From Neobacillus nitrireducens (lineage in GTDB: Bacteria > Bacillota > Bacilli > Bacillales > Cytobacillaceae), in assembly GCF_030915405.1 (NCBI RefSeq), contig NZ_CP133262.1:3348001-3412000 (forward strand): a DNA stretch of 64,000 nucleotides. Direction: 5' to 3'. Position 1 is the first letter of the stretch, and each line of letters begins with the position of its first letter. Shown piece after piece: positions 1-64,000 of the stretch. The translations under genes were made by a program, and so were the position numbers. Under the pieces are notes generated by a model, which did not search any database, was not told where the DNA came from, and was given only the letters and a program-made list of their open reading frames with translations.

Positions 1-304
1 TGCAATGATTATCTTTAAGCTGTTTGGCGAGCAAATTTTACGCAAGCTAAAAGGCGAGCGGATCGAACGGAAACTGGAGCGGGTGTTTGCAAGAATTACG
101 AAAAATATTCCTTCCTCACCCGGACGTTCTGATTATATCCGTGTCCGCTTGTTCGAAAAGGCGGGAGAATGGTGGGCGGAACCGATTATTGGCAAATCCG
201 GCTTGATCACAACCTTAGTCAAGAGCGATGGAATTGTCGAAATTAGTTCAGAAAAAGAGGGAATTGCACAGGGAGATTACGTACCTGTGATTTCATCACG
301 ATAA
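1..304 (+). CDS. moeA: Molybdopterin molybdenumtransferase MoeA, C-terminal part (cut by window edge)
   Basis: Partial gene entering from the left edge; about 100 C-terminal residues are visible and end at TAA 302-304. MoeA inserts molybdate into adenylylated molybdopterin to make the molybdenum cofactor. The visible part looks like the C-terminal beta-rich MoeA domain: a run DYIRVRLF, then GEWWAEPIIGKSGLI, then EGIAQGDYVPVI. The in-frame ATG at position 5 is probably internal, not a start. The next gene, a second MoeA, begins 13 bases downstream, so this window starts inside a molybdenum cofactor operon. The family call rests on the C-terminal domain and on context; the catalytic domains lie outside the window. 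Confidence 0.75.
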   Translation, partial: AMIIFKLFGEQILRKLKGERIERKLERVFARITKNIPSSPGRSDYIRVRLFEKAGEWWAEPIIGKSGLITTLVKSDGIVEISSEKEGIAQGDYVPVISSR

Positions 305-317
305 AGGGGACCTAGCA

Positions 318-2252
318 ATGGATTATAAAAACTTTAAGCGAAAAATTTATTTAGAAGATAAACCCCGAGCGCAAGCTAGAGAAGAAATTCTCGCGGCTCA
401 TTCGCTGACCCCTGAAAAGGAAGAAATCGCAACAAGTACCTCCTTGGGCCGTGTGACAGCCGAACCTATCTTTGCACGGGTGTCAATGCCGCATTACCAC
501 GCAAGCGCGATGGATGGAATTGCCGTCGTTGCTGAAAGCACCTATCAAGCCCATGAGCAAAATCCACTTCGTTTGAAAAGAGGCGAAGAATTTAGTTATG
601 TCGATACGGGGAATGCAATTCCTTCTCCATTTAACGCCGTCATTATGATTGAGCATGTCGATGTTATGGATGAGGAAACGATTGAAATTATCGAACCCGC
701 AACCCCTTGGCAGCATATTCGTCCCATCGGCGAAGACGTTGTTCAAGAGGAAATGCTGTTTCCGCAAGGACATATCTTACGGCCGGCTGATCTCGGTGTA
801 CTTTTAGCCGGGCAGCAAACGGTCATTCCTGTTGCCAAAAAGCCCGTAGTGACGATTATTCCAACCGGCAACGAGCTTGTGGATGCAGATGCGGCTGAAC
901 TTGCACCAGGAAAAATTATTGAATTTAATGGTTCCGTCTTTGCAGGCTTTATTCAGGATTGGGGCGGCGAACCAGTGCTTCATCCAATCGTAAAGGACGA
1001 TCCTGAAAAAATTAAAGAAGTCCTTTTAGAAGCAGCTGAGACGTCCGATATCATTGTAATTAATGCAGGATCATCTGCAGGGTCGAAAGACTACACGGTC
1101 CACATTATCGGTGAAATCGGCGAGGTCTTTACCCATGGGGTCGCCGCACGGCCTGGAAAACCAGTTATTTTAGGAAAAATAAATGGGAAAATTGTGGTCG
1201 GAGTTCCAGGTTATCCGGTCTCGGCTTATTTGGCACTCGAATGGTTTGTCAGACCGCTAATTTGCAAGTACCTGCAAATCCCCGAACCCAAAAGGCAGAC
1301 GGTAACTGTTAAGCTCGGGCGCCGGATTGTCTCGTCCATGGGAGCTGAGGACTTTGTGCGGATGAACATCGGCTATGTGAATGGACAGTTCGTCGCGAAC
1401 CCGCTGACAAGAGCGGCAGGCGTGACGATGTCGTATGTCAGGGCAGACGGGATGCTAATCGTACCAACCAACATTATTGGCTATGAACAAGGCGATCTCG
1501 CCGAGGTTGAATTGCTGCGCCCGCTTGAAGAAATTAAAAACGCGATTGTGTTTTGCGGGAGCCACGATTTGACGATTGACCTGTTGTCGTCCCGATTAAA
1601 GCGGGTGCGGACAGATATGAAAATTGTTTCTTCCCATGTCGGCAGTATGGCCGGTATCATGGCGATTCGCAAAGGAGAGGCCCATGTAGCCGGGATTCAT
1701 TTGCTTGACCCAGGTACAAAGGAATACAATCTTTCTTATGTAAGTAAATTTTTAGCCGGCCAAGACGTCGTTCTTTATCCATTTTTAAAAAGAAAGCAAG
1801 GCTGGATTCTGCCAAACGGCAATCCGCTTGGCATTGAAACAGCAGCTGATTTAGCACGAGTCCACGCCAATTACGTCAACCGTCAAAAAGGAGCAGGAAC
1901 CCGAATCCTGTTTGATCTTTTATTGGAAGAAGGGTGCCTGACACCAGACGATATTACCGGTTATGACCGGGAAATGTTTTCGCATTTAGCGGTAGCTGCG
2001 GAAGTGAACGGGGATGCGCGTGGTGCAGGACTGGGGATTTATCCTGCTGCGAAAGCGATGGATTTAGACTTTGTCCCTGTGGCGGATGAGGAATATGATT
2101 TGCTAATGACAAGAAGCTTTTATGAAAGTGAAAGCGGCAGAATGCTGATTGCCATGATCCAATCGGCTGATTTCATCGCACAGGTTGAAAAGATTGGCGG
2201 TTATCAAGTGATCGAAAATGCAGAGCCAAAGTGCTTGCTTAAAGAGGTGTAG
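318..2252 (+). CDS. MoeA fused to a C-terminal periplasmic-binding-protein-like domain
   Basis: A 644-residue protein. Residues about 1-400 are a complete MoeA: HASAMDGIAV near residue 63, PTGNEL near 187, a glycine/serine loop NAGSSAGSKDY near 250, HGVAARPGKPV near 275 and GVPGYPVSAY near 297. Residues about 405-630 are a substrate-binding-like domain (PBP-like, PF12727 type) that starts FCGSHDLTIDLL and contains EYNLSYV and KGAGTRILFD. MoeA catalyses molybdate insertion into the pterin. The extra domain probably binds molybdate or another Mo species; that is inference. Fusions of this kind are known in Firmicutes and archaea. It sits between the first moeA and moaE, 5 bases before moaE, so it is likely co-transcribed. 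The same extra domain recurs in the regulator at 5670-6605. Confidence 0.88.
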   Translation: MDYKNFKRKIYLEDKPRAQAREEILAAHSLTPEKEEIATSTSLGRVTAEPIFARVSMPHYHASAMDGIAVVAESTYQAHEQNPLRLKRGEEFSYVDTGNAIPSPFNAVIMIEHVDVMDEETIEIIEPATPWQHIRPIGEDVVQEEMLFPQGHILRPADLGVLLAGQQTVIPVAKKPVVTIIPTGNELVDADAAELAPGKIIEFNGSVFAGFIQDWGGEPVLHPIVKDDPEKIKEVLLEAAETSDIIVINAGSSAGSKDYTVHIIGEIGEVFTHGVAARPGKPVILGKINGKIVVGVPGYPVSAYLALEWFVRPLICKYLQIPEPKRQTVTVKLGRRIVSSMGAEDFVRMNIGYVNGQFVANPLTRAAGVTMSYVRADGMLIVPTNIIGYEQGDLAEVELLRPLEEIKNAIVFCGSHDLTIDLLSSRLKRVRTDMKIVSSHVGSMAGIMAIRKGEAHVAGIHLLDPGTKEYNLSYVSKFLAGQDVVLYPFLKRKQGWILPNGNPLGIETAADLARVHANYVNRQKGAGTRILFDLLLEEGCLTPDDITGYDREMFSHLAVAAEVNGDARGAGLGIYPAAKAMDLDFVPVADEEYDLLMTRSFYESESGRMLIAMIQSADFIAQVEKIGGYQVIENAEPKCLLKEV

Positions 2253-2257
2253 TCAAA

Positions 2258-2722
2258 ATGATGTATCAGATCTCAAAGGAACCTATCGATATTCAAGCAG
2301 TCATTGATAAGGTCGTCCAGCGTGAAGCGGGTGCAATTACAACATTTATTGGAACCGTCCGTGAATTAACGAAGGGAAAGAAAACATTATTCTTAATCTA
2401 TGAGGCATATGAAGCAATGGCTGTGAAAAAGCTAGAGCAGATTGGCCGGGAAATTGAGCAGCGCTGGGAAGGCGCTTGCGTCGCTATCACCCACCGGGTT
2501 GGCCGCTTAGACATTACCGATGTAGCGGTTGTTATTGCCGTTTCAACGCCGCATCGTGCCGATGCCTATGATGCCAACCGCTATGCGATTGAACGGATTA
2601 AGGAAATCGTTCCCATCTGGAAGAAAGAACATTGGGAAGAGGGCGAAGCGTGGATGGGTAATCAGCTTGAAACGGTCGCCTATCCGAGCGGAAAGCCTGA
2701 GGAGAGTGACTTAAATGAATAA
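2258..2722 (+). CDS. moaE: Molybdopterin synthase catalytic subunit MoaE
   Basis: A 154-residue MoaE, normal for the family. With thiocarboxylated MoaD it converts cyclic pyranopterin monophosphate to molybdopterin by adding the two dithiolene sulfurs. Diagnostic segments are GAITTFIGTVR (residues 26-36), LIYEAYEAMA, the HRVGRLDI loop, VSTPHRADAYDANRYAI and the lysine-containing IVPIWKKEHWEEGEAW. An AGAGGTG ribosome binding site lies about 8 bases before ATG 2258; ATG 2261 is a possible alternative. The last 8 bases overlap the start of moaD, the usual coupling for two subunits of one enzyme. Confidence 0.93.
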   Translation: MMYQISKEPIDIQAVIDKVVQREAGAITTFIGTVRELTKGKKTLFLIYEAYEAMAVKKLEQIGREIEQRWEGACVAITHRVGRLDITDVAVVIAVSTPHRADAYDANRYAIERIKEIVPIWKKEHWEEGEAWMGNQLETVAYPSGKPEESDLNE

Positions 2723-2947
2723 GATCCTATTTTTTGCTCATTTACGTGATGCAGTTGGAGCAGAGTTTCTTTCCGTCGAGGCCGGGGGAAAACAGTGGCT
2801 GAGTTAAAGGCAGAGTTATCTGCTAAATATAACCTGCCGAAAATGGACACGGTGATGACGGCGGTTAATGAAGAGTTTGCTGCGAACGATGAAGTCATTC
2901 GTGATGGGGATGAAATTGCTTTTATTCCGCCGGTAAGCGGAGGATGA
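2715..2947 (+). pseudogene. moaD: Molybdopterin synthase sulfur carrier subunit MoaD, single-base frameshift
   Basis: Starting at ATG 2715, inside the end of moaE, the frame reads MNKILFFAHLRDAVGAEFLS and stops at TAA after 30 codons. In the next frame the rest of MoaD continues: TVAELKAELSAKYNLP, then DGDEIAFIPPVSGG, ending at TGA 2945-2947. The break falls at 2784-2792, a run of five G followed by four A. One added base there restores about 77 residues, the normal MoaD length, with the C-terminal Gly-Gly that is adenylylated by MoeB and thiocarboxylated. Gene loss would block cofactor synthesis while every partner gene stays intact, so a sequencing error is at least as likely as a real mutation. 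Confidence 0.85.
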
Positions 2948-2951
2948 TCGC

Positions 2952-3971
2952 ATGAACGAAAGGTATTCACGGCAGGTCCTTTTCCCGGGGATTGGCAAAG
3001 AGGGACAAGTGAAAATCAGCAGCAAGCATGTGCTGATTATCGGTGCGGGAGCCTTAGGGTCAGGAAGTGCTGAGGTATTGACCCGGGCCGGCGTTGGCAA
3101 GCTTACGATCATTGACCGCGATTATGTCGAGGCCAGCAACCTGCAGCGCCAGCAGCTCTACACCGAAGAAGATGTAGCCGAGAAGCTTCCAAAGGCTGCC
3201 GCGGCGGAAAAACGTTTGCTCGCCATCAATTCCGATGTTGAAGTGGTTTCGATCATCGGTGATGCTACACCTCAGTTATTGGAAGAGCTGGTAGTGGGCG
3301 TTGATGTGATGATCGATGCAACCGATAATTTTGAAACGCGGATGGCGATGAATGATGTCTCACAAAAATACAATGTTCCATGGATCTATGGGGCCTGTGT
3401 TGGCAGCTTTGGGATGACGTTTTCGATGATTCCGGGGAAGACTCCTTGTTTAAATTGTCTACTGCGTTCCATTCCGCTTCAGGGGATGACCTGTGATACG
3501 GGTGGAATTATTTCCCCGGCAGTACAGATGGTCATTGCCCATCAGACGGCGGAAGCATTGAAGATGTTAGTCGAGGATTGGGACTCAGTGCGGACCTCCT
3601 TTGTCAGCTTTGATTTATGGAGAAATCAGTACACAAGCTTGAAGATGTCGAAGGCCAAGTTTGCCGGCTGTTTGTCATGCGGTGAGGATCGGACCTATCC
3701 CTACCTTGATCATGAAAATATGACAAAGACGACAGTGCTGTGCGGCCGTGATACGGTCCAAATCCGCCCTTCGTCTGTTGGTGAGATTTCATTGGAACGC
3801 CTCGCCGGTCAGCTTAGTTCGCTTGGTTATGTGGTCAAGGGCAATCCCTATTTGGTGTCGGTCGAGATGGGTGAGGAACGGATGGTTATCTTTCAAGATG
3901 GACGCGCCCTTATTCACGGGACCAAGGATTTAACCCATGCAAAGTCCATTTATCAGCGGATCTTAGGATGA
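2952..3971 (+). CDS. moeB: Molybdopterin-synthase adenylyltransferase MoeB (ThiF/HesA family)
   Basis: A 339-residue E1-like enzyme, 4 bases after moaD. It activates the C-terminal glycine of MoaD with ATP. It opens with NERYSRQVLFPGIGKEGQ, followed by the nucleotide-binding IIGAGALGSGSAEVL and DRDYVEASNLQRQ. A zinc-site cysteine pair is at CLNC near residue 165 and a second at CLSC near 241. The catalytic loop holds LQGMTCDTGGI. The last ~80 residues after the second cysteine pair resemble the C-terminal extension common in Bacillus ThiF/MoeB proteins. ThiF of the thiamine pathway is the main alternative; the flanking moa and moe genes favour MoeB. It is the last gene of the operon, followed by a strong hairpin. 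Confidence 0.88.
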   Translation: MNERYSRQVLFPGIGKEGQVKISSKHVLIIGAGALGSGSAEVLTRAGVGKLTIIDRDYVEASNLQRQQLYTEEDVAEKLPKAAAAEKRLLAINSDVEVVSIIGDATPQLLEELVVGVDVMIDATDNFETRMAMNDVSQKYNVPWIYGACVGSFGMTFSMIPGKTPCLNCLLRSIPLQGMTCDTGGIISPAVQMVIAHQTAEALKMLVEDWDSVRTSFVSFDLWRNQYTSLKMSKAKFAGCLSCGEDRTYPYLDHENMTKTTVLCGRDTVQIRPSSVGEISLERLAGQLSSLGYVVKGNPYLVSVEMGEERMVIFQDGRALIHGTKDLTHAKSIYQRILG

Positions 3972-4010
3972 GTACCATGCGCTAGACGCTGTATTTGGAA
4001 AAAAAGAAGT

Positions 4011-4038
4011 AACCCGTACCTATTTTGGGGTACGGGTT
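4011..4038. terminator. Bidirectional terminator between moeB and modB
   Basis: Perfect 10-bp stem AACCCGTACC / GGTACGGGTT with an 8-base loop. It is followed by a T-rich tail on the plus strand and preceded by an A run that gives a U tail on the minus strand. It separates the convergent moeB and modB genes. Confidence 0.85.
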
Positions 4039-4054
4039 TATTTGTGAGTAATGA

Positions 4055-4717
4055 TTAGCTATTAGATTTTGAGAGATGTACGCAGACTAACATAATAAAT
4101 GAAATGCCAATTATAGTCAGTACCCATAACCAAGCCAAATGCATATTACCAGAGTCAATGGCAATATAGATAGCTGTGGGGATGGTTTGTGTTTTCCCAG
4201 GGATGTTTCCCGCAAACATAAGCGTGGCCCCAAATTCACCTAACGCTCGTGCAAAACTTAAAATTCCACCAGAAATAATTGATTTTAGTGAAAGTGGAAT
4301 GGTCACAAAAAGAAATAGCTTGAATTCATTCGCCCCATCTACACGGGCTGCCCCCTCAATATCTTCAGGAATCGCCTCAAACCCGGTCTTGGCGGATTGA
4401 TACATAAGCGGGAACGCCACAATCGTGGATGCAATGACGGCAGCCCACCAGGTAAACATAACGGGCTGTTCAAACAGCCATTCTATCAATTGTCCGATTG
4501 GGCTTTGCCTGCCAAATAGAACGATTAACAAAAAACCCACAACAGTAGGGGGTAATACTAATGGCAAAAGGAATAGGGTTTCAATGAAAACTTTCCCTGT
4601 GAATTTCGCATTCGCCATAACCTTTCCTAAAATTAACCCCAAAATCAATACAATGATACCTGAAGTGAAAGCAATCTCTATCGATAGTTTGACTGGAGCC
4701 CAAAAGTTGTCTGCCAT
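4055..4717 (-). CDS. modB: Molybdate ABC transporter permease ModB
   Basis: A 220-residue inner-membrane permease with about five hydrophobic helices. The permease-ATPase contact segment is seen as GFEAIPEDIEGAARVDGANEFKLF (the EAA-type loop, residues ~112-135), and the family-typical LPLVLPPTVVGFLLIVLFGR is near residue 50 (each given here only in part). It forms the membrane channel for molybdate delivered by ModA, which lies just upstream with 9 bases between them. The start codon has only a weak Shine-Dalgarno, so translational coupling to modA is likely. No ATPase gene (modC) follows: the next thing downstream is the terminator. B. subtilis yvgLM also lacks an adjacent modC, so another ATPase probably serves this transporter. 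Confidence 0.92.
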   Translation of the reverse strand: MADNFWAPVKLSIEIAFTSGIIVLILGLILGKVMANAKFTGKVFIETLFLLPLVLPPTVVGFLLIVLFGRQSPIGQLIEWLFEQPVMFTWWAAVIASTIVAFPLMYQSAKTGFEAIPEDIEGAARVDGANEFKLFLFVTIPLSLKSIISGGILSFARALGEFGATLMFAGNIPGKTQTIPTAIYIAIDSGNMHLAWLWVLTIIGISFIMLVCVHLSKSNS

Positions 4718-4726
4718 TGTACTATA

Positions 4727-5533
4727 TTACAGTCCTTTAAATCCATATTTTTTGAAAACTTCCATCGCTTCATTACTGTTTAGATATTCATAGAATAACA
4801 TGGCTTCATTTGGATGGCTACTAGCCTTGATGATTCCAACAGGATACACGATGGGAGTATGAGTTTTTTTATCAGCCGTTGCCGCGATTTCTACTTTCGT
4901 TGAGGTTAATGCATCTGTTTTATAAACTATTCCCGCATCAACATTTCCTGTTTCCACATAGGTAAGCACTTGGCGTACATCCTTGGCATAGACGATTTTC
5001 CCTTTAACTGAGTTCCAAATCGTTAAGTTTCCTAGTACCTCTTTCGCATATTCACCTGCTGGGACAGATTCAGGAGTCCCAATCGAAATCTTATCGGCTT
5101 TCGTAAGATCTTCAAACGTTTTAATTCCTTTTGTGGAGTCCTTTGGAACGACAAGGACAAGCTCATTACCAACCAAATCGACCCCATTTTTCTTTTCAAT
5201 AAGACCATCTGTCACTAATTGATCGAATTTATCCTCTGCTGCAGAGAAGAAAAGGTCGACAGGTGCTCCTTGTGAAATTTGCTGTTGCAACGCTCCAGAA
5301 GCGCCAAAGTTATAGTTAATTTTCAGATGACCATGTTCTTTATTAAAATTTGATGTAATTTCAGTCAAGGCGTCTTGCAAACTTGCTGCCGCTGAAATCG
5401 TCAATTCGACATTCTTTTCAGGGACCGCTTGTTTTTCCACTGAGTGCTTTTTACTTTGTTCATTAGCTGAACACCCTGTAAAGACAAGTAAAAACAATAA
5501 CATTGATAAAAATAATCGATAATCTTTTTTCAA
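4727..5533 (-). CDS. modA: Molybdate-binding lipoprotein ModA
   Basis: A 268-residue substrate-binding protein. It begins at TTG 5531-5533 with GAGGTGAG 7-8 bases upstream. A lipoprotein signal peptide ends in LLVFTGC (lipobox Cys near residue 20), so the protein is anchored to the outer face of the membrane. The mature part starts ELTISAAASLQDALTEI and contains FGASGALQQQISQGAPVDLFFSA and YVETGNVDAGIVYKTD, all typical of ModA. It hands molybdate to ModB. It is divergent from the HTH/binding-domain regulator, and the space between them holds a phased operator array that overlaps its probable promoter. Tungstate could be an additional ligand. Confidence 0.93.
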   Translation of the reverse strand: MKKDYRLFLSMLLFLLVFTGCSANEQSKKHSVEKQAVPEKNVELTISAAASLQDALTEITSNFNKEHGHLKINYNFGASGALQQQISQGAPVDLFFSAAEDKFDQLVTDGLIEKKNGVDLVGNELVLVVPKDSTKGIKTFEDLTKADKISIGTPESVPAGEYAKEVLGNLTIWNSVKGKIVYAKDVRQVLTYVETGNVDAGIVYKTDALTSTKVEIAATADKKTHTPIVYPVGIIKASSHPNEAMLFYEYLNSNEAMEVFKKYGFKGL

Positions 5534-5550
5534 GCTTTATCTCACCTCTT

Positions 5551-5582
5551 ATAACTAGTTATAATTAATTATAACTAATTAT
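5551..5582. promoter_or_regulatory. Three 10-bp-phased palindromic operator repeats upstream of modA
   Basis: The run reads ATAACTAGTT, ATAATTAATT, ATAACTAATT, then AT. Each 12-bp window starting at 5551, 5561 and 5571 is a palindrome or nearly so (ATAACTAGTTAT and ATAATTAATTAT are perfect). The 10-bp step puts all three on one face of the helix. A TATAAT-like -10 for modA lies inside it on the minus strand. The likely binder is the divergent regulator at 5670-6605; that is inference from position. Confidence 0.7.
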
Positions 5583-5669
5583 GATATGAAAAAAATCACA
5601 GAATACAATTTTATCAGGAAAATGCTTATTAAAAAATAATAAGATACAATAGAAGGAGGAGGGATGGAC

Positions 5670-6605
5670 ATGTCTAAGGAGATTTCCTATACAATTGAAG
5701 AAGTATCGCAGCTTTTAAAGGTTTCGAAACTAACCATATATGATTTGATAAAAAAAGGGGAAATTCCTGTATTCCGTGTGGGAAGACAGATGCGAATGGA
5801 TGCAAAGGATTTGGATCATTACATATCGAATAATAAGTCAAGTCAGAGCACGACTCCTCCTGCCCAAGAATGGCATCAACAAAGAATGGAACCAAGGGCA
5901 TCCAAAAATATTGTCATTAGTGGACAAGACATTATTCTAGATATCCTAGGTAAACACATTGAGAAATCTTCCACCTATAAAGCCTTACGTTCCTATTCAG
6001 GAAGTTTAAACAGCCTCATTTCTTTATACAATGGTGAATGTGAAATAGTTAGCTTACATATGTTTGATGGAGATACAGAAGAATACAATCTACCTTATGT
6101 AAAAAAGATTTTGGTCAGCTATCCTTATATTTTAATCAATCTTGTATCAAGAAAAGCCGGTTTTTATGTTCAAAAGGGAAACCCGCTCCACATCACGTCG
6201 TGGGCTGATATAAATCAAGAGGATGTAAAAATTATCAATCGAGAGAAAGGGTCGGGTGCAAGGATCCTTCTCGATGAACAGCTCAGAATACACAATATTT
6301 CTTCTAAGAATATAAATGGGTATGAGCACGAAGAGACGAATCACTTAAGTGTTGCTTCAGCCGTCTCTACTGGGATCGCAGATGTAGGAGTGGGGATTGA
6401 AAAGGCTGCTAAGATCGTTGGAATAGACTTTGTACCGTTAATATCGGAACGTTACGATCTGGTTATTTTAAAAACACCTGAAAATGAAAAGCTGATCCAA
6501 ATTGTAAAGGAAACTTTATCTTCTCAGCTGTTTCAATCAGAAATAAACTCACTGGGTGATTATGAAATTTCTCAAACAGGATCCATTATTTATGAGACTT
6601 TTTAA
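5670..6605 (+). CDS. Excisionase-type HTH regulator with PBP-like sensor domain (YvgK-like)
   Basis: A one-component regulator of 311 residues. The N-terminus (SYTIEEVSQLLKVSKLTIYD, then GEIPVFRVGRQMRMDAKDLDHYI) is a MerR/excisionase-type helix-turn-helix. After a Ser/Thr/Pro/Gln linker, residues ~75-305 form a PBP-like binding domain (PF12727 type) homologous to the C-terminus of the MoeA fusion at 318-2252; shared landmarks are EYNLPYV, KGSGARILLDEQL and FVPLISERYDLVI. Start chosen at ATG 5670 because AGGAGGG ends 6 bases before it; ATG 5664 is possible but close. It is divergent from modAB and probably represses or activates it in response to molybdate. B. subtilis has the same arrangement as yvgK-yvgLM. 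Confidence 0.85.
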   Translation: MSKEISYTIEEVSQLLKVSKLTIYDLIKKGEIPVFRVGRQMRMDAKDLDHYISNNKSSQSTTPPAQEWHQQRMEPRASKNIVISGQDIILDILGKHIEKSSTYKALRSYSGSLNSLISLYNGECEIVSLHMFDGDTEEYNLPYVKKILVSYPYILINLVSRKAGFYVQKGNPLHITSWADINQEDVKIINREKGSGARILLDEQLRIHNISSKNINGYEHEETNHLSVASAVSTGIADVGVGIEKAAKIVGIDFVPLISERYDLVILKTPENEKLIQIVKETLSSQLFQSEINSLGDYEISQTGSIIYETF

Positions 6606-6632
6606 AAAGGAAATTCGCCGGTTATAGATAGG

Positions 6633-6674
6633 ACAAAATCTGACTTGTTTCACGTGGAACAAGGCAGATTTTGT
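6633..6674. terminator. Long hairpin enclosing a parS site, probable terminator
   Basis: Arms ACAAAATCTG / CAGATTTTGT continue inward through CTTGTT / AACAAG with a single mismatch base between them, giving roughly 18 bp of stem around a CACGTG centre. It lies 27 bases after the regulator stop codon. There is no long T run after it (TTTTGTCG), so termination would rest on the stem. Confidence 0.55.
6646..6661. promoter_or_regulatory. parS: parS centromere site
   Basis: TGTTTCACGTGGAACA is the exact reverse complement of TGTTCCACGTGAAACA, the established ParB/Spo0J-binding parS sequence in Bacillus. It sits at the centre of the hairpin described at 6633-6674. parS sites cluster on the origin-proximal part of the chromosome and load ParB and SMC; position and exact match make the call strong. 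Confidence 0.93.
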
Positions 6675-6766
6675 CGAGAGTCCTAACGAATGGTTTGATT
6701 TTTCGTAAAAAGAGTTGTACTCGTGTATGATGAGATAATAGTCGAAAATAGAGAGGTAATTTCAAA

Positions 6767-7075
6767 ATGAATATATCCGTCCAAAAACTATTAACGAAAA
6801 TAGAGGCAGAATTGATGCTGGCGAAAAGCAGCACCAAGGAAGAAAGCTTGCGAGAAAAAGTCTATTCTATTAAAATATTATGCGAGTTGCTGCTAGACGA
6901 AAAACCATCACCGGCAAGCGAGGTGACACCTTCCGTTCAACCAGCCATCTCCTTTCAGGCGTACCAACAGCCTGTGATGAGCCAGCCAATCATTCAACAA
7001 ACACCAACATTACAACAGCCGAAAAAACTAGACATGGAAAACGAAGCCAACGGGGATTCATTGTTTGATTTTTAA
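6767..7075 (+). CDS. ywdI: YwdI-like small protein (DUF5327 type)
   Basis: A 102-residue soluble protein. The N-terminal half (NISVQKLLTKIEAELMLAK to LCELLLDE, residues 2-45) looks like a short helical hairpin. The rest is rich in Gln, Pro and Thr (QQPVMSQPIIQQTP) and probably disordered. It ends GDSLFDF, resembling the acidic aromatic tail seen in this family. Function unknown. It is followed, as in B. subtilis, by ywdK. GAGAGGT lies about 9 bases before the ATG. The call depends on resemblance to YwdI and on gene order. Confidence 0.75.
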   Translation: MNISVQKLLTKIEAELMLAKSSTKEESLREKVYSIKILCELLLDEKPSPASEVTPSVQPAISFQAYQQPVMSQPIIQQTPTLQQPKKLDMENEANGDSLFDF

Positions 7076-7199
7076 CAAAAGGCTAAAATAAGGCACTTTG
7101 CCGATTCACCAATCTCTTGATTGGAGTCGAAAACGAAGCGCCTGGGGTGGAAATCAACAGACTAGTTAAACAGAGCTAAAAAATAGGGGGGATTTTTAG

Positions 7200-7574
7200 A
7201 TGAAAGCTTTTATCATAATCGGCGCGATCAACGCCTTCATAGCGGTTGCTCTTGGGGCCTTTGGTGCCCATGGATTAAAGGATAAATTGGATGCCTATTA
7301 TTTGGATATTTGGAAAACGGGTGTCACCTATCAAATGTTCCACGCAATCGGTATCATGATTATAGGTCTCCTTATCGAGAAAGTAGCAGCTGCCAGCCCG
7401 CAATTTACCTGGGCAGGATGGCTGATGCTAGCCGGTATCATCTTCTTTAGCGGCAGTTTATATGTATTAAGCTTAACAAAGATTGGGATCTTAGGGGCGA
7501 TCACACCAATTGGCGGTGTCTGCTTCTTAGCAGCCTGGATCCTAATTGTTGTTGGCGCAGTTAAACATTTGTAA
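7200..7574 (+). CDS. ywdK: DUF423 membrane protein YwdK
   Basis: A 124-residue protein with four predicted membrane helices. The DUF423 signature is clear at the N-terminus: GAINAFIAVALGAFGAHGLKD (residues ~8-27, quoted in part) and then YQMFHAIGI near residue 46. The C-terminal helix carries TPIGGVCFLAAW. Function unknown; the family includes E. coli YgdD. AGGGGGGAT lies about 6 bases upstream of ATG 7201 region, giving a strong translation start. A terminator follows directly. Confidence 0.9.
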   Translation: MKAFIIIGAINAFIAVALGAFGAHGLKDKLDAYYLDIWKTGVTYQMFHAIGIMIIGLLIEKVAAASPQFTWAGWLMLAGIIFFSGSLYVLSLTKIGILGAITPIGGVCFLAAWILIVVGAVKHL

Positions 7575-7584
7575 TTACTTTATG

Positions 7585-7615
7585 GCATTGGGAACGGTTC
7601 CCGGTGTCTTTTTTT
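7585..7615 (+). terminator. Rho-independent terminator after ywdK
   Basis: Stem GCATTGGGA / TCCCGGTGT (with wobble pairs) followed by a seven-T run. Confidence 0.75.
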
Positions 7616-7627
7616 ATCAAAAAACAA

Positions 7628-7655
7628 AAACACCAATTGGCGCACAATTGGTGTT
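7628..7655 (-). terminator. Terminator of gerQ
   Basis: Perfect inverted repeat AAACACCAATTG / CAATTGGTGTTT just beyond the gerQ stop codon on the minus strand; the A-rich flank at 7616-7629 gives the U tail. Confidence 0.75.
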
Positions 7656-7668
7656 TGCTTGATATGAT

Positions 7669-8148
7669 TTATCTTGGCGGGTAAGTAGATAACGGTGGAG
7701 CACTGCCATATGGATATTCATACTCAATTTCTTCCGAAAATTGGACGTAATCGACCGCGACCATTGGAATCAGGTACCTTGCCCCGGATTGTGGATCGCT
7801 CAAGATCACATGATCTCTTCCTGCCGCTTCAATAATCCCTTTAAATTCCTTCGCATTCCATTGATTGTTTCCTTCAAAAGTGGCAAAGACAGTTACCAAT
7901 TTCCCCTTATTTAACCGTAAGATATTTTCGATGTACGATTGCTCAATTGGCAGCATGCCAGGTGCTTGCGCTGCTGGTGCTGAAGGCGATCCTGATCCTG
8001 CCCCGGCCGGTGGGAATTGCGGAAATCCTTGTGCACCAGGTGCCGGATAAAAACTTTGCCCGCCCCCCTGCACCCTTGGATCTCCTTGCTGTTGCCCAGA
8101 TGCTCCCGGATAAGGCTGAAATCCCTGTGGATTGTAATATTGATTCAT
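7669..8148 (-). CDS. gerQ: Spore coat protein GerQ
   Basis: A 159-residue spore coat protein. The N-terminal 90 residues are Gly/Pro/Gln-rich (NQYYNPQGFQPYPG, GAQGFPQFPPAG); the conserved C-terminal domain runs from LPIEQSYIENILRLNKGKLV through VTVFATFEGN and GRDHVILSDPQSGARYLIP. GerQ holds the cortex-lytic enzyme CwlJ in the coat and is cross-linked by transglutaminase in B. subtilis. Start chosen at ATG 8146-8148, preceded by AGGAGGG at 8155-8160; an upstream in-frame extension has no ribosome binding site and no family match. It is convergent with ywdK, and is expected under mother-cell sigma-E/K control, though no promoter was assigned. Confidence 0.92.
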   Translation of the reverse strand: MNQYYNPQGFQPYPGASGQQQGDPRVQGGGQSFYPAPGAQGFPQFPPAGAGSGSPSAPAAQAPGMLPIEQSYIENILRLNKGKLVTVFATFEGNNQWNAKEFKGIIEAAGRDHVILSDPQSGARYLIPMVAVDYVQFSEEIEYEYPYGSAPPLSTYPPR

Positions 8149-8341
8149 CTTTTTCCCTCCTAAAAAATGAATAAAACGAGTGGCCCAACAACCTATTAAT
8201 ACTCCCTGCAACCCAAATATGTTCCAACGGGGAAATATAAACTTTTCTGTATTTGAGAGTTGTGGAGTTCTTTCTTAGACTCGCTGTTTAAATAGTATGA
8301 GCACAAGGGACGGAATATGACTAGCTAACCGGGAAGAACAG

Positions 8342-8377
8342 AAAAAAGTCCCCAGCTGAAAACTGAGAACTTTTTTA
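8342..8377 (-). terminator. Terminator of hemQ
   Basis: AAAAAAGT / ACTTTTTT arms with an inner CAG/CTG pairing, immediately after the hemQ stop codon on the minus strand. Confidence 0.6.
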
Positions 8378-8383
8378 AAAAAA

Positions 8384-9127
8384 TTATACATGAAGGAAAC
8401 TAGCGATCCGTTCTTCCTCTAAGATGTTGCCGACAAAGAAGGAGCCGAATTCTCCGTATCTAGCACTTACCTCATCAAAACGCATTTCATAGACAAGCTT
8501 TTTAAACTGAAGGACATCCTCCGCAAACAAGGTGACGCCCCATTCATAATCATCAAAACCAACCGAACCAGTGATGATTTGCTTTACCTTACCAGCATAT
8601 GTACGGCCAATCATTCCGTGGCTGCGCATCAAACTTTTACGCTCTGCCATCGGTAGCATGTACCAATTATCGTTGCCTTCGCGTTTCTTATCCATTGGAT
8701 AGAAGCAGACATATTTCGTTTTAGGCAGCGTCGGGTACAGACGGGCTAAAATTTGCGGATTTTGGTAAGGGTCCTCACCTTCAGGCAAGTAGTTACTTAG
8801 TTCAACAACCGAAACATAAGAATGGGCAGGCACGGTGAATTCGGCCAATCTTGTTTTATTGAATTCGGTTTCAATTTGGTTCAGTTCATCCATCGTCGGA
8901 CGAAGAATCATCATCATAAAATCGGCTTTTTGCCCAACAATGGTATATAAAGCATGGCTGCCTTCTTTACGTTCCTGCGTCGCATTCCACTTCTCAACTA
9001 GACTTAAAAACTCGTGGATAGCTTCCTCTCGCTCATCACTAGGGAGCATTTTCCAAGTTGTCCAATCAACGGTACGGAAATCATGGAGGCAATACCAGCC
9101 ATCAAGCGTTACTGCTGCTTCACTCAT
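8384..9127 (-). CDS. hemQ: Coproheme decarboxylase HemQ (chlorite-dismutase-like)
   Basis: A 247-residue enzyme that converts coproheme III to heme b, the last step of the coproporphyrin-dependent pathway of Firmicutes. It opens [19 protein letters not shown]. The catalytic tyrosine is in [10 protein letters not shown] (near residue 145) and the proximal heme-ligand histidine in [10 protein letters not shown] (near 171). The C-terminal half carries [18 protein letters not shown] and [14 protein letters not shown]. Start placed at ATG 9125-9127, with AGGAGTG about 8 bases upstream; the longer open frame adds 14 residues without a ribosome binding site. Divergent from pta, as in B. subtilis (ywfI-pta). 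Confidence 0.95.
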
Positions 9128-9374
9128 TATAATCACTCCTAAATAATCATTCTTCCTATTTACATTCATACTATATCATAGTTTGACCCAGTGGCGCGCG
9201 AATAAACCTTTCGAAACCCTTTTATGGATATTTTTATTATGAAAAGTAAATCATAAACCTTAGCGTGTAATTTTTTGAAAAAATAAACTTTTAGCCGCAG
9301 TGAGTGATATCCTTGAAATTTAAAAACGGTAAAGTATGCTAATAAAGTAGGTTTATTAAGGGAGGATTATTGTC

Positions 9375-10347
9375 GTGAGTGATTTATTTGAAGGATTGAA
9401 GAAAAAAGTTTCTGGACGTGATTTGAAGATTGTTTTTCCAGAAGGATTAGACGAACGGATTGTCAGAGCGGCAGGTCGTTTAGCTACAGAGAAATTAATG
9501 ACACCGATCTTGATTGGCAACATCGAACAGGTTCAGGCCAAAGCAGCTGAGGTTGGTGTATCGCTCGATGATGCAGAAATTTATGACCCTGCAAGCTATG
9601 CAGGCATGGACGAACTTGTAGCAGCGTTTGCTGGACCGCCGCAAGGGGAAAGCAACCGAAGAGGATGCCCGCAAAATCTTGCTTGATGAAAACTATTTCG
9701 GCACGATGTTGGTGTATTTAAATAAAGCACACGGCCTTGTCAGCGGTGCGGCCCACTCGACTGCAGATACGGTACGCCCTGCCTTGCAAATCATCAAAAC
9801 AAAAGAAGGCGTTAAGAAAACGTCTGGTGTGTTCATCATGGTTCGTGAGGATGAAAAGTATGTGTTCGCTGATTGTGCAATTAATATTGCACCAGACAGT
9901 AATGATTTAGCCGAAATTGCGATTGAAAGTGCGAAGACAGCTAACATGTTTGATATCGAGCCGCGTATTGCGATGCTTAGTTTTTCAACAAAGGGTTCCG
10001 CTAAATCGCCGGAAACAGAACGGGTGGCCGCGGCAGTGGAAGAAGCGAAGCGCCGTGACTCATCGCTTGTATTGGACGGAGAGTTTCAGTTTGATGCGGC
10101 ATTTGTTCCTTCTGTTGCGAAAAGTAAGGCACCAGATTCACCGCTCCAAGGCGATGCGAATGTGTTCATTTTCCCTAGTCTTGAAGCAGGAAATATCGGT
10201 TATAAAATTGCGCAGCGCTTAGGCGGCTTTGAGGCGGTTGGACCGATCCTACAAGGCTTAAACGCACCGGTAAATGATTTATCACGCGGTTGTAACGAAG
10301 AAGACGTCTACAAACTGGCTTTAATTACAGCAGCACAGGGGTTATAA
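9375..10347 (+). pseudogene. pta: Phosphate acetyltransferase Pta, single-base frameshift
   Basis: Pta interconverts acetyl-CoA and acetyl phosphate for acetate overflow. A GTG start at 9375 with GGAGG 9 bases upstream begins SDLFEGLKKKVSGRDLKIVF, typical of Pta. The frame goes wrong near 9630-9633: it would read AFAGPPQGESN and stop at 9686, while the next frame gives LDRRKGKATEEDARKILLDE and runs intact to 10347 with LVSGAAHSTADTVRPALQII, VFIFPSLEAGNIGYK and GGFEAVGPILQGL. Removing one base gives 323 residues, the usual Bacillus length. The rest is well conserved, so this is either a very recent mutation or a sequencing error. A terminator follows. Confidence 0.9.
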
Positions 10348-10364
10348 GAGTTTGATTTGGGAGG

Positions 10365-10397
10365 GGCTGGTCCACGGGGGTGGGCTGGCCTTTTTTT
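10365..10397 (+). terminator. Terminator after pta
   Basis: Ten-pair stem GGCTGGTCCA / TGGGCTGGCC (some G-T pairs), six-base G loop, then seven T. Confidence 0.85.
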
Positions 10398-10403
10398 GTG
10401 AAA

Positions 10404-10557
10404 GAAGGCTGCATTTACCGGTGAGGGGGAAAAAGAGTATGGACGGTAAATGAGAGAAGGCTGCATTTACCGGTAAGAGGGAAAAAGGAGTATCAGCGGT
10501 AAATGAAAGGCGGCTGCACTTACCGAAACCAGGAAAAAGCGGGGCTAACGGTAAATG
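10404..10557. repeat. Three tandem 52-bp hairpin repeats
   Basis: Three imperfect copies with the shared point CTGCA at 10409, 10461 and 10514 (steps 52 and 53). Each holds CATTTACCG (CACTTACCG in copy 3) and, 24-32 bases later, CGGTAAATG, so each copy can fold into a 9-bp hairpin. The purine-rich loops (GAGGGGGAAAAAGAG in copy 1) are similar too. They fill most of the 304-base space between pta and lipL. Function unknown. Confidence 0.8.
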
Positions 10558-10651
10558 AATAGCACATTCTATGGCACAAAAAGGTTCACCCTGTTTAATT
10601 TCACGCGATTTTGATAAAATAAGTCTATCAATTTAGTTAGGAGCCACCCAA

Positions 10652-11482
10652 ATGGAAGGTTTACTACGCCAGCCGCAGTGGCGAATCATCGATCAATCCG
10701 CTGTCGGCATTCATTTTCAAGCATTACAATCGTTTGGAACCGATGATACCCTCTGTGCCTCGGTCGGAACGGGAGAGGCACCAGCCACAGCCAGGACCTG
10801 GGTACACCACAAAACATGCGTCCTCGGTATTCAGGATACCAAACTGCCATTTTTACAAGAAGGAATCGAATTCCTGCACGAGCAAGGCTATCAGGCGATT
10901 GTCAGAAACTCGGGCGGCCTCGCTGTCATTCTCGATGAAGGGGTCCTCAATATTTCGTTAATTCTTCCCGAGGCGGAAAAAGGGATTGATATTAACCGCG
11001 GCTATGATGCCATGTGGCAGCTGATTCAGAATATGTTTGCCGACTTTCCGCATCAGATGGAGGCAAGGGAAATTGTCGGTTCTTATTGCCCGGGAAGCTA
11101 TGACCTGAGTATTGGCGGGAAAAAATTTGCGGGCATCTCCCAGCGCCGCCTTAAAAAAGGGGTGGCTGTCCAGATTTATCTTTGTGTAAATGGAAGCGGT
11201 CGGGAACGGGCTGAACTGGTCAGGCAATTTTATAAACTAGCAAAACAAGAAGCAGAAACAAAATTTGCCTATCCGCAGATTGTCCCGGAAGTCATGGCTT
11301 CGCTCGCAGAATTGCTTGGCACGGATTTCACCATCGCCGATGTGATGCTCCGTCTATTAAACCAGTTAAAGGAAAATAGTGAACTTTTATATGCAGGGCC
11401 ATTGAATGAGTTTGAACTGTCATTATTTCCCGGTTATTATCAACGGGTCATTGATCGTAATGAAAAAATTACCGCCATGTAA
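10652..11482 (+). CDS. lipL: Octanoyl-[GcvH]:protein N-octanoyltransferase LipL
   Basis: A 276-residue lipoate-assembly amidotransferase that moves octanoyl groups from GcvH to the E2 subunits of 2-oxoacid dehydrogenases. The BPL/LplA fold shows as [20 protein letters not shown] (residues ~88-107), the catalytic cysteine is in [12 protein letters not shown] (near 149), and the conserved lysine in [12 protein letters not shown] (near 162). The Cys loop separates LipL/LipM from lipoate ligases; gene position after pta (ywfL in B. subtilis) favours LipL over LipM. AGGAG lies about 9 bases before ATG. Convergent with rsfA through a shared terminator. Confidence 0.93.
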
Positions 11483-11484
11483 AA

Positions 11485-11525
11485 AAGCCGCAAATCCCAC
11501 TCGAGTGGATTTACGGCTTTTTTTT
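11485..11525. terminator. Bidirectional terminator between lipL and rsfA
   Basis: Arms AAGCCG / CGGCTT and AAATCC / GGATTT around CACTCGAGTG, with A run before and T run after. Confidence 0.85.
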
Positions 11526-11563
11526 CAAAGAGATGTTGCGCTTTTGCTCTTCTCCCAGTATTT

Positions 11564-12370
11564 TTATTCCGCGACTTTCTCTAAGTTCCCGTTACGGTCC
11601 ATTTTGAATTTAGTCGCTGGTCTTTCTTCTTCTTCAAATAACACAAGCTTGCGGGCCCGGTTCATGATCTTCATTAAGGTCTCGTAATCTTCTTGAATCG
11701 TTTCGGTATTCTGCTCGAGGCCTTCAATTTTAGCGGACATTTCTTCATTTTGACGCCTAACCTCAGCCAATTCCCTTTTTAATCTTTCATTCTCACTTTT
11801 TAATGCTTCATTTTGCAGATTGGCATGATGGAAGTTTTGCAAGTAAGTAATGACGGAATCAAGCGAAAGTCCAGTTGGATTGGCCTGTCGGTACGTTTGG
11901 ACGGGTGCTTGAACAGGTGCCTGTGCTTGAAGTGGTGCCTGTGCTTGAAGTGGTGCCTGAGTTTGCATAGCAGCTGGTGTTACATAGCTTTCCTCGGCCA
12001 TCTCTGCTGTCATATCCGGCAGATCAAACGTAGCTTCGAGCGGCATTTCAACTTGGACCGGCATCGTATCAAAATCAGGTGCTCCAGTGAGCGGCGGGCT
12101 ATATAATAGCTTTTTCTTGCCGCCTTGATCTTTTCCTAACACTCTTTGTCTTTGTTTTCGTTGCTTTTTGGCCAATTGTAATGCTTTTTCATAGCGGTGG
12201 CGAACGACGGCATTCCATCTGAACCCACAAGCGGCAGAAGTACGATTCAGCTTATCGCCCACTTCTTCAAAAGCATTCAGCTGGGTACTGCCTTCTCTTA
12301 CGTGCCTTAGGACAGTCTCAGCTAAAAGCAAATCATTCTCATCTGTCCATGCATCTTGACGAACTTTCAT
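11564..12370 (-). CDS. rsfA: Prespore-specific regulator RsfA (Myb-like)
   Basis: A 268-residue regulator. The N-terminal ~70 residues are Myb/SANT-like: [19 protein letters not shown], then [20 protein letters not shown] basic stretch ([14 protein letters not shown]) follows. The middle is low-complexity with a short tandem repeat [11 protein letters not shown], seen in the DNA as an 18-bp repeat around 11911-11960. The C-terminal ~90 residues form a coiled coil ([19 protein letters not shown]). RsfA tunes sigma-F-dependent genes in the B. subtilis forespore. The start is ATG with GGGAG upstream. The QAQAP repeat number probably varies between strains. Confidence 0.9.
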
Positions 12371-12643
12371 ATGTTCAACTCCCTTTTATAGTTTTTTTGA
12401 TGAACCCGCCAATAAATCTTGACGAGTTTTTAAAAGTTCTAGTCTTAGGATGGACAAGTTTTTAAGCCTTTATACCAAAATGGTTGCAAGGATAGTAGAT
12501 TTTTTTCACGAGTTTAGTAAAGATTGCAACTTGCATTCGAAAACAAGAAATTGTAAAATACCATAGGAGTTAATCGAATGTTTTAAGAAATCCAAGCTGG
12601 ATAAAATATAGATAGAGAGTGACCAAAGAAAGGGTTGTAACAA

Positions 12644-12865
12644 ATGTCTAATGAATTTCGCGTTTGTGATGATTGTCAGGCCGTGAATCTAAAGACGTTA
12701 ATCCCTCGGTTGAAAGAACTGGATCCGGATGCTGAAGTGAAAATTGGCTGCCAATCCTATTGCGGGCCTGGCCGGAAAAAGACCTTTGCCTTCGTCAATA
12801 ACCGCCCCGTTGCGGCACTAACCGAAGAGGAATTAATGGAGAAAGTAAATAAAAAGATAAAATAA
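12644..12865 (+). CDS. DUF1450 small protein
   Basis: A 73-residue protein with two cysteine pairs: CDDC at residues 8-11 and, in GCQSYCGPG, cysteines near 35 and 40. This pattern matches the DUF1450 family (YuzB-like), which has no settled function; a metal or thiol role is possible but unproven. AAAGGG lies about 9 bases upstream of ATG. It has its own terminator, and ywfO follows 160 bases later. Confidence 0.75.
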
Positions 12866-12898
12866 TCACCTTTGTTGAAGAACACAGGTGATTTTTTT
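12864..12898 (+). terminator. Terminator after the DUF1450 gene
   Basis: AATCACCT / AGGTGATT stem with a 14-base loop and eight T; it begins at the gene's stop codon. Confidence 0.85.
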
Positions 12899-13025
12899 TC
12901 CAAACAATGTCGAAAAATCCTGTAGAATATTGCTGAAAAATGGGTGGTTTTTGGGATATAATAGGAAATATATTAGCAAAGGGCATTGGAAGCCAGAAGC
13001 AAGTTTACGAGGAAGAGGGAAGTCT

Positions 13026-14324
13026 ATGGCCTATTCGGAGGAAAAACTGAGTGAAGAAAAAGTATTTAAAGACCCTGTCCACCGCTACGTCCACGTCCGT
13101 GACCTGGCCATTTGGGATTTAATTGGGACGAAAGAGTTTCAGCGCTTACGGCGCATCAAACAGCTCGGAACGACGTTTTTAACCTTCCACGGCGCAGAGC
13201 ACAGCCGCTTCAACCATTCACTAGGTGTCTATGAAATTGTCCGCCGCATCATTGATGACGTGTTTGCAGGAAGGCCGGAGTGGAATAATAATGAGCGCCT
13301 GCTAACCCTGTGTGCGGCCCTGCTTCACGACCTCGGTCACGGCCCGTTTTCCCATTCCTTTGAAAATGTGTTTGATTTTGATCATGAGGATTTTACCAGG
13401 AAGATTATTTTAGGCGATACCGAAGTGAATCAGGTGCTCTTGAAGGTTGGCAAGGATTTCCCTGAAAAGGTTGCCGAAGTAATTGCAAAGACTTCAGAGA
13501 AAAAGTTAGTAGTCAGCCTGATTTCCAGTCAAATTGATGCCGACCGGATGGATTACTTGCAGCGGGACGCCTATTTTACGGGCGTCAGCTACGGTCAATT
13601 TGATATGGAACGCATCCTCCGGGTGATGCGGCCGCGCGAAGACCAGGTGGTTATTAAAAAGAGCGGGATGCATGCGGTCGAAGATTATATTATGAGCCGC
13701 TACCAGATGTATTGGCAGGTCTATTTTCATCCCGTTTCGCGCAGTGCAGAGGTCATTTTGACAAAAATTCTCCACCGCGCCAAGCAGTTGTTTGAAGAAA
13801 ACTATTCGTTTAAATATGAACCGATCCACTTTACATCGATTTTCAATGAAAAAGTAACTTTAGAAGACTATTTAAAATTAGATGAATCGGTGATTTTATA
13901 TTATTTTCAAATTTGGCAGGAGGAAGCCGATCCTATTTTAAGGGATCTCTGCCGTCGATTTGTCAATCGCAATCTATTTAAGTTTGCCGAATTTGATCCT
14001 GCGAAAGAATACAAAAAACTCGCCGAATTAGGTTCCTTATTCAAAAAGGCAGGAATGGATCCGGAATACTATTTAGTGGTCGATTCCTCATCGGATTTAC
14101 CGTATGATTTCTATCGTCCCGGGGAGGAAGAGGAACGGCTGCCGATTCATTTGTTGATGCATAATGGGGAACTCCGGGAGCTCTCGAGAGAGTCCGAGAT
14201 CGTCGATGCGATTTCAGGGAAAAGAAGAACGGACCACAAGCTCTATTACCCGGCCGATTTCCTTCTCGACGACACTGGGGAAAAAGAAGTTAAAAGGCAA
14301 ATCCGTGCCCTTTTAGAGTTATAG
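13026..14324 (+). CDS. ywfO: HD-domain phosphohydrolase YwfO
   Basis: A 432-residue HD-domain protein of the dNTPase/SpoT-like group. Metal-binding residues are visible: His in FHGAEHSRFNHSLGVYE (residues ~53-69), the His-Asp pair in ALLHDLGHGPFSHSFE (~98-113), and the distal Asp in SSQIDADRMDYLQRD (~162-176). B. subtilis YwfO has been linked to nucleoside triphosphate hydrolysis; the exact substrate here is not readable from sequence. Start chosen at ATG 13026 with GAGGAAGAGGGA upstream; the open frame extends 46 codons further but that part is not family-like and crosses the space after the upstream terminator. Confidence 0.85.
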   Translation: MAYSEEKLSEEKVFKDPVHRYVHVRDLAIWDLIGTKEFQRLRRIKQLGTTFLTFHGAEHSRFNHSLGVYEIVRRIIDDVFAGRPEWNNNERLLTLCAALLHDLGHGPFSHSFENVFDFDHEDFTRKIILGDTEVNQVLLKVGKDFPEKVAEVIAKTSEKKLVVSLISSQIDADRMDYLQRDAYFTGVSYGQFDMERILRVMRPREDQVVIKKSGMHAVEDYIMSRYQMYWQVYFHPVSRSAEVILTKILHRAKQLFEENYSFKYEPIHFTSIFNEKVTLEDYLKLDESVILYYFQIWQEEADPILRDLCRRFVNRNLFKFAEFDPAKEYKKLAELGSLFKKAGMDPEYYLVVDSSSDLPYDFYRPGEEEERLPIHLLMHNGELRELSRESEIVDAISGKRRTDHKLYYPADFLLDDTGEKEVKRQIRALLEL

Positions 14325-14338
14325 AACGATTAACTAGT

Positions 14339-14351
14339 GGTGCCTGACACC
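14339..14351. repeat. GGTGTCAGGCACC-family repeat, single copy (reverse)
   Basis: GGTGCCTGACACC, 14 bases after the ywfO stop. One of about 15 copies in the window; see the findings. Confidence 0.8.
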
Positions 14352-14391
14352 GAATCATGATCTGTTGAAATGGAGTAGGAGATGACGAACG

Positions 14392-14895
14392 TTGTTAAAT
14401 GATCACGCGAAGCTGATGCAGGCGGTTATGGTTTCCGGTGAGATTATCGGACGAAAGAAGCTGCAAAAGATGATATATATTGCAAAAAAGGTGGCCTTCC
14501 CTTTTCATGAGCGGTTCCAGTTTCATTTTTACGGCCCCTACTCAGAGGAATTGACGTTACGGGTCGAAGAGCTTTGTAACATGGGCTTTCTCAATGAGGT
14601 GAAGGAGAAAAAGGGCGGCTATTTCCAATACCGCTACTCGCTGACAGAGCCTGGGAAAGAGTTTTTAAGTTTGAATGAGATCGAGATGCCGTTTTTGCAG
14701 GATTGTCTGGTGGATATGAATGACCAGAATGCTAGATTCTTGGAGTTAGTTTCAACGGTTTTATATTTTGATAATCTTCCAAAAGATGAAGTCATGAACA
14801 AGGTGTTTACCTTAAAAGCAAGTCAGCGCTATACCGAAGCGGAAATCGATGAGGCCTATCAATATATCGAAGCGTTAAAAGGGAAAATTCAATAA
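14392..14895 (+). CDS. ywgA: YwgA-family protein
   Basis: A 167-residue soluble protein, probably starting at TTG 14392, since AGGAGATG lies about 9 bases upstream and the nearby ATG 14382 hits a stop after six codons. It begins LNDHAKLMQAVMVSG and contains RKKLQKMIYIAKKVAFPF and FHFYGPYSEELTLRVEEL, a pattern shared with winged-helix-like YwgA proteins. Function unknown. It follows ywfO as in B. subtilis and is closed by a very strong terminator. Confidence 0.82.
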   Translation: MLNDHAKLMQAVMVSGEIIGRKKLQKMIYIAKKVAFPFHERFQFHFYGPYSEELTLRVEELCNMGFLNEVKEKKGGYFQYRYSLTEPGKEFLSLNEIEMPFLQDCLVDMNDQNARFLELVSTVLYFDNLPKDEVMNKVFTLKASQRYTEAEIDEAYQYIEALKGKIQ

Positions 14896-14905
14896 GATAA
14901 TTTTA

Positions 14906-14949
14906 AACACCACCCAGACTACGGTGCAGTAGTCTGGGTGGTGTTTTTT
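14906..14949 (+). terminator. Very stable terminator after ywgA
   Basis: Perfect 17-bp stem AACACCACCCAGACTAC with its complement, six-base loop, T run. Confidence 0.92.
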
Positions 14950-14958
14950 GATAAAAAA

Positions 14959-15002
14959 GGTGTCAGGCACCTTTGTGAAAATTTCACATGGTGCCTGACA
15001 CC
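14959..15002. repeat. Composite palindrome of two GGTGTCAGGCACC units
   Basis: GGTGTCAGGCACC (14959-14971) and its exact complement GGTGCCTGACACC (14990-15002) flank an inner TGTGAAA-A-TTTCACA, making one 44-base near-perfect palindrome. It lies between the ywgA terminator and the ywhB stop codon, and has no T tail. A near-identical copy is at 37137-37179. Confidence 0.85.
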
Positions 15003-15022
15003 GGTCGCTTCAGCTTTTCTAA

Positions 15023-15208
15023 TTATTGGTCGCTTTTTCTCACGCCAGCAATTCCAAGGTTGTTTTTGCTCATTTCTTCAATCATTACGTGGATGGCTTC
15101 TTTTGGAGCACCTGTTGTTTCGCTGACGGCTTCAGTTACTTTTGTAACTAATGCGCGCTTCTGATCATCAGTACGTCCCTCAAGCATTTTTACGGTAACA
15201 TATGGCAT
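15023..15208 (-). CDS. ywhB: 4-oxalocrotonate tautomerase-like protein YwhB
   Basis: A 61-residue tautomerase of the 4-OT family, which works as a hexamer. The N-terminal Pro that becomes the catalytic base after Met removal is present (MPYVTVKMLEGRTDDQKRAL). The C-terminal half carries GAPKEAIHVMIEEMSKNNLGIAG, with the expected length. B. subtilis YwhB shows keto-enol tautomerase activity on 2-hydroxymuconate; the physiological substrate is unclear. AAGGAGGA lies about 9 bases upstream of the ATG. Confidence 0.93.
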   Translation of the reverse strand: MPYVTVKMLEGRTDDQKRALVTKVTEAVSETTGAPKEAIHVMIEEMSKNNLGIAGVRKSDQ

Positions 15209-15400
15209 GTTTTTTTCCTCCTTAATAATACTTCCGCTTTAAATTTAGTTTTCCACAATTCGACGAAAAGTGCAATAACTGATGACACTTTTGATTTTCT
15301 TTTTTGAAACCGTTTCATGTATACTAAAAGGAATAAATATAGAAAAAATGGAGTCACGGCTAATCCGAAGCGTGCCATCCGTAGTGCTGGAAGGAGATAC

Positions 15401-16060
15401 GTGTTGGAGAATTTTGCTTTTCTTGCCTATCCGTTAAGTATGATTCCTTATTTGGCGATTACGCTGATGATTGCCTTTACGTTTCACGAATTTGCTCATG
15501 CGTTTGTTGCCTATAAATTCGGCGACATGACGGCGAAGAATCAAGGACGCTTGACGCTGAATCCACTCAAGCACCTTGATCCGATTGGAACGATTTTAAT
15601 TTTTATCGCTGGCTTTGGCTGGGCCCGTCCCGTTCCTGTGAATCGCTTTTTCTTTAAAAAGCCCCGCTTGGCAGGAATTCTTGTTTCCGTTGCAGGTCCG
15701 CTCAGCAATCTCATTTTAGCTTGTATTGGTTTTGTTGTCGCGTTCGGATTAAATCGGTTTGGCGCAACCGCACCGGATAGTTTCTATGATTTTCTCGAAA
15801 TATTTATCCGGCTCAACATTGTTCTGTTTATTTTTAACTTGTTACCTTTTCCACCGCTCGATGGCTACCGGATTATTGAGGATTTAGCTCCGACCCATGT
15901 GCGGGCAAAAATGACCCAATATGAACAATACGGGGCATTGATTTTTTTAATATTGGTTTTTACACCGCTTGATAGATTTACCATTACACCAATTTTCGGG
16001 GTGGTAATTCCGTGGGTGTGGGATGGGTTAAGTAATTTTTTTCGAATGTTGTTCTTTTAG
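15401..16060 (+). CDS. ywhC: Site-2-protease-family membrane zinc peptidase YwhC (M50)
   Basis: About 219 residues, polytopic. The zinc-binding motif FHEFAHAFVAYKFGD is at residues ~28-42, and the second catalytic segment NLLPFPPLDGYRI near 150. The middle carries GWARPVPVNRFFFKKP and VAGPLSNLILA, typical of the small YwhC/M50B proteins. It probably cleaves substrates in the membrane; no substrate is known from the sequence. Start taken at GTG 15401, 5 bases after AAGGAG (TTG 15404 is equally possible); the longer open frame begins with 28 residues of unsupported basic sequence. ywhD follows 15 bases downstream, suggesting one operon. Confidence 0.88.
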   Translation: MLENFAFLAYPLSMIPYLAITLMIAFTFHEFAHAFVAYKFGDMTAKNQGRLTLNPLKHLDPIGTILIFIAGFGWARPVPVNRFFFKKPRLAGILVSVAGPLSNLILACIGFVVAFGLNRFGATAPDSFYDFLEIFIRLNIVLFIFNLLPFPPLDGYRIIEDLAPTHVRAKMTQYEQYGALIFLILVFTPLDRFTITPIFGVVIPWVWDGLSNFFRMLFF

Positions 16061-16075
16061 GGGGTATAAGTTTTA

Positions 16076-16585
16076 ATGGAAGAAAATAAGAAGAAACTTG
16101 GTTTTAATATTATAAAAAGTGACCCAACCGATGGTCACAAGGGCTACGGCAAAGGGGCGCTCAGCCTTGATAATGTTTCACCGGTCATCCTTGATGTCAA
16201 TGCGGGTGAAGCTGAGATTGATGTTGGCGCGATGCATGCCCGCAGCGTCGTCGAAAAAGGGATTAAATTTTTAAAGACGCAAGCTGAGGTTCCTAATGGG
16301 AAACCGTATTGGCTCGTTTGGGTAACGATTGACCGCAACGAAGAAGGTCCTTATTACGCTGGGGTTACCGCCTGTTTCATGACGGTTGACCGTGAGATTC
16401 GACGCGGCTACAAATCCTTGCCGGAACACGTGAACCGCATGGATAAGTCGCTGAAGCGTCATATTATTGTCGACGAAATGGATGACAATTCGAAAAAGGT
16501 GTTAGCCGATTTCCTGCGTAATCATAATGAGGTTTTATGGAACAACTCTACTGATGAGCTAAAAAAGGGTTTATTGTCAAAATAA
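16076..16585 (+). CDS. ywhD: YwhD-family protein
   Basis: A 169-residue soluble protein. It contains LGFNIIKSDPTDGHKGYGKG, then KPYWLVWVTIDRNEEGPYYAGVTACFM and YKSLPEHVNRMDKSLKRHI, the conserved parts of YwhD. Function unknown. AGGGGG about 12 bases upstream and the 15-base gap after ywhC point to co-transcription. It is convergent with pbpG, with a shared palindromic hairpin between them. Confidence 0.88.
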   Translation: MEENKKKLGFNIIKSDPTDGHKGYGKGALSLDNVSPVILDVNAGEAEIDVGAMHARSVVEKGIKFLKTQAEVPNGKPYWLVWVTIDRNEEGPYYAGVTACFMTVDREIRRGYKSLPEHVNRMDKSLKRHIIVDEMDDNSKKVLADFLRNHNEVLWNNSTDELKKGLLSK

Positions 16586-16651
16586 AAGCTTGTAGTTTTT
16601 TTGAAAAATATAGTATCATTAGCAATGTAAAAACGCTATAAAACCAGGACA

Positions 16652-16685
16652 AGAAGAGCTCCGGAAAATTTTCCGGAGCTCTTCT
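16652..16685. terminator. 34-base perfect palindrome between ywhD and pbpG
   Basis: AGAAGAGCTCCGGAAAA followed by its exact complement. T tails are weak in both directions, but position between convergent genes favours a bidirectional terminator. Confidence 0.75.
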
Positions 16686-16691
16686 ATTTGG

Positions 16692-18761
16692 TTAACTCCA
16701 CGGCATAATCTTCTTATACCACGGTACTTTTTTGTTCGTACCCCTGTGGTCCCCTGGTGCGGATTCATGATTTTTGAGATGCTCCGTGCAATATTCAGTT
16801 GGTTCCGTGCCAGCGACGAAATAAGTGAACCGGCGCACCGGGCAATCCTTTGTAGCAAGCTTGCCATTCTCCGGATTGACATAAACCCCTTTGACACCTT
16901 CTTTAGGCACTTTAAACGTCTTTACAGGCTTACCTTTTAAGGCTTCTTCCATAAAATTTGCCCAAATATTCTTGGCATACGTTTTTTCAGCAACCAACTC
17001 AATAGGTTTTCCCATATCATAGCCGGCCCAAACGGCAGTAACCAGCTGCGGTGAGTACCCAACCATCCAGCTATCCGTCTCCGTGGAGCCCGATTTACCG
17101 GCATAAGGCCTTGAAATATCCTTTATTACTGTGCTCCCTGTTACCTTAGCATATCCGTTTAACTTCGGATCAAAAATTCCTGTCAACATTTGCGTCATGA
17201 CAAAGGCCTTAGCTGGGTCGAGGATCTTTTGCGTTTCATTTTCTTTTTCAAAAATAACGTTGCCATTATAGTCTTCCACTCTCGTAATTAAGGTTGGATT
17301 CACCTTTTTTCCACCGTTAGCAAATAGACTATAGGCATTGGCCATTTCAATAACCCGTACACCTGAAGTCCCCAATGCTAGTGACGGAACACGAGCCATT
17401 TTTGAAGAGAGGCCGAATTTCTTTGCTGTCTCGATTAGCGTCTCTTCTCCTAAAAATAAATGCGTTTTGACAGCAAAAATATTATCGGAGACAGCGAGCG
17501 CCTGGGCAAGGGTGATTTCGCCGTCAGCATACTTATTGTTAAAGTTATGCGGCGTATAATCAGGCTGGCCATCATCAAAATGGAAGGTCGTAAACTCACT
17601 GCGCATCGTCGAGGATGGCGTAAATCCCTGCTCAAGGGCCGCATAATAAAGAAGCGGCTTGATGGTGGAGCCTGGCTGCCTTATCGCCTGAACAGCGCGA
17701 TTAAACGGGCTTTTTTCATAATCCCTGCCACCGACCATGGCTTTGACATACCCGTTTTTAGGATCCATTGCCACGAGTCCGACTTGAATCTCTGATAGAT
17801 TCGCGACATATTTATGAACTTGACTTTCCGCTGCTTCCTGCTGTTTGCGGTTAAGTGTGGTATAGACCTTCAAACCGCCGAGGGCAATCGTACGGTCATC
17901 TAAATGTAATTGATTTTTTAACGCATTTCTGACAGCATCCTGAAAATAAGGGGCGACCTTCACTTTTTGAGTGTTGTGAGCACCGACGATGGTCAGCGGC
18001 TTCATCGATGCATCGATGGCTTCTTTTTTCTTAATATAATGATTCGTTACCATGCTTTTCAAAATAATCGTCTGACGCTGCTTTGCATTTTCCATTGAGG
18101 CAAGCGGTGAGTAAATCCCCGGCCCCTTTGGAATTCCTGCGAGCATGCTCGCTTCTGCGAGGTTTAAGTCCTTAGCATCTTTCCCAAAATAATATTGGCT
18201 CGCCGCCTGTACCCCATAGGCCCCGTTGCCATAATAAATCGTATTTAAATAGCCTTCAAGAATTTCCTTTTTAGAATAATTCATCTCAATGCGGATTGTA
18301 TAAAAAGCCTCATGGAGCTTCCGTGTCCACGTTTTATCGTGTTCAAGAAATAGATTTCGGGCATATTGCTGGGTGATCGTGCTGGCACCTTGTACTTTTG
18401 AAAAGGCTTGAATATCGGCTAAGACCGCGCCAGCAATCCGCTTATAATCAAAGCCATGATGCTCGTAAAAATTTCTATCCTCAATGGAAATGGTAGCCGC
18501 AACCACATCCGGAGAAATATCCTTCAACCGGACCCAATACCGTTTTTGTCCGCTATTGCTTTCGCCAATCAACGCCCCATCATCGGCGAAGAATAGGGTC
18601 GATTGCGGTACGGCGAGCGGAGGTGCACCGAGAATTTTTGCATAGGCAAGAATACCCAGGAAGAGGATGAGTATGCAAATCATGCCTATCAAACTGAGGA
18701 TAATTACTGCTCGTAAATATTTAATCGTCTTCCGAAACCCTTGATCCGTCATGATTTCCAC
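16692..18761 (-). CDS. pbpG: Class A penicillin-binding protein, PbpG-like (bifunctional)
   Basis: About 689 residues, anchored by one N-terminal membrane helix (AVIILSLIGMICILILFLG). The glycosyltransferase domain shows EDRNFYEHHG (near 93), GASTITQQYARN (near 126) and KKEILEGYLN. The transpeptidase domain has the Ser-X-X-Lys box GSTIKP (near 366), SDN (near 424) and KSG (near 555). It polymerises and cross-links peptidoglycan; B. subtilis PbpG acts in spore cortex synthesis. Start chosen at GTG 18759-18761, 7 bases after GAGGT; GTG 18770 is too close to it and ATG 18752 is an alternative. It sits next to ywhD as ywhE/pbpG does in B. subtilis. Confidence 0.9.
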   Translation of the reverse strand: MEIMTDQGFRKTIKYLRAVIILSLIGMICILILFLGILAYAKILGAPPLAVPQSTLFFADDGALIGESNSGQKRYWVRLKDISPDVVAATISIEDRNFYEHHGFDYKRIAGAVLADIQAFSKVQGASTITQQYARNLFLEHDKTWTRKLHEAFYTIRIEMNYSKKEILEGYLNTIYYGNGAYGVQAASQYYFGKDAKDLNLAEASMLAGIPKGPGIYSPLASMENAKQRQTIILKSMVTNHYIKKKEAIDASMKPLTIVGAHNTQKVKVAPYFQDAVRNALKNQLHLDDRTIALGGLKVYTTLNRKQQEAAESQVHKYVANLSEIQVGLVAMDPKNGYVKAMVGGRDYEKSPFNRAVQAIRQPGSTIKPLLYYAALEQGFTPSSTMRSEFTTFHFDDGQPDYTPHNFNNKYADGEITLAQALAVSDNIFAVKTHLFLGEETLIETAKKFGLSSKMARVPSLALGTSGVRVIEMANAYSLFANGGKKVNPTLITRVEDYNGNVIFEKENETQKILDPAKAFVMTQMLTGIFDPKLNGYAKVTGSTVIKDISRPYAGKSGSTETDSWMVGYSPQLVTAVWAGYDMGKPIELVAEKTYAKNIWANFMEEALKGKPVKTFKVPKEGVKGVYVNPENGKLATKDCPVRRFTYFVAGTEPTEYCTEHLKNHESAPGDHRGTNKKVPWYKKIMPWS

Positions 18762-18778
18762 TACTATCACCTCACTAG

Positions 18779-18900
18779 AAAAGCGGAAGCGCCTTGGTCA
18801 GCCCCGACAAGCGCTGGAGGTCCTGACGGTGAAGTCGTTCTTTGACTTCATCGACAGGACCGAAGCGACCTCGAGGGGCTAGGCGCTGCAGCTAGACCTC
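18779..18900. repeat. Long hairpin repeat of the AAGCGGAAGCG family, full copy
   Basis: About 122 bases starting AAAAGCGGAAGCGCC and ending GGCGCTGCAGCTAGAC. Outer arms AGCGCCT..AGCCCC / GGGGCT AGGCGCT pair, and inside are GTCCTG..TGAAGTC / GACTTCA..CAGGAC, so it folds as a nested hairpin. It belongs to a dispersed repeat I know from many Bacillus genomes. It lies directly before the pbpG ribosome binding site. Shortened copies are at 19041 and 37545. Confidence 0.8.
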
Positions 18901-19040
18901 ACATTTCCAATTTTTGAAAAAATAGATAGTAATAGTATTGAAAAAATAGAGCCTTTTTAAACATTTAATGTATGATTTATTTAAATTTTGCTAGACTTTT
19001 TGGTGTGTTTGTAATTCAATAGTTTGGGTACTATAAAAAG

Positions 19041-19099
19041 AAAAGCGGAAGCGACCGTTTAGCGAAGTACACTAGTCGCTGGGAGCTGGACAATTCTCT
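19041..19099. repeat. Shortened AAGCGGAAGCG repeat upstream of speE
   Basis: AAAAGCGGAAGCGACCGTTT to GAGCTGGACAATTCTC, the same start and end as the copy at 37545-37589. The central hairpin of the full copy is missing. The 365-base space between pbpG and speE otherwise holds only A/T-rich sequence in which I assign no promoter. Confidence 0.75.
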
Positions 19100-19135
19100 A
19101 TGTTGAAAATAGGATGAAGTGAAAGGAAGATGTAC

Positions 19136-19963
19136 ATGTCCATTTGGTTTACAGAAAAGCAAACGGAAAATTTCGGCATTACTATGAAAGTAAATAAAAC
19201 CTTACATACAGAACAAACTGAGTTTCAAAAGCTGGATATGATTGAAACCGAAGAGTGGGGCAACATGCTTTTATTGGACGACATGGTCATGACGTCTGTC
19301 CGCGATGAGTTTGTTTACCATGAAATGGTCGCACATGTTCCTTTATTTACACACCCAAATCCTGAAAATGTGCTAGTTGTCGGCGGCGGCGATGGCGGTG
19401 TGATTCGTGAAGTGCTGAAGCATCCAAGTGTGAAAAAGGCGACGCTTGTTGATATTGATGGTAAGGTCATTGAGTACTCAAAGAAATTCCTTCCGGAGAT
19501 CGCCGGTATGCTAGATGACCCGCGCGTCGATGTTCAGGTCGATGACGGATTCATGCATATTGCAAACAGCGAAAATGAGTATGATGTGATCATGGTTGAC
19601 TCGACTGAGCCTGTCGGACCAGCTGTTAACCTTTTTACCAAGGGATTCTATGCGGGAATTTCGAAGGCATTGAAAGAAGACGGCATCTTTGTGGCACAAT
19701 CGGATAATCCATGGTTCAAAGCGGATTTAATTCGTAACGTTCAACGGGATGTGCGCGAAATCTTCCCGATTACTCGTTTGTATGTAGCGAATATTCCTAC
19801 GTATCCAAGCGGATTATGGGCATTCACGATCGGTTCTAAGAAATATGATCCATTAGAAGTAAGCAAAGACCGCTTCCACGAAGTTGAAACCAAATACTAC
19901 ACAAAAGAACTGCACAAAGCGGCATTCGTATTGCCGAAATTTGTAGGGGATTTGTTGAAGTAA
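19136..19963 (+). CDS. speE: Spermidine synthase SpeE
   Basis: A 275-residue aminopropyltransferase that makes spermidine from putrescine and decarboxylated S-adenosylmethionine. Motifs: [23 protein letters not shown] (residues ~40-62, given in part: [10 protein letters not shown]), the nucleotide-binding [14 protein letters not shown] near 82, VDIDGKVIE near 104, and the catalytic Asp loop [11 protein letters not shown] near 155. Start at ATG 19136, 8 bases after AAAGGA; ATG 19130 is too close. speB follows 105 bases later, so the pair gives arginine-agmatine-putrescine-spermidine. Confidence 0.95.
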
Positions 19964-20068
19964 CCAGTCTTAATGACTGAACTAGGGAAAAAAGTACCCG
20001 ATCGGTCACATAGAAGATAGATTTTTAAATACTCAAAGAGTCAATAAATAGAAAGTGGGGATATATAG

Positions 20069-20941
20069 ATGCGTTTTGATGAGGCGTATGCAGGGAATGT
20101 GTTTATTAAGAGTCATTCGAATTTTGAGGAGAGTCAGGTTGTCCTGTACGGGATGCCGATGGATTGGACGGTTAGTTTTCGTCCGGGGTCACGGTTTGGT
20201 CCGGCCCGTATCCGCGAGGTATCGGTTGGTTTAGAAGAGTACAGTGCCTATCTTGACCGTGAGCTTGAGGATATTAAGTATTATGATGCCGGCGATATTC
20301 CGCTTCCGTTCGGTAATCCGCAGAAGAGCATCGACATCATTGAAGACTTTGTCGATCAAGTCCTTGCTGCTGGCAAGTTCCCGCTTGGTATGGGTGGCGA
20401 GCATCTTGTCTCGTGGCCAGTGATGAAGGCTATGTATAAAAAGTATCCGGATTTAGCGATTATTCATTTTGACGCCCATACGGATTTGCGTGAGGAATAT
20501 GAAGGCGAGCCGCTATCGCACTCGACTCCAATCCGCAAAATTGCGGAACATATTGGGCCGAGCAATGTCTATTCGTTTGGAATCCGTTCGGGAATGAAGG
20601 AAGAATTTGAGTGGGCGAAGCAAAATGGGATGCATATCTCGAAGTTTGAGGTGCTTGAGCCGTTAAAGGAAATCCTCCCGACGCTTGCTGGACGTCCGGT
20701 CTATGTGACGATTGATATCGATGTCCTCGACCCAGCGCACGCTCCTGGCACAGGAACGGTAGATTGCGGCGGTATCACCTCGAAAGAGCTGCTTGCATCC
20801 ATCCATGCGATTGCTCGTTCTGAAGTAAACGTGGTCGGCGGCGACCTGGTTGAGGTTGCGCCAATTTATGATCCTTCCGAGCAAACCGCTAACACCGCTA
20901 GCAAGCTAATCCGTGAAATGCTGCTTGGCTGGGTGAAATAA
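20069..20941 (+). CDS. speB: Agmatinase SpeB
   Basis: A 290-residue ureohydrolase that splits agmatine to putrescine and urea. The two-manganese site is complete: GMGGEHLVSWP (His near 112), FDAHTDLR (near 135) and DIDVLDPAHAPGTGT (near 217). YGMPMDWTVSFRPGSRFGP near residue 27 is typical of agmatinase. AAAGTGGGG precedes the ATG by about 8 bases. The last 15 bases of the gene are part of a 32-bp direct repeat that extends into the downstream space (see 20926-20998), so the 3' end has been partly duplicated. Confidence 0.95.
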   Translation: MRFDEAYAGNVFIKSHSNFEESQVVLYGMPMDWTVSFRPGSRFGPARIREVSVGLEEYSAYLDRELEDIKYYDAGDIPLPFGNPQKSIDIIEDFVDQVLAAGKFPLGMGGEHLVSWPVMKAMYKKYPDLAIIHFDAHTDLREEYEGEPLSHSTPIRKIAEHIGPSNVYSFGIRSGMKEEFEWAKQNGMHISKFEVLEPLKEILPTLAGRPVYVTIDIDVLDPAHAPGTGTVDCGGITSKELLASIHAIARSEVNVVGGDLVEVAPIYDPSEQTANTASKLIREMLLGWVK

Positions 20942-20998
20942 ATTCGGTGCCTGACACCATCGATGTGGCTGGGTGAAATAAATTTCGGTGCCTGACAC
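20926..20998 (+). repeat. Duplicated speB 3' end carrying two GGTGTCAGGCACC-family units
   Basis: TGGCTGGGTGAAATAAATT-CGGTGCCTGACAC occurs at 20926-20957 and again at 20966-20998, 40 bases apart, the second with one extra T. Each copy ends in the 13-bp repeat (20946-20958 and 20987-20999). Confidence 0.9.
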
Positions 20999-21019
20999 TT
21001 TTGTCGTCAGGCATTTTTT
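20989..21019 (+). terminator. speB terminator built from a dispersed repeat
   Basis: TGCCTGAC (the second repeat unit) pairs with GTCAGGCA at 21006-21013, followed by six T. Confidence 0.85.
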
Positions 21020-21330
21020 GATTTGTGCCCCGGCAATGTTTATAATAGAAAAAGTATGCATTAGCGCAGTTACGTCAATGATTAGGACTAGAACAATTCC
21101 GAAGAATTATACTGAGTTCCTTTTTAAAAAGGGTTCTTTTCGTAAACTTTGTTGCTTTTGGAGTATTATAAGCGTCCTATACTAGTTTCAGGGCAATTTT
21201 CGCAATTGTTTTTACGAAAAGATGCCACGATACATTAAGTAATACGGGTTGATGAACGTTTACGAAAAACAACAATCTATGCGAAAATAGCCTTAAAAAA
21301 GAAAATAGGGAAGTGCCATTAGGTTTGTCT

Positions 21331-21750
21331 ATGACTGAAATTCCGATGAAAATTAATGTGAAGACGACGATTCATCAGCAGGGTGGCAAGGAAGTCTATG
21401 AGCTGGCAGTGTTTGGCCGCTTTCTTGAAAAGGATGGGGCTTCGTTTCTTAAGTATGAAGAGGTACAAGATGAGGGCAATATACGGACAATTGTGAAGGT
21501 GTCAGGCGATGAGGCGTTGATCTTGCGTGGTGGTGCAGTTAAGATGCGCTTGCCATTTCGGTTGCATAAGAAGCTTCGCGGCAGCTATGAGATGCCATTT
21601 GGAACCTTTGAAATCATCACGCTGGCCAAACGGATTGATCATTCTGATGGCCTGATTGACATCCTTTACGATTTTACGATGCAGGGCAAGCCTGCCGGTA
21701 CATACCATTTGGAAATTACCTTTCAGGAGGATAAAAATGAACATAGTTGA
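21331..21750 (+). CDS. ywiB: DUF1934 protein YwiB
   Basis: A 139-residue protein with a predicted beta-barrel fold like the calycins. It begins [18 protein letters not shown] and has the repeated strand pattern [34 protein letters not shown] and [19 protein letters not shown]. Function unknown. Start taken at ATG 21331; GTG 21313 is a possible longer start and neither has a good ribosome binding site. The end overlaps argS by 14 bases, as expected for ywiB-argS. The 389-base space upstream holds the speB repeats and terminator, then A/T-rich sequence in which I see nothing firm. Confidence 0.85.
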
Positions 21751-23407
21751 ACAAGTACAAAGTAAGTTAAAAGAAGAGATCCATGCGGCGGTGCTGAAGG
21801 CGGGGCTGGCCTCGGAGGAGCAGATTCCCGTTGTGATTCTTGAGACGCCGAAGGAGAAGGCGTTTGGTGATTACTCGACGAATATGGCGATGCAGCTGGC
21901 TCGTGTTGCGAAGAAGGCGCCAAAGGTAATTGCGGAGGCGTTGATTGCAAATATCGACCGGACGAAGGCTTCAATTGAAAAGATTGAGCTTGCAGGGCCG
22001 GGATTTATCAATTTTTATATGAATAATAGTTATTTAACCGAGCTGATTCCGACTGTTCTTACAGCGGGCGATCGGTACGGCGAGACGCAAGTAGGCGGCG
22101 GCCAAAAGGTTCAGGTCGAGTTTGTATCGGCCAATCCAACAGGGGACTTGCACCTTGGACATGCCCGCGGTGCGGCGGTCGGTGATTCACTTTGCAATAT
22201 CTTGGCAAAAGCAGGCTACGATGTATCAAGAGAATACTATATTAATGACGCGGGTAATCAGATTAATAATCTCGCCTTGTCAGTCGAGGCACGCTATTTC
22301 CAGGCACTTGGTTTGGAAAAAGACATGCCGGAGGGCGGTTACCATGGGACGGATATTATCGGGATCGGTAAGACGCTAGCGGAGGAATATGGCGACAAGT
22401 ATGTACATGTAACTGAAGACGAACGCCAAGAATTTTTCCGTGAATACGGTTTGAAATATGAAATGGCGAAGTTGAAGCAGGACCTGGAGGATTTCAGGGT
22501 TGGCTTTGATGTCTGGTACTCGGAGACCTCACTTTATAAAAATGGAAAAATTGATGAGGCACTTGAGGCGCTGCGTGCCAGCGGTTATGTATATGAGGAA
22601 GACGGCGCGACGTGGCTCCGTTCGACCGATTTTGGCGATGACAAGGACCGGGTGCTAATTAAGCAGGACGGTTCGTATACGTATTTGACGCCGGATATTG
22701 CTTACCATAAAGACAAGCTCGCCCGCGGCTTTGAGAAGCTGATCAATATTTGGGGAGCGGATCATCATGGCTATATCCCGCGGATGAAGGCGGCAATTCA
22801 GGCGCTCGGGTATGACCGCGAGGCGCTTGAGGTCGAGATTATTCAGCTTGTGCATCTGTATAAAAATGGCGAGAAGATGAAGATGAGTAAGCGGACTGGA
22901 AAGGCCGTGACGATGCGTGATTTGGTTGATGAGGTCGGCCTCGATGCGACGCGTTACTTCTTTGCGATGCGCAGCTCAGATACGCATATGGATTTTGATT
23001 TGGACTTAGCGGTATCGGAGTCGAACGAAAATCCGGTTTATTATGCTCATTATGCCCATGCGCGGATTTCCAGTATCCTGCGTTCGGGTGAGGAGCAGGG
23101 TGTTCGTGTCGATGCAGATGCGGATTATTCCTTGGTGTCGTCAGAAAAGGATATGGATTTATTGAAGAAGATTGGCGAGTTCCCGGCAGCCGTAGGGGAG
23201 GCCGCACTGAAGCGCGTCCCGCACCGGATTACGAACTATATCGTAGAATTGGCGTCGACGTTCCATAGTTTCTATAATGCCGAAAAGGTGCTCGACCTTG
23301 CTAATGTCGAGCGCACGAAGGCCCGCCTTGGGTTGGTGCGGTCAGTGCAGATTACACTTCGTAATGCGCTTGCGTTGATTGGGGTTTCGGCTCCTGAAAA
23401 AATGTAA
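21737..23407 (+). CDS. argS: Arginyl-tRNA synthetase
   Basis: A 556-residue class I synthetase. The N-terminal tRNA-recognition domain ends before the HIGH-type motif [12 protein letters not shown] (near 140). [16 protein letters not shown] follows, and the KMSKS-type motif is [12 protein letters not shown] near 380. The C-terminal helical anticodon-binding domain includes [17 protein letters not shown]. It charges tRNA-Arg with arginine. Start at ATG 21737, 6 bases after TCAGGAGG inside ywiB; the open frame before it belongs to the wrong frame of ywiB. A hairpin terminator follows. Confidence 0.96.
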
Positions 23408-23418
23408 ATAATGATATG

Positions 23419-23451
23419 AGCGGCTCCCTTACTTGGTTAAGGGGGCTTTTT
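23419..23451 (+). terminator. Terminator after argS
   Basis: AGCGGCTCCCTTA / TTAAGGGGGCT stem with a short loop and five T. Confidence 0.75.
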
Positions 23452-23549
23452 CATATGGATAAATTCCTATGCTTTTCCATATATATGAATAGTACTGAAT
23501 AAAAGGCAAATACTAGTAGGGAACTTTGACTGAGGAGTGGATGAAACAA

Positions 23550-23729
23550 ATGAATGTGGGAAGAGCGAAGGAAATCGTAGACTCTGCTGAAATGTTTTAT
23601 GTGACCTATGAGGGAACGCCGGTAATTATTCAACATGTTGATGAATCGGCACAAATGGCGCGAATATACTCAAGAACAGAACCTGACAATGAGCGTGAGG
23701 TTCCAGTGCTAAATTTAATTGAAGAATAG
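23550..23729 (+). CDS. sspH: H-type small acid-soluble spore protein
   Basis: A 59-residue protein, exactly the usual SspH length. It reads MNVGRAKEIVDSAEMFYVTY, then GTPVIIQHVDESAQMARIYS and EREVPVLNLIEE, the family pattern. Minor spore core protein made in the forespore under sigma-G in B. subtilis; DNA binding is not established for this type. ATG 23550 is 12 bases after GAGGAG, ATG 23541 only 3; the former gives the family N-terminus. A strong bidirectional terminator separates it from uvsE. Confidence 0.9.
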   Translation: MNVGRAKEIVDSAEMFYVTYEGTPVIIQHVDESAQMARIYSRTEPDNEREVPVLNLIEE

Positions 23730-23766
23730 AAAAGAGTCTTCGAGGTGATTCGAAGACTCTTTTCTA
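23727..23766. terminator. Bidirectional terminator between sspH and uvsE
   Basis: Perfect 15-bp stem AGAAAAGAGTCTTCG with its complement; it begins at the sspH stop codon. Confidence 0.88.
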
Positions 23767-23787
23767 TATCGTCAGGCGATACGCCAG

Positions 23788-24744
23788 TTATTTAACATCA
23801 ACTGCACCGCCGCTCATGCGCTTAAATCCACGAATTCGGCTTAAATCTTCGATTAATTTTAATGCAGCTTGGTCCTTTGCTTTAGCCTCAATCATGAAAT
23901 CAATATCGGCCCCGATTTCGCGGAGCATCTTCAAAAACGGCAGGATAAACTCCGGGTCGACAAAATCCGCGTGCGAGCGAAATTCCTTCTCATTTTTGGG
24001 GGAGGAAATATGAACCTTTGGGATGTGGCGGGCATGGTTCCATGTCTGAAAAATCCGCGGCAGCAATTCCTCCAGCCTCGTTTCGCACAGATTAGCCATA
24101 TGGTGATGATAGTCGAAAACAAACGGAATCGATTCCTTTTCACAGGCCGCTAAGGTTTCTTCTGCATTGTAGGTTTTATCATCATTTTCCAGCGTCATCA
24201 CGTGTTTAATCTCAGCGGGCAGCTTGGTCAAGTTTTGATGGAACCGGGGTAAGGTTTGCTGTTTATCACCGTAGGCACCGCCGATATGGATATTAATCAG
24301 ACCCTCCCCCTCGAGCCCCATCGCTTCAAACATTCGATAATGGTAGCTCATGTCGATGACGGCATTATCCGTAATTTTCGTTTGCGGTGAGGTAAACAAA
24401 GTAAATTGATTCGGATGAAAGCTGACCCGCAAATTTTTCCGTTTCACCAGTTCACCAAGTTCTTGCCATTCAGTGCGAAACGGAGTAACAAAGTCCCAAT
24501 TCACTTCCGGATGGGTCGCGAGCGGGACAATCGAACTGGACATCCGGTACAATTCAAGTTGATGAGCAATATTGTAGTACAGCATCCGGAGCGTGTGATC
24601 CAGATTTTGCTTCGTCACCTGAAGCAGTTTTTCCGCCCGTTCCTCGGGGCTTAACTGTTGATATCGGGTAAACGTCAACGACTTAGCGGGAGAAGCATCC
24701 CATAAACTAATCGCATGCGACACATAACCAAACCGAATCTTCAT
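23788..24744 (-). CDS. uvsE: UV damage endonuclease UvsE (UVDE family)
   Basis: A 318-residue TIM-barrel endonuclease that nicks DNA 5' of UV photoproducts. Typical segments: [18 protein letters not shown] at the N-terminus, [16 protein letters not shown] (near 105), [16 protein letters not shown] (near 150), [21 protein letters not shown], and [20 protein letters not shown]; these carry the His, Glu and Asp metal ligands. ATG 24744 is 8 bases after AAGGAG; the TTG at 24750 is weaker. It follows the phospholipase-D gene by 15 bases on the same strand, so they are probably one operon. Confidence 0.93.
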
Positions 24745-24759
24745 AAACAAACTCCTTAC

Positions 24760-25962
24760 TTATAAAAAATAAGAAACAATAGCAGCGATGAATTCTTTGA
24801 TGGAGCGGACTGGGTTCAGTTTGTTCAGTTCAGCTAAGGTTAGGCGTTCGGAGTCATTAATGTCCTTTTTTAGAACATCGACCAAGCGCTGAATAAAGGC
24901 TGGGTCATAAATATAGCAATTGATTTCCTTGTTTAAAAACATACTTCGTTTATCAAAATTGGCGGTGCCGATGTCACAGATTTTGTCATCAATGACGAGC
25001 GTTTTTGCATGATAAAAGCCCTTTTTATATTGATAAACCGTTGCCCCGGCTCGAAGTAGTTTCCGTAAATAACGGAACGAAGCCTCTTGGACCAGCATAT
25101 GGTCAGCAGTAAACGGGACAATGATGGAAAGCTGCACCCCGCGCTTTAGGGCCGCAAGTAACTCCGCTAGAATTTGATTACTTGGAATAAAGTATGGAGA
25201 CCCGATGATCATTGAGTGGTTCGCTTGCCCGATCAGGCTCAGATAGTTTTGCTCCAGATGGTGGGCTTCCGTTGGCATAAATTGATGGCGGACCGCTCCA
25301 CCTTCTAGGGCCGGAAAATAGGTCGAATCCGATTGAAGATTCCCCCCTGCATACTCAGACCAATCGATCAGAAACTCACTTTGCAAAAAATTGACGCTCG
25401 GGCCGGTGATTTTTAAATGGTAATCCCGCCAGATCCCCAAGGAAGGTTCCTCATCAATATATTCCTTACCGACGTTGAAGCCGCCAAGATAGCCAATTTC
25501 ACCGTCGATAATCGAGATCTTCCTATGATTTCGAACCTGTGAAGAATAAAAAAGGTAGGGGAGTTTAATGGTATTGCTGAAAGCAAAATGAACGCCCGCC
25601 GCCCGCAAGTCCTTAACGGCTGCCTTCTTCACTTTCCAGCTGCCAAGGCGGTCAATAAGAAGTCGAACTTCCACACCGTTCCGGGCCTTTTCTTTTAAAA
25701 TAGAGAGAAACTCCTGACTTACGCAATCGTCTTTGACAATATAAAAGAGGACATGAATATGCTTTTCGGCGTTCCTTAGTTCATGGAAGTAGTCGGCGAA
25801 TAACTTTTTTCCGTGCGTGAAAATATCAAAGTTACCATGAATGATGGCTGTTTCATTTCTACTGACAATGGAAAGATGCTTCTTTTTACCTAATTGAAAA
25901 TCTAAGACTAGCCATAAAAGGATGAGAATTAAAAGTACACTCGAAACGAATGCAAAAGTCAT
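24760..25962 (-). CDS. Phospholipase-D family protein, cardiolipin synthase-like (YwjE)
   Basis: A 400-residue membrane-anchored enzyme with one N-terminal helix (FAFVSSVLLILILLWLVL). Two HKD motifs are present: HRKISIIDGEIGYLGG near residue 146 and HAKTLVIDDKICDIGTANFD near 316. Cardiolipin synthases condense phosphatidylglycerol; only two HKD motifs and one helix, shorter than ClsA, resemble B. subtilis YwjE, whose activity is less clear. Start set at ATG 25962 because GGAGGA lies 8 bases before it; ATG 25980 has none and itself contributes the GGAGGA. Divergent from fadF. Confidence 0.85.
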   Translation of the reverse strand: MTFAFVSSVLLILILLWLVLDFQLGKKKHLSIVSRNETAIIHGNFDIFTHGKKLFADYFHELRNAEKHIHVLFYIVKDDCVSQEFLSILKEKARNGVEVRLLIDRLGSWKVKKAAVKDLRAAGVHFAFSNTIKLPYLFYSSQVRNHRKISIIDGEIGYLGGFNVGKEYIDEEPSLGIWRDYHLKITGPSVNFLQSEFLIDWSEYAGGNLQSDSTYFPALEGGAVRHQFMPTEAHHLEQNYLSLIGQANHSMIIGSPYFIPSNQILAELLAALKRGVQLSIIVPFTADHMLVQEASFRYLRKLLRAGATVYQYKKGFYHAKTLVIDDKICDIGTANFDKRSMFLNKEINCYIYDPAFIQRLVDVLKKDINDSERLTLAELNKLNPVRSIKEFIAAIVSYFL

Positions 25963-26045
25963 CAGAAATCTTTCCTCCATTCAGTTTTTTTAGTTTTTCC
26001 GAAAGGGGTCATTTCTATAAGTTGGACAAACTTTTAAAAAATCAT

Positions 26046-26073
26046 TTGACTGAATGCTCATTCATCATATAAT
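26046..26073 (+). promoter_or_regulatory. fadF promoter with embedded palindromic operator
   Basis: TTGACT (26046-26051), 16-base spacer, TATAAT (26068-26073). The spacer holds TGAATGCTCATTCA (26051-26064), an exact palindrome with the half-site TGAATG of the B. subtilis FadR box but a shorter centre (2 bases instead of about 6). A TetR-family repressor bound here would block RNA polymerase. Confidence 0.75.
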
Positions 26074-26136
26074 AGAGTTAAGTGTAGATTCTGAAAATTA
26101 ATTATTTTCTAGAAGTTAATAGAAAGGAGCATTTGT

Positions 26137-28239
26137 ATGAATGGGTTATTATGGGTCAACTTAATTGCGTTTCTTGTTGTAACCGCTTACGCAATTAGTT
26201 TGTTTGTCTATGTAGTGAAAACGCGGATTGAATTTATTAAACTCGGGAAAAAGGTCGAGTTTGATAACAATGTCAAAGAGCGCCTCCAAAAAATTTGGGT
26301 CAATGTGTTTGGCCAAAAGAAACTGCTCAAGGATAAAAAAAGCGGGGCCATGCATGTCATGTTCTTCTACGGCTTTATCCTCGTCCAATTTGGCGCGATT
26401 GATTTTATTATCAAAGGGATTAAACCGGGGGCACACTTGCCACTTGGACTACTGTATGCAGGGTTCACGTTTTTCCAAGAGCTTGTCACACTGATGATCT
26501 TAGTGGCGGTTATTTGGGCTTTTTATCGCCGCTATGTGGAAAAATTAGTCCGTCTGAAGCGGAATTTTAAATCTGGTCTTGTCCTAATCTTTATCGGCGG
26601 TTTAATGCTTTCTGTGTTACTTGGCAACGGTATGTCGCTGATCTGGCACGGGGAAGAAACTGCCTGGACTGAACCGATTGCATCAGTCATTTCGCTGATT
26701 TTTTCAGGAATTGGTGAAACGGCCTCGATAGTAATTTTCTACATCGCTTGGTGGGCGCACCTTTTATTCCTGTTAACGTTCTTAGTGTATGTACCGCAGT
26801 CCAAGCATGCTCACTTGATTGCCGGACCGGCGAATGTTTATTTTAACCGGTTAGAAAAAGCAGGGAAATTGACAAAGGTTGATTTTGAGGATGAATCCCA
26901 AGAAACGTTTGGGGTTGGGAAAATAGAAGACTTCACGCAGCACCAAATGATTGATTTTTATGCCTGCGTGGAATGCGGCCGCTGTACCAATATGTGTCCG
27001 GCAACGGGAACAGGTAAAATGCTGTCACCCATGGACTTAATCGTGAAACTTCGTGACCACTTAACAAATCATGGCGCTGTGGTTACTTCGAAACAGCCGT
27101 GGGTGCCAACGCTTGCGTTTGCGAATACGAAGGGAAATCAACTGGCGCTTGCATCTGCAGGTCAAGGTGCACAGGAATCCGCTGCTGCTCTTGTCTACAG
27201 CCCAAGCTTGATTGGCGACGTCATTACCGAAGAAGAAATTTGGGCCTGTACGACGTGCCGAAATTGCGAAGATCAATGCCCGGTTATGAATGAACATGTG
27301 GATAAAATTATCGACCTGCGTCGTTATTTAGTGTTAACCGAAGGAAAATTGGACGCCGATGCGCAGCGGGCGATGACGAATATCGAACGCCAAGGCAATC
27401 CTTGGGGCTTGAACCGGAAAGAACGTGAAACTTGGCGCGAGGCCCGCGAGGATGTTCATGTTCCAACTGTAAAGGAAATGAACAAGGCGGGAGAAGAATT
27501 CGAATACCTCTTCTGGGTGGGCGCAATGGGCTCCTACGATAACCGCAGCCAAAAGATTGCTTTATCGTTTGCGAAGCTGCTGAACGAAGCAGGCGTGAAG
27601 TTTGCGATTCTTGGCAACAAAGAGAAAAACTCTGGCGATACACCAAGACGTCTCGGCAACGAATTCTTGTTCCAAGACTTGGCAACGAAAAATATTGAGG
27701 AATTTGAAAAGGCGGAGGTCAAGAAAATCGTCACGATTGACCCGCATGCCTATAATATTTTCAAAAATGAATACCCTGATTTCGGCTTAACTGATGTCGA
27801 AGTATTCCATCATACCGAGGTTCTTTTTGAACTGGTTCGTGATGGCAGGCTTGTACCAAAACACGCAGTCAATGAAACGATCACTTTCCACGATTCCTGT
27901 TACTTAGGCCGTTACAATGATGTTTATGATGCCCCGCGCGAGATTCTTAAGTCGATTCCAGGCGTGAAGCTGATTGAAATGGAGCGAAACAGGGAGAAAG
28001 CAATGTGCTGTGGCGCAGGCGGCGGCTTGATGTGGATGGAGGAAGAAACCGGCCACCGCATTAACGTAGCAAGAACGGAGCAGGCCCTTGCTGTCAATCC
28101 ATCGGTGATCAGTTCCGGCTGTCCGTATTGCTTAACGATGCTCTCAGATGGCACGAAGGCAAAAGAGGTCGAAGAGAAGGTTTCCACCTACGATGTGGCG
28201 GAATTACTTGAGAAAGCAGTTTGTGGTGAAGTGGCTTAG
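26137..28239 (+). CDS. fadF: Iron-sulfur electron-transfer membrane protein FadF
   Basis: A 700-residue protein combining a nitrate-reductase-gamma-like membrane domain (five or six helices, residues 1-230), two 4Fe-4S motifs CVECGRCTNMCP (near 276) and CTTCRNCEDQCP (near 370), and heterodisulfide-reductase-type CCG domains, with CCGAGGGLMWME near 623 and HDSCYLGRYNDVYDAPR near 585. It is thought to pass electrons from acyl-CoA dehydrogenases via electron-transfer flavoprotein to menaquinone during beta-oxidation. AAAGGAG lies about 8 bases upstream. It leads the fatty-acid cluster and has the operator-containing promoter above. Confidence 0.9.
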   Translation: MNGLLWVNLIAFLVVTAYAISLFVYVVKTRIEFIKLGKKVEFDNNVKERLQKIWVNVFGQKKLLKDKKSGAMHVMFFYGFILVQFGAIDFIIKGIKPGAHLPLGLLYAGFTFFQELVTLMILVAVIWAFYRRYVEKLVRLKRNFKSGLVLIFIGGLMLSVLLGNGMSLIWHGEETAWTEPIASVISLIFSGIGETASIVIFYIAWWAHLLFLLTFLVYVPQSKHAHLIAGPANVYFNRLEKAGKLTKVDFEDESQETFGVGKIEDFTQHQMIDFYACVECGRCTNMCPATGTGKMLSPMDLIVKLRDHLTNHGAVVTSKQPWVPTLAFANTKGNQLALASAGQGAQESAAALVYSPSLIGDVITEEEIWACTTCRNCEDQCPVMNEHVDKIIDLRRYLVLTEGKLDADAQRAMTNIERQGNPWGLNRKERETWREAREDVHVPTVKEMNKAGEEFEYLFWVGAMGSYDNRSQKIALSFAKLLNEAGVKFAILGNKEKNSGDTPRRLGNEFLFQDLATKNIEEFEKAEVKKIVTIDPHAYNIFKNEYPDFGLTDVEVFHHTEVLFELVRDGRLVPKHAVNETITFHDSCYLGRYNDVYDAPREILKSIPGVKLIEMERNREKAMCCGAGGGLMWMEEETGHRINVARTEQALAVNPSVISSGCPYCLTMLSDGTKAKEVEEKVSTYDVAELLEKAVCGEVA

Positions 28240-28348
28240 TTTTTGATATGAAGCAGAGGTTGATTTGTCTACGTATTCATAAAATTTTAAAATTTCGTGT
28301 AAATCATTTCAACTTCTGCTCATTTTTATGTAGAATAGAATATATAGA

Positions 28349-28362
28349 GTAAAACGCTTACA
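28349..28362. promoter_or_regulatory. Possible cre (CcpA) site before the thiolase gene
   Basis: GTAAAACGCTTACA matches the 3' half of the cre consensus TGWAANCGNTNWCA exactly and misses two bases of the 5' half. The mmg operon of B. subtilis is CcpA-controlled. Weak evidence. Confidence 0.35.
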
Positions 28363-28414
28363 TTTATATTTATTAAAAAAAGCAGGTGCCTGCGTTTCTT
28401 TTTTGGTTTCTGCC

Positions 28415-28428
28415 CGAGCGAGCGTTCA
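28415..28428. promoter_or_regulatory. Possible second copy of the cluster operator
   Basis: CGAGCGAGCGTTCA has the same arrangement as the fadF operator (GARYG, two bases, CRTTC), 61 bases before the thiolase start. One mismatch in the palindrome. Confidence 0.4.
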
Positions 28429-28488
28429 GTCGTGGCTATTTTTTTACCATAGTTTGCCTGGAAATTATGAAAAAGGAGAGTGTCTTGA

Positions 28489-29676
28489 ATGGGGAGAACA
28501 GTTATTTTAAGTGGAGTTAGAACGCCATTTGGAAAATTAGGAGGAGCATTAAGCAGCCTTACCGCTTCACAGCTAGGAGGAATTGCTGTCAAAGAAGCAT
28601 TGGTCCGTGCAGAAGTGAAGCCTGGAGATGTTCAGGAAGTCATCCTAGGAACGGTTTTGCAAGGGGGACAGGGACAAATCCCCTCACGCCAAGCTTCCCA
28701 ACATGCTGGACTGCCATGGGAAGTGAAAACGGAAACGATTAATAAGGTTTGTGCGTCTGGAATGCGCAGTGTCACCTTGGCCGACCAAATCATCCGCGCC
28801 GGCGATGAGGAAGTGATTGTCGCAGGCGGAATGGAATCGATGAGCAATGCCCCCTATATTCTCCCTAAAGCACGCTGGGGTTTCCGGATGGGCGATGCGC
28901 AGGTCAAAGATTTAATGATTCATGACGGTTTAACTTGCAGCTTTACTGGCGCTCACATGGGCACTTACGGCAATGTATCGGCTGCCAATATGGAAATTAG
29001 CCGCGGGGCACAGGACGAGTGGGCATTGCGAAGCCACAAGCTTGCTGTTGCGGCAATCGAGAGCGGGAAATTTGCTGAAGAAATCGTGGCTGTTGAGGTG
29101 CCGCAGCTAAGAGGAGCTGCCGTTGTTGTCGAGCATGATGAATCACCGCGGAAGGATACTTCTCTTGAACGGCTATCTAAATTAGCCCCAGTATTTAATT
29201 CAACAGGTACAATTACTGCCGGGAATGCCCCTGGGGTCAATGACGGTGCGGCCGCCCTCGTGTTAATGAGTGAGGAGCGCGCCCTTCGCGAAGGTCGTGT
29301 CGCTGAAGCGGTGATTGTTGGCCATGCGGCACTCGCTGTGGAAGCGAAGGATTTCCCAAAAACACCTGGACTTGTTATTAATGAGCTGTTAAGAAAAACA
29401 GGAAAAAGCTTGGCGGAAGTGGACTTATTTGAAATCAATGAAGCTTTTGCTACAGTGGCACTAGTGAGTGGGAAAATTGCCGGACTGGACCCAGAAAAGA
29501 TCAATGTTAATGGCGGTGCTGTTGCCTTAGGTCATCCGATAGGTGCCAGCGGGGCACGGATTATCCTTACGTTAATGCACGAGTTAAAGCGTCGCGGCGG
29601 CGGAATTGGGATTGCAGCGATTTGTAGCGGTGGCGGGCAAGGGGATGCCGTGATGATTGAGGTTCCACGTCGATAA
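28489..29676 (+). CDS. mmgA: Acetyl-CoA acetyltransferase (thiolase)
   Basis: A 395-residue degradative/biosynthetic thiolase. Nucleophilic Cys in NKVCASGMRS (residue 88), His in ALGHPIGASGAR (near 349), second Cys in AICSGGGQGDA (near 379). It joins or splits acetoacetyl-CoA and longer 3-oxoacyl-CoA. AAAGGAG lies about 8 bases before ATG. Gene order thiolase, hydroxyacyl-CoA dehydrogenase, acyl-CoA dehydrogenase matches mmgABC of B. subtilis, which is sigma-E and CcpA controlled; whether this copy is sporulation-specific is not clear because it follows fadF directly. Confidence 0.93.
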   Translation: MGRTVILSGVRTPFGKLGGALSSLTASQLGGIAVKEALVRAEVKPGDVQEVILGTVLQGGQGQIPSRQASQHAGLPWEVKTETINKVCASGMRSVTLADQIIRAGDEEVIVAGGMESMSNAPYILPKARWGFRMGDAQVKDLMIHDGLTCSFTGAHMGTYGNVSAANMEISRGAQDEWALRSHKLAVAAIESGKFAEEIVAVEVPQLRGAAVVVEHDESPRKDTSLERLSKLAPVFNSTGTITAGNAPGVNDGAAALVLMSEERALREGRVAEAVIVGHAALAVEAKDFPKTPGLVINELLRKTGKSLAEVDLFEINEAFATVALVSGKIAGLDPEKINVNGGAVALGHPIGASGARIILTLMHELKRRGGGIGIAAICSGGGQGDAVMIEVPRR

Positions 29677-29729
29677 TTAATAGTTTTCAAGTTTAAAAGA
29701 CCACGAGGATTATCCATATATTGGCTAAT

Positions 29730-29844
29730 TGTACAAAACACGTTGATTTTTGTACAAAACAATTAAAAAAATACACAAAACCTATTAAGAATTGAACAAA
29801 ACTTGGTGAAATTTGCATAAAACATCTTTGAAATTCAACAAAAG
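29730..29844. repeat. Array of six 10-bp motifs at exact 21-bp period (TGTACAAAAC type)
   Basis: Units start at 29730, 29751, 29772, 29793, 29814 and 29835: TGTACAAAAC, TGTACAAAAC, TACACAAAAC, TGAACAAAAC, TGCATAAAAC, TCAACAAAAG. The 11-base spacers differ. Preceded by ATTGGCTAAT. It fills most of the space between the thiolase and hbd genes. Confidence 0.9.
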
Positions 29845-29888
29845 TCATTTTTGAAAAATCGCCAAAGTAAAAAAATATAAAAAGGTCT

Positions 29889-29909
29889 AGGTCGGACTCG
29901 TTCCGACCT
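29889..29909 (+). promoter_or_regulatory. Hairpin just before the hbd ribosome binding site
   Basis: AGGTCGGA / TCCGACCT with a five-base loop, eight bases before GGAGGGG. No T run follows. It could insulate or regulate translation of hbd, or be a processing site. Confidence 0.5.
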
Positions 29910-29927
29910 TGCTACGGAGGGGAAAAA

Positions 29928-30779
29928 ATGAAGATTTCAAAGCTTATGGTCATCGGTGCCGGACAAATGGGCTCCGGGATAGCTCAAGTATGTGCCCAGG
30001 CCGGTTACAAGGTCATCTTAAATGATTTAAAGCCCGAATTTGTGGAACGCGGCTTTGCCGGAATCAATAAACTACTAACACGGAACGTTGACAAAGGACG
30101 CCTCACGGAAGTGCAAAAACAGGACATTCTCGGTAATATCACTACTTCCACCAACCTAAAGGATGCTAGTGATGTCGACCTCGTCATCGAAGCAGCCGTT
30201 GAAAATATGGAAATTAAAACAAACATCTTTGCCCAACTCGATGAAATTACCCCAGCTCATACAATTCTAGCAAGCAATACCTCATCACTGCCTATCACCG
30301 AAATTGCGGCGGCAACTAAGCGTCCGGAAAAAGTCATCGGTATGCATTTCATGAATCCCGTCCCAGTCATGAAGCTCGTCGAAATTATCCGCGGGCTTGC
30401 GACGGCTGACGAAGTGTACCAAGTCATTGAAGATATGACAAAAACCTTAAGCAAGGTACCCGTTGAAGTTAACGACTTCCCCGGTTTTGTTTCAAACCGG
30501 ATTCTCATGCCAATGATCAACGAAGCGATTTATACGGTTTATGAGGGTGTAGCCACGAAGGAAGCAATCGACGAAGTGATGAAGCTCGGCATGAACCACC
30601 CAATGGGGCCGTTAACCTTGGCAGATTTTATCGGCTTAGATACTTGTCTTTATATTATGGAAACGCTTCACCAGGGCTTTGGCGACGATAAATACCGTCC
30701 GTGCCCGCTTCTTCGCAAATATGTAAAAGCAGGCTGGCTCGGTAAGAAAACAGGACGCGGCTTTTATACATACCAATAA
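29928..30779 (+). CDS. mmgB: 3-hydroxybutyryl-CoA dehydrogenase
   Basis: A 283-residue NAD-dependent dehydrogenase that interconverts 3-hydroxyacyl-CoA and 3-oxoacyl-CoA. Dinucleotide site [19 protein letters not shown] at residues ~8-26; catalytic His in [19 protein letters not shown] (near 140); [12 protein letters not shown] and the C-terminal [17 protein letters not shown] are family-typical. Length fits the short bacterial Hbd type, not the fused FadB. GGAGGGG precedes the ATG by 5 bases. It links the thiolase to the acyl-CoA dehydrogenases downstream. Confidence 0.94.
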
Positions 30780-30855
30780 ACCTAGTTTCTTCGAAAAAGG
30801 GGTCGTGATGATGATGAGTACCACGATATTACATTCCTCCAAAGGGGAGACCACC

Positions 30856-31986
30856 ATGAATCTGACATTCACCGAAGAGCAAGAAATGATGCGAAAAATG
30901 GTCCGCGATTTTGCCAACAACGAAATTGCGCCATTTATTGAAAACATGGAAAGAGGGGAATTCCCGCGGGAAATCCTCCGTAAAATGGGCGAACTTGGCC
31001 TGATGGGGATTCCCGTACCGGAAAAATACGGCGGGGCTGAAATGGACTTCACTTCTTATATTATTGCCATTAATGAGCTATCCAAGGTCAGTGCGACGGT
31101 TGGAGTGATTTTGTCTGTCCATACCTCGGTCTGCACGAATCCGATTGTCTATTTTGGCAACGAAGAACAGAAGAACAAGTATGTACCGAAGCTTGCGTCA
31201 GGGGAGTACCTCGGGGCGTTTTGCTTAACCGAGCCGAGCTCTGGTTCGGATGCGGCCAGTTTAAAGTCGCGCGCGGTTAAGAAAGGCGATCATTATGTCA
31301 TCAACGGCTCGAAGGTGTTCATCACGAACGGCGGTGAGGCCGATGTTTATATTGTTTTTGCAAAAACGAATCCAGAACTGGGCAGCAAGGGGATTTCCGC
31401 GTTTATTGTTGAAAAAAATACCCCTGGTTTTATCGTGGGTAAGGATGAGAAGAAAATGGGCCTGCATGGATCGAGAACGGTTCAGCTCACCTTCGAAGAT
31501 ATGCATGTCCCAATAGAGAACCTGCTCGGTGGGGAAGGCGAAGGTTTTAAAATCGCGATGGCCAACCTTGATGTCGGCCGCATCGGGATCGCGACCCAAG
31601 CACTCGGGATCGCCGAGGCTGCGCTGTCCGCCGCAACCACGTATGCAATGGACCGTCAGCAATTTGGCAAACCTATCGCCCGCCAACAAGGAATTGGTTT
31701 TAAGCTTGCGGACATGGCGACCAGTGTAGAAGCTGCGAAACTGTTAGTCTATCGTGCTGCCTACCTTCGAACCCATGGTCTGAAATGTACGCTGGAGGCA
31801 TCAATGGCGAAATTATTCGCGACCAAAACAGCAGTCGAGGTCACAACCGAAGCGATTCAAGTCTTCGGCGGCTACGGATACACGGAGGATTATCCAGTCG
31901 AGCGCTATTTCCGCGACGCCAAAATTACCGAAATTTATGAAGGTACCAGTGAAATTCAACGGATTGTGATCAGTAAGCATTTATAA
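30856..31986 (+). CDS. Acyl-CoA dehydrogenase (first of two)
   Basis: A 376-residue flavoprotein that introduces the 2,3 double bond in acyl-CoA. It starts [23 protein letters not shown]/substrate segments include [19 protein letters not shown] and [18 protein letters not shown]. The catalytic Glu is in [13 protein letters not shown] near residue 362. Start at ATG 30856, 7 bases after AAAGGGGAG; the open frame begins 17 codons earlier with four Met codons in a row but no better site. Similar to MmgC/short-chain enzymes; chain length specificity cannot be told from sequence alone. Followed 54 bases later by a paralogue. Confidence 0.92.
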
Positions 31987-32040
31987 AGAGGATTCTTTAT
32001 CCGAAAACAGCCTTAAATATATCCACTAGGGGGACTTGAA

Positions 32041-33180
32041 ATGAACTTTAAATTATCTGAAGAACATGAAATGATTCGGAAAATGGTTCGTGATTTTGCA
32101 CGCAATGAGGTCGCACCGACCGCAGCCGAGCGGGATGAGGAAGAGCGCTTTGACCGCGAGATTTTTGACAAAATGGCGGAGCTTGGCTTAACTGGAATTC
32201 CGTGGCCGGAAGAATACGGCGGGATTGGCAGCGATTTTCTTGCTTACTGTATTGCCGTCGAGGAATTGTCCCGTGTGGACGCATCGACAGGTGTAATGCT
32301 GTCAGCCCACACTTCCTTAGCCGGCTGGCCGATTTACAAATTCGGAAATGAAGAACAAAAGCAAACCTATTTGCGCCCATTAGCAGAAGGAACGAAAATT
32401 GGTGCCTACGGCTTAACAGAGCCCGGCAGCGGTTCTGATGCCGGCGGGATGAGAACGACCGCTCGCTTAGAGGGTGATCACTACGTCCTGAACGGTTCGA
32501 AAATATTTATTACAAATGGCGGTGTGGCTGACATTTATGTCGTGTTTGCGCTAACCGATCCAACAAGTAAACAAAAGGGCACGACTGCTTTTATCGTCGA
32601 AAGCGACTTCCCAGGCTTCTCGGTTGGAAAAAAGGAAAAGAAACTCGGCATTCGTTCCTCGCCAACCACGGAAATTATTTTTGAAGATTGCAGGGTTCCT
32701 GTTGCAAACAGACTCGGCGCAGAAGGCGAAGGCTTTAAGGTGGCGATGATGACCCTTGACGGCGGCCGCAACGGCATCGCAGCCCAAGCGGTTGGAATTG
32801 CACAAGGTGCGCTTGACGCGGCGGCAGATTATGCGAAGGAACGCCACCAATTTGGCAAACCAATCCTAGCCAATCAAGGCATCGGCTTTAAGCTTGCCGA
32901 TATGGCAACAGGGATTGAGGCGGCCAGATTATTAACCTATCAAGCGGCGTGGCTGGAGTCACAAGGTCTGCCGTACGGCAAAGAATCAGCAATGTCGAAG
33001 TTGTTTGCTGGCGATACAGCGATGAAGGTGACAACCGAAGCGGTTCAAGTCTTTGGCGGTTACGGCTATACGAAGGATTATCCAGTCGAGCGCTTTATGC
33101 GCGATGCAAAAATCACGCAAATCTACGAGGGCACGCAAGAAATTCAACGTCTTGTTATCTCACGGATGATCACGAAATAA
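32041..33180 (+). CDS. Acyl-CoA dehydrogenase (second of two)
   Basis: A 379-residue paralogue of the gene before it; the two share [10 protein letters not shown]-type N-termini, [13 protein letters not shown] and the catalytic Glu in [13 protein letters not shown] near residue 362. It differs in [14 protein letters not shown] and in the substrate-side loops, so the pair probably handles different acyl chains; with icmF nearby one may act on isobutyryl-CoA or butyryl-CoA (inference). AGGGGG lies about 9 bases before ATG. The 12-base gap to the TetR gene implies one transcript. Confidence 0.92.
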
Positions 33181-33192
33181 GGCGGTTAGAGA

Positions 33193-33834
33193 ATGATGAA
33201 AAGACGGGAAGTACTGGCTTCTGTAAAGGATGAACGCTTGATCCAGAAAAGGCGTGATCAAATGATCAAAGGGGCCGTCACCCTTTTTAAGGAAAAGGGA
33301 TTCCACCGGACAACGACAAGGGAAATCGCTAAAGCGGCCGGTTTTAGCATCGGGACACTTTACGAATACATCCGCTCCAAGGAAGACGTCCTTTATCTCG
33401 TCTGTGACAGTATCTACGATCATGTTCGCGAACGCCTCGAGGAGGACCTTCAGCAGAACATCGGCACCCTTTCTAGTCTGAAGCTAGGGGTGGGACATTA
33501 TTTCCGTGTCGTGGATGAGATGCAGGATGAAGTGCTTGTCATGTATCAGGAAGCTAAATCACTGACAAAGGACGCTCTTCCCTATGTTTTAAAAAAGGAA
33601 TTTGAAATGGCGGCGATGTTTGAGAGTTTGATCGCCCGCTGTGTGGAAAATGGCGAGCTGCAGCTATCTGAAAAACAGATCGAATTGATTTCCCATAACA
33701 TTATTGTTAAGGGACAAATGTGGGCCTTTCGGCGCTGGGCACTGCAAAAGTTATATACACTGGATGAATATATTGAACTGCAAACCGAGCAATTATTTCA
33801 CGGCATTCAATCGACCAGCCAAGCAAGGTCGTAA
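33193..33834 (+). CDS. TetR/AcrR-family regulator of the acyl-CoA cluster
   Basis: A 213-residue repressor. The N-terminal HTH spans TTTREIAKAAGFSIGTLYEY (residues ~38-58) followed by IRSKEDVLY, the TetR signature. The C-terminal helical domain would bind an acyl-CoA ligand. It lies between the second acyl-CoA dehydrogenase and icmF, as commonly found beside fused isobutyryl-CoA mutase genes. Candidate operators are the palindromes at 26051-26064 and 28415-28428. Related to FadR-type regulators by position; the sequence does not prove orthology. No strong ribosome binding site precedes the ATG, so translation may be coupled. Confidence 0.88.
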   Translation: MMKRREVLASVKDERLIQKRRDQMIKGAVTLFKEKGFHRTTTREIAKAAGFSIGTLYEYIRSKEDVLYLVCDSIYDHVRERLEEDLQQNIGTLSSLKLGVGHYFRVVDEMQDEVLVMYQEAKSLTKDALPYVLKKEFEMAAMFESLIARCVENGELQLSEKQIELISHNIIVKGQMWAFRRWALQKLYTLDEYIELQTEQLFHGIQSTSQARS

Positions 33835-33882
33835 TGCTGGCTACCGTGAATGGAGTTCATTTTTATAAAAAGGGGGATAAGG

Positions 33883-36800
33883 ATGGGGAATTATCAGCCG
33901 AAACATCATATTCGCTTTGTCACAGCTTCAAGTTTGTTTGACGGGCACGATGCTTCGATCAATATTATGAGACGGATTCTGCAGGCGAGCGGGGCGGAGG
34001 TCATTCACCTTGGTCATAATCGTTCGGTCGAGGAAGTTGTGAACGCGGCGATTCAGGAGGACGTCCAAGGGATTGCGATCTCTTCTTATCAAGGCGGTCA
34101 TGTCGAGTACTTTAAATATATGTATGATTTGCTAAAAGAAAAGGGTGCACCAAACATCCGTATTTTTGGCGGCGGTGGCGGGGTCATTATCCCGCGCGAA
34201 ATTGATGAGCTCCATGAGTACGGGATTTCGTGGATTTTCTCACCTGAGGATGGCCGCAGGATGGGACTGCAGGGGATGATTAACCGGATGCTGGAGGAGT
34301 GCGATTTTGCGACGGTGCCGCTTGATGTGGCGGAACAAATGGAGAAGCTGCCGACGGGTGATGTCAATGCGGTCGCGAAGTTGATTACTTTGGCCGAGCT
34401 TCATGTGGATAAACGGAACGAGGCGGCGGCCACGGTTGAGCAGGTACTCGATCAAGTGAAGTCACTGGAGAAGAGGATTCCGGTCGTTGGAATCACGGGA
34501 ACAGGCGGGGCCGGAAAAAGTTCATTAACGGATGAATTGATCCGCCGTTTTATCAACGAATTGCCTGATAAAAAAGTGGCGATTCTGTCGGTCGACCCGA
34601 CGAAGCAAAAGACAGGCGGTGCTTTGCTCGGGGACCGGATTCGCATGAATGCAATTTTCTCGCCAAATGTGTATATGCGTTCTCTGGCGACTCGGCATTC
34701 GAAAAGTGAATTATCGCTGGCAATCAACGATGCAGTCGCTGTTACGAAAGCAGCCGGTTTTGACCTCGTGATTGTCGAGACAAGCGGGATTGGCCAGGGC
34801 GATGCGGAAATCACTGAGATTTGTGATGTGTCCTTGTATGTGATGACGAGTGAATTTGGGGCGCCATCACAGCTTGAAAAGATTGATATGATTGATTTTG
34901 CTGACTTGATTGTCATCAATAAGTTTGAGCGTAAGGGCTCAGAGGATGCGAAGCGTCAGGTGCAAAAGCAGTACCAGCGTAGCCATATGCTGTTTGAAAA
35001 AGAAATTGATGAGATGCCGGTCTATGGGACGATTGCGAGCCAGTTTAATGACCCGGGCACGAATGCGTTGTTCGCGGCACTTGTTGAAAAAGTGAATGAC
35101 AAAATGGGCACGGGCTGGTTGACTTCTTTTAGTAAAAATGCGCTGGTTGAAAAGCAGAACGTGATTATCCCGACGGACCGACGTTATTATTTACGGGAAA
35201 TATCGGAAACGGTGCGCGGTTATCATAAGAAGGCGGAGGAACAAGCGAATATTGCTCGGAGGTTATTCCAGTTAGAAGGAGCAATCGAAGCGGTTAAGGA
35301 GCAGTCGGAAGTGATTGCGGCGTTAGAATCGGTCAAGCAAGAAACTGAAGCGCGACTGACACCTGAATCACGAAAGATTCTTGATGGATGGTCTAAAACA
35401 AGGGAAGCGTATTCGGGTGATAAGTTTGTGACGAGAATCCGTGATAAAGAAATTATTACGGTGTTACGATCAAAAAGTTTATCAGGCCTCGATATTCCAA
35501 AAGTGGTACTGCCTAAGTATAAGGATTATGGTGAAATTCTGCGTTGGGTGTACGAGGAAAATGTCCCGGGTGCGTTCCCATATACGGCTGGGGTATTCCC
35601 ATTCAAACGGGAAGGTGAAGATCCGAAACGGCAGTTTGCTGGAGAAGGGCCACCGGAGCGGACGAACCGCCGCTTCCATTACTTATCGAAGGATGATTCG
35701 GCGAAACGGTTAAGTACCGCATTTGACTCGGTGACATTGTACGGGTCAGACCCTGATTATCGCCCGGATATTTTTGGGAAAATTGGCGAAAGCGGTGTTA
35801 ACGTTTGTACATTGGATGATATGAAAAAGCTATATGACGGCTTTGACCTCTGCCATCCTTCCACATCAGTGTCGATGACGATTAATGGGCCGGCACCGAT
35901 TATTTTAGCGATGTTTATGAATACGGCGATTGATCAACAGGTACAGCGGAAAGAAGCAGAGCTTGGCCGCGTGTTAACAGTTGAGGAGTTTGCTGAAGTT
36001 CGTGCTTATACGCTGCGGACGGTGCGCGGTACGGTCCAAGCTGATATTTTAAAAGAAGATCAAGGCCAAAATACATGTATTTTTTCGACGGAATTTGCAC
36101 TGCGGATGATGGGCGACATTCAGCAATATTTCATTGACCATCAAGTCCGCAATTACTATTCCGTTTCGATCAGCGGTTATCATATTGCCGAAGCCGGAGC
36201 GAATCCGATTTCGCAGCTGGCATTTACGTTGTCGAATGGCTTTACGTATGTGGAGTATTATTTAAGCCGCGGCATGAAGATTGATGATTTTGCGCCGAAC
36301 CTGTCGTTCTTCTTCTCGAATGGTTTGGATCCGGAGTATACGGTCATCGGCCGTGTGGCACGGAGGATTTGGGCAACGGTGATGCGCAATAAATACGGTG
36401 CCAATGAGCGCAGCCAAAAATTGAAGTATCATGTTCAGACGTCTGGCCGTTCGCTCCATGCCCAGGAAATAGACTTTAATGATATCCGGACGACACTGCA
36501 GGCGTTAATGGCCCTGCAAGATAACTGTAATTCACTCCATACAAATGCCTATGATGAAGCCATTACGACGCCAACCGAAGAATCGGTCCGTCGGGCGATG
36601 GCGATTCAGATGATTATTACCAAAGAGCATGGCTTATCGAAAAATGAAAATCCACTCCAAGGTTCGTTTATTGTCGAGGAGTTAACGGACTTGGTTGAGG
36701 AAGCGGTTTTACAAGAGTTTGAGCGCTTGAATGATCGCGGCGGTGTGCTCGGTTCGATGGAAACGCAGTACCAGCGCGGTAAAATTCAAGATGAATCGAT

Positions 36801-37131
36801 GTATTATGAAATGAAAAAGCATACCGGTGAATTACCGATTATTGGCGTGAATACGTATTTGAACCCGAATCCTCCGTCTGCGGAAGATGTCAATAATATG
36901 GAAATCGCCCGTGCATCTTATGAAGAGAAGGAATTGCAGATTCATAATTTACAGTCCTTCCAAGAAAGTCATGCAGCAGTTTCCGGGGAAGCGTTGAAGC
37001 GCTTGAAAGCAGCAGCTGTCAACAATGGCAATATTTTTGGAGAATTAATGGAAACCGTAAAGGTCGCCAGCCTCGGGCAAATAACAAGAGCCCTCTATGA
37101 AGTGGGCGGACAATATAGACGGAATATGTAA
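33883..37131 (+). CDS. icmF: Fused isobutyryl-CoA mutase IcmF
   Basis: A 1082-residue adenosylcobalamin enzyme that interconverts isobutyryl-CoA and n-butyryl-CoA. Three parts in order: B12-binding domain with the cobalt-ligand His in [15 protein letters not shown] (His22); a MeaB-type G-protein chaperone with P-loop [13 protein letters not shown] near 202-214 and [18 protein letters not shown]; and the mutase barrel from about residue 520, with [15 protein letters not shown] and [13 protein letters not shown]. The G domain guards cofactor loading. Start at ATG 33883 after AGGGGG; the open frame starts 11 codons earlier without support. It closes the operon; no other B12 enzyme is in the window. 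Confidence 0.95.
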
Positions 37132-37136
37132 AATAG

Positions 37137-37179
37137 GGTGTCAGGCACCATGTGAATATTTCACATGGTGCCTGACACC
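37137..37179. repeat. Second composite palindrome of the GGTGTCAGGCACC family
   Basis: GGTGTCAGGCACC (37137-37149), inner ATGTGAATATTTCACAT, then GGTGCCTGACACC (37167-37179). Begins 5 bases after the icmF stop codon and may serve as its terminator though the T tail (ATTTTTG) is short. Compare 14959-15002. Confidence 0.88.
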
Positions 37180-37280
37180 AATTTTTGTAATAAATCTTTT
37201 TTTATGAGATATTAAATTTTGCGTGAATCTTATATAATGATTTAGCGTACATATTCCGAGAGATTTGGGCAGGTGAGCAA

Positions 37281-37478
37281 ATGAAGTTAACTCATATTTT
37301 GTTGGTTTTAATTGTTTGTGCCTGGCCATTAAATTATCTCTATCAACGTCAGTTAGGTGCAATCTCGTTTCTGCTGCTAGCAATCTTTTTTCTAATGATA
37401 TCTATGAAAGAGATGAAAAAGCTGAAGCATGCCGAGAAAAATGATAGTGAAAAGGCTCATCCGCAAAAATTCAAGTGA
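37281..37478 (+). CDS. Small membrane protein of unknown function
   Basis: A 65-residue protein. Two hydrophobic stretches, ILLVLIVCAWPLNYLYQ and LGAISFLLLAIFFLMIS, then a basic/polar tail (KEMKKLKHAEKNDSEKAH). CAGGTGAG lies 5-8 bases before the ATG, which supports translation. I do not recognise the family. It sits alone between icmF and rpoE. Confidence 0.55.
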   Translation: MKLTHILLVLIVCAWPLNYLYQRQLGAISFLLLAIFFLMISMKEMKKLKHAEKNDSEKAHPQKFK

Positions 37479-37544
37479 AACAACGGATAGCACTAGCATA
37501 AACCGGAAGAATTTGTTTATAATGAAGAATATGTATTTTTTAAA

Positions 37545-37589
37545 GGAAAAGCGGAAGCGCCCGTTTGGCGCTGGAGCTGGACAATTCTC
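37545..37589. repeat. Shortened AAGCGGAAGCG repeat upstream of rpoE
   Basis: GGAAAAGCGGAAGCGCCCGTTT to GGAGCTGGACAATTCTC (quoted in part), with hairpin arms GCGCC / GGCGC. Same ends as 19041-19099. Confidence 0.75.
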
Positions 37590-37671
37590 AAGTTTATATG
37601 AATTCAACGGTCTTGATAGGTCCGTTAATCACTCATTTAAGAGTGTTAAATAGAGAAAGGAAGTGCCCAAA

Positions 37672-38247
37672 TTGAGTTTAGCACAATACTCAAAAGAGGA
37701 ATTACAAGAGTTTTCCCTTATGGAAATGGCTTTTGAATTTTTGAAAAATAGTAAACAACCGATCGCCTTTGGTGATTTAGTAAAGGAAATTAAGAAGGCG
37801 GCAGGGATTTCTGAGCAAGAGATTCAATCAAGACTCGCACAGTTTTATACCGACATCAATGTAGATGGCCGTTTCCTTTCATTAGGAAGCAATCGCTGGG
37901 GACTTCGTGTTTGGTATCCAGTCGATACAGCTGAGGAGGAAGTTGTCACAGTTGTGAAACCTAAGAAGAAAAAGGCGAAGAAGGTTGTCGATGAAGAAGA
38001 ACTCGAAGACTTCGATGACGTGGATGAGATTGAGGATGACTTTGATGACTTTGACGATGAAGATGATCTGCTTGATGATGAAGAGGATCTGGATATCGAC
38101 GAAGTGGATGAGTTTGATGATGACGATGATGATGACGTCATTGAGGATGAGCTTGAAATTGACTTAGATGAAGAAGATGATGACCTCGATGATGATCTTG
38201 AGGAAGAAGAAGTATTTGATGAAGAGGAAGATGTCGAAAAAGATTAA
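37672..38247 (+). CDS. rpoE: RNA polymerase delta subunit RpoE
   Basis: A 191-residue protein. The N-terminal domain SLAQYSKEELQEFSLMEMAF to RFLSLGSNRWGLRVWYP (residues 2-85) binds RNA polymerase. A lysine-rich stretch KPKKKKAKK follows, then an extreme Asp/Glu tail of about 90 residues. Delta helps RNA polymerase recycle and increases sensitivity to initiating nucleotide concentration. Start at TTG 37672, 8 bases after AAAGGAAG, matching the family N-terminus; GTG 37663 is too close. pyrG follows, as in B. subtilis. The tail is repetitive DNA and its minus strand shows a spurious Ser-rich open frame. Confidence 0.93.
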   Translation: MSLAQYSKEELQEFSLMEMAFEFLKNSKQPIAFGDLVKEIKKAAGISEQEIQSRLAQFYTDINVDGRFLSLGSNRWGLRVWYPVDTAEEEVVTVVKPKKKKAKKVVDEEELEDFDDVDEIEDDFDDFDDEDDLLDDEEDLDIDEVDEFDDDDDDDVIEDELEIDLDEEDDDLDDDLEEEEVFDEEEDVEKD

Positions 38248-38252
38248 TCGAC

Positions 38253-38281
38253 TTGACTTTTTTGTCGTGCCCTTGTAGAAT
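38253..38281 (+). promoter_or_regulatory. pyrG promoter (sigma-A)
   Basis: TTGACT, 17-base spacer, TAGAAT. Transcription should begin at G 38289, giving the 5' end GGGCTCC required for CTP-sensing reiterative initiation. Confidence 0.88.
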
Positions 38282-38288
38282 CTTTTTT

Positions 38289-38360
38289 GGGCTCCTTAAA
38301 AAGGACGATACGTTATTTACTTACAATTACGCTCCCTACCAAAAGTAGGCGGGCGTTTTT
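38289..38360 (+). promoter_or_regulatory. pyrG CTP-responsive attenuator leader
   Basis: The transcript starts GGGCTCC. At 38329-38356 an attenuator hairpin is formed by ACGC-TCC-CTAC and GTAG-GCGG-GCGT followed by six T. The 5' arm contains a C/U-rich run (GCTCCCTACC) that extra G residues added at initiation under low CTP could pair with, preventing termination. This matches the mechanism known in B. subtilis pyrG. Confidence 0.85.
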
Positions 38361-38446
38361 TATTGTTCAAAATTTTATTCGAGCGTAAGGAAAATATTTT
38401 TTTACAAAAACCCTTAAACCAACTGAATAATGTACAAACTGTATAA

Positions 38447-40057
<1,611 letters not shown>

Positions 40058-40068
40058 GATAGTTGGGC

Positions 40069-40101
40069 AGGACCAGTCTAGTTGGCTGGTCCTGTTTTTT
40101 T
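40069..40101 (+). terminator. Terminator after pyrG
   Basis: CAGGACCAG / CTGGTCCTG perfect stem, eight-base loop, seven T. Confidence 0.92.
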
Positions 40102-40171
40102 ATTTTTTGATGTAAAATCAACAAGCCAGTTTCACATAATTACCGGTATGGTTTTCCAGATATTGTCTAAT

Positions 40172-40265
40172 TGTACAAAACCCCTCAAAAAATGAACAAA
40201 AGTATATAAAAATGGTACAAAACGATTCGAAAAATGAACAAAAGGACCCCGAAATTGTACAAAAC
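40172..40265. repeat. Array of five 10-bp motifs at exact 21-bp period (TGTACAAAAC type)
   Basis: Units at 40172, 40193, 40214, 40235 and 40256: TGTACAAAAC, TGAACAAAAG, GGTACAAAAC, TGAACAAAAG, TGTACAAAAC. Preceded by ATTGTCTAAT. It lies between the pyrG terminator and the ywjG terminator. Confidence 0.9.
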
Positions 40266-40320
40266 CCTCCCAAAGTCGTACCTTCCAAAGAATACCCCCC
40301 GGGAAATAATCCAGGGCAAT

Positions 40321-40346
40321 AAAAAAACAGGGCTCAGCACCCTGTT
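40321..40346 (-). terminator. Terminator of ywjG
   Basis: AACAGGG / CCCTGTT stem touching the ywjG stop codon, with seven A on the plus strand giving the U tail. Confidence 0.8.
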
Positions 40347-40852
40347 TACTCTTCATATTCAGCTAAAATCTCCTCAATAGTAAATTTCAAGCCGTAATAA
40401 ACAAATAACGCCGCCATCGACGACGGATATCCATAGCGATTTCCTTCATCATCCGGAAGCAAGCCTTTCGTCAATCGCATATCTATCACAACATCCGCTA
40501 ATTCAAGCAATTCCTCACCCTCAGGAACCGAGGTAGTCACCGCCACAAACGGAATCGCCTTTTCCCGAAGCTGCCTCGCCACCTCAAGCGCAGTTTCATC
40601 CGTGGAATAACGGGTGAATATCAACACGCGGTCAGCATCCGTCAATTCCTTAGTCCCGTTGAGAATCTTCACATTTTTAAAAGGCTCCGCACCTTCCATG
40701 GCTTCATACTCTACCGCCTTCATTTCCTTTGTGGCAAAAATATATATTGAGCCTTGGGCAAGCAAGCGAGCCCCGTCCTCAAAGGCATAATCTTCTTTTT
40801 CCTCAATCCGCTTCAACAGGCCGGTTACCTGAGTCGTAAACATTTTTAACAT
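40346..40852 (-). CDS. ywjG: DUF2529 protein YwjG
   Basis: A 168-residue soluble protein with a SIS/sugar-isomerase-like alpha/beta pattern: LKMFTTQVTGLLKRIEEKE, ARLLAQGSIYIFATKEM, then VLIFTRYSTDETALEVARQL and PFVAVTTSVP. The family (DUF2529) has no assigned function. Start at ATG 40850-40852 with AAGGAGGG 5 bases upstream; 51 hydrophobic codons before it in the open frame lack a ribosome binding site. It is divergent from spo0F, as in B. subtilis. Confidence 0.88.
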   Translation of the reverse strand: MLKMFTTQVTGLLKRIEEKEDYAFEDGARLLAQGSIYIFATKEMKAVEYEAMEGAEPFKNVKILNGTKELTDADRVLIFTRYSTDETALEVARQLREKAIPFVAVTTSVPEGEELLELADVVIDMRLTKGLLPDDEGNRYGYPSSMAALFVYYGLKFTIEEILAEYEE

Positions 40853-41020
40853 AAAAACCCTCCTTTTCACCCTCTTATTATATGTGATTTTTCGATATTG
40901 CAAAAATAAAAGAAAAATATCAAAATATCTGCAGGAGAATATCGCTTCAATCAAGAAATATAACAAGTGATAGATAGTTGGATAAAATAAAGCAATAATA
41001 AACAAGGAAGAGGTGGAGTT

Positions 41021-41392
41021 ATGAAAGAAAAAATTTTAATCGTTGATGATCAGTTTGGCATTCGGATTTTATTAAATGAGGTATTTCAAAAAGAGGGGTA
41101 TCAGACCTTCCAGGCGGCCAATGGCATTCAGGCACTTGAAATTGTTACCAAACATGACCCTGACCTAGTCCTATTGGATATGCAAATACCTGGAATGGAC
41201 GGAATTGAAATTTTAAAACGAATGAAAGTAATTGATCCGAACATCCGTGTGATTATTATGACAGCCTACGGCGAGTTAGATATGATCCAAGAAGCAAAAG
41301 ACCTTGGCGCGATTACTCATTTTGCCAAGCCGTTTGACATTGATGATATTCGGGCAGCCGTTCGAAAACACATCCCTCAAAAGATGAATTAA
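41021..41392 (+). CDS. spo0F: Sporulation response regulator Spo0F
   Basis: A 123-residue single-domain receiver. Acidic pocket DD in ILIVDDQFG (residues 10-11), phosphorylation Asp in [13 protein letters not shown] (Asp54), Thr in [11 protein letters not shown] (near 82) and Lys in [10 protein letters not shown] (near 104). It receives phosphate from sporulation kinases and passes it to Spo0B in the phosphorelay. AGAGGTGG precedes the ATG. The position between ywjG and fbaA matches B. subtilis. I did not find a confident Spo0A or sigma-H site by eye. Confidence 0.96.
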
Positions 41393-41637
41393 CGTTATTT
41401 TTTTATAAAAAACATAAGAACTGTGAAAATAGGTAATTGGGCACGCTTTCATTATGACAGTTTATAAAACTGCGGTTTTTTAATGGCATTTCGAACCTTG
41501 GTTTGATATGATACATATGAACTTTTTACTGGCGACTTATCTTTTTCAAGTGATACATAATCCGTAAAATTGAGGGAAAACCTTAATATGGAAGGCCTTT
41601 TTGAAAAGATAGCGACCTAAACTAAGGAGGAAGAGAA

Positions 41638-42495
41638 ATGCCATTAGTTTCAATGAAAGAGATGCTCATCAAAGCAAAAGCAGAGGGCTATGCGGTTGGG
41701 CAATTCAACTTAAATAACCTGGAGTTTACACAAGCAATTCTTCAAGCTGCCCAAGCTGAAAACTCACCAGTGATCCTTGGAGTATCTGAAGGTGCTGCTC
41801 GTTATATGTCTGGCTTCAAAACAGTTGTAAAAATGGTTGAAGGCTTAATGGAAGATTTGAAAGTGACTGTTCCAGTAGCAATTCACCTTGACCATGGTTC
41901 AAGCTTTGAAAAGTGTAAAGAAGCGATTGATGCAGGCTTCACATCTGTTATGATCGATGCTTCGCACCACTCATTTGAGGAAAATATTGAAATTACTTCT
42001 AAAGTTGTCGACTACGCACATTCAAAAGGTGTCTCTGTAGAAGCGGAATTAGGAACTGTTGGCGGCCAAGAAGACGATGTTATCGCTGAAGGCGTCATTT
42101 ACGCAGATCCAAAAGAATGTGAAGAACTTGTAAAACGCACAGGTATTGACTGCCTTGCACCTGCATTAGGTTCTGTTCACGGTCCTTACAAAGGCGAACC
42201 AAACCTTGGTTTCAAGGAAATGGAAGAAATCGGCAACATTACTGGTCTTCCATTAGTCCTTCACGGTGGAACTGGAATCCCAACAAAGGATATCCAACAA
42301 TCGGTTTCACTTGGAACAGCGAAAATCAATGTTAACACAGAAAACCAAATCACATCTGCCAAAGCTGTTCGTGAAGCTTTAGCTGCAAAGCCAGAAGAAT
42401 ATGATCCACGTAAATATTTAGGACCTGCTCGCGAAGCAATCAAAGAGACTGTTATTGGTAAAATCCGCGAATTTGGTTCTGCAGGCAAAGCCTAA
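41638..42495 (+). CDS. fbaA: Class II fructose-bisphosphate aldolase FbaA
   Basis: A 285-residue zinc aldolase of glycolysis and gluconeogenesis. Zinc/catalytic residues: Asp-His in [12 protein letters not shown] (near 83), His in [12 protein letters not shown] (near 180), His in [10 protein letters not shown] (near 208), and the phosphate-binding KINVNTENQ (near 230). AAGGAGGA lies about 6 bases upstream. In B. subtilis a transaldolase gene follows; here murA2 is next, so tal is not at this place. Confidence 0.95.
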
Positions 42496-42564
42496 GACTT
42501 AAGATACGGGAAAGATGTCGAATGTCTAATCGCATTTCATCTTTGTCCCAGTTATGATAAAATG

Positions 42565-42592
42565 AAACCGTCCTTACGTAAAAGGGCGGTTT
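42565..42592. terminator. Hairpin in the fbaA-murA2 space
   Basis: AAACCGTCCTT / AAGGGCGGTTT stem without a clear T run; possible terminator. The rest of this 370-base space is A/T-rich, with no gene seen. Confidence 0.5.
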
Positions 42593-42865
42593 CCGTCTGT
42601 TAAGAGAAAATTGAAAATTTAGTCGAAAATACGGGAGATAAACAAATTTCAAAAAGGGATTGAAGGCTCCTTGAAAGATTGGAATTCCTGTAAATAAGCA
42701 TAATTTTCCAGTTTTGTGTAAAAAAATTTCAATTGCCATACTTGAAAATAGAATTTTGGTGTAAACTAAAGGATAGACAAGCTGTCGGATTTTGACTATT
42801 CATGTTGGAAAAATATACCTAGAGCCTCATTTAGTAATAAGGAAGGGCTTAGAAGGGAGTCGGAA

Positions 42866-44152
42866 ATGGAAAAACTTAAAATTGCGGGTGGCTATCCGTT
42901 AAAGGGAACCGTTCGGATAAGCGGTGCGAAGAATAGTGCAGTCGCGTTAATTCCAGCAACAATTTTAGCGGAATCACCAGTGACAATTGAGGGATTGCCG
43001 GACATTTCAGACGTTGCGATTTTGAAGGATCTCCTTGAAGAAATCGGCGGAAAAGTCCAGCTCTCGGAAAATGATATGACGGTCGACCCATCAACGATGA
43101 TTTCCATGCCTCTGCCAAACGGGAAAGTAAAAAAGCTCCGTGCTTCTTATTACTTAATGGGTGCGATGCTCGGCCGGTTTAAAAAGGCAGTTATTGGCTT
43201 ACCTGGCGGCTGTCATTTAGGTCCAAGACCGATTGATCAACATATCAAAGGCTTCGAAGCACTTGGGGCCCAAATCACCAATGAACAAGGTGCGATTTAT
43301 CTGCGGGCGGATGAGCTTCGCGGTGCACGTATTTATCTCGATGTCGTCAGCGTAGGAGCAACGATTAATATTATGTTGGCAGCGGTTCGGGCTAAAGGCC
43401 GGACGGTGATTGAAAATGCGGCGAAGGAACCTGAAATCATTGACGTCGCAACGCTGTTAACGAGTATGGGTGCAAAAATTAAAGGGGCAGGGACGGACGT
43501 CATCCGTATTGATGGGGTCGATTCACTCCATGGCTGCCGCCATACGATTATTCCAGACCGAATCGAAGCTGGTACCTATATGATTTTAGGAGCTGCCGTT
43601 GGTGAAGGCGTGTTAATCGACAACGTCATCCCGCAGCATTTAGAATCATTAATTGCCAAGCTACGTGAAATGGGTGTCCGCGTCGAGTCGGGCGATGATC
43701 AAGTGTTTGTCGATGGGTCAACCAAACTAAAGGCTGTCGACATCAAAACGCTCGTTTATCCGGGTTTTCCAACCGACCTTCAGCAACCGTTTACATCCCT
43801 TTTAACAAAGGCATCGGGCTCAAGTGTCGTGACCGATACCATTTATGGTGCCCGTTTTAAACATATCGATGAACTAAGAAGAATGAATGCCAATATTAAA
43901 GTGGAAGGGCGCTCAGCAATTATTAACGGCCCGATTCAGCTTCAAGGTGCCAAAGTAAAAGCAAGCGACCTCCGGGCTGGCGCAGCGCTGGTGATTGCTG
44001 GTTTAATTGCCGAAGGAATTACCGAAGTAACTGGCCTCGAGCACATTGACCGCGGCTACAGTGACCTCGTCGGGAAATTAAACGGACTCGGCGCGACAAT
44101 TTGGCGCGAAGCGTTAACAAAAGAAGAAGTCGAACAAATGAAGAATACGTAG
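42866..44152 (+). CDS. murAB: UDP-N-acetylglucosamine 1-carboxyvinyltransferase, MurA2 type
   Basis: A 428-residue enzyme for the first committed step of peptidoglycan synthesis. It has Lys22 in [13 protein letters not shown] and the active Cys of the flexible loop in [16 protein letters not shown] (near 116), the residue attacked by fosfomycin. [13 protein letters not shown] and [12 protein letters not shown] are also conserved. Bacilli carry two murA genes; the place next to fbaA and glpX marks this as the murAB (murZ) copy. AGAAGGGAG lies about 8 bases before ATG. Confidence 0.94.
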
Positions 44153-44201
44153 ACAGAGAAGTTCGGGAGATAAACAATCGACATAGGGGAGAGGGAGACC
44201 G

Positions 44202-45164
44202 ATGGAAAGAAGTTTAACGATGGAACTAGTCCGTGTCACCGAAGCTGCAGCACTAGCTTCAGCCCGTTGGATGGGACGCGGGAAAAAGGATGAAGCCGAT
44301 GGTGCAGCTACTTCGGCCATGCGCGATGTGTTTGACACCGTGCCAATGAAGGGAACCGTTGTCATTGGTGAAGGGGAAATGGATGAAGCGCCGATGCTTT
44401 ATATTGGTGAAAAATTGGGGACAGGTTATGGTCCGCGTGTAGACGTGGCCGTTGACCCGCTCGAAGGCACCAATATTTTAGCATCAGGCGGCTGGAACGC
44501 TTTGGCAGTGCTTGCGATTGCCGATCATGGCAACCTTCTTCATGCTCCTGATATGTACATGGAAAAAATTGCGGTGGGTCCAGAAGCTGTCGGACATATT
44601 GATATCAATGCTTCTGTTTTGGACAACCTAAAGGCTGTGGCTAAAGCGAAGAATAAGGATATTGAGGATGTCGTGGCGACTGTCTTAAATCGTGAGCGCC
44701 ATGCGCATATCATTGCTCAGCTTCGTGAAGCCGGAGCGAGAATCAAGTTAATTAATGACGGGGACGTGGCAGGTGCGATTAATACCGCCTTTGACAACAC
44801 CGGCGTTGATATTCTCTTTGGTTCCGGTGGTGCCCCTGAAGGCGTTCTGTCTGCCGTGGCCTTGAAATGTCTTGGCGGTGAGATCATCGGTAAACTATTG
44901 CCGCAAAATGATGCAGAACTTGAGCGCTGCATCAAAATGGGACTCGATGTCAATCGTGTCCTAAGGATGGAGGACCTTGTCAAAGGGGATGACGCCATTT
45001 TTGCTGCAACTGGGATTACCGACGGAGAATTGCTGCGCGGTGTCCAATTTAAAGGATCCTACGGTTCGACCCACTCAATCGTTATGCGTGCCAAATCAGG
45101 CACCGTTCGCTTTGTCGAAGGTCGTCACAGCTTAAAGAAAAAACCTCATTTAGTGATTAAATAG
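44202..45164 (+). CDS. glpX: Class II fructose-1,6-bisphosphatase GlpX
   Basis: A 320-residue Li-sensitive FBPase of gluconeogenesis. Metal-site residues: [15 protein letters not shown] (near 53) and [14 protein letters not shown] (near 85). [22 protein letters not shown] near 205 is typical. It starts with [32 protein letters not shown] precedes the ATG by about 7 bases. With fbaA and murA2 it forms the ywj metabolic block; opposing steps of sugar metabolism thus sit together. Confidence 0.95.
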
Positions 45165-45185
45165 ATACAGCCAAAAACGGATGCC

Positions 45186-45238
45186 GGTGTCAGGCACCGA
45201 TAGTAGACTAGGGTGTGCAGATTTGCACAGTCTAGTCT
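45186..45238 (+). repeat. GGTGTCAGGCACC unit followed by a strong hairpin after glpX
   Basis: GGTGTCAGGCACC at 45186-45198, then AGACTAG..TGTGCA / TGCACA..CTAGTCT (45205-45238). The hairpin may end glpX transcription, though its T tail is poor. Confidence 0.7.
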
Positions 45239-45478
45239 CTTAAATTAAAAAACTCCTATAACTCAGGTTAGGAATTTTGAACGAACTCCTTCTCAGAAAA
45301 AATTCCCAATGAATGAAAATAGAAAAATAAGTTGATTAATTTTTTGCATAGAGGGTAAAATAGTAATTGTTTTATGCATTATTTCTGCAATTCTATTCAT
45401 TTCTTGTCTACTTCTATCAAAATCCTCAGGCTCTCTTAATTAATATCAGATTGAAAAAAATAAAAGTGTGGTGCACAA
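45239..45478 (+). promoter_or_regulatory. rho leader with a C-rich, G-poor stretch
   Basis: From about 45376 to 45450 the plus strand is rich in TC/CT and nearly free of G (TTCTTGTCTACTTCTATC, then AATCCTCAGGCTCTC), the composition of a Rho-loading site. In B. subtilis rho is autoregulated in its leader, so this may serve the same role. Inference from composition. Confidence 0.4.
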
Positions 45479-46744
45479 ATGGACTTAACAATTTCAAGTT
45501 TAGAAGGTATGAAGCTGAAGGAACTTTATGAGCTTGCTCGTGAATATAAAGTGACCTATTACAGCAAATTAACAAAAAAAGAATTAATTTTTGCCATCCT
45601 GAAATCCCGTGCGGAACAGCAGGGCTATTTTTTCATGGAAGGCGTCCTAGAAATCATCCAATCAGAAGGATTTGGATTCTTACGGCCAATTAATTACTCA
45701 CCAAGCTCAGAGGATATTTACATTTCTGCTTCGCAAATCCGCCGCTTCGACCTCCGTAATGGAGATAAAGTTTCCGGTAAAGTACGACCACCAAAAGAGA
45801 ATGAGCGCTATTATGGACTTTTGCATGTAGAGGCTGTTAACGGTGAAGATCCAGAATCCGCGAAAGAACGGGTTTATTTCCCTGGCCTCACACCCCTATA
45901 TCCAAACAGAATGATGAATCTCGAAACCACGCAAAAACATCTTTCTACGAGGATTATGGATGTGATCGCACCGGTTGGTTTTGGACAGCGTGGCTTAATC
46001 GTCGCACCGCCAAAGGCTGGTAAAACGATGCTGTTAAAAGAAATTGCGAACAGCATTACCACCAATCATCCGGAAGTAGAATTAATCATGCTGTTAATCG
46101 ACGAACGTCCAGAAGAAGTGACCGACATCGAGCGTTCAGTTGCCGGTGACGTCGTTAGTTCGACATTTGATGAAGTACCGGAAAACCATATTAAAGTGGC
46201 TGAATTGGTCCTTGACCGTGCGATGCGTTTGGTCGAGCACAAACGTGATGTGGTTATCCTGATGGATAGTATCACCCGTCTGGCTCGTGCCTATAACCTC
46301 GTGATTCCTCCAAGCGGCCGGACTCTTTCTGGTGGTATTGACCCAGCAGCCTTCCACCGTCCGAAGCGTTTCTTCGGGGCTGCTCGTAATATCGAAGAGG
46401 GCGGAAGCTTGACGATTCTTGCCACTGCGCTCGTCGATACCGGCTCGCGGATGGATGACGTCATTTATGAAGAATTCAAAGGGACAGGTAATATGGAACT
46501 GCACCTTGACCGTCAGCTCGCTGAGCGTCGTATTTTCCCTGCGCTTGATATCCGTCGTTCGGGAACACGGAAGGAAGAATTGCTCATTCCAAAGGACCAT
46601 TTGGATAAATTATGGGCAATCAGAAAATCAATGTCAGATTCACCAGATTTTGCTGAGCGCTTCTTGAAAAAATTAAGACAAACAAAGTCTAATGAAGAAT
46701 TCTTTGCTCAATTGGGAGAAGAGTTGAAATCAAGACGTTCGTAG
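45479..46744 (+). CDS. rho: Transcription termination factor Rho
   Basis: A 421-residue hexameric RNA helicase. The N-terminal RNA-binding domain has GFGFLRP near residue 63 and [19 protein letters not shown]. The motor domain has the P-loop [16 protein letters not shown] (near 177), [16 protein letters not shown], and the Q/R-loop region [11 protein letters not shown]. The ATG is preceded only by a weak AGTGTGGTG, so translation may be low or regulated. It precedes rpmE and tdk, as in B. subtilis. Confidence 0.95.
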
Positions 46745-46859
46745 CTACTTGGGTAAGCTGTGAAAACAAGTCCGTTCCTAGTAAGATAACTTTGGGACAA
46801 CCCTGGTAAAGGGGAGGATTATAGGTTCCATTTTAAAAAAGAAACCAACAAATCCCAAC

Positions 46860-46888
46860 TTGCCAAAAAGAGCTTTGCTTGTTATAAT
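46860..46888 (+). promoter_or_regulatory. rpmE promoter (sigma-A)
   Basis: TTGCCA, 17-base spacer, TATAAT. The leader to rpmE is about 90 bases, long enough for autoregulation by bL31, which is known in Firmicutes. Confidence 0.75.
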
Positions 46889-46984
46889 GGGTGCAGTGTG
46901 TTTTTAGTATTTCAGTACTTGTTTTTGATAGGTGCTTTATATAACTCTGTTTCGAATGATTCAGGGCGGAAGGAGATGAAAAGA

Positions 46985-47203
46985 ATGAAAGCAGGAATTC
47001 ATCCAAATTATAAAATGGTACAGGTGACTTGTGCATGCGGAAACACTTTTGAAACTGGTTCAGTGAAGAAAGAAATTCGCGTTGAAACTTGTTCAGAATG
47101 TCATCCATTCTATACTGGTCGTCAAAAATTCGCTGAAGCTGGCGGACGTGTTGACCGTTTCAACAAAAAATACGGCATCAAATCTGATATACCACAACAA
47201 TAA
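46985..47203 (+). CDS. rpmE: Ribosomal protein bL31 (zinc-binding type)
   Basis: A 72-residue large-subunit protein. [19 protein letters not shown], then [16 protein letters not shown]: all four Cys of the zinc-binding form are present (CAC near 16-18 and CSEC near 37-40), unlike the zinc-free RpmE2/YtiA paralogue used in zinc starvation. Start at ATG 46985, 9 bases after AAGGAG; ATG 46976 is too close to it. It ends in KSDIPQQ. It has its own promoter and terminator. Confidence 0.95.
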
Positions 47204-47214
47204 TTGTAAAAAGT

Positions 47215-47248
47215 ACAGGCAAGAAGCAATATACTTGCCTGTTTTTTA
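47215..47248 (+). terminator. Terminator after rpmE
   Basis: ACAGGCAAG / CTTGCCTGT stem and six T. Confidence 0.9.
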
Positions 47249-47313
47249 TTTAAATAAATTCAATTTTCAGGATAGATTATATACGGATTTGCTAGGAAGG
47301 AGACGCCGTCTTT

Positions 47314-47931
47314 ATGTATTTAATGAAGCAAAGCGGATGGGTTGAGGTTATCTGTGGCAGTATGTTTTCTGGAAAATCGGAGGAATTGATTCGCCGCGTG
47401 AGACGTGCTCAATTCGCCAAACAAAAGATAGCTGTATTTAAGCCCAAAATTGATAATCGCTATCACGATCAATCGGTTGTTTCCCATAATGGATCTTCAT
47501 TTCATGCGAAGCCAATTGTTCATTCGATTGAGATTCTTCATCACGTGGAAGCAGATATCGATATTATTGCGATTGATGAGGTTCAGTTTTTTGATGAGGG
47601 GATTCTCCGAGTGGTTCAGCAACTGGCTGACAGCGGCCATCGCGTCGTTTGTGCGGGTCTGGATATGGATTTCCGCGGAGAGCCGTTTGGGCAGATGCCG
47701 GCATTGATGGCGATTGCTGAATCAGTGACAAAGCTGCAAGCGGTTTGTTCAGTGTGCGGTTCGCCTTCGAGCCGGACGCAGCGTCTGATTGATGGACATC
47801 CAGCATCCTACCATGATCCAGTTATCTTAGTTGGTGCCTCAGAAGCGTACGAGCCTCGCTGCCGTCACCACCATGAAGTACCAAAAACGGCCGTCTACCG
47901 CTCCAAAATCGAACAAGAAGCAACGAACTAA
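47314..47931 (+). CDS. tdk: Thymidine kinase Tdk
   Basis: A 205-residue type II thymidine kinase for pyrimidine salvage. P-loop [17 protein letters not shown] (near 15), DEVQFFD with the catalytic Glu near 89, and the lid [12 protein letters not shown] near 186. The zinc site normally has four Cys, CXXC plus CXXC; here the first pair is CSVC, but the second is Cys-Arg-His-His, so the last ligand would be His. GGAAGGAG lies about 12 bases before ATG. Followed by a GGTGTCAGGCACC unit and a terminator. Confidence 0.94.
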
Positions 47932-47959
47932 CGTCAGGGTAGGTTTAGTTTACATAACT

Positions 47960-47972
47960 AGTGCCTGACACC
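47960..47972. repeat. GGTGTCAGGCACC-family repeat after tdk (reverse, one mismatch)
   Basis: AGTGCCTGACACC, 28 bases after the tdk stop. Confidence 0.75.
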
Positions 47973-47980
47973 AATATGAA

Positions 47981-48017
47981 AACTGTCTGAGAAGGAGATT
48001 CTCGGGCAGTTTTTTTG
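47981..48017 (+). terminator. Terminator after tdk
   Basis: AACTGTCTGAGAA / TTCTCGGGCAGTT stem (with wobble) followed by seven T. Confidence 0.88.
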
Positions 48018-48041
48018 TTTGTTTAGGGTAGGATTTGGGGT

Positions 48042-48155
48042 TTGGCGGAATAAACATGGCATTTGGCGGAATTCCAGTGAGGTTTGGCGGAATAAACATG
48101 GCATTCGGCGGAATAAATAACGAAGTTGGCGGAATTCCTTTCAGATCCGGCAGAA
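48042..48155. repeat. Array of six GGCGGAA motifs at exact 21-bp period
   Basis: GGCGGAA (last copy GGCAGAA) at 48044, 48065, 48086, 48107, 48128 and 48149. Most copies are preceded by TT and followed by TAAACATGGCA or TTCC. The motif differs from the TGTACAAAAC arrays, but the spacing is the same. It occupies the 308-base space between tdk and the lipoprotein gene. Confidence 0.9.
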
Positions 48156-48239
48156 TCATGTCTAGGAAATAGGAACTTGGAAAGATTTCACTCGTTCTGT
48201 TGCGAGGAGTCCGGGCATGATAGTAATGGGAGGTGTAAG

Positions 48240-48764
48240 ATGCAAAAATTTGTGCTGTTTCTCTCATTAACGATGTTAGTTTTAGTCGGCGGTTGTGCGG
48301 GGAATCGAAATGAAGAGGCGTATGACCTTCGAAAAGATAAAACTGCGCCTAATTATATGTCTATCCAGGACAATGACCGCAACACGTCAACGAATAGGTC
48401 CAACCAAAACACCCCTGCAGATAGTAACAAACGGGGCAATAACAAGCAGCATATGGTTGAAGATGATATCACTAATCAAAATCCGAATTTTCTTGACCTA
48501 AAGCGGACAGGCAGCGGGTCAGAGGCTGGCGCGAACAATCATGGCAATGATATTCAACAGGCTAAACAAGTCATCGCAGATTCGGATGAGTTTACGGCAG
48601 ATTCCATTTGGATTAATGGCGACCGGATGTGGGTCTCTGTTTATAAAAAGGGAATGCAATCTGAGCAGGGGAAAATTAATGCGGAAGCTAGGCTTCATCG
48701 CAAGTTGATTCAGGCCTTGCCACGCTATGAAATTGAAGTGCGCGTCAAAGAGGATCGAAGGTAG
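48240..48764 (+). CDS. Sporulation-type lipoprotein (YhcN/YlaJ-like)
   Basis: A 174-residue lipoprotein. Signal peptide FVLFLSLTMLVLVGGC with the lipobox Cys near residue 19. The middle (to ~residue 95) is Asn/Asp/Lys-rich and probably disordered. The C-terminal ~75 residues (QQAKQVIADSDEFTADSIWI, MWVSVYKKG, ARLHRKLIQALPRYEIEVRV) resemble the YhcN/YlaJ spore membrane lipoproteins. GGGAGGTG lies 5 bases before ATG 48240. The family link is by pattern and is moderate; the location upstream of prfA is shared with related bacilli, as far as I recall. Confidence 0.65.
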   Translation: MQKFVLFLSLTMLVLVGGCAGNRNEEAYDLRKDKTAPNYMSIQDNDRNTSTNRSNQNTPADSNKRGNNKQHMVEDDITNQNPNFLDLKRTGSGSEAGANNHGNDIQQAKQVIADSDEFTADSIWINGDRMWVSVYKKGMQSEQGKINAEARLHRKLIQALPRYEIEVRVKEDRR

Positions 48765-48794
48765 CATGCTCTGATTATCAGGGCATGTTTTTTC
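48765..48794 (+). terminator. Terminator after the lipoprotein gene
   Basis: GCATGCTCTG / CAGGGCATGT stem, four-base loop, six T. Confidence 0.88.
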
Positions 48795-48932
48795 TAGAGT
48801 TTCTTTTAAAAAGGGATTTCCACTTGAAAAATGACCCGCGAAAAAATTTTCCCCAGGAATTTGGTTTTGACGGTTGTTTTCACCTATACTATAATTAGAA
48901 TGTTATGGACAAAAAATTGAGGTGAATAGACC

Positions 48933-50006
48933 GTGTTTGATCGTCTTCAATCGGTGGAAGATCGTTATGATAAGTTGAATGAACTTTTAAGCGACCCACA
49001 AATTATTAATGATTCAAAAAAACTTCGTGAATATTCAAAAGAACAATCTGATATACAGGAAACTGTGCAAACTTATCGTGAATATAAAGAGGTACGCGCC
49101 CAGCTTCAGGATGCTAAGGCGATGCTTGATGAGAAGTTGGATTCGGATATGCGTGAAATGGTGAAGGAAGAAGTTAACGAGCTGGAAGCGCAAATCGTAG
49201 AGTTGGAAGCGAAGATGAAGCTTCTCTTGATTCCGAAGGATCCAAATGATGACAAGAACGTTATCTTTGAAATCCGCGGGGCAGCAGGCGGGGATGAAGC
49301 AGCCCTGTTTGCTGGGAATTTGTATCGCATGTACAGCCGTTATGCGGAGGCTCAGGGCTGGAAGACGGACCTTATTGATGCGAATCCAACAGGTCTTGGC
49401 GGTTACAAGGAAATTAGCTTTATGATCAACGGTCAGGGTGCTTATTCGAAATTGAAGTATGAGAACGGGGCACACCGTGTGCAACGTGTTCCGGAAACGG
49501 AATCAAGCGGTCGGATTCATACATCGACAGCGACGGTTGTTTGTTTGCCAGAAGCGGAAGAATTAGAAGTGGAAATCAACGATAAAGATATCCGGTTTGA
49601 TGCGTTTGCATCCAGTGGCGCCGGCGGACAGTCCGTTAATACGACGATGTCTGCAGTTCGGTTAACACATATTCCAACCGGGATTGTGGTTTCGATTCAG
49701 GACGAGAAATCACAGCATAAGAATAAAGATAAAGCGATGAAGGTATTACGAGCACGGATTTATGATAAGTATCAGCAGGAAGCACAGGCGGAGTATGATT
49801 CGGTCCGTAAATCAGCGGTTGGTACGGGTGACCGTTCGGAGCGGATTCGGACCTATAACTTCCCGCAAAACCGGGTGACAGACCACCGCATCGGTTTGAC
49901 AATTCAAAAGCTCGATCAAATTTTAGAAGGCAAGCTCGATGATGTCATCGATGCGCTGATTATGGATGACCAAGCGCGCAGGCTGGAAAGTGCCTCTAAT
50001 GAGTAA
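48933..50006 (+). CDS. prfA: Peptide chain release factor 1 PrfA
   Basis: A 357-residue class I release factor for UAA and UAG. The catalytic GGQ is in [15 protein letters not shown] (near 232), and the stop-codon recognition segment [15 protein letters not shown] near 186 marks RF1 rather than RF2. GTG start with GAGGTG about 8 bases upstream. The GGQ glutamine is the methylation target of PrmC, encoded immediately downstream with an 8-base overlap. Confidence 0.96.
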
Positions 50007-50910
50007 AAAAGTCTATGAAGCTCTTCAATGGGCTTCTTCTTTTTTAGTTTCTGCGAGTCGTGATGAGAATGCGGGTGAGTTGTTACTTCGCCATTTGACA
50101 GGGATGTCACGGTCGCAGTTATTTGCGAATGTGCGCGATGAGCTGGCGCCGGGTGTGTGGGCTGAGTTTGAAAAAGCGGTTGAAGAACATGCGAAGGGTA
50201 CACCGGTGCAGTATATTATCGGATCCGAGGAGTTTTATGGGCGCCCGTTTATCGTCAATGAAGAGGTGCTGATTCCGAGGCCGGAAACCGAAGAACTCGT
50301 CTACGGCGCACTCCAACGGATCAAGCGGCTTTTTGGCGGCAAGCAGGTTATCCGGTTAGCAGATATCGGCACAGGAAGCGGTGCCATCGCGATTACCATG
50401 AAGCTTGAAGAAGCCGAACTGCGGGTGGTGTCAGGCACCAATAGTAATGAGGGGCCAGTGTTAATGGTGTTAGGCACTGATATTGCGGAGACGTCACTCT
50501 CTGTGGCGCGCGAGAATGCGGCACGGCTTGGGGCGGAGGTTGAGTTTGTTCAGGGTGATTTACTTGTTCCGTTTATTGAGGGCGGGGCCAGGTTTGATGT
50601 GATCCTCTCAAATCCGCCGTATATTCCGCTTGGTGATATGACAACGATGTCGGAGGTTGTGACGGAGCATGAGCCGCACCGGGCCTTGTTTGCAGGGACG
50701 GATGGCTTGGATTTTTACTGCCGCTTTATGATTGAGCTGCCGCAGGTGCTGGAACAGCGAGCGTTGGTTGGTTTCGAAATTGGGGCGGGCCAAGGCGAAG
50801 CGGTAGCGGAGCTTATACAAAAGGCTTTTGAGGATGCAAAGGTAGAGATAGTGAATGATTTGTTTGGCAAGGATCGCATGGTATTTGCGGAAATCGGCTT
50901 CGGGGCTTAA
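49999..50910 (+). CDS. prmC: PrfA/PrfB glutamine methyltransferase PrmC with an in-frame repeat insertion
   Basis: A 303-residue methyltransferase that modifies the GGQ glutamine of release factors. SAM-binding [18 protein letters not shown] (near 120) and catalytic SNPPYIP (near 205) are intact. Between them, after EAELRVV, the segment [16 protein letters not shown] replaces what is normally a direct join to the DI that starts the next strand; about 13-15 residues are extra. They are encoded by two GGTGTCAGGCACC-family units 39 bases apart (50427-50478). The frame is kept and all motifs remain, so the protein is probably still active. Start ATG 49999 overlaps prfA. Confidence 0.92.
50427..50478 (+). 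repeat. GGTGTCAGGCACC-family units inside prmC
   Basis: GGTGTCAGGCACC at 50427-50439 and GGTGTTAGGCACT at 50466-50478, 39 bases apart (13 codons). They encode VSGT and VLGT. Confidence 0.88.
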
Positions 50911-50927
50911 GTCCCGAGGCTTTTTTT
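50897..50927 (+). terminator. Terminator overlapping the prmC stop codon
   Basis: GCTTCGGGGC / GTCCCGAGGC stem with the stop TAA in the loop, then seven T. Confidence 0.85.
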
Positions 50928-51040
50928 AGAAGGAAATCTTCTAGAGGTTTGCCCTTGGCTTTATGGAAAATATCAAAATTTAATAGTTTAAGATTCTGGC
51001 ATTTTGTCCAAAATGAAGATATCGAAGGGACGGTGTCAGA

Positions 51041-51994
51041 ATGAGAAGTAAATTAGTGGTTTGGAGTTATCTAATCGTGTTGTCTTTAGGGACAATGTTG
51101 AGTTTATATATGCCGAAGACGGAAGCAGCTGCGAAGGAATCGATTGTGATTCCGGGTGAAGCGATTCGGCTCAGGATTCTTGCAAACAGTGATTTTGAAG
51201 AAGACCAGGCCATTAAGCGGAAGGTTCGCGATGCGGTGAACGCGCAGATTACACTGTGGGTGCGGGATTTAACGTCGATGGAAAAAGCAAGAACGGTCAT
51301 CAAGGCGAAGCTTCCTGAGATTCAAGCGATTTCGGAACAGGTAGTCCGAGAGCAAGGGTCCAATCAATCGGTGAACGTTGAGTTCGGCAAGGTTCAGTTT
51401 CCGACGAAATTATATGGTCAATTTTTATATCCAGCTGGTGAGTATCAAGCGATATTGATTACGCTCGGGAGCGGTGAAGGCGCGAACTGGTGGTGTGTGC
51501 TTTATCCGCCATTATGCTTCCTTGATTTTTCAAATGGTGTCGCGGTGAGTGATGGCTTTGAGGAGGAGAAAAAAGCTCATGCAAAAACTGTGAATCCTGA
51601 CAAGCCAGTTGAAAAAGTAAAAAGGGAAGCAAACTCTAGTGAGAAACCGAAAAAGTTTAAGAATGAAGAAGTGGTAGCAAGTTCAAGCGGATTGAAAGAG
51701 GAAACAAGTTCTGTTGGACCGAAAGAAGCTAAGGTGGTAAAGGAAGATCCGAAGACAGTGGTGGTAAAGGCTGAAAAAATGGAAAAAGCGGCAACTGATG
51801 ATGAAGTAGAAATGAAGAAACCTGAGCGGTTGATTGAAAAAAATGTGCCCGTGTTCAATGAAATTGTGATTGAAGATGCAGAAGAGACGGTGAAGGTAGC
51901 TGAAAAGGCGGCGCCTGTGTATACCTCGGAAGATGAGAAGCCGGTGGAAGTGAAGTTTTTCGTGGTAGAGATGTGGGAAAAGATATTTAATTAA
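51041..51994 (+). CDS. spoIIR: Stage II sporulation protein R with long acidic/basic linker
   Basis: A 317-residue secreted signalling protein made in the forespore that triggers SpoIIGA processing of pro-sigma-E. Signal sequence VVWSYLIVLSLGTMLSLYM, then the conserved IRLRILANSDFEEDQAIKRK, FPTKLYGQFLYPAGEYQA and NWWCVLYPPLCFLDFSNGVA. B. subtilis SpoIIR is about 224 residues. Here about 115 Lys/Glu/Val-rich residues (EKVKREANSSEKPKKFKNEE to EETVKVAEKAAP) lie between the core and the C-terminal PVEVKFFVVEMWEKIF. GACGGTGTC precedes the ATG. Confidence 0.92.
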   Translation: MRSKLVVWSYLIVLSLGTMLSLYMPKTEAAAKESIVIPGEAIRLRILANSDFEEDQAIKRKVRDAVNAQITLWVRDLTSMEKARTVIKAKLPEIQAISEQVVREQGSNQSVNVEFGKVQFPTKLYGQFLYPAGEYQAILITLGSGEGANWWCVLYPPLCFLDFSNGVAVSDGFEEEKKAHAKTVNPDKPVEKVKREANSSEKPKKFKNEEVVASSSGLKEETSSVGPKEAKVVKEDPKTVVVKAEKMEKAATDDEVEMKKPERLIEKNVPVFNEIVIEDAEETVKVAEKAAPVYTSEDEKPVEVKFFVVEMWEKIFN

Positions 51995-52024
51995 GCCAGT
52001 TCCAATTAAGGGGCTGGTTTTTTC
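51995..52024 (+). terminator. Terminator after spoIIR
   Basis: GCCAGTTCC / GGGGCTGGT stem, then six T; it begins right after the stop codon. Confidence 0.75.
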
Positions 52025-52151
52025 GCGTGGCGTGAAAAAACAGCGGTCCTATGCCTTATTAATTTTTACTAGATTTCGGGAATCTAGCGGTTCTATTTTT
52101 TCTATCTCATCAATATTCATAGAGTAGAATCTTAAAAAAGAGGTGGATAGG

Positions 52152-52598
52152 ATGCGGGCACTAATTCGTAGAGCAAATAAACAAGATTTGGACGGTTTAC
52201 GAGAGTTTTTATCTAGAGCCAAACTTGGAACGGATGGACTGACAGAAGAAACGGTTGATTATTTTTTGTTGCTAGAGAATGAGTATGGCACAATAATGGG
52301 TTCGCTTGGGATGGAAGCCTTCACAGAGTTTGGGCTCTTGCGTTCACTTGTAGTTTCCCCTGGACAAGCGGAAAAGGAAATCTTTATTCTTTTTGATCAA
52401 ATGATGCAATTAGCAAAAGAAAAAGGGATAAAAGGTTTGTTTTTGGCAACAAATAAGAGCGTAGCCTTGCCGTTTTTTGAAATAATGGGCTTCCAGAGAA
52501 TTGATCGGGCAGAAATACCCAGCGAATTTTATCAATCTAAACATATTCGACACGTTTTAAATGTGGATAACTCATTATTTTTAAAATTTTCACTATAA
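52152..52598 (+). CDS. ywlB: GNAT-family N-acetyltransferase (YwlB-like)
   Basis: A 148-residue acetyltransferase. RALIRRANKQDLDGLREFL at the N-terminus, a beta strand GTIMGSLGMEAFTEFGLLRSL(VV), the acetyl-CoA loop position SPGQAEKEIFILFDQMM, and NKSVALPFFEIMGFQRIDR near the C-terminus are typical of GNAT folds. Substrate unknown. Start at ATG 52152 with GAGGTGG upstream; GTG 52143 lies inside that site. The 3' end contains the first perfect DnaA box of the cluster described next. Confidence 0.8.
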   Translation: MRALIRRANKQDLDGLREFLSRAKLGTDGLTEETVDYFLLLENEYGTIMGSLGMEAFTEFGLLRSLVVSPGQAEKEIFILFDQMMQLAKEKGIKGLFLATNKSVALPFFEIMGFQRIDRAEIPSEFYQSKHIRHVLNVDNSLFLKFSL

Positions 52599-53009
52599 TT
52601 GTGGGTATATCCACAAAGTTATCCACTTTTTCAAGGAAGTTGTGCACAATTTGTGGATAACACTTGTTTTTATGCCCACCTTCTTTTATACTTTCAAACG
52701 TATTGAGTGAAAAATATGAGTCTAGGTGACTAAATTCGCCAAATTTCGCTAATAGACTCATTTGTGATAAAGGTGGATAACTATGAACACAAAAGTTTGG
52801 AAAGTGGATAAGTCTGTGGATAATCTTGAAAGTAATCCACAAGTTGTGGATGCAGCAAATTTTTTACGGGATAATGAAGTAGTTGCCCTCCCTACAGAGA
52901 CGGTTTATGGTCTTGGAGGTAACGCTGAAAGTGATGTGGCGGTAGCGAAGATTTTTGCAGCCAAGGGCAGGCCAAGTGATAATCCACTAATTATCCACAT
53001 TGCGGATAA
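52562..53009. promoter_or_regulatory. DnaA-box cluster around the sua5 start
   Basis: Four perfect boxes (TTATCCACA or complement) at 52562-52570, 52652-52660, 52815-52823 and 52991-52999. One-mismatch boxes at 52607, 52619, 52772, 52803, 52833 and 53001, and a weaker one at 52845. The same gene (ywlC) in B. subtilis carries one of the known non-oriC DnaA-box clusters. Several boxes lie in the coding sequence of sua5. Confidence 0.85.
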
Positions 53010-53826
53010 AAAGCAGCTGAGCACGTTTGTGGCTGAGGTCCCCGACAAGGCTGAAGTTTTAATGGAGGCGTTTTGGCCGGGTCCGTTGACAATTATCTTT
53101 AAAAAGAAAGAAGGCGTGCTAGCAAAATCGGCCACAGCCGGGTTGGCAACGGTCGCGGTGAGAATGCCGGACCATCCGGTCGCACTGGCATTGTTGAAAA
53201 GCTGTGGACTGCCGATTGCTGCTCCGAGTGCCAATAGCTCAGGCAAACCGAGTCCAACGAATGCCCAGCATGTCTTGGACGATTTAAATGGAAAAATTGC
53301 CGGCGTGATTGACGGGGGTGCAACAGGGATTGGCGTTGAATCAACAGTCATCGATTGCACGGAGGCCATTCCAGTTATCCTACGACCAGGTGGGGTAACA
53401 AAAGAGCAGCTCAAGGCCGTAATCGGTGAAGTTCGTGTCGATGCCGCATTAACCGATGAGGCGGCCCGGCCAAAAGCTCCGGGTATGAAATACCAACACT
53501 ATGCCCCGAATGCACCGTTATTTATGGTGTCAGGCACCACGCAATTTCTCCAAAGTTTAGTAGAAGAAAAGCAAACGGCGGGTTTGCGGGTCGGGGTGCT
53601 TACAACGGAAGAGCAGGTGGATGTGTTGGAAGCGGATGTTGTGCTGTCCTGCGGGAAGCGGGAGGAGCTGGAAACTGTCGCCACGGCGCTATATGATACG
53701 CTGCGAAAATTTAATTTGGAACAGGTTGATATCATTTTCAGCGAAGTATTTCCAAACGAAGGTGTCGGAAATGCAATTATGAACCGCCTACAAAAAGCGG
53801 CTGGAAATAAGTTGATTGCTGAATAA
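52783..53826 (+). CDS. ywlC: L-threonylcarbamoyladenylate synthase Sua5/YwlC
   Basis: A 347-residue enzyme that makes threonylcarbamoyl-AMP for the t6A base at position 37 of ANN-decoding tRNAs. The YrdC-type domain has EVVALPTETVYGLGGNAE (near 31), KGRPSDNPLIIHI, PSANSSGKPSPT and VILRPGGVTKEQL; the C-terminal Sua5 domain starts at PGMKYQHYAPNAPLFMV. AAAGGTGG lies a few bases before ATG. The first 25 codons contain DnaA boxes, so the residues VDKSVDN and NPQVVDA are partly dictated by them. VSGT near residue 250 is encoded by a GGTGTCAGGCACC unit. Confidence 0.94.
   Translation: MNTKVWKVDKSVDNLESNPQVVDAANFLRDNEVVALPTETVYGLGGNAESDVAVAKIFAAKGRPSDNPLIIHIADKKQLSTFVAEVPDKAEVLMEAFWPGPLTIIFKKKEGVLAKSATAGLATVAVRMPDHPVALALLKSCGLPIAAPSANSSGKPSPTNAQHVLDDLNGKIAGVIDGGATGIGVESTVIDCTEAIPVILRPGGVTKEQLKAVIGEVRVDAALTDEAARPKAPGMKYQHYAPNAPLFMVSGTTQFLQSLVEEKQTAGLRVGVLTTEEQVDVLEADVVLSCGKREELETVATALYDTLRKFNLEQVDIIFSEVFPNEGVGNAIMNRLQKAAGNKLIAE
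53526..53538 (+). repeat. GGTGTCAGGCACC unit inside sua5
   Basis: Exact 13-bp match, read as VSGT in the Sua5 domain; no clear extra length at this place, so it may be coincidence or gene conversion. Confidence 0.55.
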
Positions 53827-53862
53827 CACCAGGTTCCCCGACGAGGGGACCGGGTGTTTTTT
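53824..53862 (+). terminator. Terminator after sua5
   Basis: AACACC-GGT-CCCC / GGGG-CC-GGTGTT stem and a six-T run. Confidence 0.85.
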
Positions 53863-53949
53863 AGTGTCAGGCACCAACGAGGCGGTAGCGAATTTTTTCG
53901 GTGTCAGACACCAACTTTGGCGTGAGTGAATTAATCGGTGTCAGGCACT
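53863..53949. repeat. Three GGTGTCAGGCACC units in 37-bp tandem
   Basis: AGTGTCAGGCACC, GGTGTCAGACACC and GGTGTCAGGCACT at 53863, 53900 and 53937, exactly 37 bases apart. The intervening 24 bases of the first two units are also alike (AAC..GGCG..AG.GAATT..TC). It lies between the sua5 terminator and mntP. Confidence 0.88.
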
Positions 53950-54095
53950 ATTATGTAACAAATTTTGGAAATGACCGGGCGGCTTGTACGCTATAGTAGA
54001 TGTAGGTAATCAAATGTTCAGTTCCCCAACCAGACTTCTAAATTTATTAGGACTTGCATATGCTAGGGTAGTTAGTCCAAGGAGGCGGGGGCCGC

Positions 54096-54653
54096 ATGTC
54101 TGAAATGATTGGCGAAATAGTTACTCTTCTATTAATGGCGTTTGCACTAGGGATGGATGCATTTTCAGTCGGACTTGGCATGGGAATGTACAAACTTCGG
54201 CTTCGAAAAATTTTTAATATTGGCATCACGATTGGCTTATTCCACGTATGGATGCCACTGCTTGGCTTAGTTGCGGGAAAATTTTTATCTGAGAAGTTTG
54301 GTACCTTTGCGACCTTTATCGGTGGTTTTCTACTGATTCTGCTGGGGGTGCAAATGGTGTGGTCGACCCTTAAAAAGGGTGAGGAGAAAGTCATCTCTCC
54401 GATTGGTTTCGGCTTGCTGCTGTTTGCCTTGAGCGTAAGTCTTGATAGTTTTTCTGTGGGGCTTACCTTAGGGATATACGGGGCCAAGACAATTATGGTA
54501 ATTTTGTGCTTTGGAATCATGGCAACCGTGCAAACCTGGGCTGGACTGCTGCTTGGCCGCAAGATGCAGGGCTGGGTCGGGTCATACAGCGAGGCTCTTG
54601 GCGGTGCAATTTTACTTGCCTTCGGTTTAAAACTGCTTGCCCCCTTCTGGTAA
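54096..54653 (+). CDS. mntP: Manganese efflux pump MntP
   Basis: A 185-residue protein with six membrane helices in two DUF204 repeats. The paired signatures are [16 protein letters not shown] (near 15) and [17 protein letters not shown] (near 110), each with the conserved Asp. It exports Mn2+ under excess; MntR control is known in B. subtilis, and riboswitch control in others, but I see no yybP-ykoY-like element upstream. AAGGAGGC lies 8-10 bases before ATG. Confidence 0.92.
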
Positions 54654-54739
54654 TAGGTGGATAGGCTAACCCTTTCGAATCCCAAACTTAAATATGATAA
54701 GATAAATTACATAAGATCTTGAGTAAGGAGGAAAACACA

Positions 54740-55177
54740 TTGCAGCGCATTTTGTTTGTATGTACAGGAAATACATGTAGGAGTCCTATGGCTGAGGCAA
54801 TTTTGAAAAATAAAGAAATTGACAGAGTTGAGGTGCGGTCGGCAGGAATCTATGCTGTGAACGGCAGTGAGGCTTCCGCTCATGTGAAAAGGGTATTGGA
54901 GGACAATGGGATTACACACAATCACCGCTCCAGCTTGTTAACCCGTGACGAGGTCGAATGGGCTAATCTCATCCTCACGATGACATCCTCACATAAGATG
55001 GCCATTCTGCAGCAATACCCGCAGCTGGGTCAAAAAGTATTTACTTTAAAAGAATACAGCGGTGAAGGCTCGGGTTCAGATGTGGTTGACCCTTACGGAG
55101 GAAGCTTAGCCATGTACGAAGAAACCTTTCGTGAACTAAATGGATTAATTGACAAAGCAATTGGAAAACTAAAGTAA
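54740..55177 (+). CDS. ywlE: Low-molecular-weight phosphatase YwlE (protein-arginine phosphatase)
   Basis: A 145-residue phosphatase. P-loop VCTGNTCRSPMAE with nucleophilic Cys8 and Arg14; the general acid Asp is in VVDPYGGSLAMY (near 117). The Thr after Asn in CTGNTCRS is the residue that makes YwlE prefer phospho-arginine over phospho-tyrosine, so it probably reverses McsB arginine phosphorylation. Start at TTG 54740, 8 bases after AAGGAGGA; the longer open frame lacks a site of its own. Confidence 0.92.
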   Translation: MQRILFVCTGNTCRSPMAEAILKNKEIDRVEVRSAGIYAVNGSEASAHVKRVLEDNGITHNHRSSLLTRDEVEWANLILTMTSSHKMAILQQYPQLGQKVFTLKEYSGEGSGSDVVDPYGGSLAMYEETFRELNGLIDKAIGKLK

Positions 55178-55182
55178 CTCAG

Positions 55183-55212
55183 GCTCTCTTTTTTGAAAAG
55201 AGGGCTTTAATT
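55183..55212 (+). terminator. Terminator after ywlE
   Basis: GCTCTCTTTT / AAAAGAGGGC stem with a short loop and T-rich tail. Confidence 0.75.
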
Positions 55213-55355
55213 TTTGGCATGGCTTTTTAGTTTAATGGGAAACTTTATTTTTGGTTGGAACTTTATCTTTTTATAGCAGTATGTCAAAATTAATCACGAG
55301 AGGATAAGCCCTATAGTGGGGATAGTCCGTTAATAAGATATCGGAGGTTTTTAAC

Positions 55356-55802
55356 ATGAAAGTGGCACTAGCGTCAGACCATGGCGGGGTTAATCTTCGC
55401 AAAGAAATTGCACAATTACTTAAAGAAATGGGACTCGAATACGAGGATTTTGGCTGTGAATGTGAAACATCTGTCGATTATCCTGATTACGCACTGCCCG
55501 TTGCAAAAAAGGTGGCAAGCGGCGAGTTTGACCGTGCCATCCTAATTTGTGGGACTGGAATTGGCATGACGATTGCCGCCAATAAGGTGAAGGGGATCCG
55601 CTGTGCCCTAGTACATGATACATTTAGCGCAAAAGCAACGCGGGCCCATAATGATTCAAATATTCTTGCGATGGGTGAGCGTGTCATTGGACCCGGTCTT
55701 GCCCGAGATATTGCCCAAATCTGGTTAACAGGTGAATTTGAAGGCGGCCGCCATGCAGGGCGTGTTGGAAAAATTAGCGAATATGAGGATAAGCACCTCT
55801 AA
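55356..55802 (+). CDS. rpiB: Ribose-5-phosphate isomerase B
   Basis: A 148-residue RpiB/LacAB-type isomerase for the pentose phosphate pathway. VALASDHGGVNLRKEI at the N-terminus, active-site Cys in LICGTGIGMTIAANK (near 65), and DTFSAKATRAHNDSNILAMG near 88. Allose-6-phosphate isomerase is the main alternative, but position between ywlE and ywlG matches ywlF of B. subtilis. TCGGAGG lies 8 bases before ATG. Confidence 0.94.
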   Translation: MKVALASDHGGVNLRKEIAQLLKEMGLEYEDFGCECETSVDYPDYALPVAKKVASGEFDRAILICGTGIGMTIAANKVKGIRCALVHDTFSAKATRAHNDSNILAMGERVIGPGLARDIAQIWLTGEFEGGRHAGRVGKISEYEDKHL

Positions 55803-55848
55803 CCAGGCTTGGATTGGACTGAAAATCTGTTCGAGGAGGGTAAGGTTT

Positions 55849-56416
55849 ATGATTCTAAAGTGTGAACAAGAATTGGAAGCGATACTAACGGAATTCAAAG
55901 AACAAGCAGCATTCCAACAAGGGCAGCTGCTAGTAATTGGCTGCAGTACGAGTGAAGGTTATCGGGGAGAGAATTGGGACATCGGGGACCGTTGAAGTGG
56001 CGGAAATGATTTACCGCTGTTTGAAAAAACTCCAAGAGGAAACGGGGATTGTACTTGCCTTCCAATGCTGCGAGCATCTGAACCGAGCCTTGGTTGTCGA
56101 ACGAGCTGTTTTAGTGGAAAATCGTCTCGATGAAGTTTCAGTTGTCCCTGTCCGAACAGCTGGCGGGGCGATGGCAACGTACGCGTTTGGAGCGATGGAT
56201 GATGCCGTTGTTGTTGAGTTTATAAAGGCGGATGCCGGCATCGATATCGGCAACACACTCATTGGTATGCATTTAAAACATGTCGCCGTTCCCGTCCGCG
56301 TCAAGCAAAAAAGCGTCGGACAGGCCCATGTCACCCTGGCCAAGGTTCGCCCAAAGCTGATTGGCGGAGTGAGAGCTGTATATGAACGGAGCCAGGAAAA
56401 CACGAGCTGCTCTTAA
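55849..56416 (+). pseudogene. ywlG: UPF0340 protein YwlG, single-base frameshift
   Basis: From ATG 55849 (GAGGAGGGTAAGG upstream) the frame reads ILKCEQELEAILTEFKEQAA to VIGCSTSEG and then stops at 55995. In the neighbouring frame the rest is intact: [52 protein letters not shown] and [20 protein letters not shown], ending at TAA 56416. Removing one base, in the GAAGG near 55956, gives 188 residues, close to the family length. Function of the family is unknown; some members are described as TIGR01440. Everything except this base looks normal. Confidence 0.88.
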
Positions 56417-56685
56417 TGCAATGGGGTGTCTGCCATTAAAGTTTTATATGGCTGTATGATTTTATGGAGTAGAAGCGGTTTTGTTGAAAAGACGAATATT
56501 ATTTTAAAATAATAGATGTTCGTTCGTGAAAAAATGACCCTAGATTTAAAAATGTTTACTTTCGGTGAAAAATATTATAAAAAACCGAAGAATGTTTTTC
56601 TTTTAATTTGAGTGTGTTTCTGCTAAAATAAAAAAGAATTTTTCGAAATTTATAAGTACTTACATATAAAGGGGGATTTTTTGTC

Positions 56686-57927
56686 ATGAAGCATTTGTCT
56701 CAAGCCGATGAACAGGTTTTTCAAGCGATTCAAAAAGAATTAGGTCGTCAGCGTTCCAAAATTGAATTAATTGCCTCAGAAAACTTTGTTAGTGAAGCAG
56801 TCATGGAAGCCCAGGGGTCTGTATTAACGAATAAATATGCAGAGGGGTATCCTGGCCGTCGCTATTATGGTGGCTGTGAATATGTTGATATCGTCGAAGA
56901 CTTAGCACGCAACCGGGCGAAGGAAATTTTCGGAGCGGAGTATGTAAACGTACAGCCGCACTCAGGTGCACAGGCCAATATGGCCGTTTACTTCACGGTT
57001 CTTGAGCAAGGTGACACCGTGCTTGGCATGAATCTCTCCCACGGCGGCCATTTAACACACGGCAGTCCAGTTAACTTCAGTGGTGTTCAATATAACTTTG
57101 TTGAATATGGAGTCGACGAAACAACACACCGCATCAATTATGATGATGTCCGTGCCAAAGCACTTGAGCACAAGCCGAAAATGATTGTTGCCGGTGCCAG
57201 TGCCTATCCTCGTGAGATTGACTTTGCGAAGTTCCGTGAGATTGCCGATGAAGTCGGTGCGTACCTCATGGTCGATATGGCGCACATTGCCGGGCTTGTA
57301 GCGGCAGGTTTGCATCAAAATCCAGTTCCTTACGCTGATTTTGTGACAACAACCACTCATAAAACCTTGCGCGGTCCACGCGGCGGGATGATCCTTTGCA
57401 AAGAGGAATTTGGCAAGAAAATTGATAAATCAATCTTCCCTGGAATTCAAGGCGGTCCATTAATGCATGTGATAGCTGCAAAAGCTGTTGCCTTTGGTGA
57501 AGCACTGCAGGACAGCTTTAAAGCATATGCTGGTCAGATTGTCACCAATGCCCAACGTTTAGCCGAAAGTCTCCAAAAAGAGGGCTTGAAGCTCGTTTCC
57601 GGCGGAACGGACAACCACCTGCTGTTGGTGGACGTGCAGACGCTTGGTCTGACAGGCAAAGTTGCTGAAAAAGTCCTTGATGAAATTGGGATTACAGTCA
57701 ATAAAAACACGATTCCATATGATCCACAAAGCCCATTTGTAACAAGCGGTATCCGTATCGGTACGGCGGCAGTAACAAGCCGTGGCTTTGGTGAAGCGGA
57801 AATGGACGAAATTGCTTCAATCATCGCGTTTACCTTGAAAAATCATGAAGATGTGGCGAAGCTAGAGGAAGCAGCAGGCCGCGTCGAAGCGTTAACAAGC
57901 AAATTTACACTTTATCCAGAATATTAA
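56686..57927 (+). CDS. glyA: Serine hydroxymethyltransferase GlyA
   Basis: A 413-residue PLP enzyme that interconverts serine and glycine and feeds one-carbon units to tetrahydrofolate. Substrate and cofactor residues appear in [48 protein letters not shown]; the PLP lysine is in [13 protein letters not shown] near 229. AGGGGG precedes ATG. The 269-base space upstream is A/T-rich with no riboswitch I can recognise. A terminator follows. Confidence 0.96.
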
Positions 57928-57978
57928 TTAGAAAAGTTCAAGCCTGGAACTTGACAGTTTTCATTTTTATCAGCAGAG

Positions 57979-58017
57979 AATCGACCTAACTTTTTAAAGT
58001 GGGGTCGATTTTTTTTG
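57979..58017 (+). terminator. Terminator after glyA
   Basis: AATCGACC / GGTCGATT stem with a 16-base loop and seven or more T. Confidence 0.88.
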
Positions 58018-58122
58018 AAAAATCTAACTAGTTGATTTGAGCGTATTTTGATTTGCTCATTGCATTTTTTTTCTGTAAAATGAGACGAAGTGTACATTAA
58101 TATAAAATAAGGGGCGATGATT

Positions 58123-58752
58123 ATGGCCAAGGTATTTGTTTTTGACCATCCATTAATTCAGCATAAACTAACATACATACGTGATAAAAACACCGGAACA
58201 AAGGAGTTCCGCGAGCTCGTTGATGAAGTTGCGACCTTGATGGCGTTTGAAATTACTAGGGATATGTCGCTTGAGGATATCGATATCGAGACACCTGTTT
58301 GTCCGGCGAAATCAAAGGTTCTATCCGGTAAGAAAATGGGGATTGTTCCGATTTTACGTGCAGGAATTGGAATGGTGGATGGCATCCTGAAATTAATTCC
58401 AGCCGCGAAAGTGGGCCATATCGGTTTATACCGCGACCCTGAAACCTTGATGCCGGTCGAGTATTATATTAAGCTGCCAAGCGATGTCGAAGAGCGCGAT
58501 TTCATTGTGGTTGACCCGATGCTAGCAACAGGCGGTTCGGCGATTGAAGCGATTCGCTCCTTGAAGAAGCGTGGCGCCAAGCACATCAAGTTTATGTGTT
58601 TGATTGCTGCACCAGAAGGCGTGGAAGCGGTAAAGACAGCCCACCCGGATGTGGATATCTATATTGCTGCCCTAGATGAGAAATTAAATGACCACGGCTA
58701 CATCGTCCCAGGCCTTGGTGATGCAGGAGACCGGTTGTTTGGAACAAAATAA
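58123..58752 (+). CDS. upp: Uracil phosphoribosyltransferase Upp
   Basis: A 209-residue salvage enzyme making UMP from uracil and PRPP. PRPP-binding [19 protein letters not shown] near 130, [20 protein letters not shown] near 75, and the C-terminal [18 protein letters not shown] that holds uracil. Start at ATG 58123 with AAGGGGCG upstream; ATG 58117 is too close. The sequence follows glyA as in B. subtilis. Confidence 0.96.
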
Positions 58753-58763
58753 GATTTAGTTTG

Positions 58764-58795
58764 AAAAAAAGTCGGGCTTGCTCGGCTTTTTTTTT
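58764..58795 (+). terminator. Terminator after upp
   Basis: AAAGTCGG / TCGGCTTT stem and a nine-T run. Confidence 0.82.
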
Positions 58796-59009
58796 GTTGG
58801 TTTTTATTAAAATAGGTCATTGTCTTTTGGAAATTTAATTTGAAACCATCCATTTTTGAAAAAATAAAAGAAATCGCTTCAGAACGCTGGAAAAATTTAT
58901 AGAAAGATACTTATTCTTTACTGGAATAGGGTTCCTTTTTAAAAAAAAGAGAATGATCAAGAGATAAAAAAGCAAAAACAGGAGTTTTATTTGGTAAAAT
59001 TTGTCTAAT

Positions 59010-59102
59010 TGTACAAAACACCTTGAAAAGTGAACAAAACTATTTAGAAATTGAACAAAACGATTAAAAAATGAACAAAACCTGTTTAAAAGTGAACAAA
59101 AC
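59010..59102. repeat. Array of five TGAACAAAAC motifs at 21-bp period
   Basis: TGTACAAAAC at 59010, then TGAACAAAAC at 59031, 59052, 59072 and 59093; one step is 20 bases, the rest 21. A degenerate sixth copy may follow at 59114. Preceded by TTGTCTAAT. It is the only structure I see in the 505-base space between upp and the NERD gene, apart from the upp terminator. Confidence 0.9.
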
Positions 59103-59257
59103 CAATAAGAATTTTAAAAAAACCCCAACGAGAAGGAATTTCTTCAAAAAAAGAGCACTAAAGTCAATAAAATTCAAAATATATCCATAATTTTTATGCA
59201 GGAAATCTCAATTTTTAATAGAAAGTACCTCTGAAACTAGAAAATGAGGTGTGATGG

Positions 59258-60277
59258 ATGGTTGTTTTAGAATTACAATTACCAATTCAAGCTTATCAAT
59301 GTATGGCGTTGCTGCGTAGATTGAAGAAAAGTCATCCAATCAGAACGACAGTCGAACGCGACCTGCGATCGTGGCTGAAAGGATACTACGGGGAGAAGGA
59401 ATGCAGCTATTTTCTGTCGCTTTTGCCTGAAGATCAATATTACATTTTTCATGGCCTGCGGCTAACCGACAAGAAGGTATTCCAAATGGATCTGGTACTC
59501 GTTTCACAGAGATTTATCTTCATGGCAGAAATCAAAAATCTATCGAAGAAATTGATTTTTAACAAAGAAACCAATCATGTAACAAAGGAATTTAATAATG
59601 AAGAAGAAGGCATTTCGAATCCAATTCTTCAGGTGAAAAGGCAGAAACTGCAATTCGTAAATTGGCTCAGGAAGAAGCAAATGCTGGGTTTACCAATTGA
59701 AAAGGCGGTCATCATCAGTAAACCAACGACGAAAGTGGAAACAACTCCAGACAATCAGCAAATTTTCAATGAGTTGATTTATGCTGAGTCGCTTCTGGAT
59801 AAGTTGGAAGAACTGGAAGCCAGGTATCAAAAGCCTTTGTTTACGAAAAGAAAAACGAATCAATTAGTGGACCTCCTTTTAAGCCACCATCAAACTCCTA
59901 TTCCGGATATCCCCCTATCGTACAAATTATCCAAGTCTGACATAATTTCAGGAGTGTTTTGCCCTAATTCTCAAACAGGTAACATGGAATTTTACTCAGC
60001 AAAGTGGCACTGCCCCGATTGCGGATATTCCTCTAAAACTGCCTTTTTTCAGACAGTCGATGATTATTTCCTCTTGTTGGGACCGACGATTACCAGGAAG
60101 CAGTTTGCAGAGTTTTTGTGTATCGGTTCTAGTTCCGTAGCGGGGCATCAACTTCGATCGCTCAACCTCACGTCATCAGGCTCCAAACGAGGAACAAACT
60201 ACACTCTTCCCAAAAATCAACTCCTGTGCCCACTCGACGAAAAGGGAATCAACGCCTATACGATTCCGACCAGGTAA
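59258..60277 (+). CDS. NERD-domain protein
   Basis: A 339-residue protein with a nuclease-related domain (NERD) at residues ~30-170: TTVERDLRSWLKGYYGEKEC, then QMDLVLVSQRFIFMAEIKNL. The Asp and the Glu-Ile-Lys are the putative catalytic residues of a PD-(D/E)XK-like fold. The C-terminus has a zinc-ribbon-like pair FCPNSQ / HCPDCGY (near 235-258) and a basic tail. Usual roles are unknown; DNA processing is suggested by the fold. It has GAGGTGTG 5-8 bases upstream and is not part of the conserved B. subtilis order. Confidence 0.8.
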   Translation: MVVLELQLPIQAYQCMALLRRLKKSHPIRTTVERDLRSWLKGYYGEKECSYFLSLLPEDQYYIFHGLRLTDKKVFQMDLVLVSQRFIFMAEIKNLSKKLIFNKETNHVTKEFNNEEEGISNPILQVKRQKLQFVNWLRKKQMLGLPIEKAVIISKPTTKVETTPDNQQIFNELIYAESLLDKLEELEARYQKPLFTKRKTNQLVDLLLSHHQTPIPDIPLSYKLSKSDIISGVFCPNSQTGNMEFYSAKWHCPDCGYSSKTAFFQTVDDYFLLLGPTITRKQFAEFLCIGSSSVAGHQLRSLNLTSSGSKRGTNYTLPKNQLLCPLDEKGINAYTIPTR

Positions 60278-60401
60278 ACTAGATAGGAGGTTCCACCGTA
60301 AATACAGGAAATCAACACCCAACCAAGGTGTCACCCGATAATTAGGTGTGCATACTTTCCCCCTTCATTGAAAACGATATGGAAAAAGGGGAATTCCGTC
60401 G

Positions 60402-62633
60402 ATGAAAATTCTACTTGCGTTACTGCTGGTTTTTCAAACTCCGAAAATACTCATCCATCCTCAGATCACCAAAAGCACGCAGGAAACAACTGCGATTATT
60501 ATCCTGGACAAAGCGCATACTGACCGGGAAATCCGGCAGATTATTCAACCCTACAAAGACGTTAAATTGCGCCGAGTTTTTCACGATGCGCTGGATGGAT
60601 TCTCCGTCGCAGGCAGTGCGGAATCACTTGCGAAGCTCGGTCGCAGCCATGAACAAATTCGCAGTGTCTCACCAGTGATTACCTACCAGGCGGAAACGGA
60701 AGAGAGCGTCAAGATCATTGGCGGAGACGAGGTTCGCCGTTTTTTTGATAAAAAAAACCAACGGCTGACAGGAAAGGGGGTCACGGTCGGGGTCATTGAT
60801 ACCGGAGTTGATTACACTCATCCCGACCTCATGCGTAACTATGCTGGCGGCCGGGATCTGGTCGATAACGACCGCGATCCGATGGAAACGCTCGCCATCG
60901 GGAAGGCGACGATCCACGGAACACATGTGGCTGGCATTATTGCGGCCAATGGGAAAATAAAAGGCGTTGCCCCAGAGGCGAAAATTGTTGCGTACCGGGC
61001 ACTTGGACCTGGCGGGGGCGGGACCACCGAGCAGGTGCTCGCGGCGATTGACCAAGCGATAAAGGATAAAGTCGACATTGTGAATCTCTCGCTAGGAAAT
61101 GATATTAACGGGCCTGACTTGCCAATCAGCCTTGCCCTCAACCGTGCCGTCGACCGCGGGATCGTCGCTGTTGCAGCTTCAGGTAACTCTGGGCCGGATA
61201 TATGGAGTGTTGGCTCGCCCGGGACGGCTTCCAAAGCAATCTCGGTCGGGGCATCTACCCCAACCCTGGAAACACCTTATTTATTAATAGAAGGAAGCAG
61301 GAATAAATTCCGGATTGAGCCGCTTGAGGGCTCAGCCAATTGGGCACTCGACCGCTCAGCTGACATAGTCGATGGCGGGATGGGCAGGCCGAATGAACTG
61401 AAGAATGTTGATGGGAAAATTGCCCTCATTAAAAGAGGCATCCTAACTTTTTCAAAAAAAGCAGAAAATGCGAAGCGAGCGGGGGCGAAGGCGGTCCTAA
61501 TCTATAATAATATGAGTGGCGGCCGCTTCATGGGAAACCTTGACACCCAAATGTCGCTCCCGGTCGGCGCCATCTCGAAGGAAGACGGGGTTATTTTACA
61601 AAAAGCTTTAAAAAGCAAACCGACCTCAGCACGAGTCACTGTCCGTGAAGACCAGGACCAGCTCGCCGACTTTAGCTCACGCGGACCTGTGACAGGGACT
61701 TGGGAAATCAAACCGGATATTGTTGCGCCCGGGGTAGCGATTCATTCGACGATTCCGGGCGGCTATTTATCGCTTCAAGGGACGAGTATGGCGGCTCCGC
61801 ATGTGGCGGGGGCGTGTGCGTTAATTAAGCAGGCCCATCCGGATTGGACGCCCGAAGAAATCAAAGCGGCGTTGATGAACACCGCGAAACCGCTGGCCGA
61901 CTCCGGAACCACGGACCACGTAGGGAAGGGGAACCTGAGAAGCGGATCAACCTATTACCGTACCTATGAACAGGGGGCAGGAAGAATCCAAGTCGATGAA
62001 GCCATCAAAGCGACATCCCTTGTTTCACCAAGCAGTCTCCGTTTTGGGAAATTTACCGAACGAAATGATGACCATAAAGCCTATTTGCATGTTGTCAATA
62101 CAAGCAACCAGGACCAGCGCTATTCATTTGCCATCCCGCCCCATGTTGTGGGAATCGACTGGCGCATGCCGTTAACGTTTACATTGAAGCCAAAAGAAAC
62201 AAGAGACATTACCATTGAATTAACGGTCGACCCAGAGCTGTTTAAAGGGAAAATTTATGATGGCTACCTGCGCCTCGAGGCGGGCGGGTCCACGATCAGA
62301 ATCCCCTATCTCTATGTTTTAGCGGAGCCAAATTACCCACGGGTCATGGGCTTTGATTTTGCAGAGGGAGACAAACCCGGGCAGTACCGCTATGAGGTAT
62401 ATTTGCCAGGCGGGGCGGAGGAATTTGGGATTGCGCTGTTTAACCCAGAGGATTACCGTTTTGTCGGTTTTTTAGATACGATTACTAATGTAAAAAAAGG
62501 ACTCATTCGCAAGGACATCGAGGCTGAAATGCTGCCGGCGAATGGGAACTATTTAGTAAAAGTTTTTGCGATAAAGGCCGGCAGGGAGGATCACATGGAA
62601 CGCATGATCACCATTGATAGGCAGGAAAACTAA
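60402..62633 (+). CDS. Vpr-like subtilisin-family serine protease
   Basis: A 743-residue secreted S8 protease. Hydrophobic N-terminus (ILLALLLVF), an inhibitor-I9-like propeptide to ~residue 105, then the triad: Asp in VIDTGVDYTHPDL (near 134), His in HGTHVAGIIAANG (near 174), Ser in GTSMAAPHVAGAC (near 461). A PA domain is inserted at ~290-400 (GKIALIKRGILTFSKKAENA). A C-terminal beta-rich region of ~230 residues follows. Layout matches Vpr of Bacillus. The signal peptide looks short and lacks an obvious signal peptidase site, so the true start could lie elsewhere. Followed by a terminator. Confidence 0.88.
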   Translation: MKILLALLLVFQTPKILIHPQITKSTQETTAIIILDKAHTDREIRQIIQPYKDVKLRRVFHDALDGFSVAGSAESLAKLGRSHEQIRSVSPVITYQAETEESVKIIGGDEVRRFFDKKNQRLTGKGVTVGVIDTGVDYTHPDLMRNYAGGRDLVDNDRDPMETLAIGKATIHGTHVAGIIAANGKIKGVAPEAKIVAYRALGPGGGGTTEQVLAAIDQAIKDKVDIVNLSLGNDINGPDLPISLALNRAVDRGIVAVAASGNSGPDIWSVGSPGTASKAISVGASTPTLETPYLLIEGSRNKFRIEPLEGSANWALDRSADIVDGGMGRPNELKNVDGKIALIKRGILTFSKKAENAKRAGAKAVLIYNNMSGGRFMGNLDTQMSLPVGAISKEDGVILQKALKSKPTSARVTVREDQDQLADFSSRGPVTGTWEIKPDIVAPGVAIHSTIPGGYLSLQGTSMAAPHVAGACALIKQAHPDWTPEEIKAALMNTAKPLADSGTTDHVGKGNLRSGSTYYRTYEQGAGRIQVDEAIKATSLVSPSSLRFGKFTERNDDHKAYLHVVNTSNQDQRYSFAIPPHVVGIDWRMPLTFTLKPKETRDITIELTVDPELFKGKIYDGYLRLEAGGSTIRIPYLYVLAEPNYPRVMGFDFAEGDKPGQYRYEVYLPGGAEEFGIALFNPEDYRFVGFLDTITNVKKGLIRKDIEAEMLPANGNYLVKVFAIKAGREDHMERMITIDRQEN

Positions 62634-62645
62634 AATAGCATGATG

Positions 62646-62682
62646 AAACAGACCATGTTCTCTCCAGACATGGTCTGTGTTT
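62646..62682 (+). terminator. Terminator after the subtilase gene
   Basis: AAACAGACCATGT / ACATGGTCTGTGTTT stem with a nine-base loop. Confidence 0.82.
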
Positions 62683-62863
62683 CGCAAAAACCATAACAAA
62701 AGTTCATAAAATTGTACCATTAGTATAATTCTAAACGTTCACAAAACGGACACAAATTAGGCAAAATTCCTTCACAATTTCCAATACAATAGGATTGTTG
62801 AGTTAATTCTAAATTGGAGGAAAATTAAGGGAAAGACTTTGTGGTATAATTCACGTAAATTCA

Positions 62864-62892
62864 TTGACAATGCCAGGGTGCTATTGTATGCT
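62864..62892 (+). promoter_or_regulatory. Probable promoter of the atp operon
   Basis: TTGACA, 17-base spacer, TATGCT. The only strong -35/-10 pair I see in the 376-base space before atpZ; a lone TATAAT at 62845 lacks a -35. Confidence 0.7.
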
Positions 62893-63009
62893 AACAAAGG
62901 GTGTAAATGATAGGGTTTTCATGCAATTTAATCTATCTGAGGATAGTATTTAGGTAATGAATTTTACTTTTTGCCCGATTGGCATTCTCTAAGAGTGAGG
63001 ATGTGTAAT

Positions 63010-63234
63010 ATGCGTCAAAACAACCGCAACCCATTACAAGCTATGGCTTTAATGTCCGCAATTGTCTCCCAATTAGTAGGTTCCATTTTAATAGGTATTT
63101 TCTCAGGCAGATGGCTGGATCAACATTGGGGTACCGAGCCAATTTTCTTAATTGTCGGACTGCTTATAGGTTTAGCAGCGGGTACCTATTCCATGCTTCT
63201 CTCAATCCGCCATTTCTATTCAGGAGATAAATAA
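63010..63234 (+). CDS. atpZ: AtpZ/AtpI-family ATP synthase accessory protein
   Basis: A 74-residue protein with two membrane helices (LMSAIVSQLVGSILIGIFSG and IFLIVGLLIGLAAGTYSML). It matches the small AtpZ proteins found before atpI in alkaliphile and other Bacillus operons, thought to help Mg2+ uptake or c-ring assembly. Start at ATG 63010 with GTGAGG about 9 bases upstream; ATG 63001 is too close. The gap to atpI is 2 bases. Confidence 0.85.
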   Translation: MRQNNRNPLQAMALMSAIVSQLVGSILIGIFSGRWLDQHWGTEPIFLIVGLLIGLAAGTYSMLLSIRHFYSGDK

Positions 63235-63236
63235 CT

Positions 63237-63611
63237 ATGCCAGAATTCAGAGTTATGTACAACAGGCAGCGCAAATGGATTTTTTACTTGTTGTCCATTT
63301 ATGTTCTAGGCTGGGGCTTCACATCGTATCAACCAATCTTTTTAGGGTTAATTCTTGGGACGTGCTTTAGTTATCTGAATCTGTGGATTCTAGTGAGAAA
63401 GACGGAAAGCTTTGATAAAAAGGTAACAGAGGGTAAGAAGCCCAAATCTTTAGGGTCGCTCTCGAGGATGGCTGTGGCGGGAATTGCTGCGTTAATCGCC
63501 TTACGATATCCCGAGCAATTTGATATGATTAGTTTAGTGATAGGATTAATGACATCCTATATTGTCATTATGATAGATTATTTTTACCATGCATTGCATG
63601 TACATAAATGA
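63237..63611 (+). CDS. atpI: ATP synthase subunit I (AtpI)
   Basis: A 124-residue protein with four predicted helices (FYLLSIYVLGWGFTSYQ, FLGLILGTCFSYLNLWILV, then two near the C-terminus ending in YIVIMIDYFYHAL). AtpI assists assembly of the c-ring. GGAG about 11 bases upstream, inside the end of atpZ. It is followed 22 bases later by atpB, in the standard atpI-atpB order. Confidence 0.88.
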   Translation: MPEFRVMYNRQRKWIFYLLSIYVLGWGFTSYQPIFLGLILGTCFSYLNLWILVRKTESFDKKVTEGKKPKSLGSLSRMAVAGIAALIALRYPEQFDMISLVIGLMTSYIVIMIDYFYHALHVHK

Positions 63612-63627
63612 AGCGGAAGCGAGGTGA

Positions 63628-64000
<373 letters not shown>

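Follow-up and report, generated by a model that had tools for sequence, protein, structure and literature searches.

We have found that short words, directly repeated with a period of 21 bp, form arrays between ordinary genes in a 64,000-nucleotide stretch of a bacterial chromosome (referred to here as the window, G000:C1:3348001-3412000), elsewhere in the same genome and in related bacteria. Judged from sequence, these arrays may represent phased, iteron-like platforms of double-stranded DNA for one or more putative binding or bending proteins, a reading to which we assign a probability of roughly 0.4. The own genome (G000) is 5.15 Mb long and consists of a single contig; G-numbers designate genomes (G000 and its relatives) and L-numbers stretches of DNA. 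The arrays are named after the word that they repeat: class 1 (TG[TA]ACAAAAC), class 2 (GGCGGAAT) and class 4 (TTCGC[TC]CAT).

The preliminary description of the window had reported six copies at a strict 21-bp period in the first array (Table 1), which was borne out, the last two copies being the variants TGCATAAAAC and TCAACAAAAG. Two further arrays of the same word had been listed there; the second indeed keeps strict 21-bp steps, while strictness fails in the third, which contains one step of 20 bp. A fourth array, absent from that description, has the same period as the other three and a different word. The first array is flanked by genes for acetyl-CoA acetyltransferase and 3-hydroxybutyryl-CoA dehydrogenase (NCBIfam names), and the second sits past a hairpin and a T run which, judged by eye, resemble the pyrG terminator. 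All nameable neighbours of the window arrays are ordinary genes (the above two and those for CTP synthase, thymidine kinase and uracil phosphoribosyltransferase); for three of the eight scanned proteins beside these arrays no match exceeded the curated cut-off. The phased pattern of three copies (at most 2 mismatches) was matched 10 times in the window, against 0.00 matches expected from shuffles, so that equal phasing in shuffled sequence, named beforehand as a finding that would speak against the array, was not seen.

Table 1. Positions of the arrays and their lead-ins (window coordinates; stretch labels for arrays of other families)
Feature	Position	Strand	Description
Lead-in of first array, TATTGGCTAAT	29719..29729	+	read directly in the sequence
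First array	29730..29844	+	six 10-bp TG[TA]ACAAAAC words and variants in exact 21-bp steps; copies start at 29730, 29751, 29772, 29793, 29814 and 29835
Lead-in of second array, TATTGTCTAAT	40161..40171	+	sequence reading
Second array	40172..40265	+	five words, 21-bp steps, downstream of pyrG
Fourth array	48044..48156	+	six GGCGGAAT words (final one GGCAGAAT), 21-bp steps, downstream of thymidine kinase
Lead-in of third array, TTTGTCTAAT	59000..59009	+	sequence reading
Third array	59010..59102	+	five words, steps of 21, 21, 20 and 21, downstream of upp (uracil phosphoribosyltransferase)
Other-family arrays, 21 bp	L391, L401, L402, L407, L422, L425		
Other-family arrays, 20 bp	L393, L421		

Several other features of the window were recorded. 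The protein encoded at 59258-60277, next to the third array, matches a methylation-associated defence kinase model weakly and below the cut-off. An L31-Firmicutes ribosomal protein leader (Rfam RF03156) lies at 46945-46975, and a 52-bp unit is present in about three tandem copies, apparently intergenic, at 10399-10559. Another periodic family, with repeats of about 37 bp around the palindrome GGTGTCAGGCACC / GTGTCTGACACC, occupies positions 53857-53948 and was also found in a genome of another family (L428:9060-9240 and 11751-11924).

The genome-wide search proposed in the preliminary description bore out the phasing of the word: the TNNACAAAA triple at 21-bp phasing gave 12 exact matches on one strand, and none on the other strand or in the reversed control. 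Across the genome, pairs of the GGCGGAAT word (at most 2 mismatches) were found 118 times in forward and 9 times in reverse orientation (control, 2 and 0), and pairs of TTCGCNCAT 38 and 44 times, respectively (0 in controls), spanning 0.1 to 4.5 Mb. When 1.208 Mb of the own genome was scanned for periodic lags without any preset motif, 84 hits emerged, 52 of them at lag 21, in a sample of 61 stretches of which 11 were the window or had been chosen for arrays, with some of the 52 hits and many of the others being coding; the scan also brought out a further word, AATTCGCTCATTG. Among the noncoding hits (n=20) in the 50 stretches not picked for arrays (L141-L190), 8 were at lag 21 and 6 at lag 42. 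Within the same 1.208 Mb, a sample partly selected for arrays, 85 of the 98 successive distances of up to 130 bp between GGCGGAA words were 21 (the next smallest being 42), as were 21 of 44 for a looser class 1 pattern, and all 27 for TTCGC[TC]CAT were 21 or 42.

The typical array thus described has 8-15 conserved and at least 6 free positions per period of 21. According to simple ORF calling, 27 array places lie between longer ORFs, with neighbour genes oriented in all possible ways; some of these places are overlapped by short ORFs, at most 184 codons long. The own genome uses at least four dialects, namely TG[TA]ACAAAAC, GGCGGAAT, TTCGCTCATTG and one looser array of the TTTACGAAA type. A higher-order repeat was observed as well: GGCGGAAT sub-arrays recur every 190-192 bp, about six times at L132:5755-6820 (own genome 3869755-3870820) and about three times at L134:6165-6670 (own genome 3914165-3914670).

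Class 1 and 2 arrays hold one strand regardless of the orientation of the flanking genes. Their exact matches in the own genome lie between 3377700 and 4142300, all on the + strand and on one chromosome arm, 0.15-0.92 Mb from dnaA (the arms were defined by locating dnaA and taking the terminus as opposite). Because of this uniformity a polarity set by replication was first suspected. A replication-oriented (KOPS-like) signal, which would tie one strand to the direction of the fork on both arms, was rejected as a rule: class 4 arrays occur on both strands of both arms, and for classes 1 and 2 complete relatives provide exceptions (G146 5997518 +, G122 5939669-5939690 - and G151 444148 -).

Comparison with relatives revealed that the place and the period of the arrays are shared more widely than their words. 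The exact GGCGGAAT triple was present in 18 of 193 family genomes and the TGNACAAAA triple in 10 of 193 (own genome included), all of the same genus; the named N. mesonae, N. novalis and N. niacini records, which have the same arrays as G114, G123 and G108, identify it as Neobacillus. Many genomes without exact triples carry other words at the same place. Among 61 genomes of the genus, pyrG was found in 60 and hbd in 59, and the gap was read in 50 genomes for pyrG and in 30 plus three more for hbd. Downstream of pyrG the lag-21 score reached at least 0.57, a cut picked after the scores were known, in 28 of 50 species, with many different words; in the remaining 22 gaps only G139 attained 0.57 at any lag from 17 to 25 (0.60 at lag 20). 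The words at the pyrG and hbd gaps include TGTACAAAAC, GCACAAAAC, TAGACAAAAC, TAGCCAAAAC, TGTCCAAA, AGTCCAAAAC, ATGAGCCAATC, ATGATCCAATG, GGCACATAA, GGCGAGTAAA, ACTGTCGGATAA, ACTTGCGGATAA, TGGCGGATAA and CTCTCGGATAA, and in G151 the two orthologous gaps differ in word. Dialects therefore turn over at orthologous sites. In G106 neither gap contains an array, which is a clean absence; since arrays are missing there and fall below the cut in 22 of 50 pyrG gaps, they are dispensable in these places.

The shared lead-in that had been pointed out for the window arrays also recurs: at the pyrG gap 16 of 50 species carry [AT]TG[TG]CTAA in exact form, and, close variants counted, such a lead-in stands before CAAA-type words in 21 of 50. 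The other finding named beforehand as adverse, free spacing in related genomes, was likewise not encountered; that spacing is not free is shown by the successive distances in the 1.208-Mb sample of the own genome. Relatives contributed 20 stretches, 12 picked for holding arrays or their orthologues, and 45 of the 48 periodic hits in them were at 21, a few of the 45 looking coding. Downstream of pyrG in G123 (L430) two arrays follow each other, each with its own ATGTCTAAA lead-in; the words of the first are worn and those of the second mostly intact, as if a new array had been placed beside a dying one. A minimal element, consisting of the lead-in and one or two words only, was seen at the pyrG gap in L444 (G146), L219 (G133) and L433 (G156).

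Arrays of this build are not confined to the genus. In 40 genomes hand-picked from 120, mostly one per family, noncoding arrays were found in 8 of the 40 pyrG stretches, all of which come from further genera and families within the order (Table 1), those in L401 and L402 being weak (6-8 and 4 columns at 80%, respectively). The noncoding hits in these stretches numbered 8 at lag 21, 3 at 20, 3 at 42, 2 at 40 and 13 at other lags, after a filter which dropped arrays under any ORF of at least 150 codons and thereby removed the L134 arrays and some others. A scan of named genomes listed at least 80 matches; among these, 18, mostly from Bacillales, were laid out, of which 10 were array-like, including Alkalibacillus, Rummeliibacillus (with some 19- or 20-bp steps) and several Neobacillus, and 8 were near-identical or coding-like repeats.

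A sign of constraint came from the orthologous units of the GGCGGAAT class. Out of the 12 arrays of the whole comparison, to which the TG[TA]ACAAAAC figures below also belong, those with flanks aligned on both sides were used (11 for G136, 7 for G142 and 2 for G106). The word differed at 8/320 positions (2.5%) in G136, 6/232 (2.6%) in G142 and 1/88 (1.1%) in G106, and the spacer at 53/520 (10.2%), 71/367 (19.3%) and 33/143 (23.1%), respectively (Fisher p 1.4e-5, 9e-11 and 6e-7); the noncoding flanks differed at 145/2728 (5.3%), 81/860 (9.4%) and 78/603 (12.9%). With a change of 1-3% in the word and of 10-23%, above that of the flanks, in the spacer, the GGCGGAAT word is thus protected and the spacer is more diverged than its surroundings. 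This agrees with the earlier view that the arrays are no simple tandem duplication, word and spacing being kept and the spacer not.

The word originally reported fared differently. Its array is real, but TG[TA]ACAAAAC is one dialect among many and in this lineage is no better protected than its spacer (13/220 against 8/240 for G136, and 23/88 against 21/97 for G142). In other species (G149, G108 and G156) the class is nearly uniform. It appears from these comparisons that the classes may be live and decaying ones, and the TG[TA]ACAAAAC arrays of the window look like decaying relics.

Orthologous units compared with G136 differ by scattered point substitutions and the spacers have not been swapped out, which speaks against whole-unit gene conversion as the source of word uniformity. 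The L134 arrays of G142 present another picture, neighbouring units differing at many spacer positions; this may reflect either an exchange of units or an alignment that picked up a paralogous sub-array. A change of word with kept spacers was firm in one of eight pairs. At the hbd gap of G123 and G129 spacer identity is 0.89 unit for unit, a score equalled by 1 of 120 unit orders, and word identity is 0.80: all five units of G123 read TAGCCAAAA, and the words of G129 read, before AAAA, TATAC, TATAC, TAGAC, TGAAC and TAAAC. The other pairs, whose words differ too, were weaker or negative, as good a score being given by 1/24 (G122/G119), 2/24 (G122/G135), 5/24 (G108/G135), 17/24 (G122/G143), 11/120 (G149/G135), 10/120 (G000/G142) and 19/120 (G136/G142) unit orders. 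Rewriting of the word in place is therefore a single firm case and no rule. The pyrG array of G142 now has GGCACGTAA, or a word near it, in four of five units and contains two 20-bp steps.

These data bear on the main rival of the platform reading, namely that the arrays are a selfish or neutral satellite, expanding and contracting through slippage and inter-unit recombination, propagated by rare copying, devoid of cellular function, whose word is simply the homology that recombines. We consider this possible, if on the unlikely side. Whole-unit indels (21 bp in G136; 42 bp and 21 bp in G142), the sub-arrays repeated about 190 bp apart, near-identical units in L165, the lead-ins with one or two words in G133, G146 and G156, the clean absence in G106 and the lack of word protection in class 1 are all in its favour, as are the many spacer differences between the L134 units of G142, which unit exchange would give. 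On the other hand, point substitution has largely spared the GGCGGAAT word in orthologous units, whose spacers show about twice the difference of the noncoding flanks, spacers inside arrays are mostly not homogenised, and in G123/G129 the word changed and the spacers were kept. Moreover, slippage would not predict that the period stays at 21 or 20 from family to family. If the arrays are selfish, they would constitute an unusual bacterial satellite, in which the word rather than the spacer is kept in at least one class.

The platform reading draws in addition on the geometry of the unit. Among 27 arrays, covering about two dozen dialects, 22 showed the strongest AA/TT harmonic at half the period, and the half-period share averaged 0.32, against 0.15 in column permutations that keep dinucleotides (Stouffer p 5e-10, the arrays and dialects being not fully independent). 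In the background the half-period harmonic led in 156 of 728 noncoding windows and was the commonest leader there too. Predicted curvature, calculated with wedge parameters taken from general knowledge, exceeded the 90th percentile of the 728 background windows in 19 of 32 arrays, and the three TG[TA]ACAAAAC arrays of the window ranked at 0.99-1.00; over column permutations the excess was weak (p 0.005 over 21 dialects and 0.001 over 29 arrays). Intrinsic curvature as the function of the arrays was rejected, as most of the signal follows from any 21-bp period.

An action at the RNA level, in which the array would work within transcripts, e.g. as a repeated protein-binding tract or a sponge, is improbable. 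Repeated short RNA sites are a known means to titrate proteins, and the first array, lying between two same-strand genes, may be transcribed. However, eight of the nine strands folded no better than shuffles (z +0.10 to +1.61), the exception being the + strand of the GGCGGAAT array of the window, which folds somewhat better (z -1.76, reached by 11/200 shuffles). In addition, the strand on which class 1 and 2 arrays lie bears no relation to that of the genes, and it is not obvious what a period of two helical turns would mean in RNA. A 4-bp hairpin can be drawn from the GGCGGAAT unit; this candidate was rejected, the -3 base breaking it in many units (by eye).

Still less probable is a signal of the DNA-uptake type, i.e. 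a word for self-recognition that differs by species and has helically spaced AT tracts. Most dialects do combine a core word with AA/TT steps about one turn apart, and dialects do vary between species, but several dialects coexist within one genome and the words stand in phased arrays (the 55 occurrences of TTCGC[TC]CAT in the sample include 27 steps of 21 or 42).

That the arrays encode a repeated seven-residue peptide, the alternative raised in the preliminary description, is very improbable: 21 equals 7 x 3, 23 of 26 arrays have at least one frame free of stops and ORFs of up to 184 aa lie over some arrays, yet in classes 1 and 2 every frame is interrupted by stops (in at least 3/21 and at least 4/65 distinct units, respectively), arrays of period 20 exist in other genera, two of them with stops in all six frames, and 20-bp steps occur inside arrays. 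In class 4 one frame has a stop in 0/16 distinct units, which is compatible with coding in that class. The class 4 array at L150:10704-10970 leaves open a frame of NERIxxx heptads, 88 aa long; NERIxxx-type ORFs over class 4 arrays may be annotated as proteins, probably spuriously.

A phage origin was also considered and rejected. The three exact patterns matched 12, 0 and 18 viral contigs, and 27 of these 30 matches lie within a stop-free frame of at least 146 codons; the remainder are near-identical units (L461 and L464) and an A+T-rich repeat (L463).

Taken together, the two-turn phasing, the asymmetric word, the free bases, the weak RNA signal and the absence of a coding frame in classes 1 and 2 point to double-stranded DNA that would be read by a protein from one face. 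A protein on one face of the DNA had been suggested from the window, and fits both the two-turn period and the recurrence of AA/TT once per turn. As the unit spans two helical turns, all sites fall on the same side of the helix, which leaves neighbouring units open to cooperative occupation. In the platform that we propose, each 21-bp unit would be one asymmetric recognition site, comprising a core word with AA/TT steps about one turn apart and, after it, about 6 bp of indifferent sequence. We infer that a protein would bind adjacent units in a cooperative manner and thereby curve the DNA, in the way of initiators on plasmid iterons. From species to species, and also among the arrays of a single genome, the word recognised would drift, presumably alongside its binding protein, and arrays that have lost their binder would decay, as the TG[TA]ACAAAAC arrays of the window are apparently doing in this species group. 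As for the purpose of such platforms, local chromosome organisation or the insulation of gene borders is our guess.

Several observations count against the platform, among them the lack of word protection in the TG[TA]ACAAAAC class, the weakness of the curvature excess, the folding of the + strand of the GGCGGAAT array of the window, the pyrG and hbd gaps in which arrays are missing or score low, and the single firm case of a changed word with kept spacers. Several dialects per genome would need either several binders or one tolerant binder. Furthermore, the AA/TT rule fails in two arrays of GGCGGAAT, the very class with the protected word, and in three others (the TTGCGGATAA array of G144 and those in L391 and L401).

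We also put forward, tentatively and as rather doubtful, the broader view that Bacillales possess an undescribed phase-locked element, whose geometry (one site per two turns, AT steps once per turn) is conserved and whose word is exchangeable, words being rewritten in all units while the spacers stay. An exchangeable word, if true, would be the trace left by a chromosome-binding system that reads sequence and evolves fast, with dynamics comparable to those of eukaryotic satellite DNA and its binding proteins. If the arrays are platforms, a large group of common soil bacteria would have a system that organises the chromosome or acts at gene borders and whose target code evolves rapidly, and repeated sites and their reader would offer a directly testable case of co-evolution in bacteria. 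Such a system could easily go unnoticed, because each genome uses other words and only the two-turn period shows.

The preliminary description knew of no element of this form, and no description of such arrays was found in open-access PMC papers. CRISPR arrays consist of identical repeats of some 20-50 bp and unique spacers of similar length; this identity was rejected, since typically 8-15 of 21 columns are conserved here and the orthologous spacers, compared with G136, are point-mutated and not replaced. A REP/BIME palindrome was rejected on the folding results given above; most consensus words are non-palindromic by eye, TGTACA being palindromic. The uptake words of Haemophilus (USS) and Neisseria (DUS) are scattered single words in very many copies, with one dialect per species and, in USS, AT tracts at helical spacing. 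The arrays share with them the species dialects and, with USS, the helical spacing of AT tracts, and differ in being phased and in having several dialects per genome.

Two families of intergenic repeats are similar in appearance. STAR elements of staphylococci (PMC3532100) have a 14-bp GC-rich consensus, T(G/A/T)TGTTG(G/T)GGCCC(C/A), whose copies stand at least 40 bp apart. They resemble the arrays as intergenic direct repeats with a short conserved core, intervening sequence, variable copy number and no known function; in contrast to them, the arrays have a 21-bp period, 6-11 freer bases and a word varying between and within species, and their identification as STAR elements was rejected on the words and period, which differ from those given in PMC3532100. 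The TAACTGA direct repeats of Beggiatoaceae, Cyanobacteria and Bacteroidetes (PMC4679880) are a fixed heptamer with a proposed role in translational control, located mostly just upstream of start codons in the genome studied. Like the arrays, they are abundant intergenic direct repeats of a short word; unlike TAACTGA, the arrays have many contexts, many words and a two-turn period.

By their build, the arrays may be called iteron-like, which is not a claim of membership; no initiator family was matched among the 8 proteins scanned beside the window arrays. Plasmid iterons are direct repeats bound by replication initiators. A directly repeated asymmetric core at a helical-turn period, as in iterons, was found here; in both, the core is conserved, a gap is free and the period comes close to two turns. 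Unlike plasmid iterons, the arrays are spread by the dozen over the chromosome, between ordinary genes, and in several dialects per genome.
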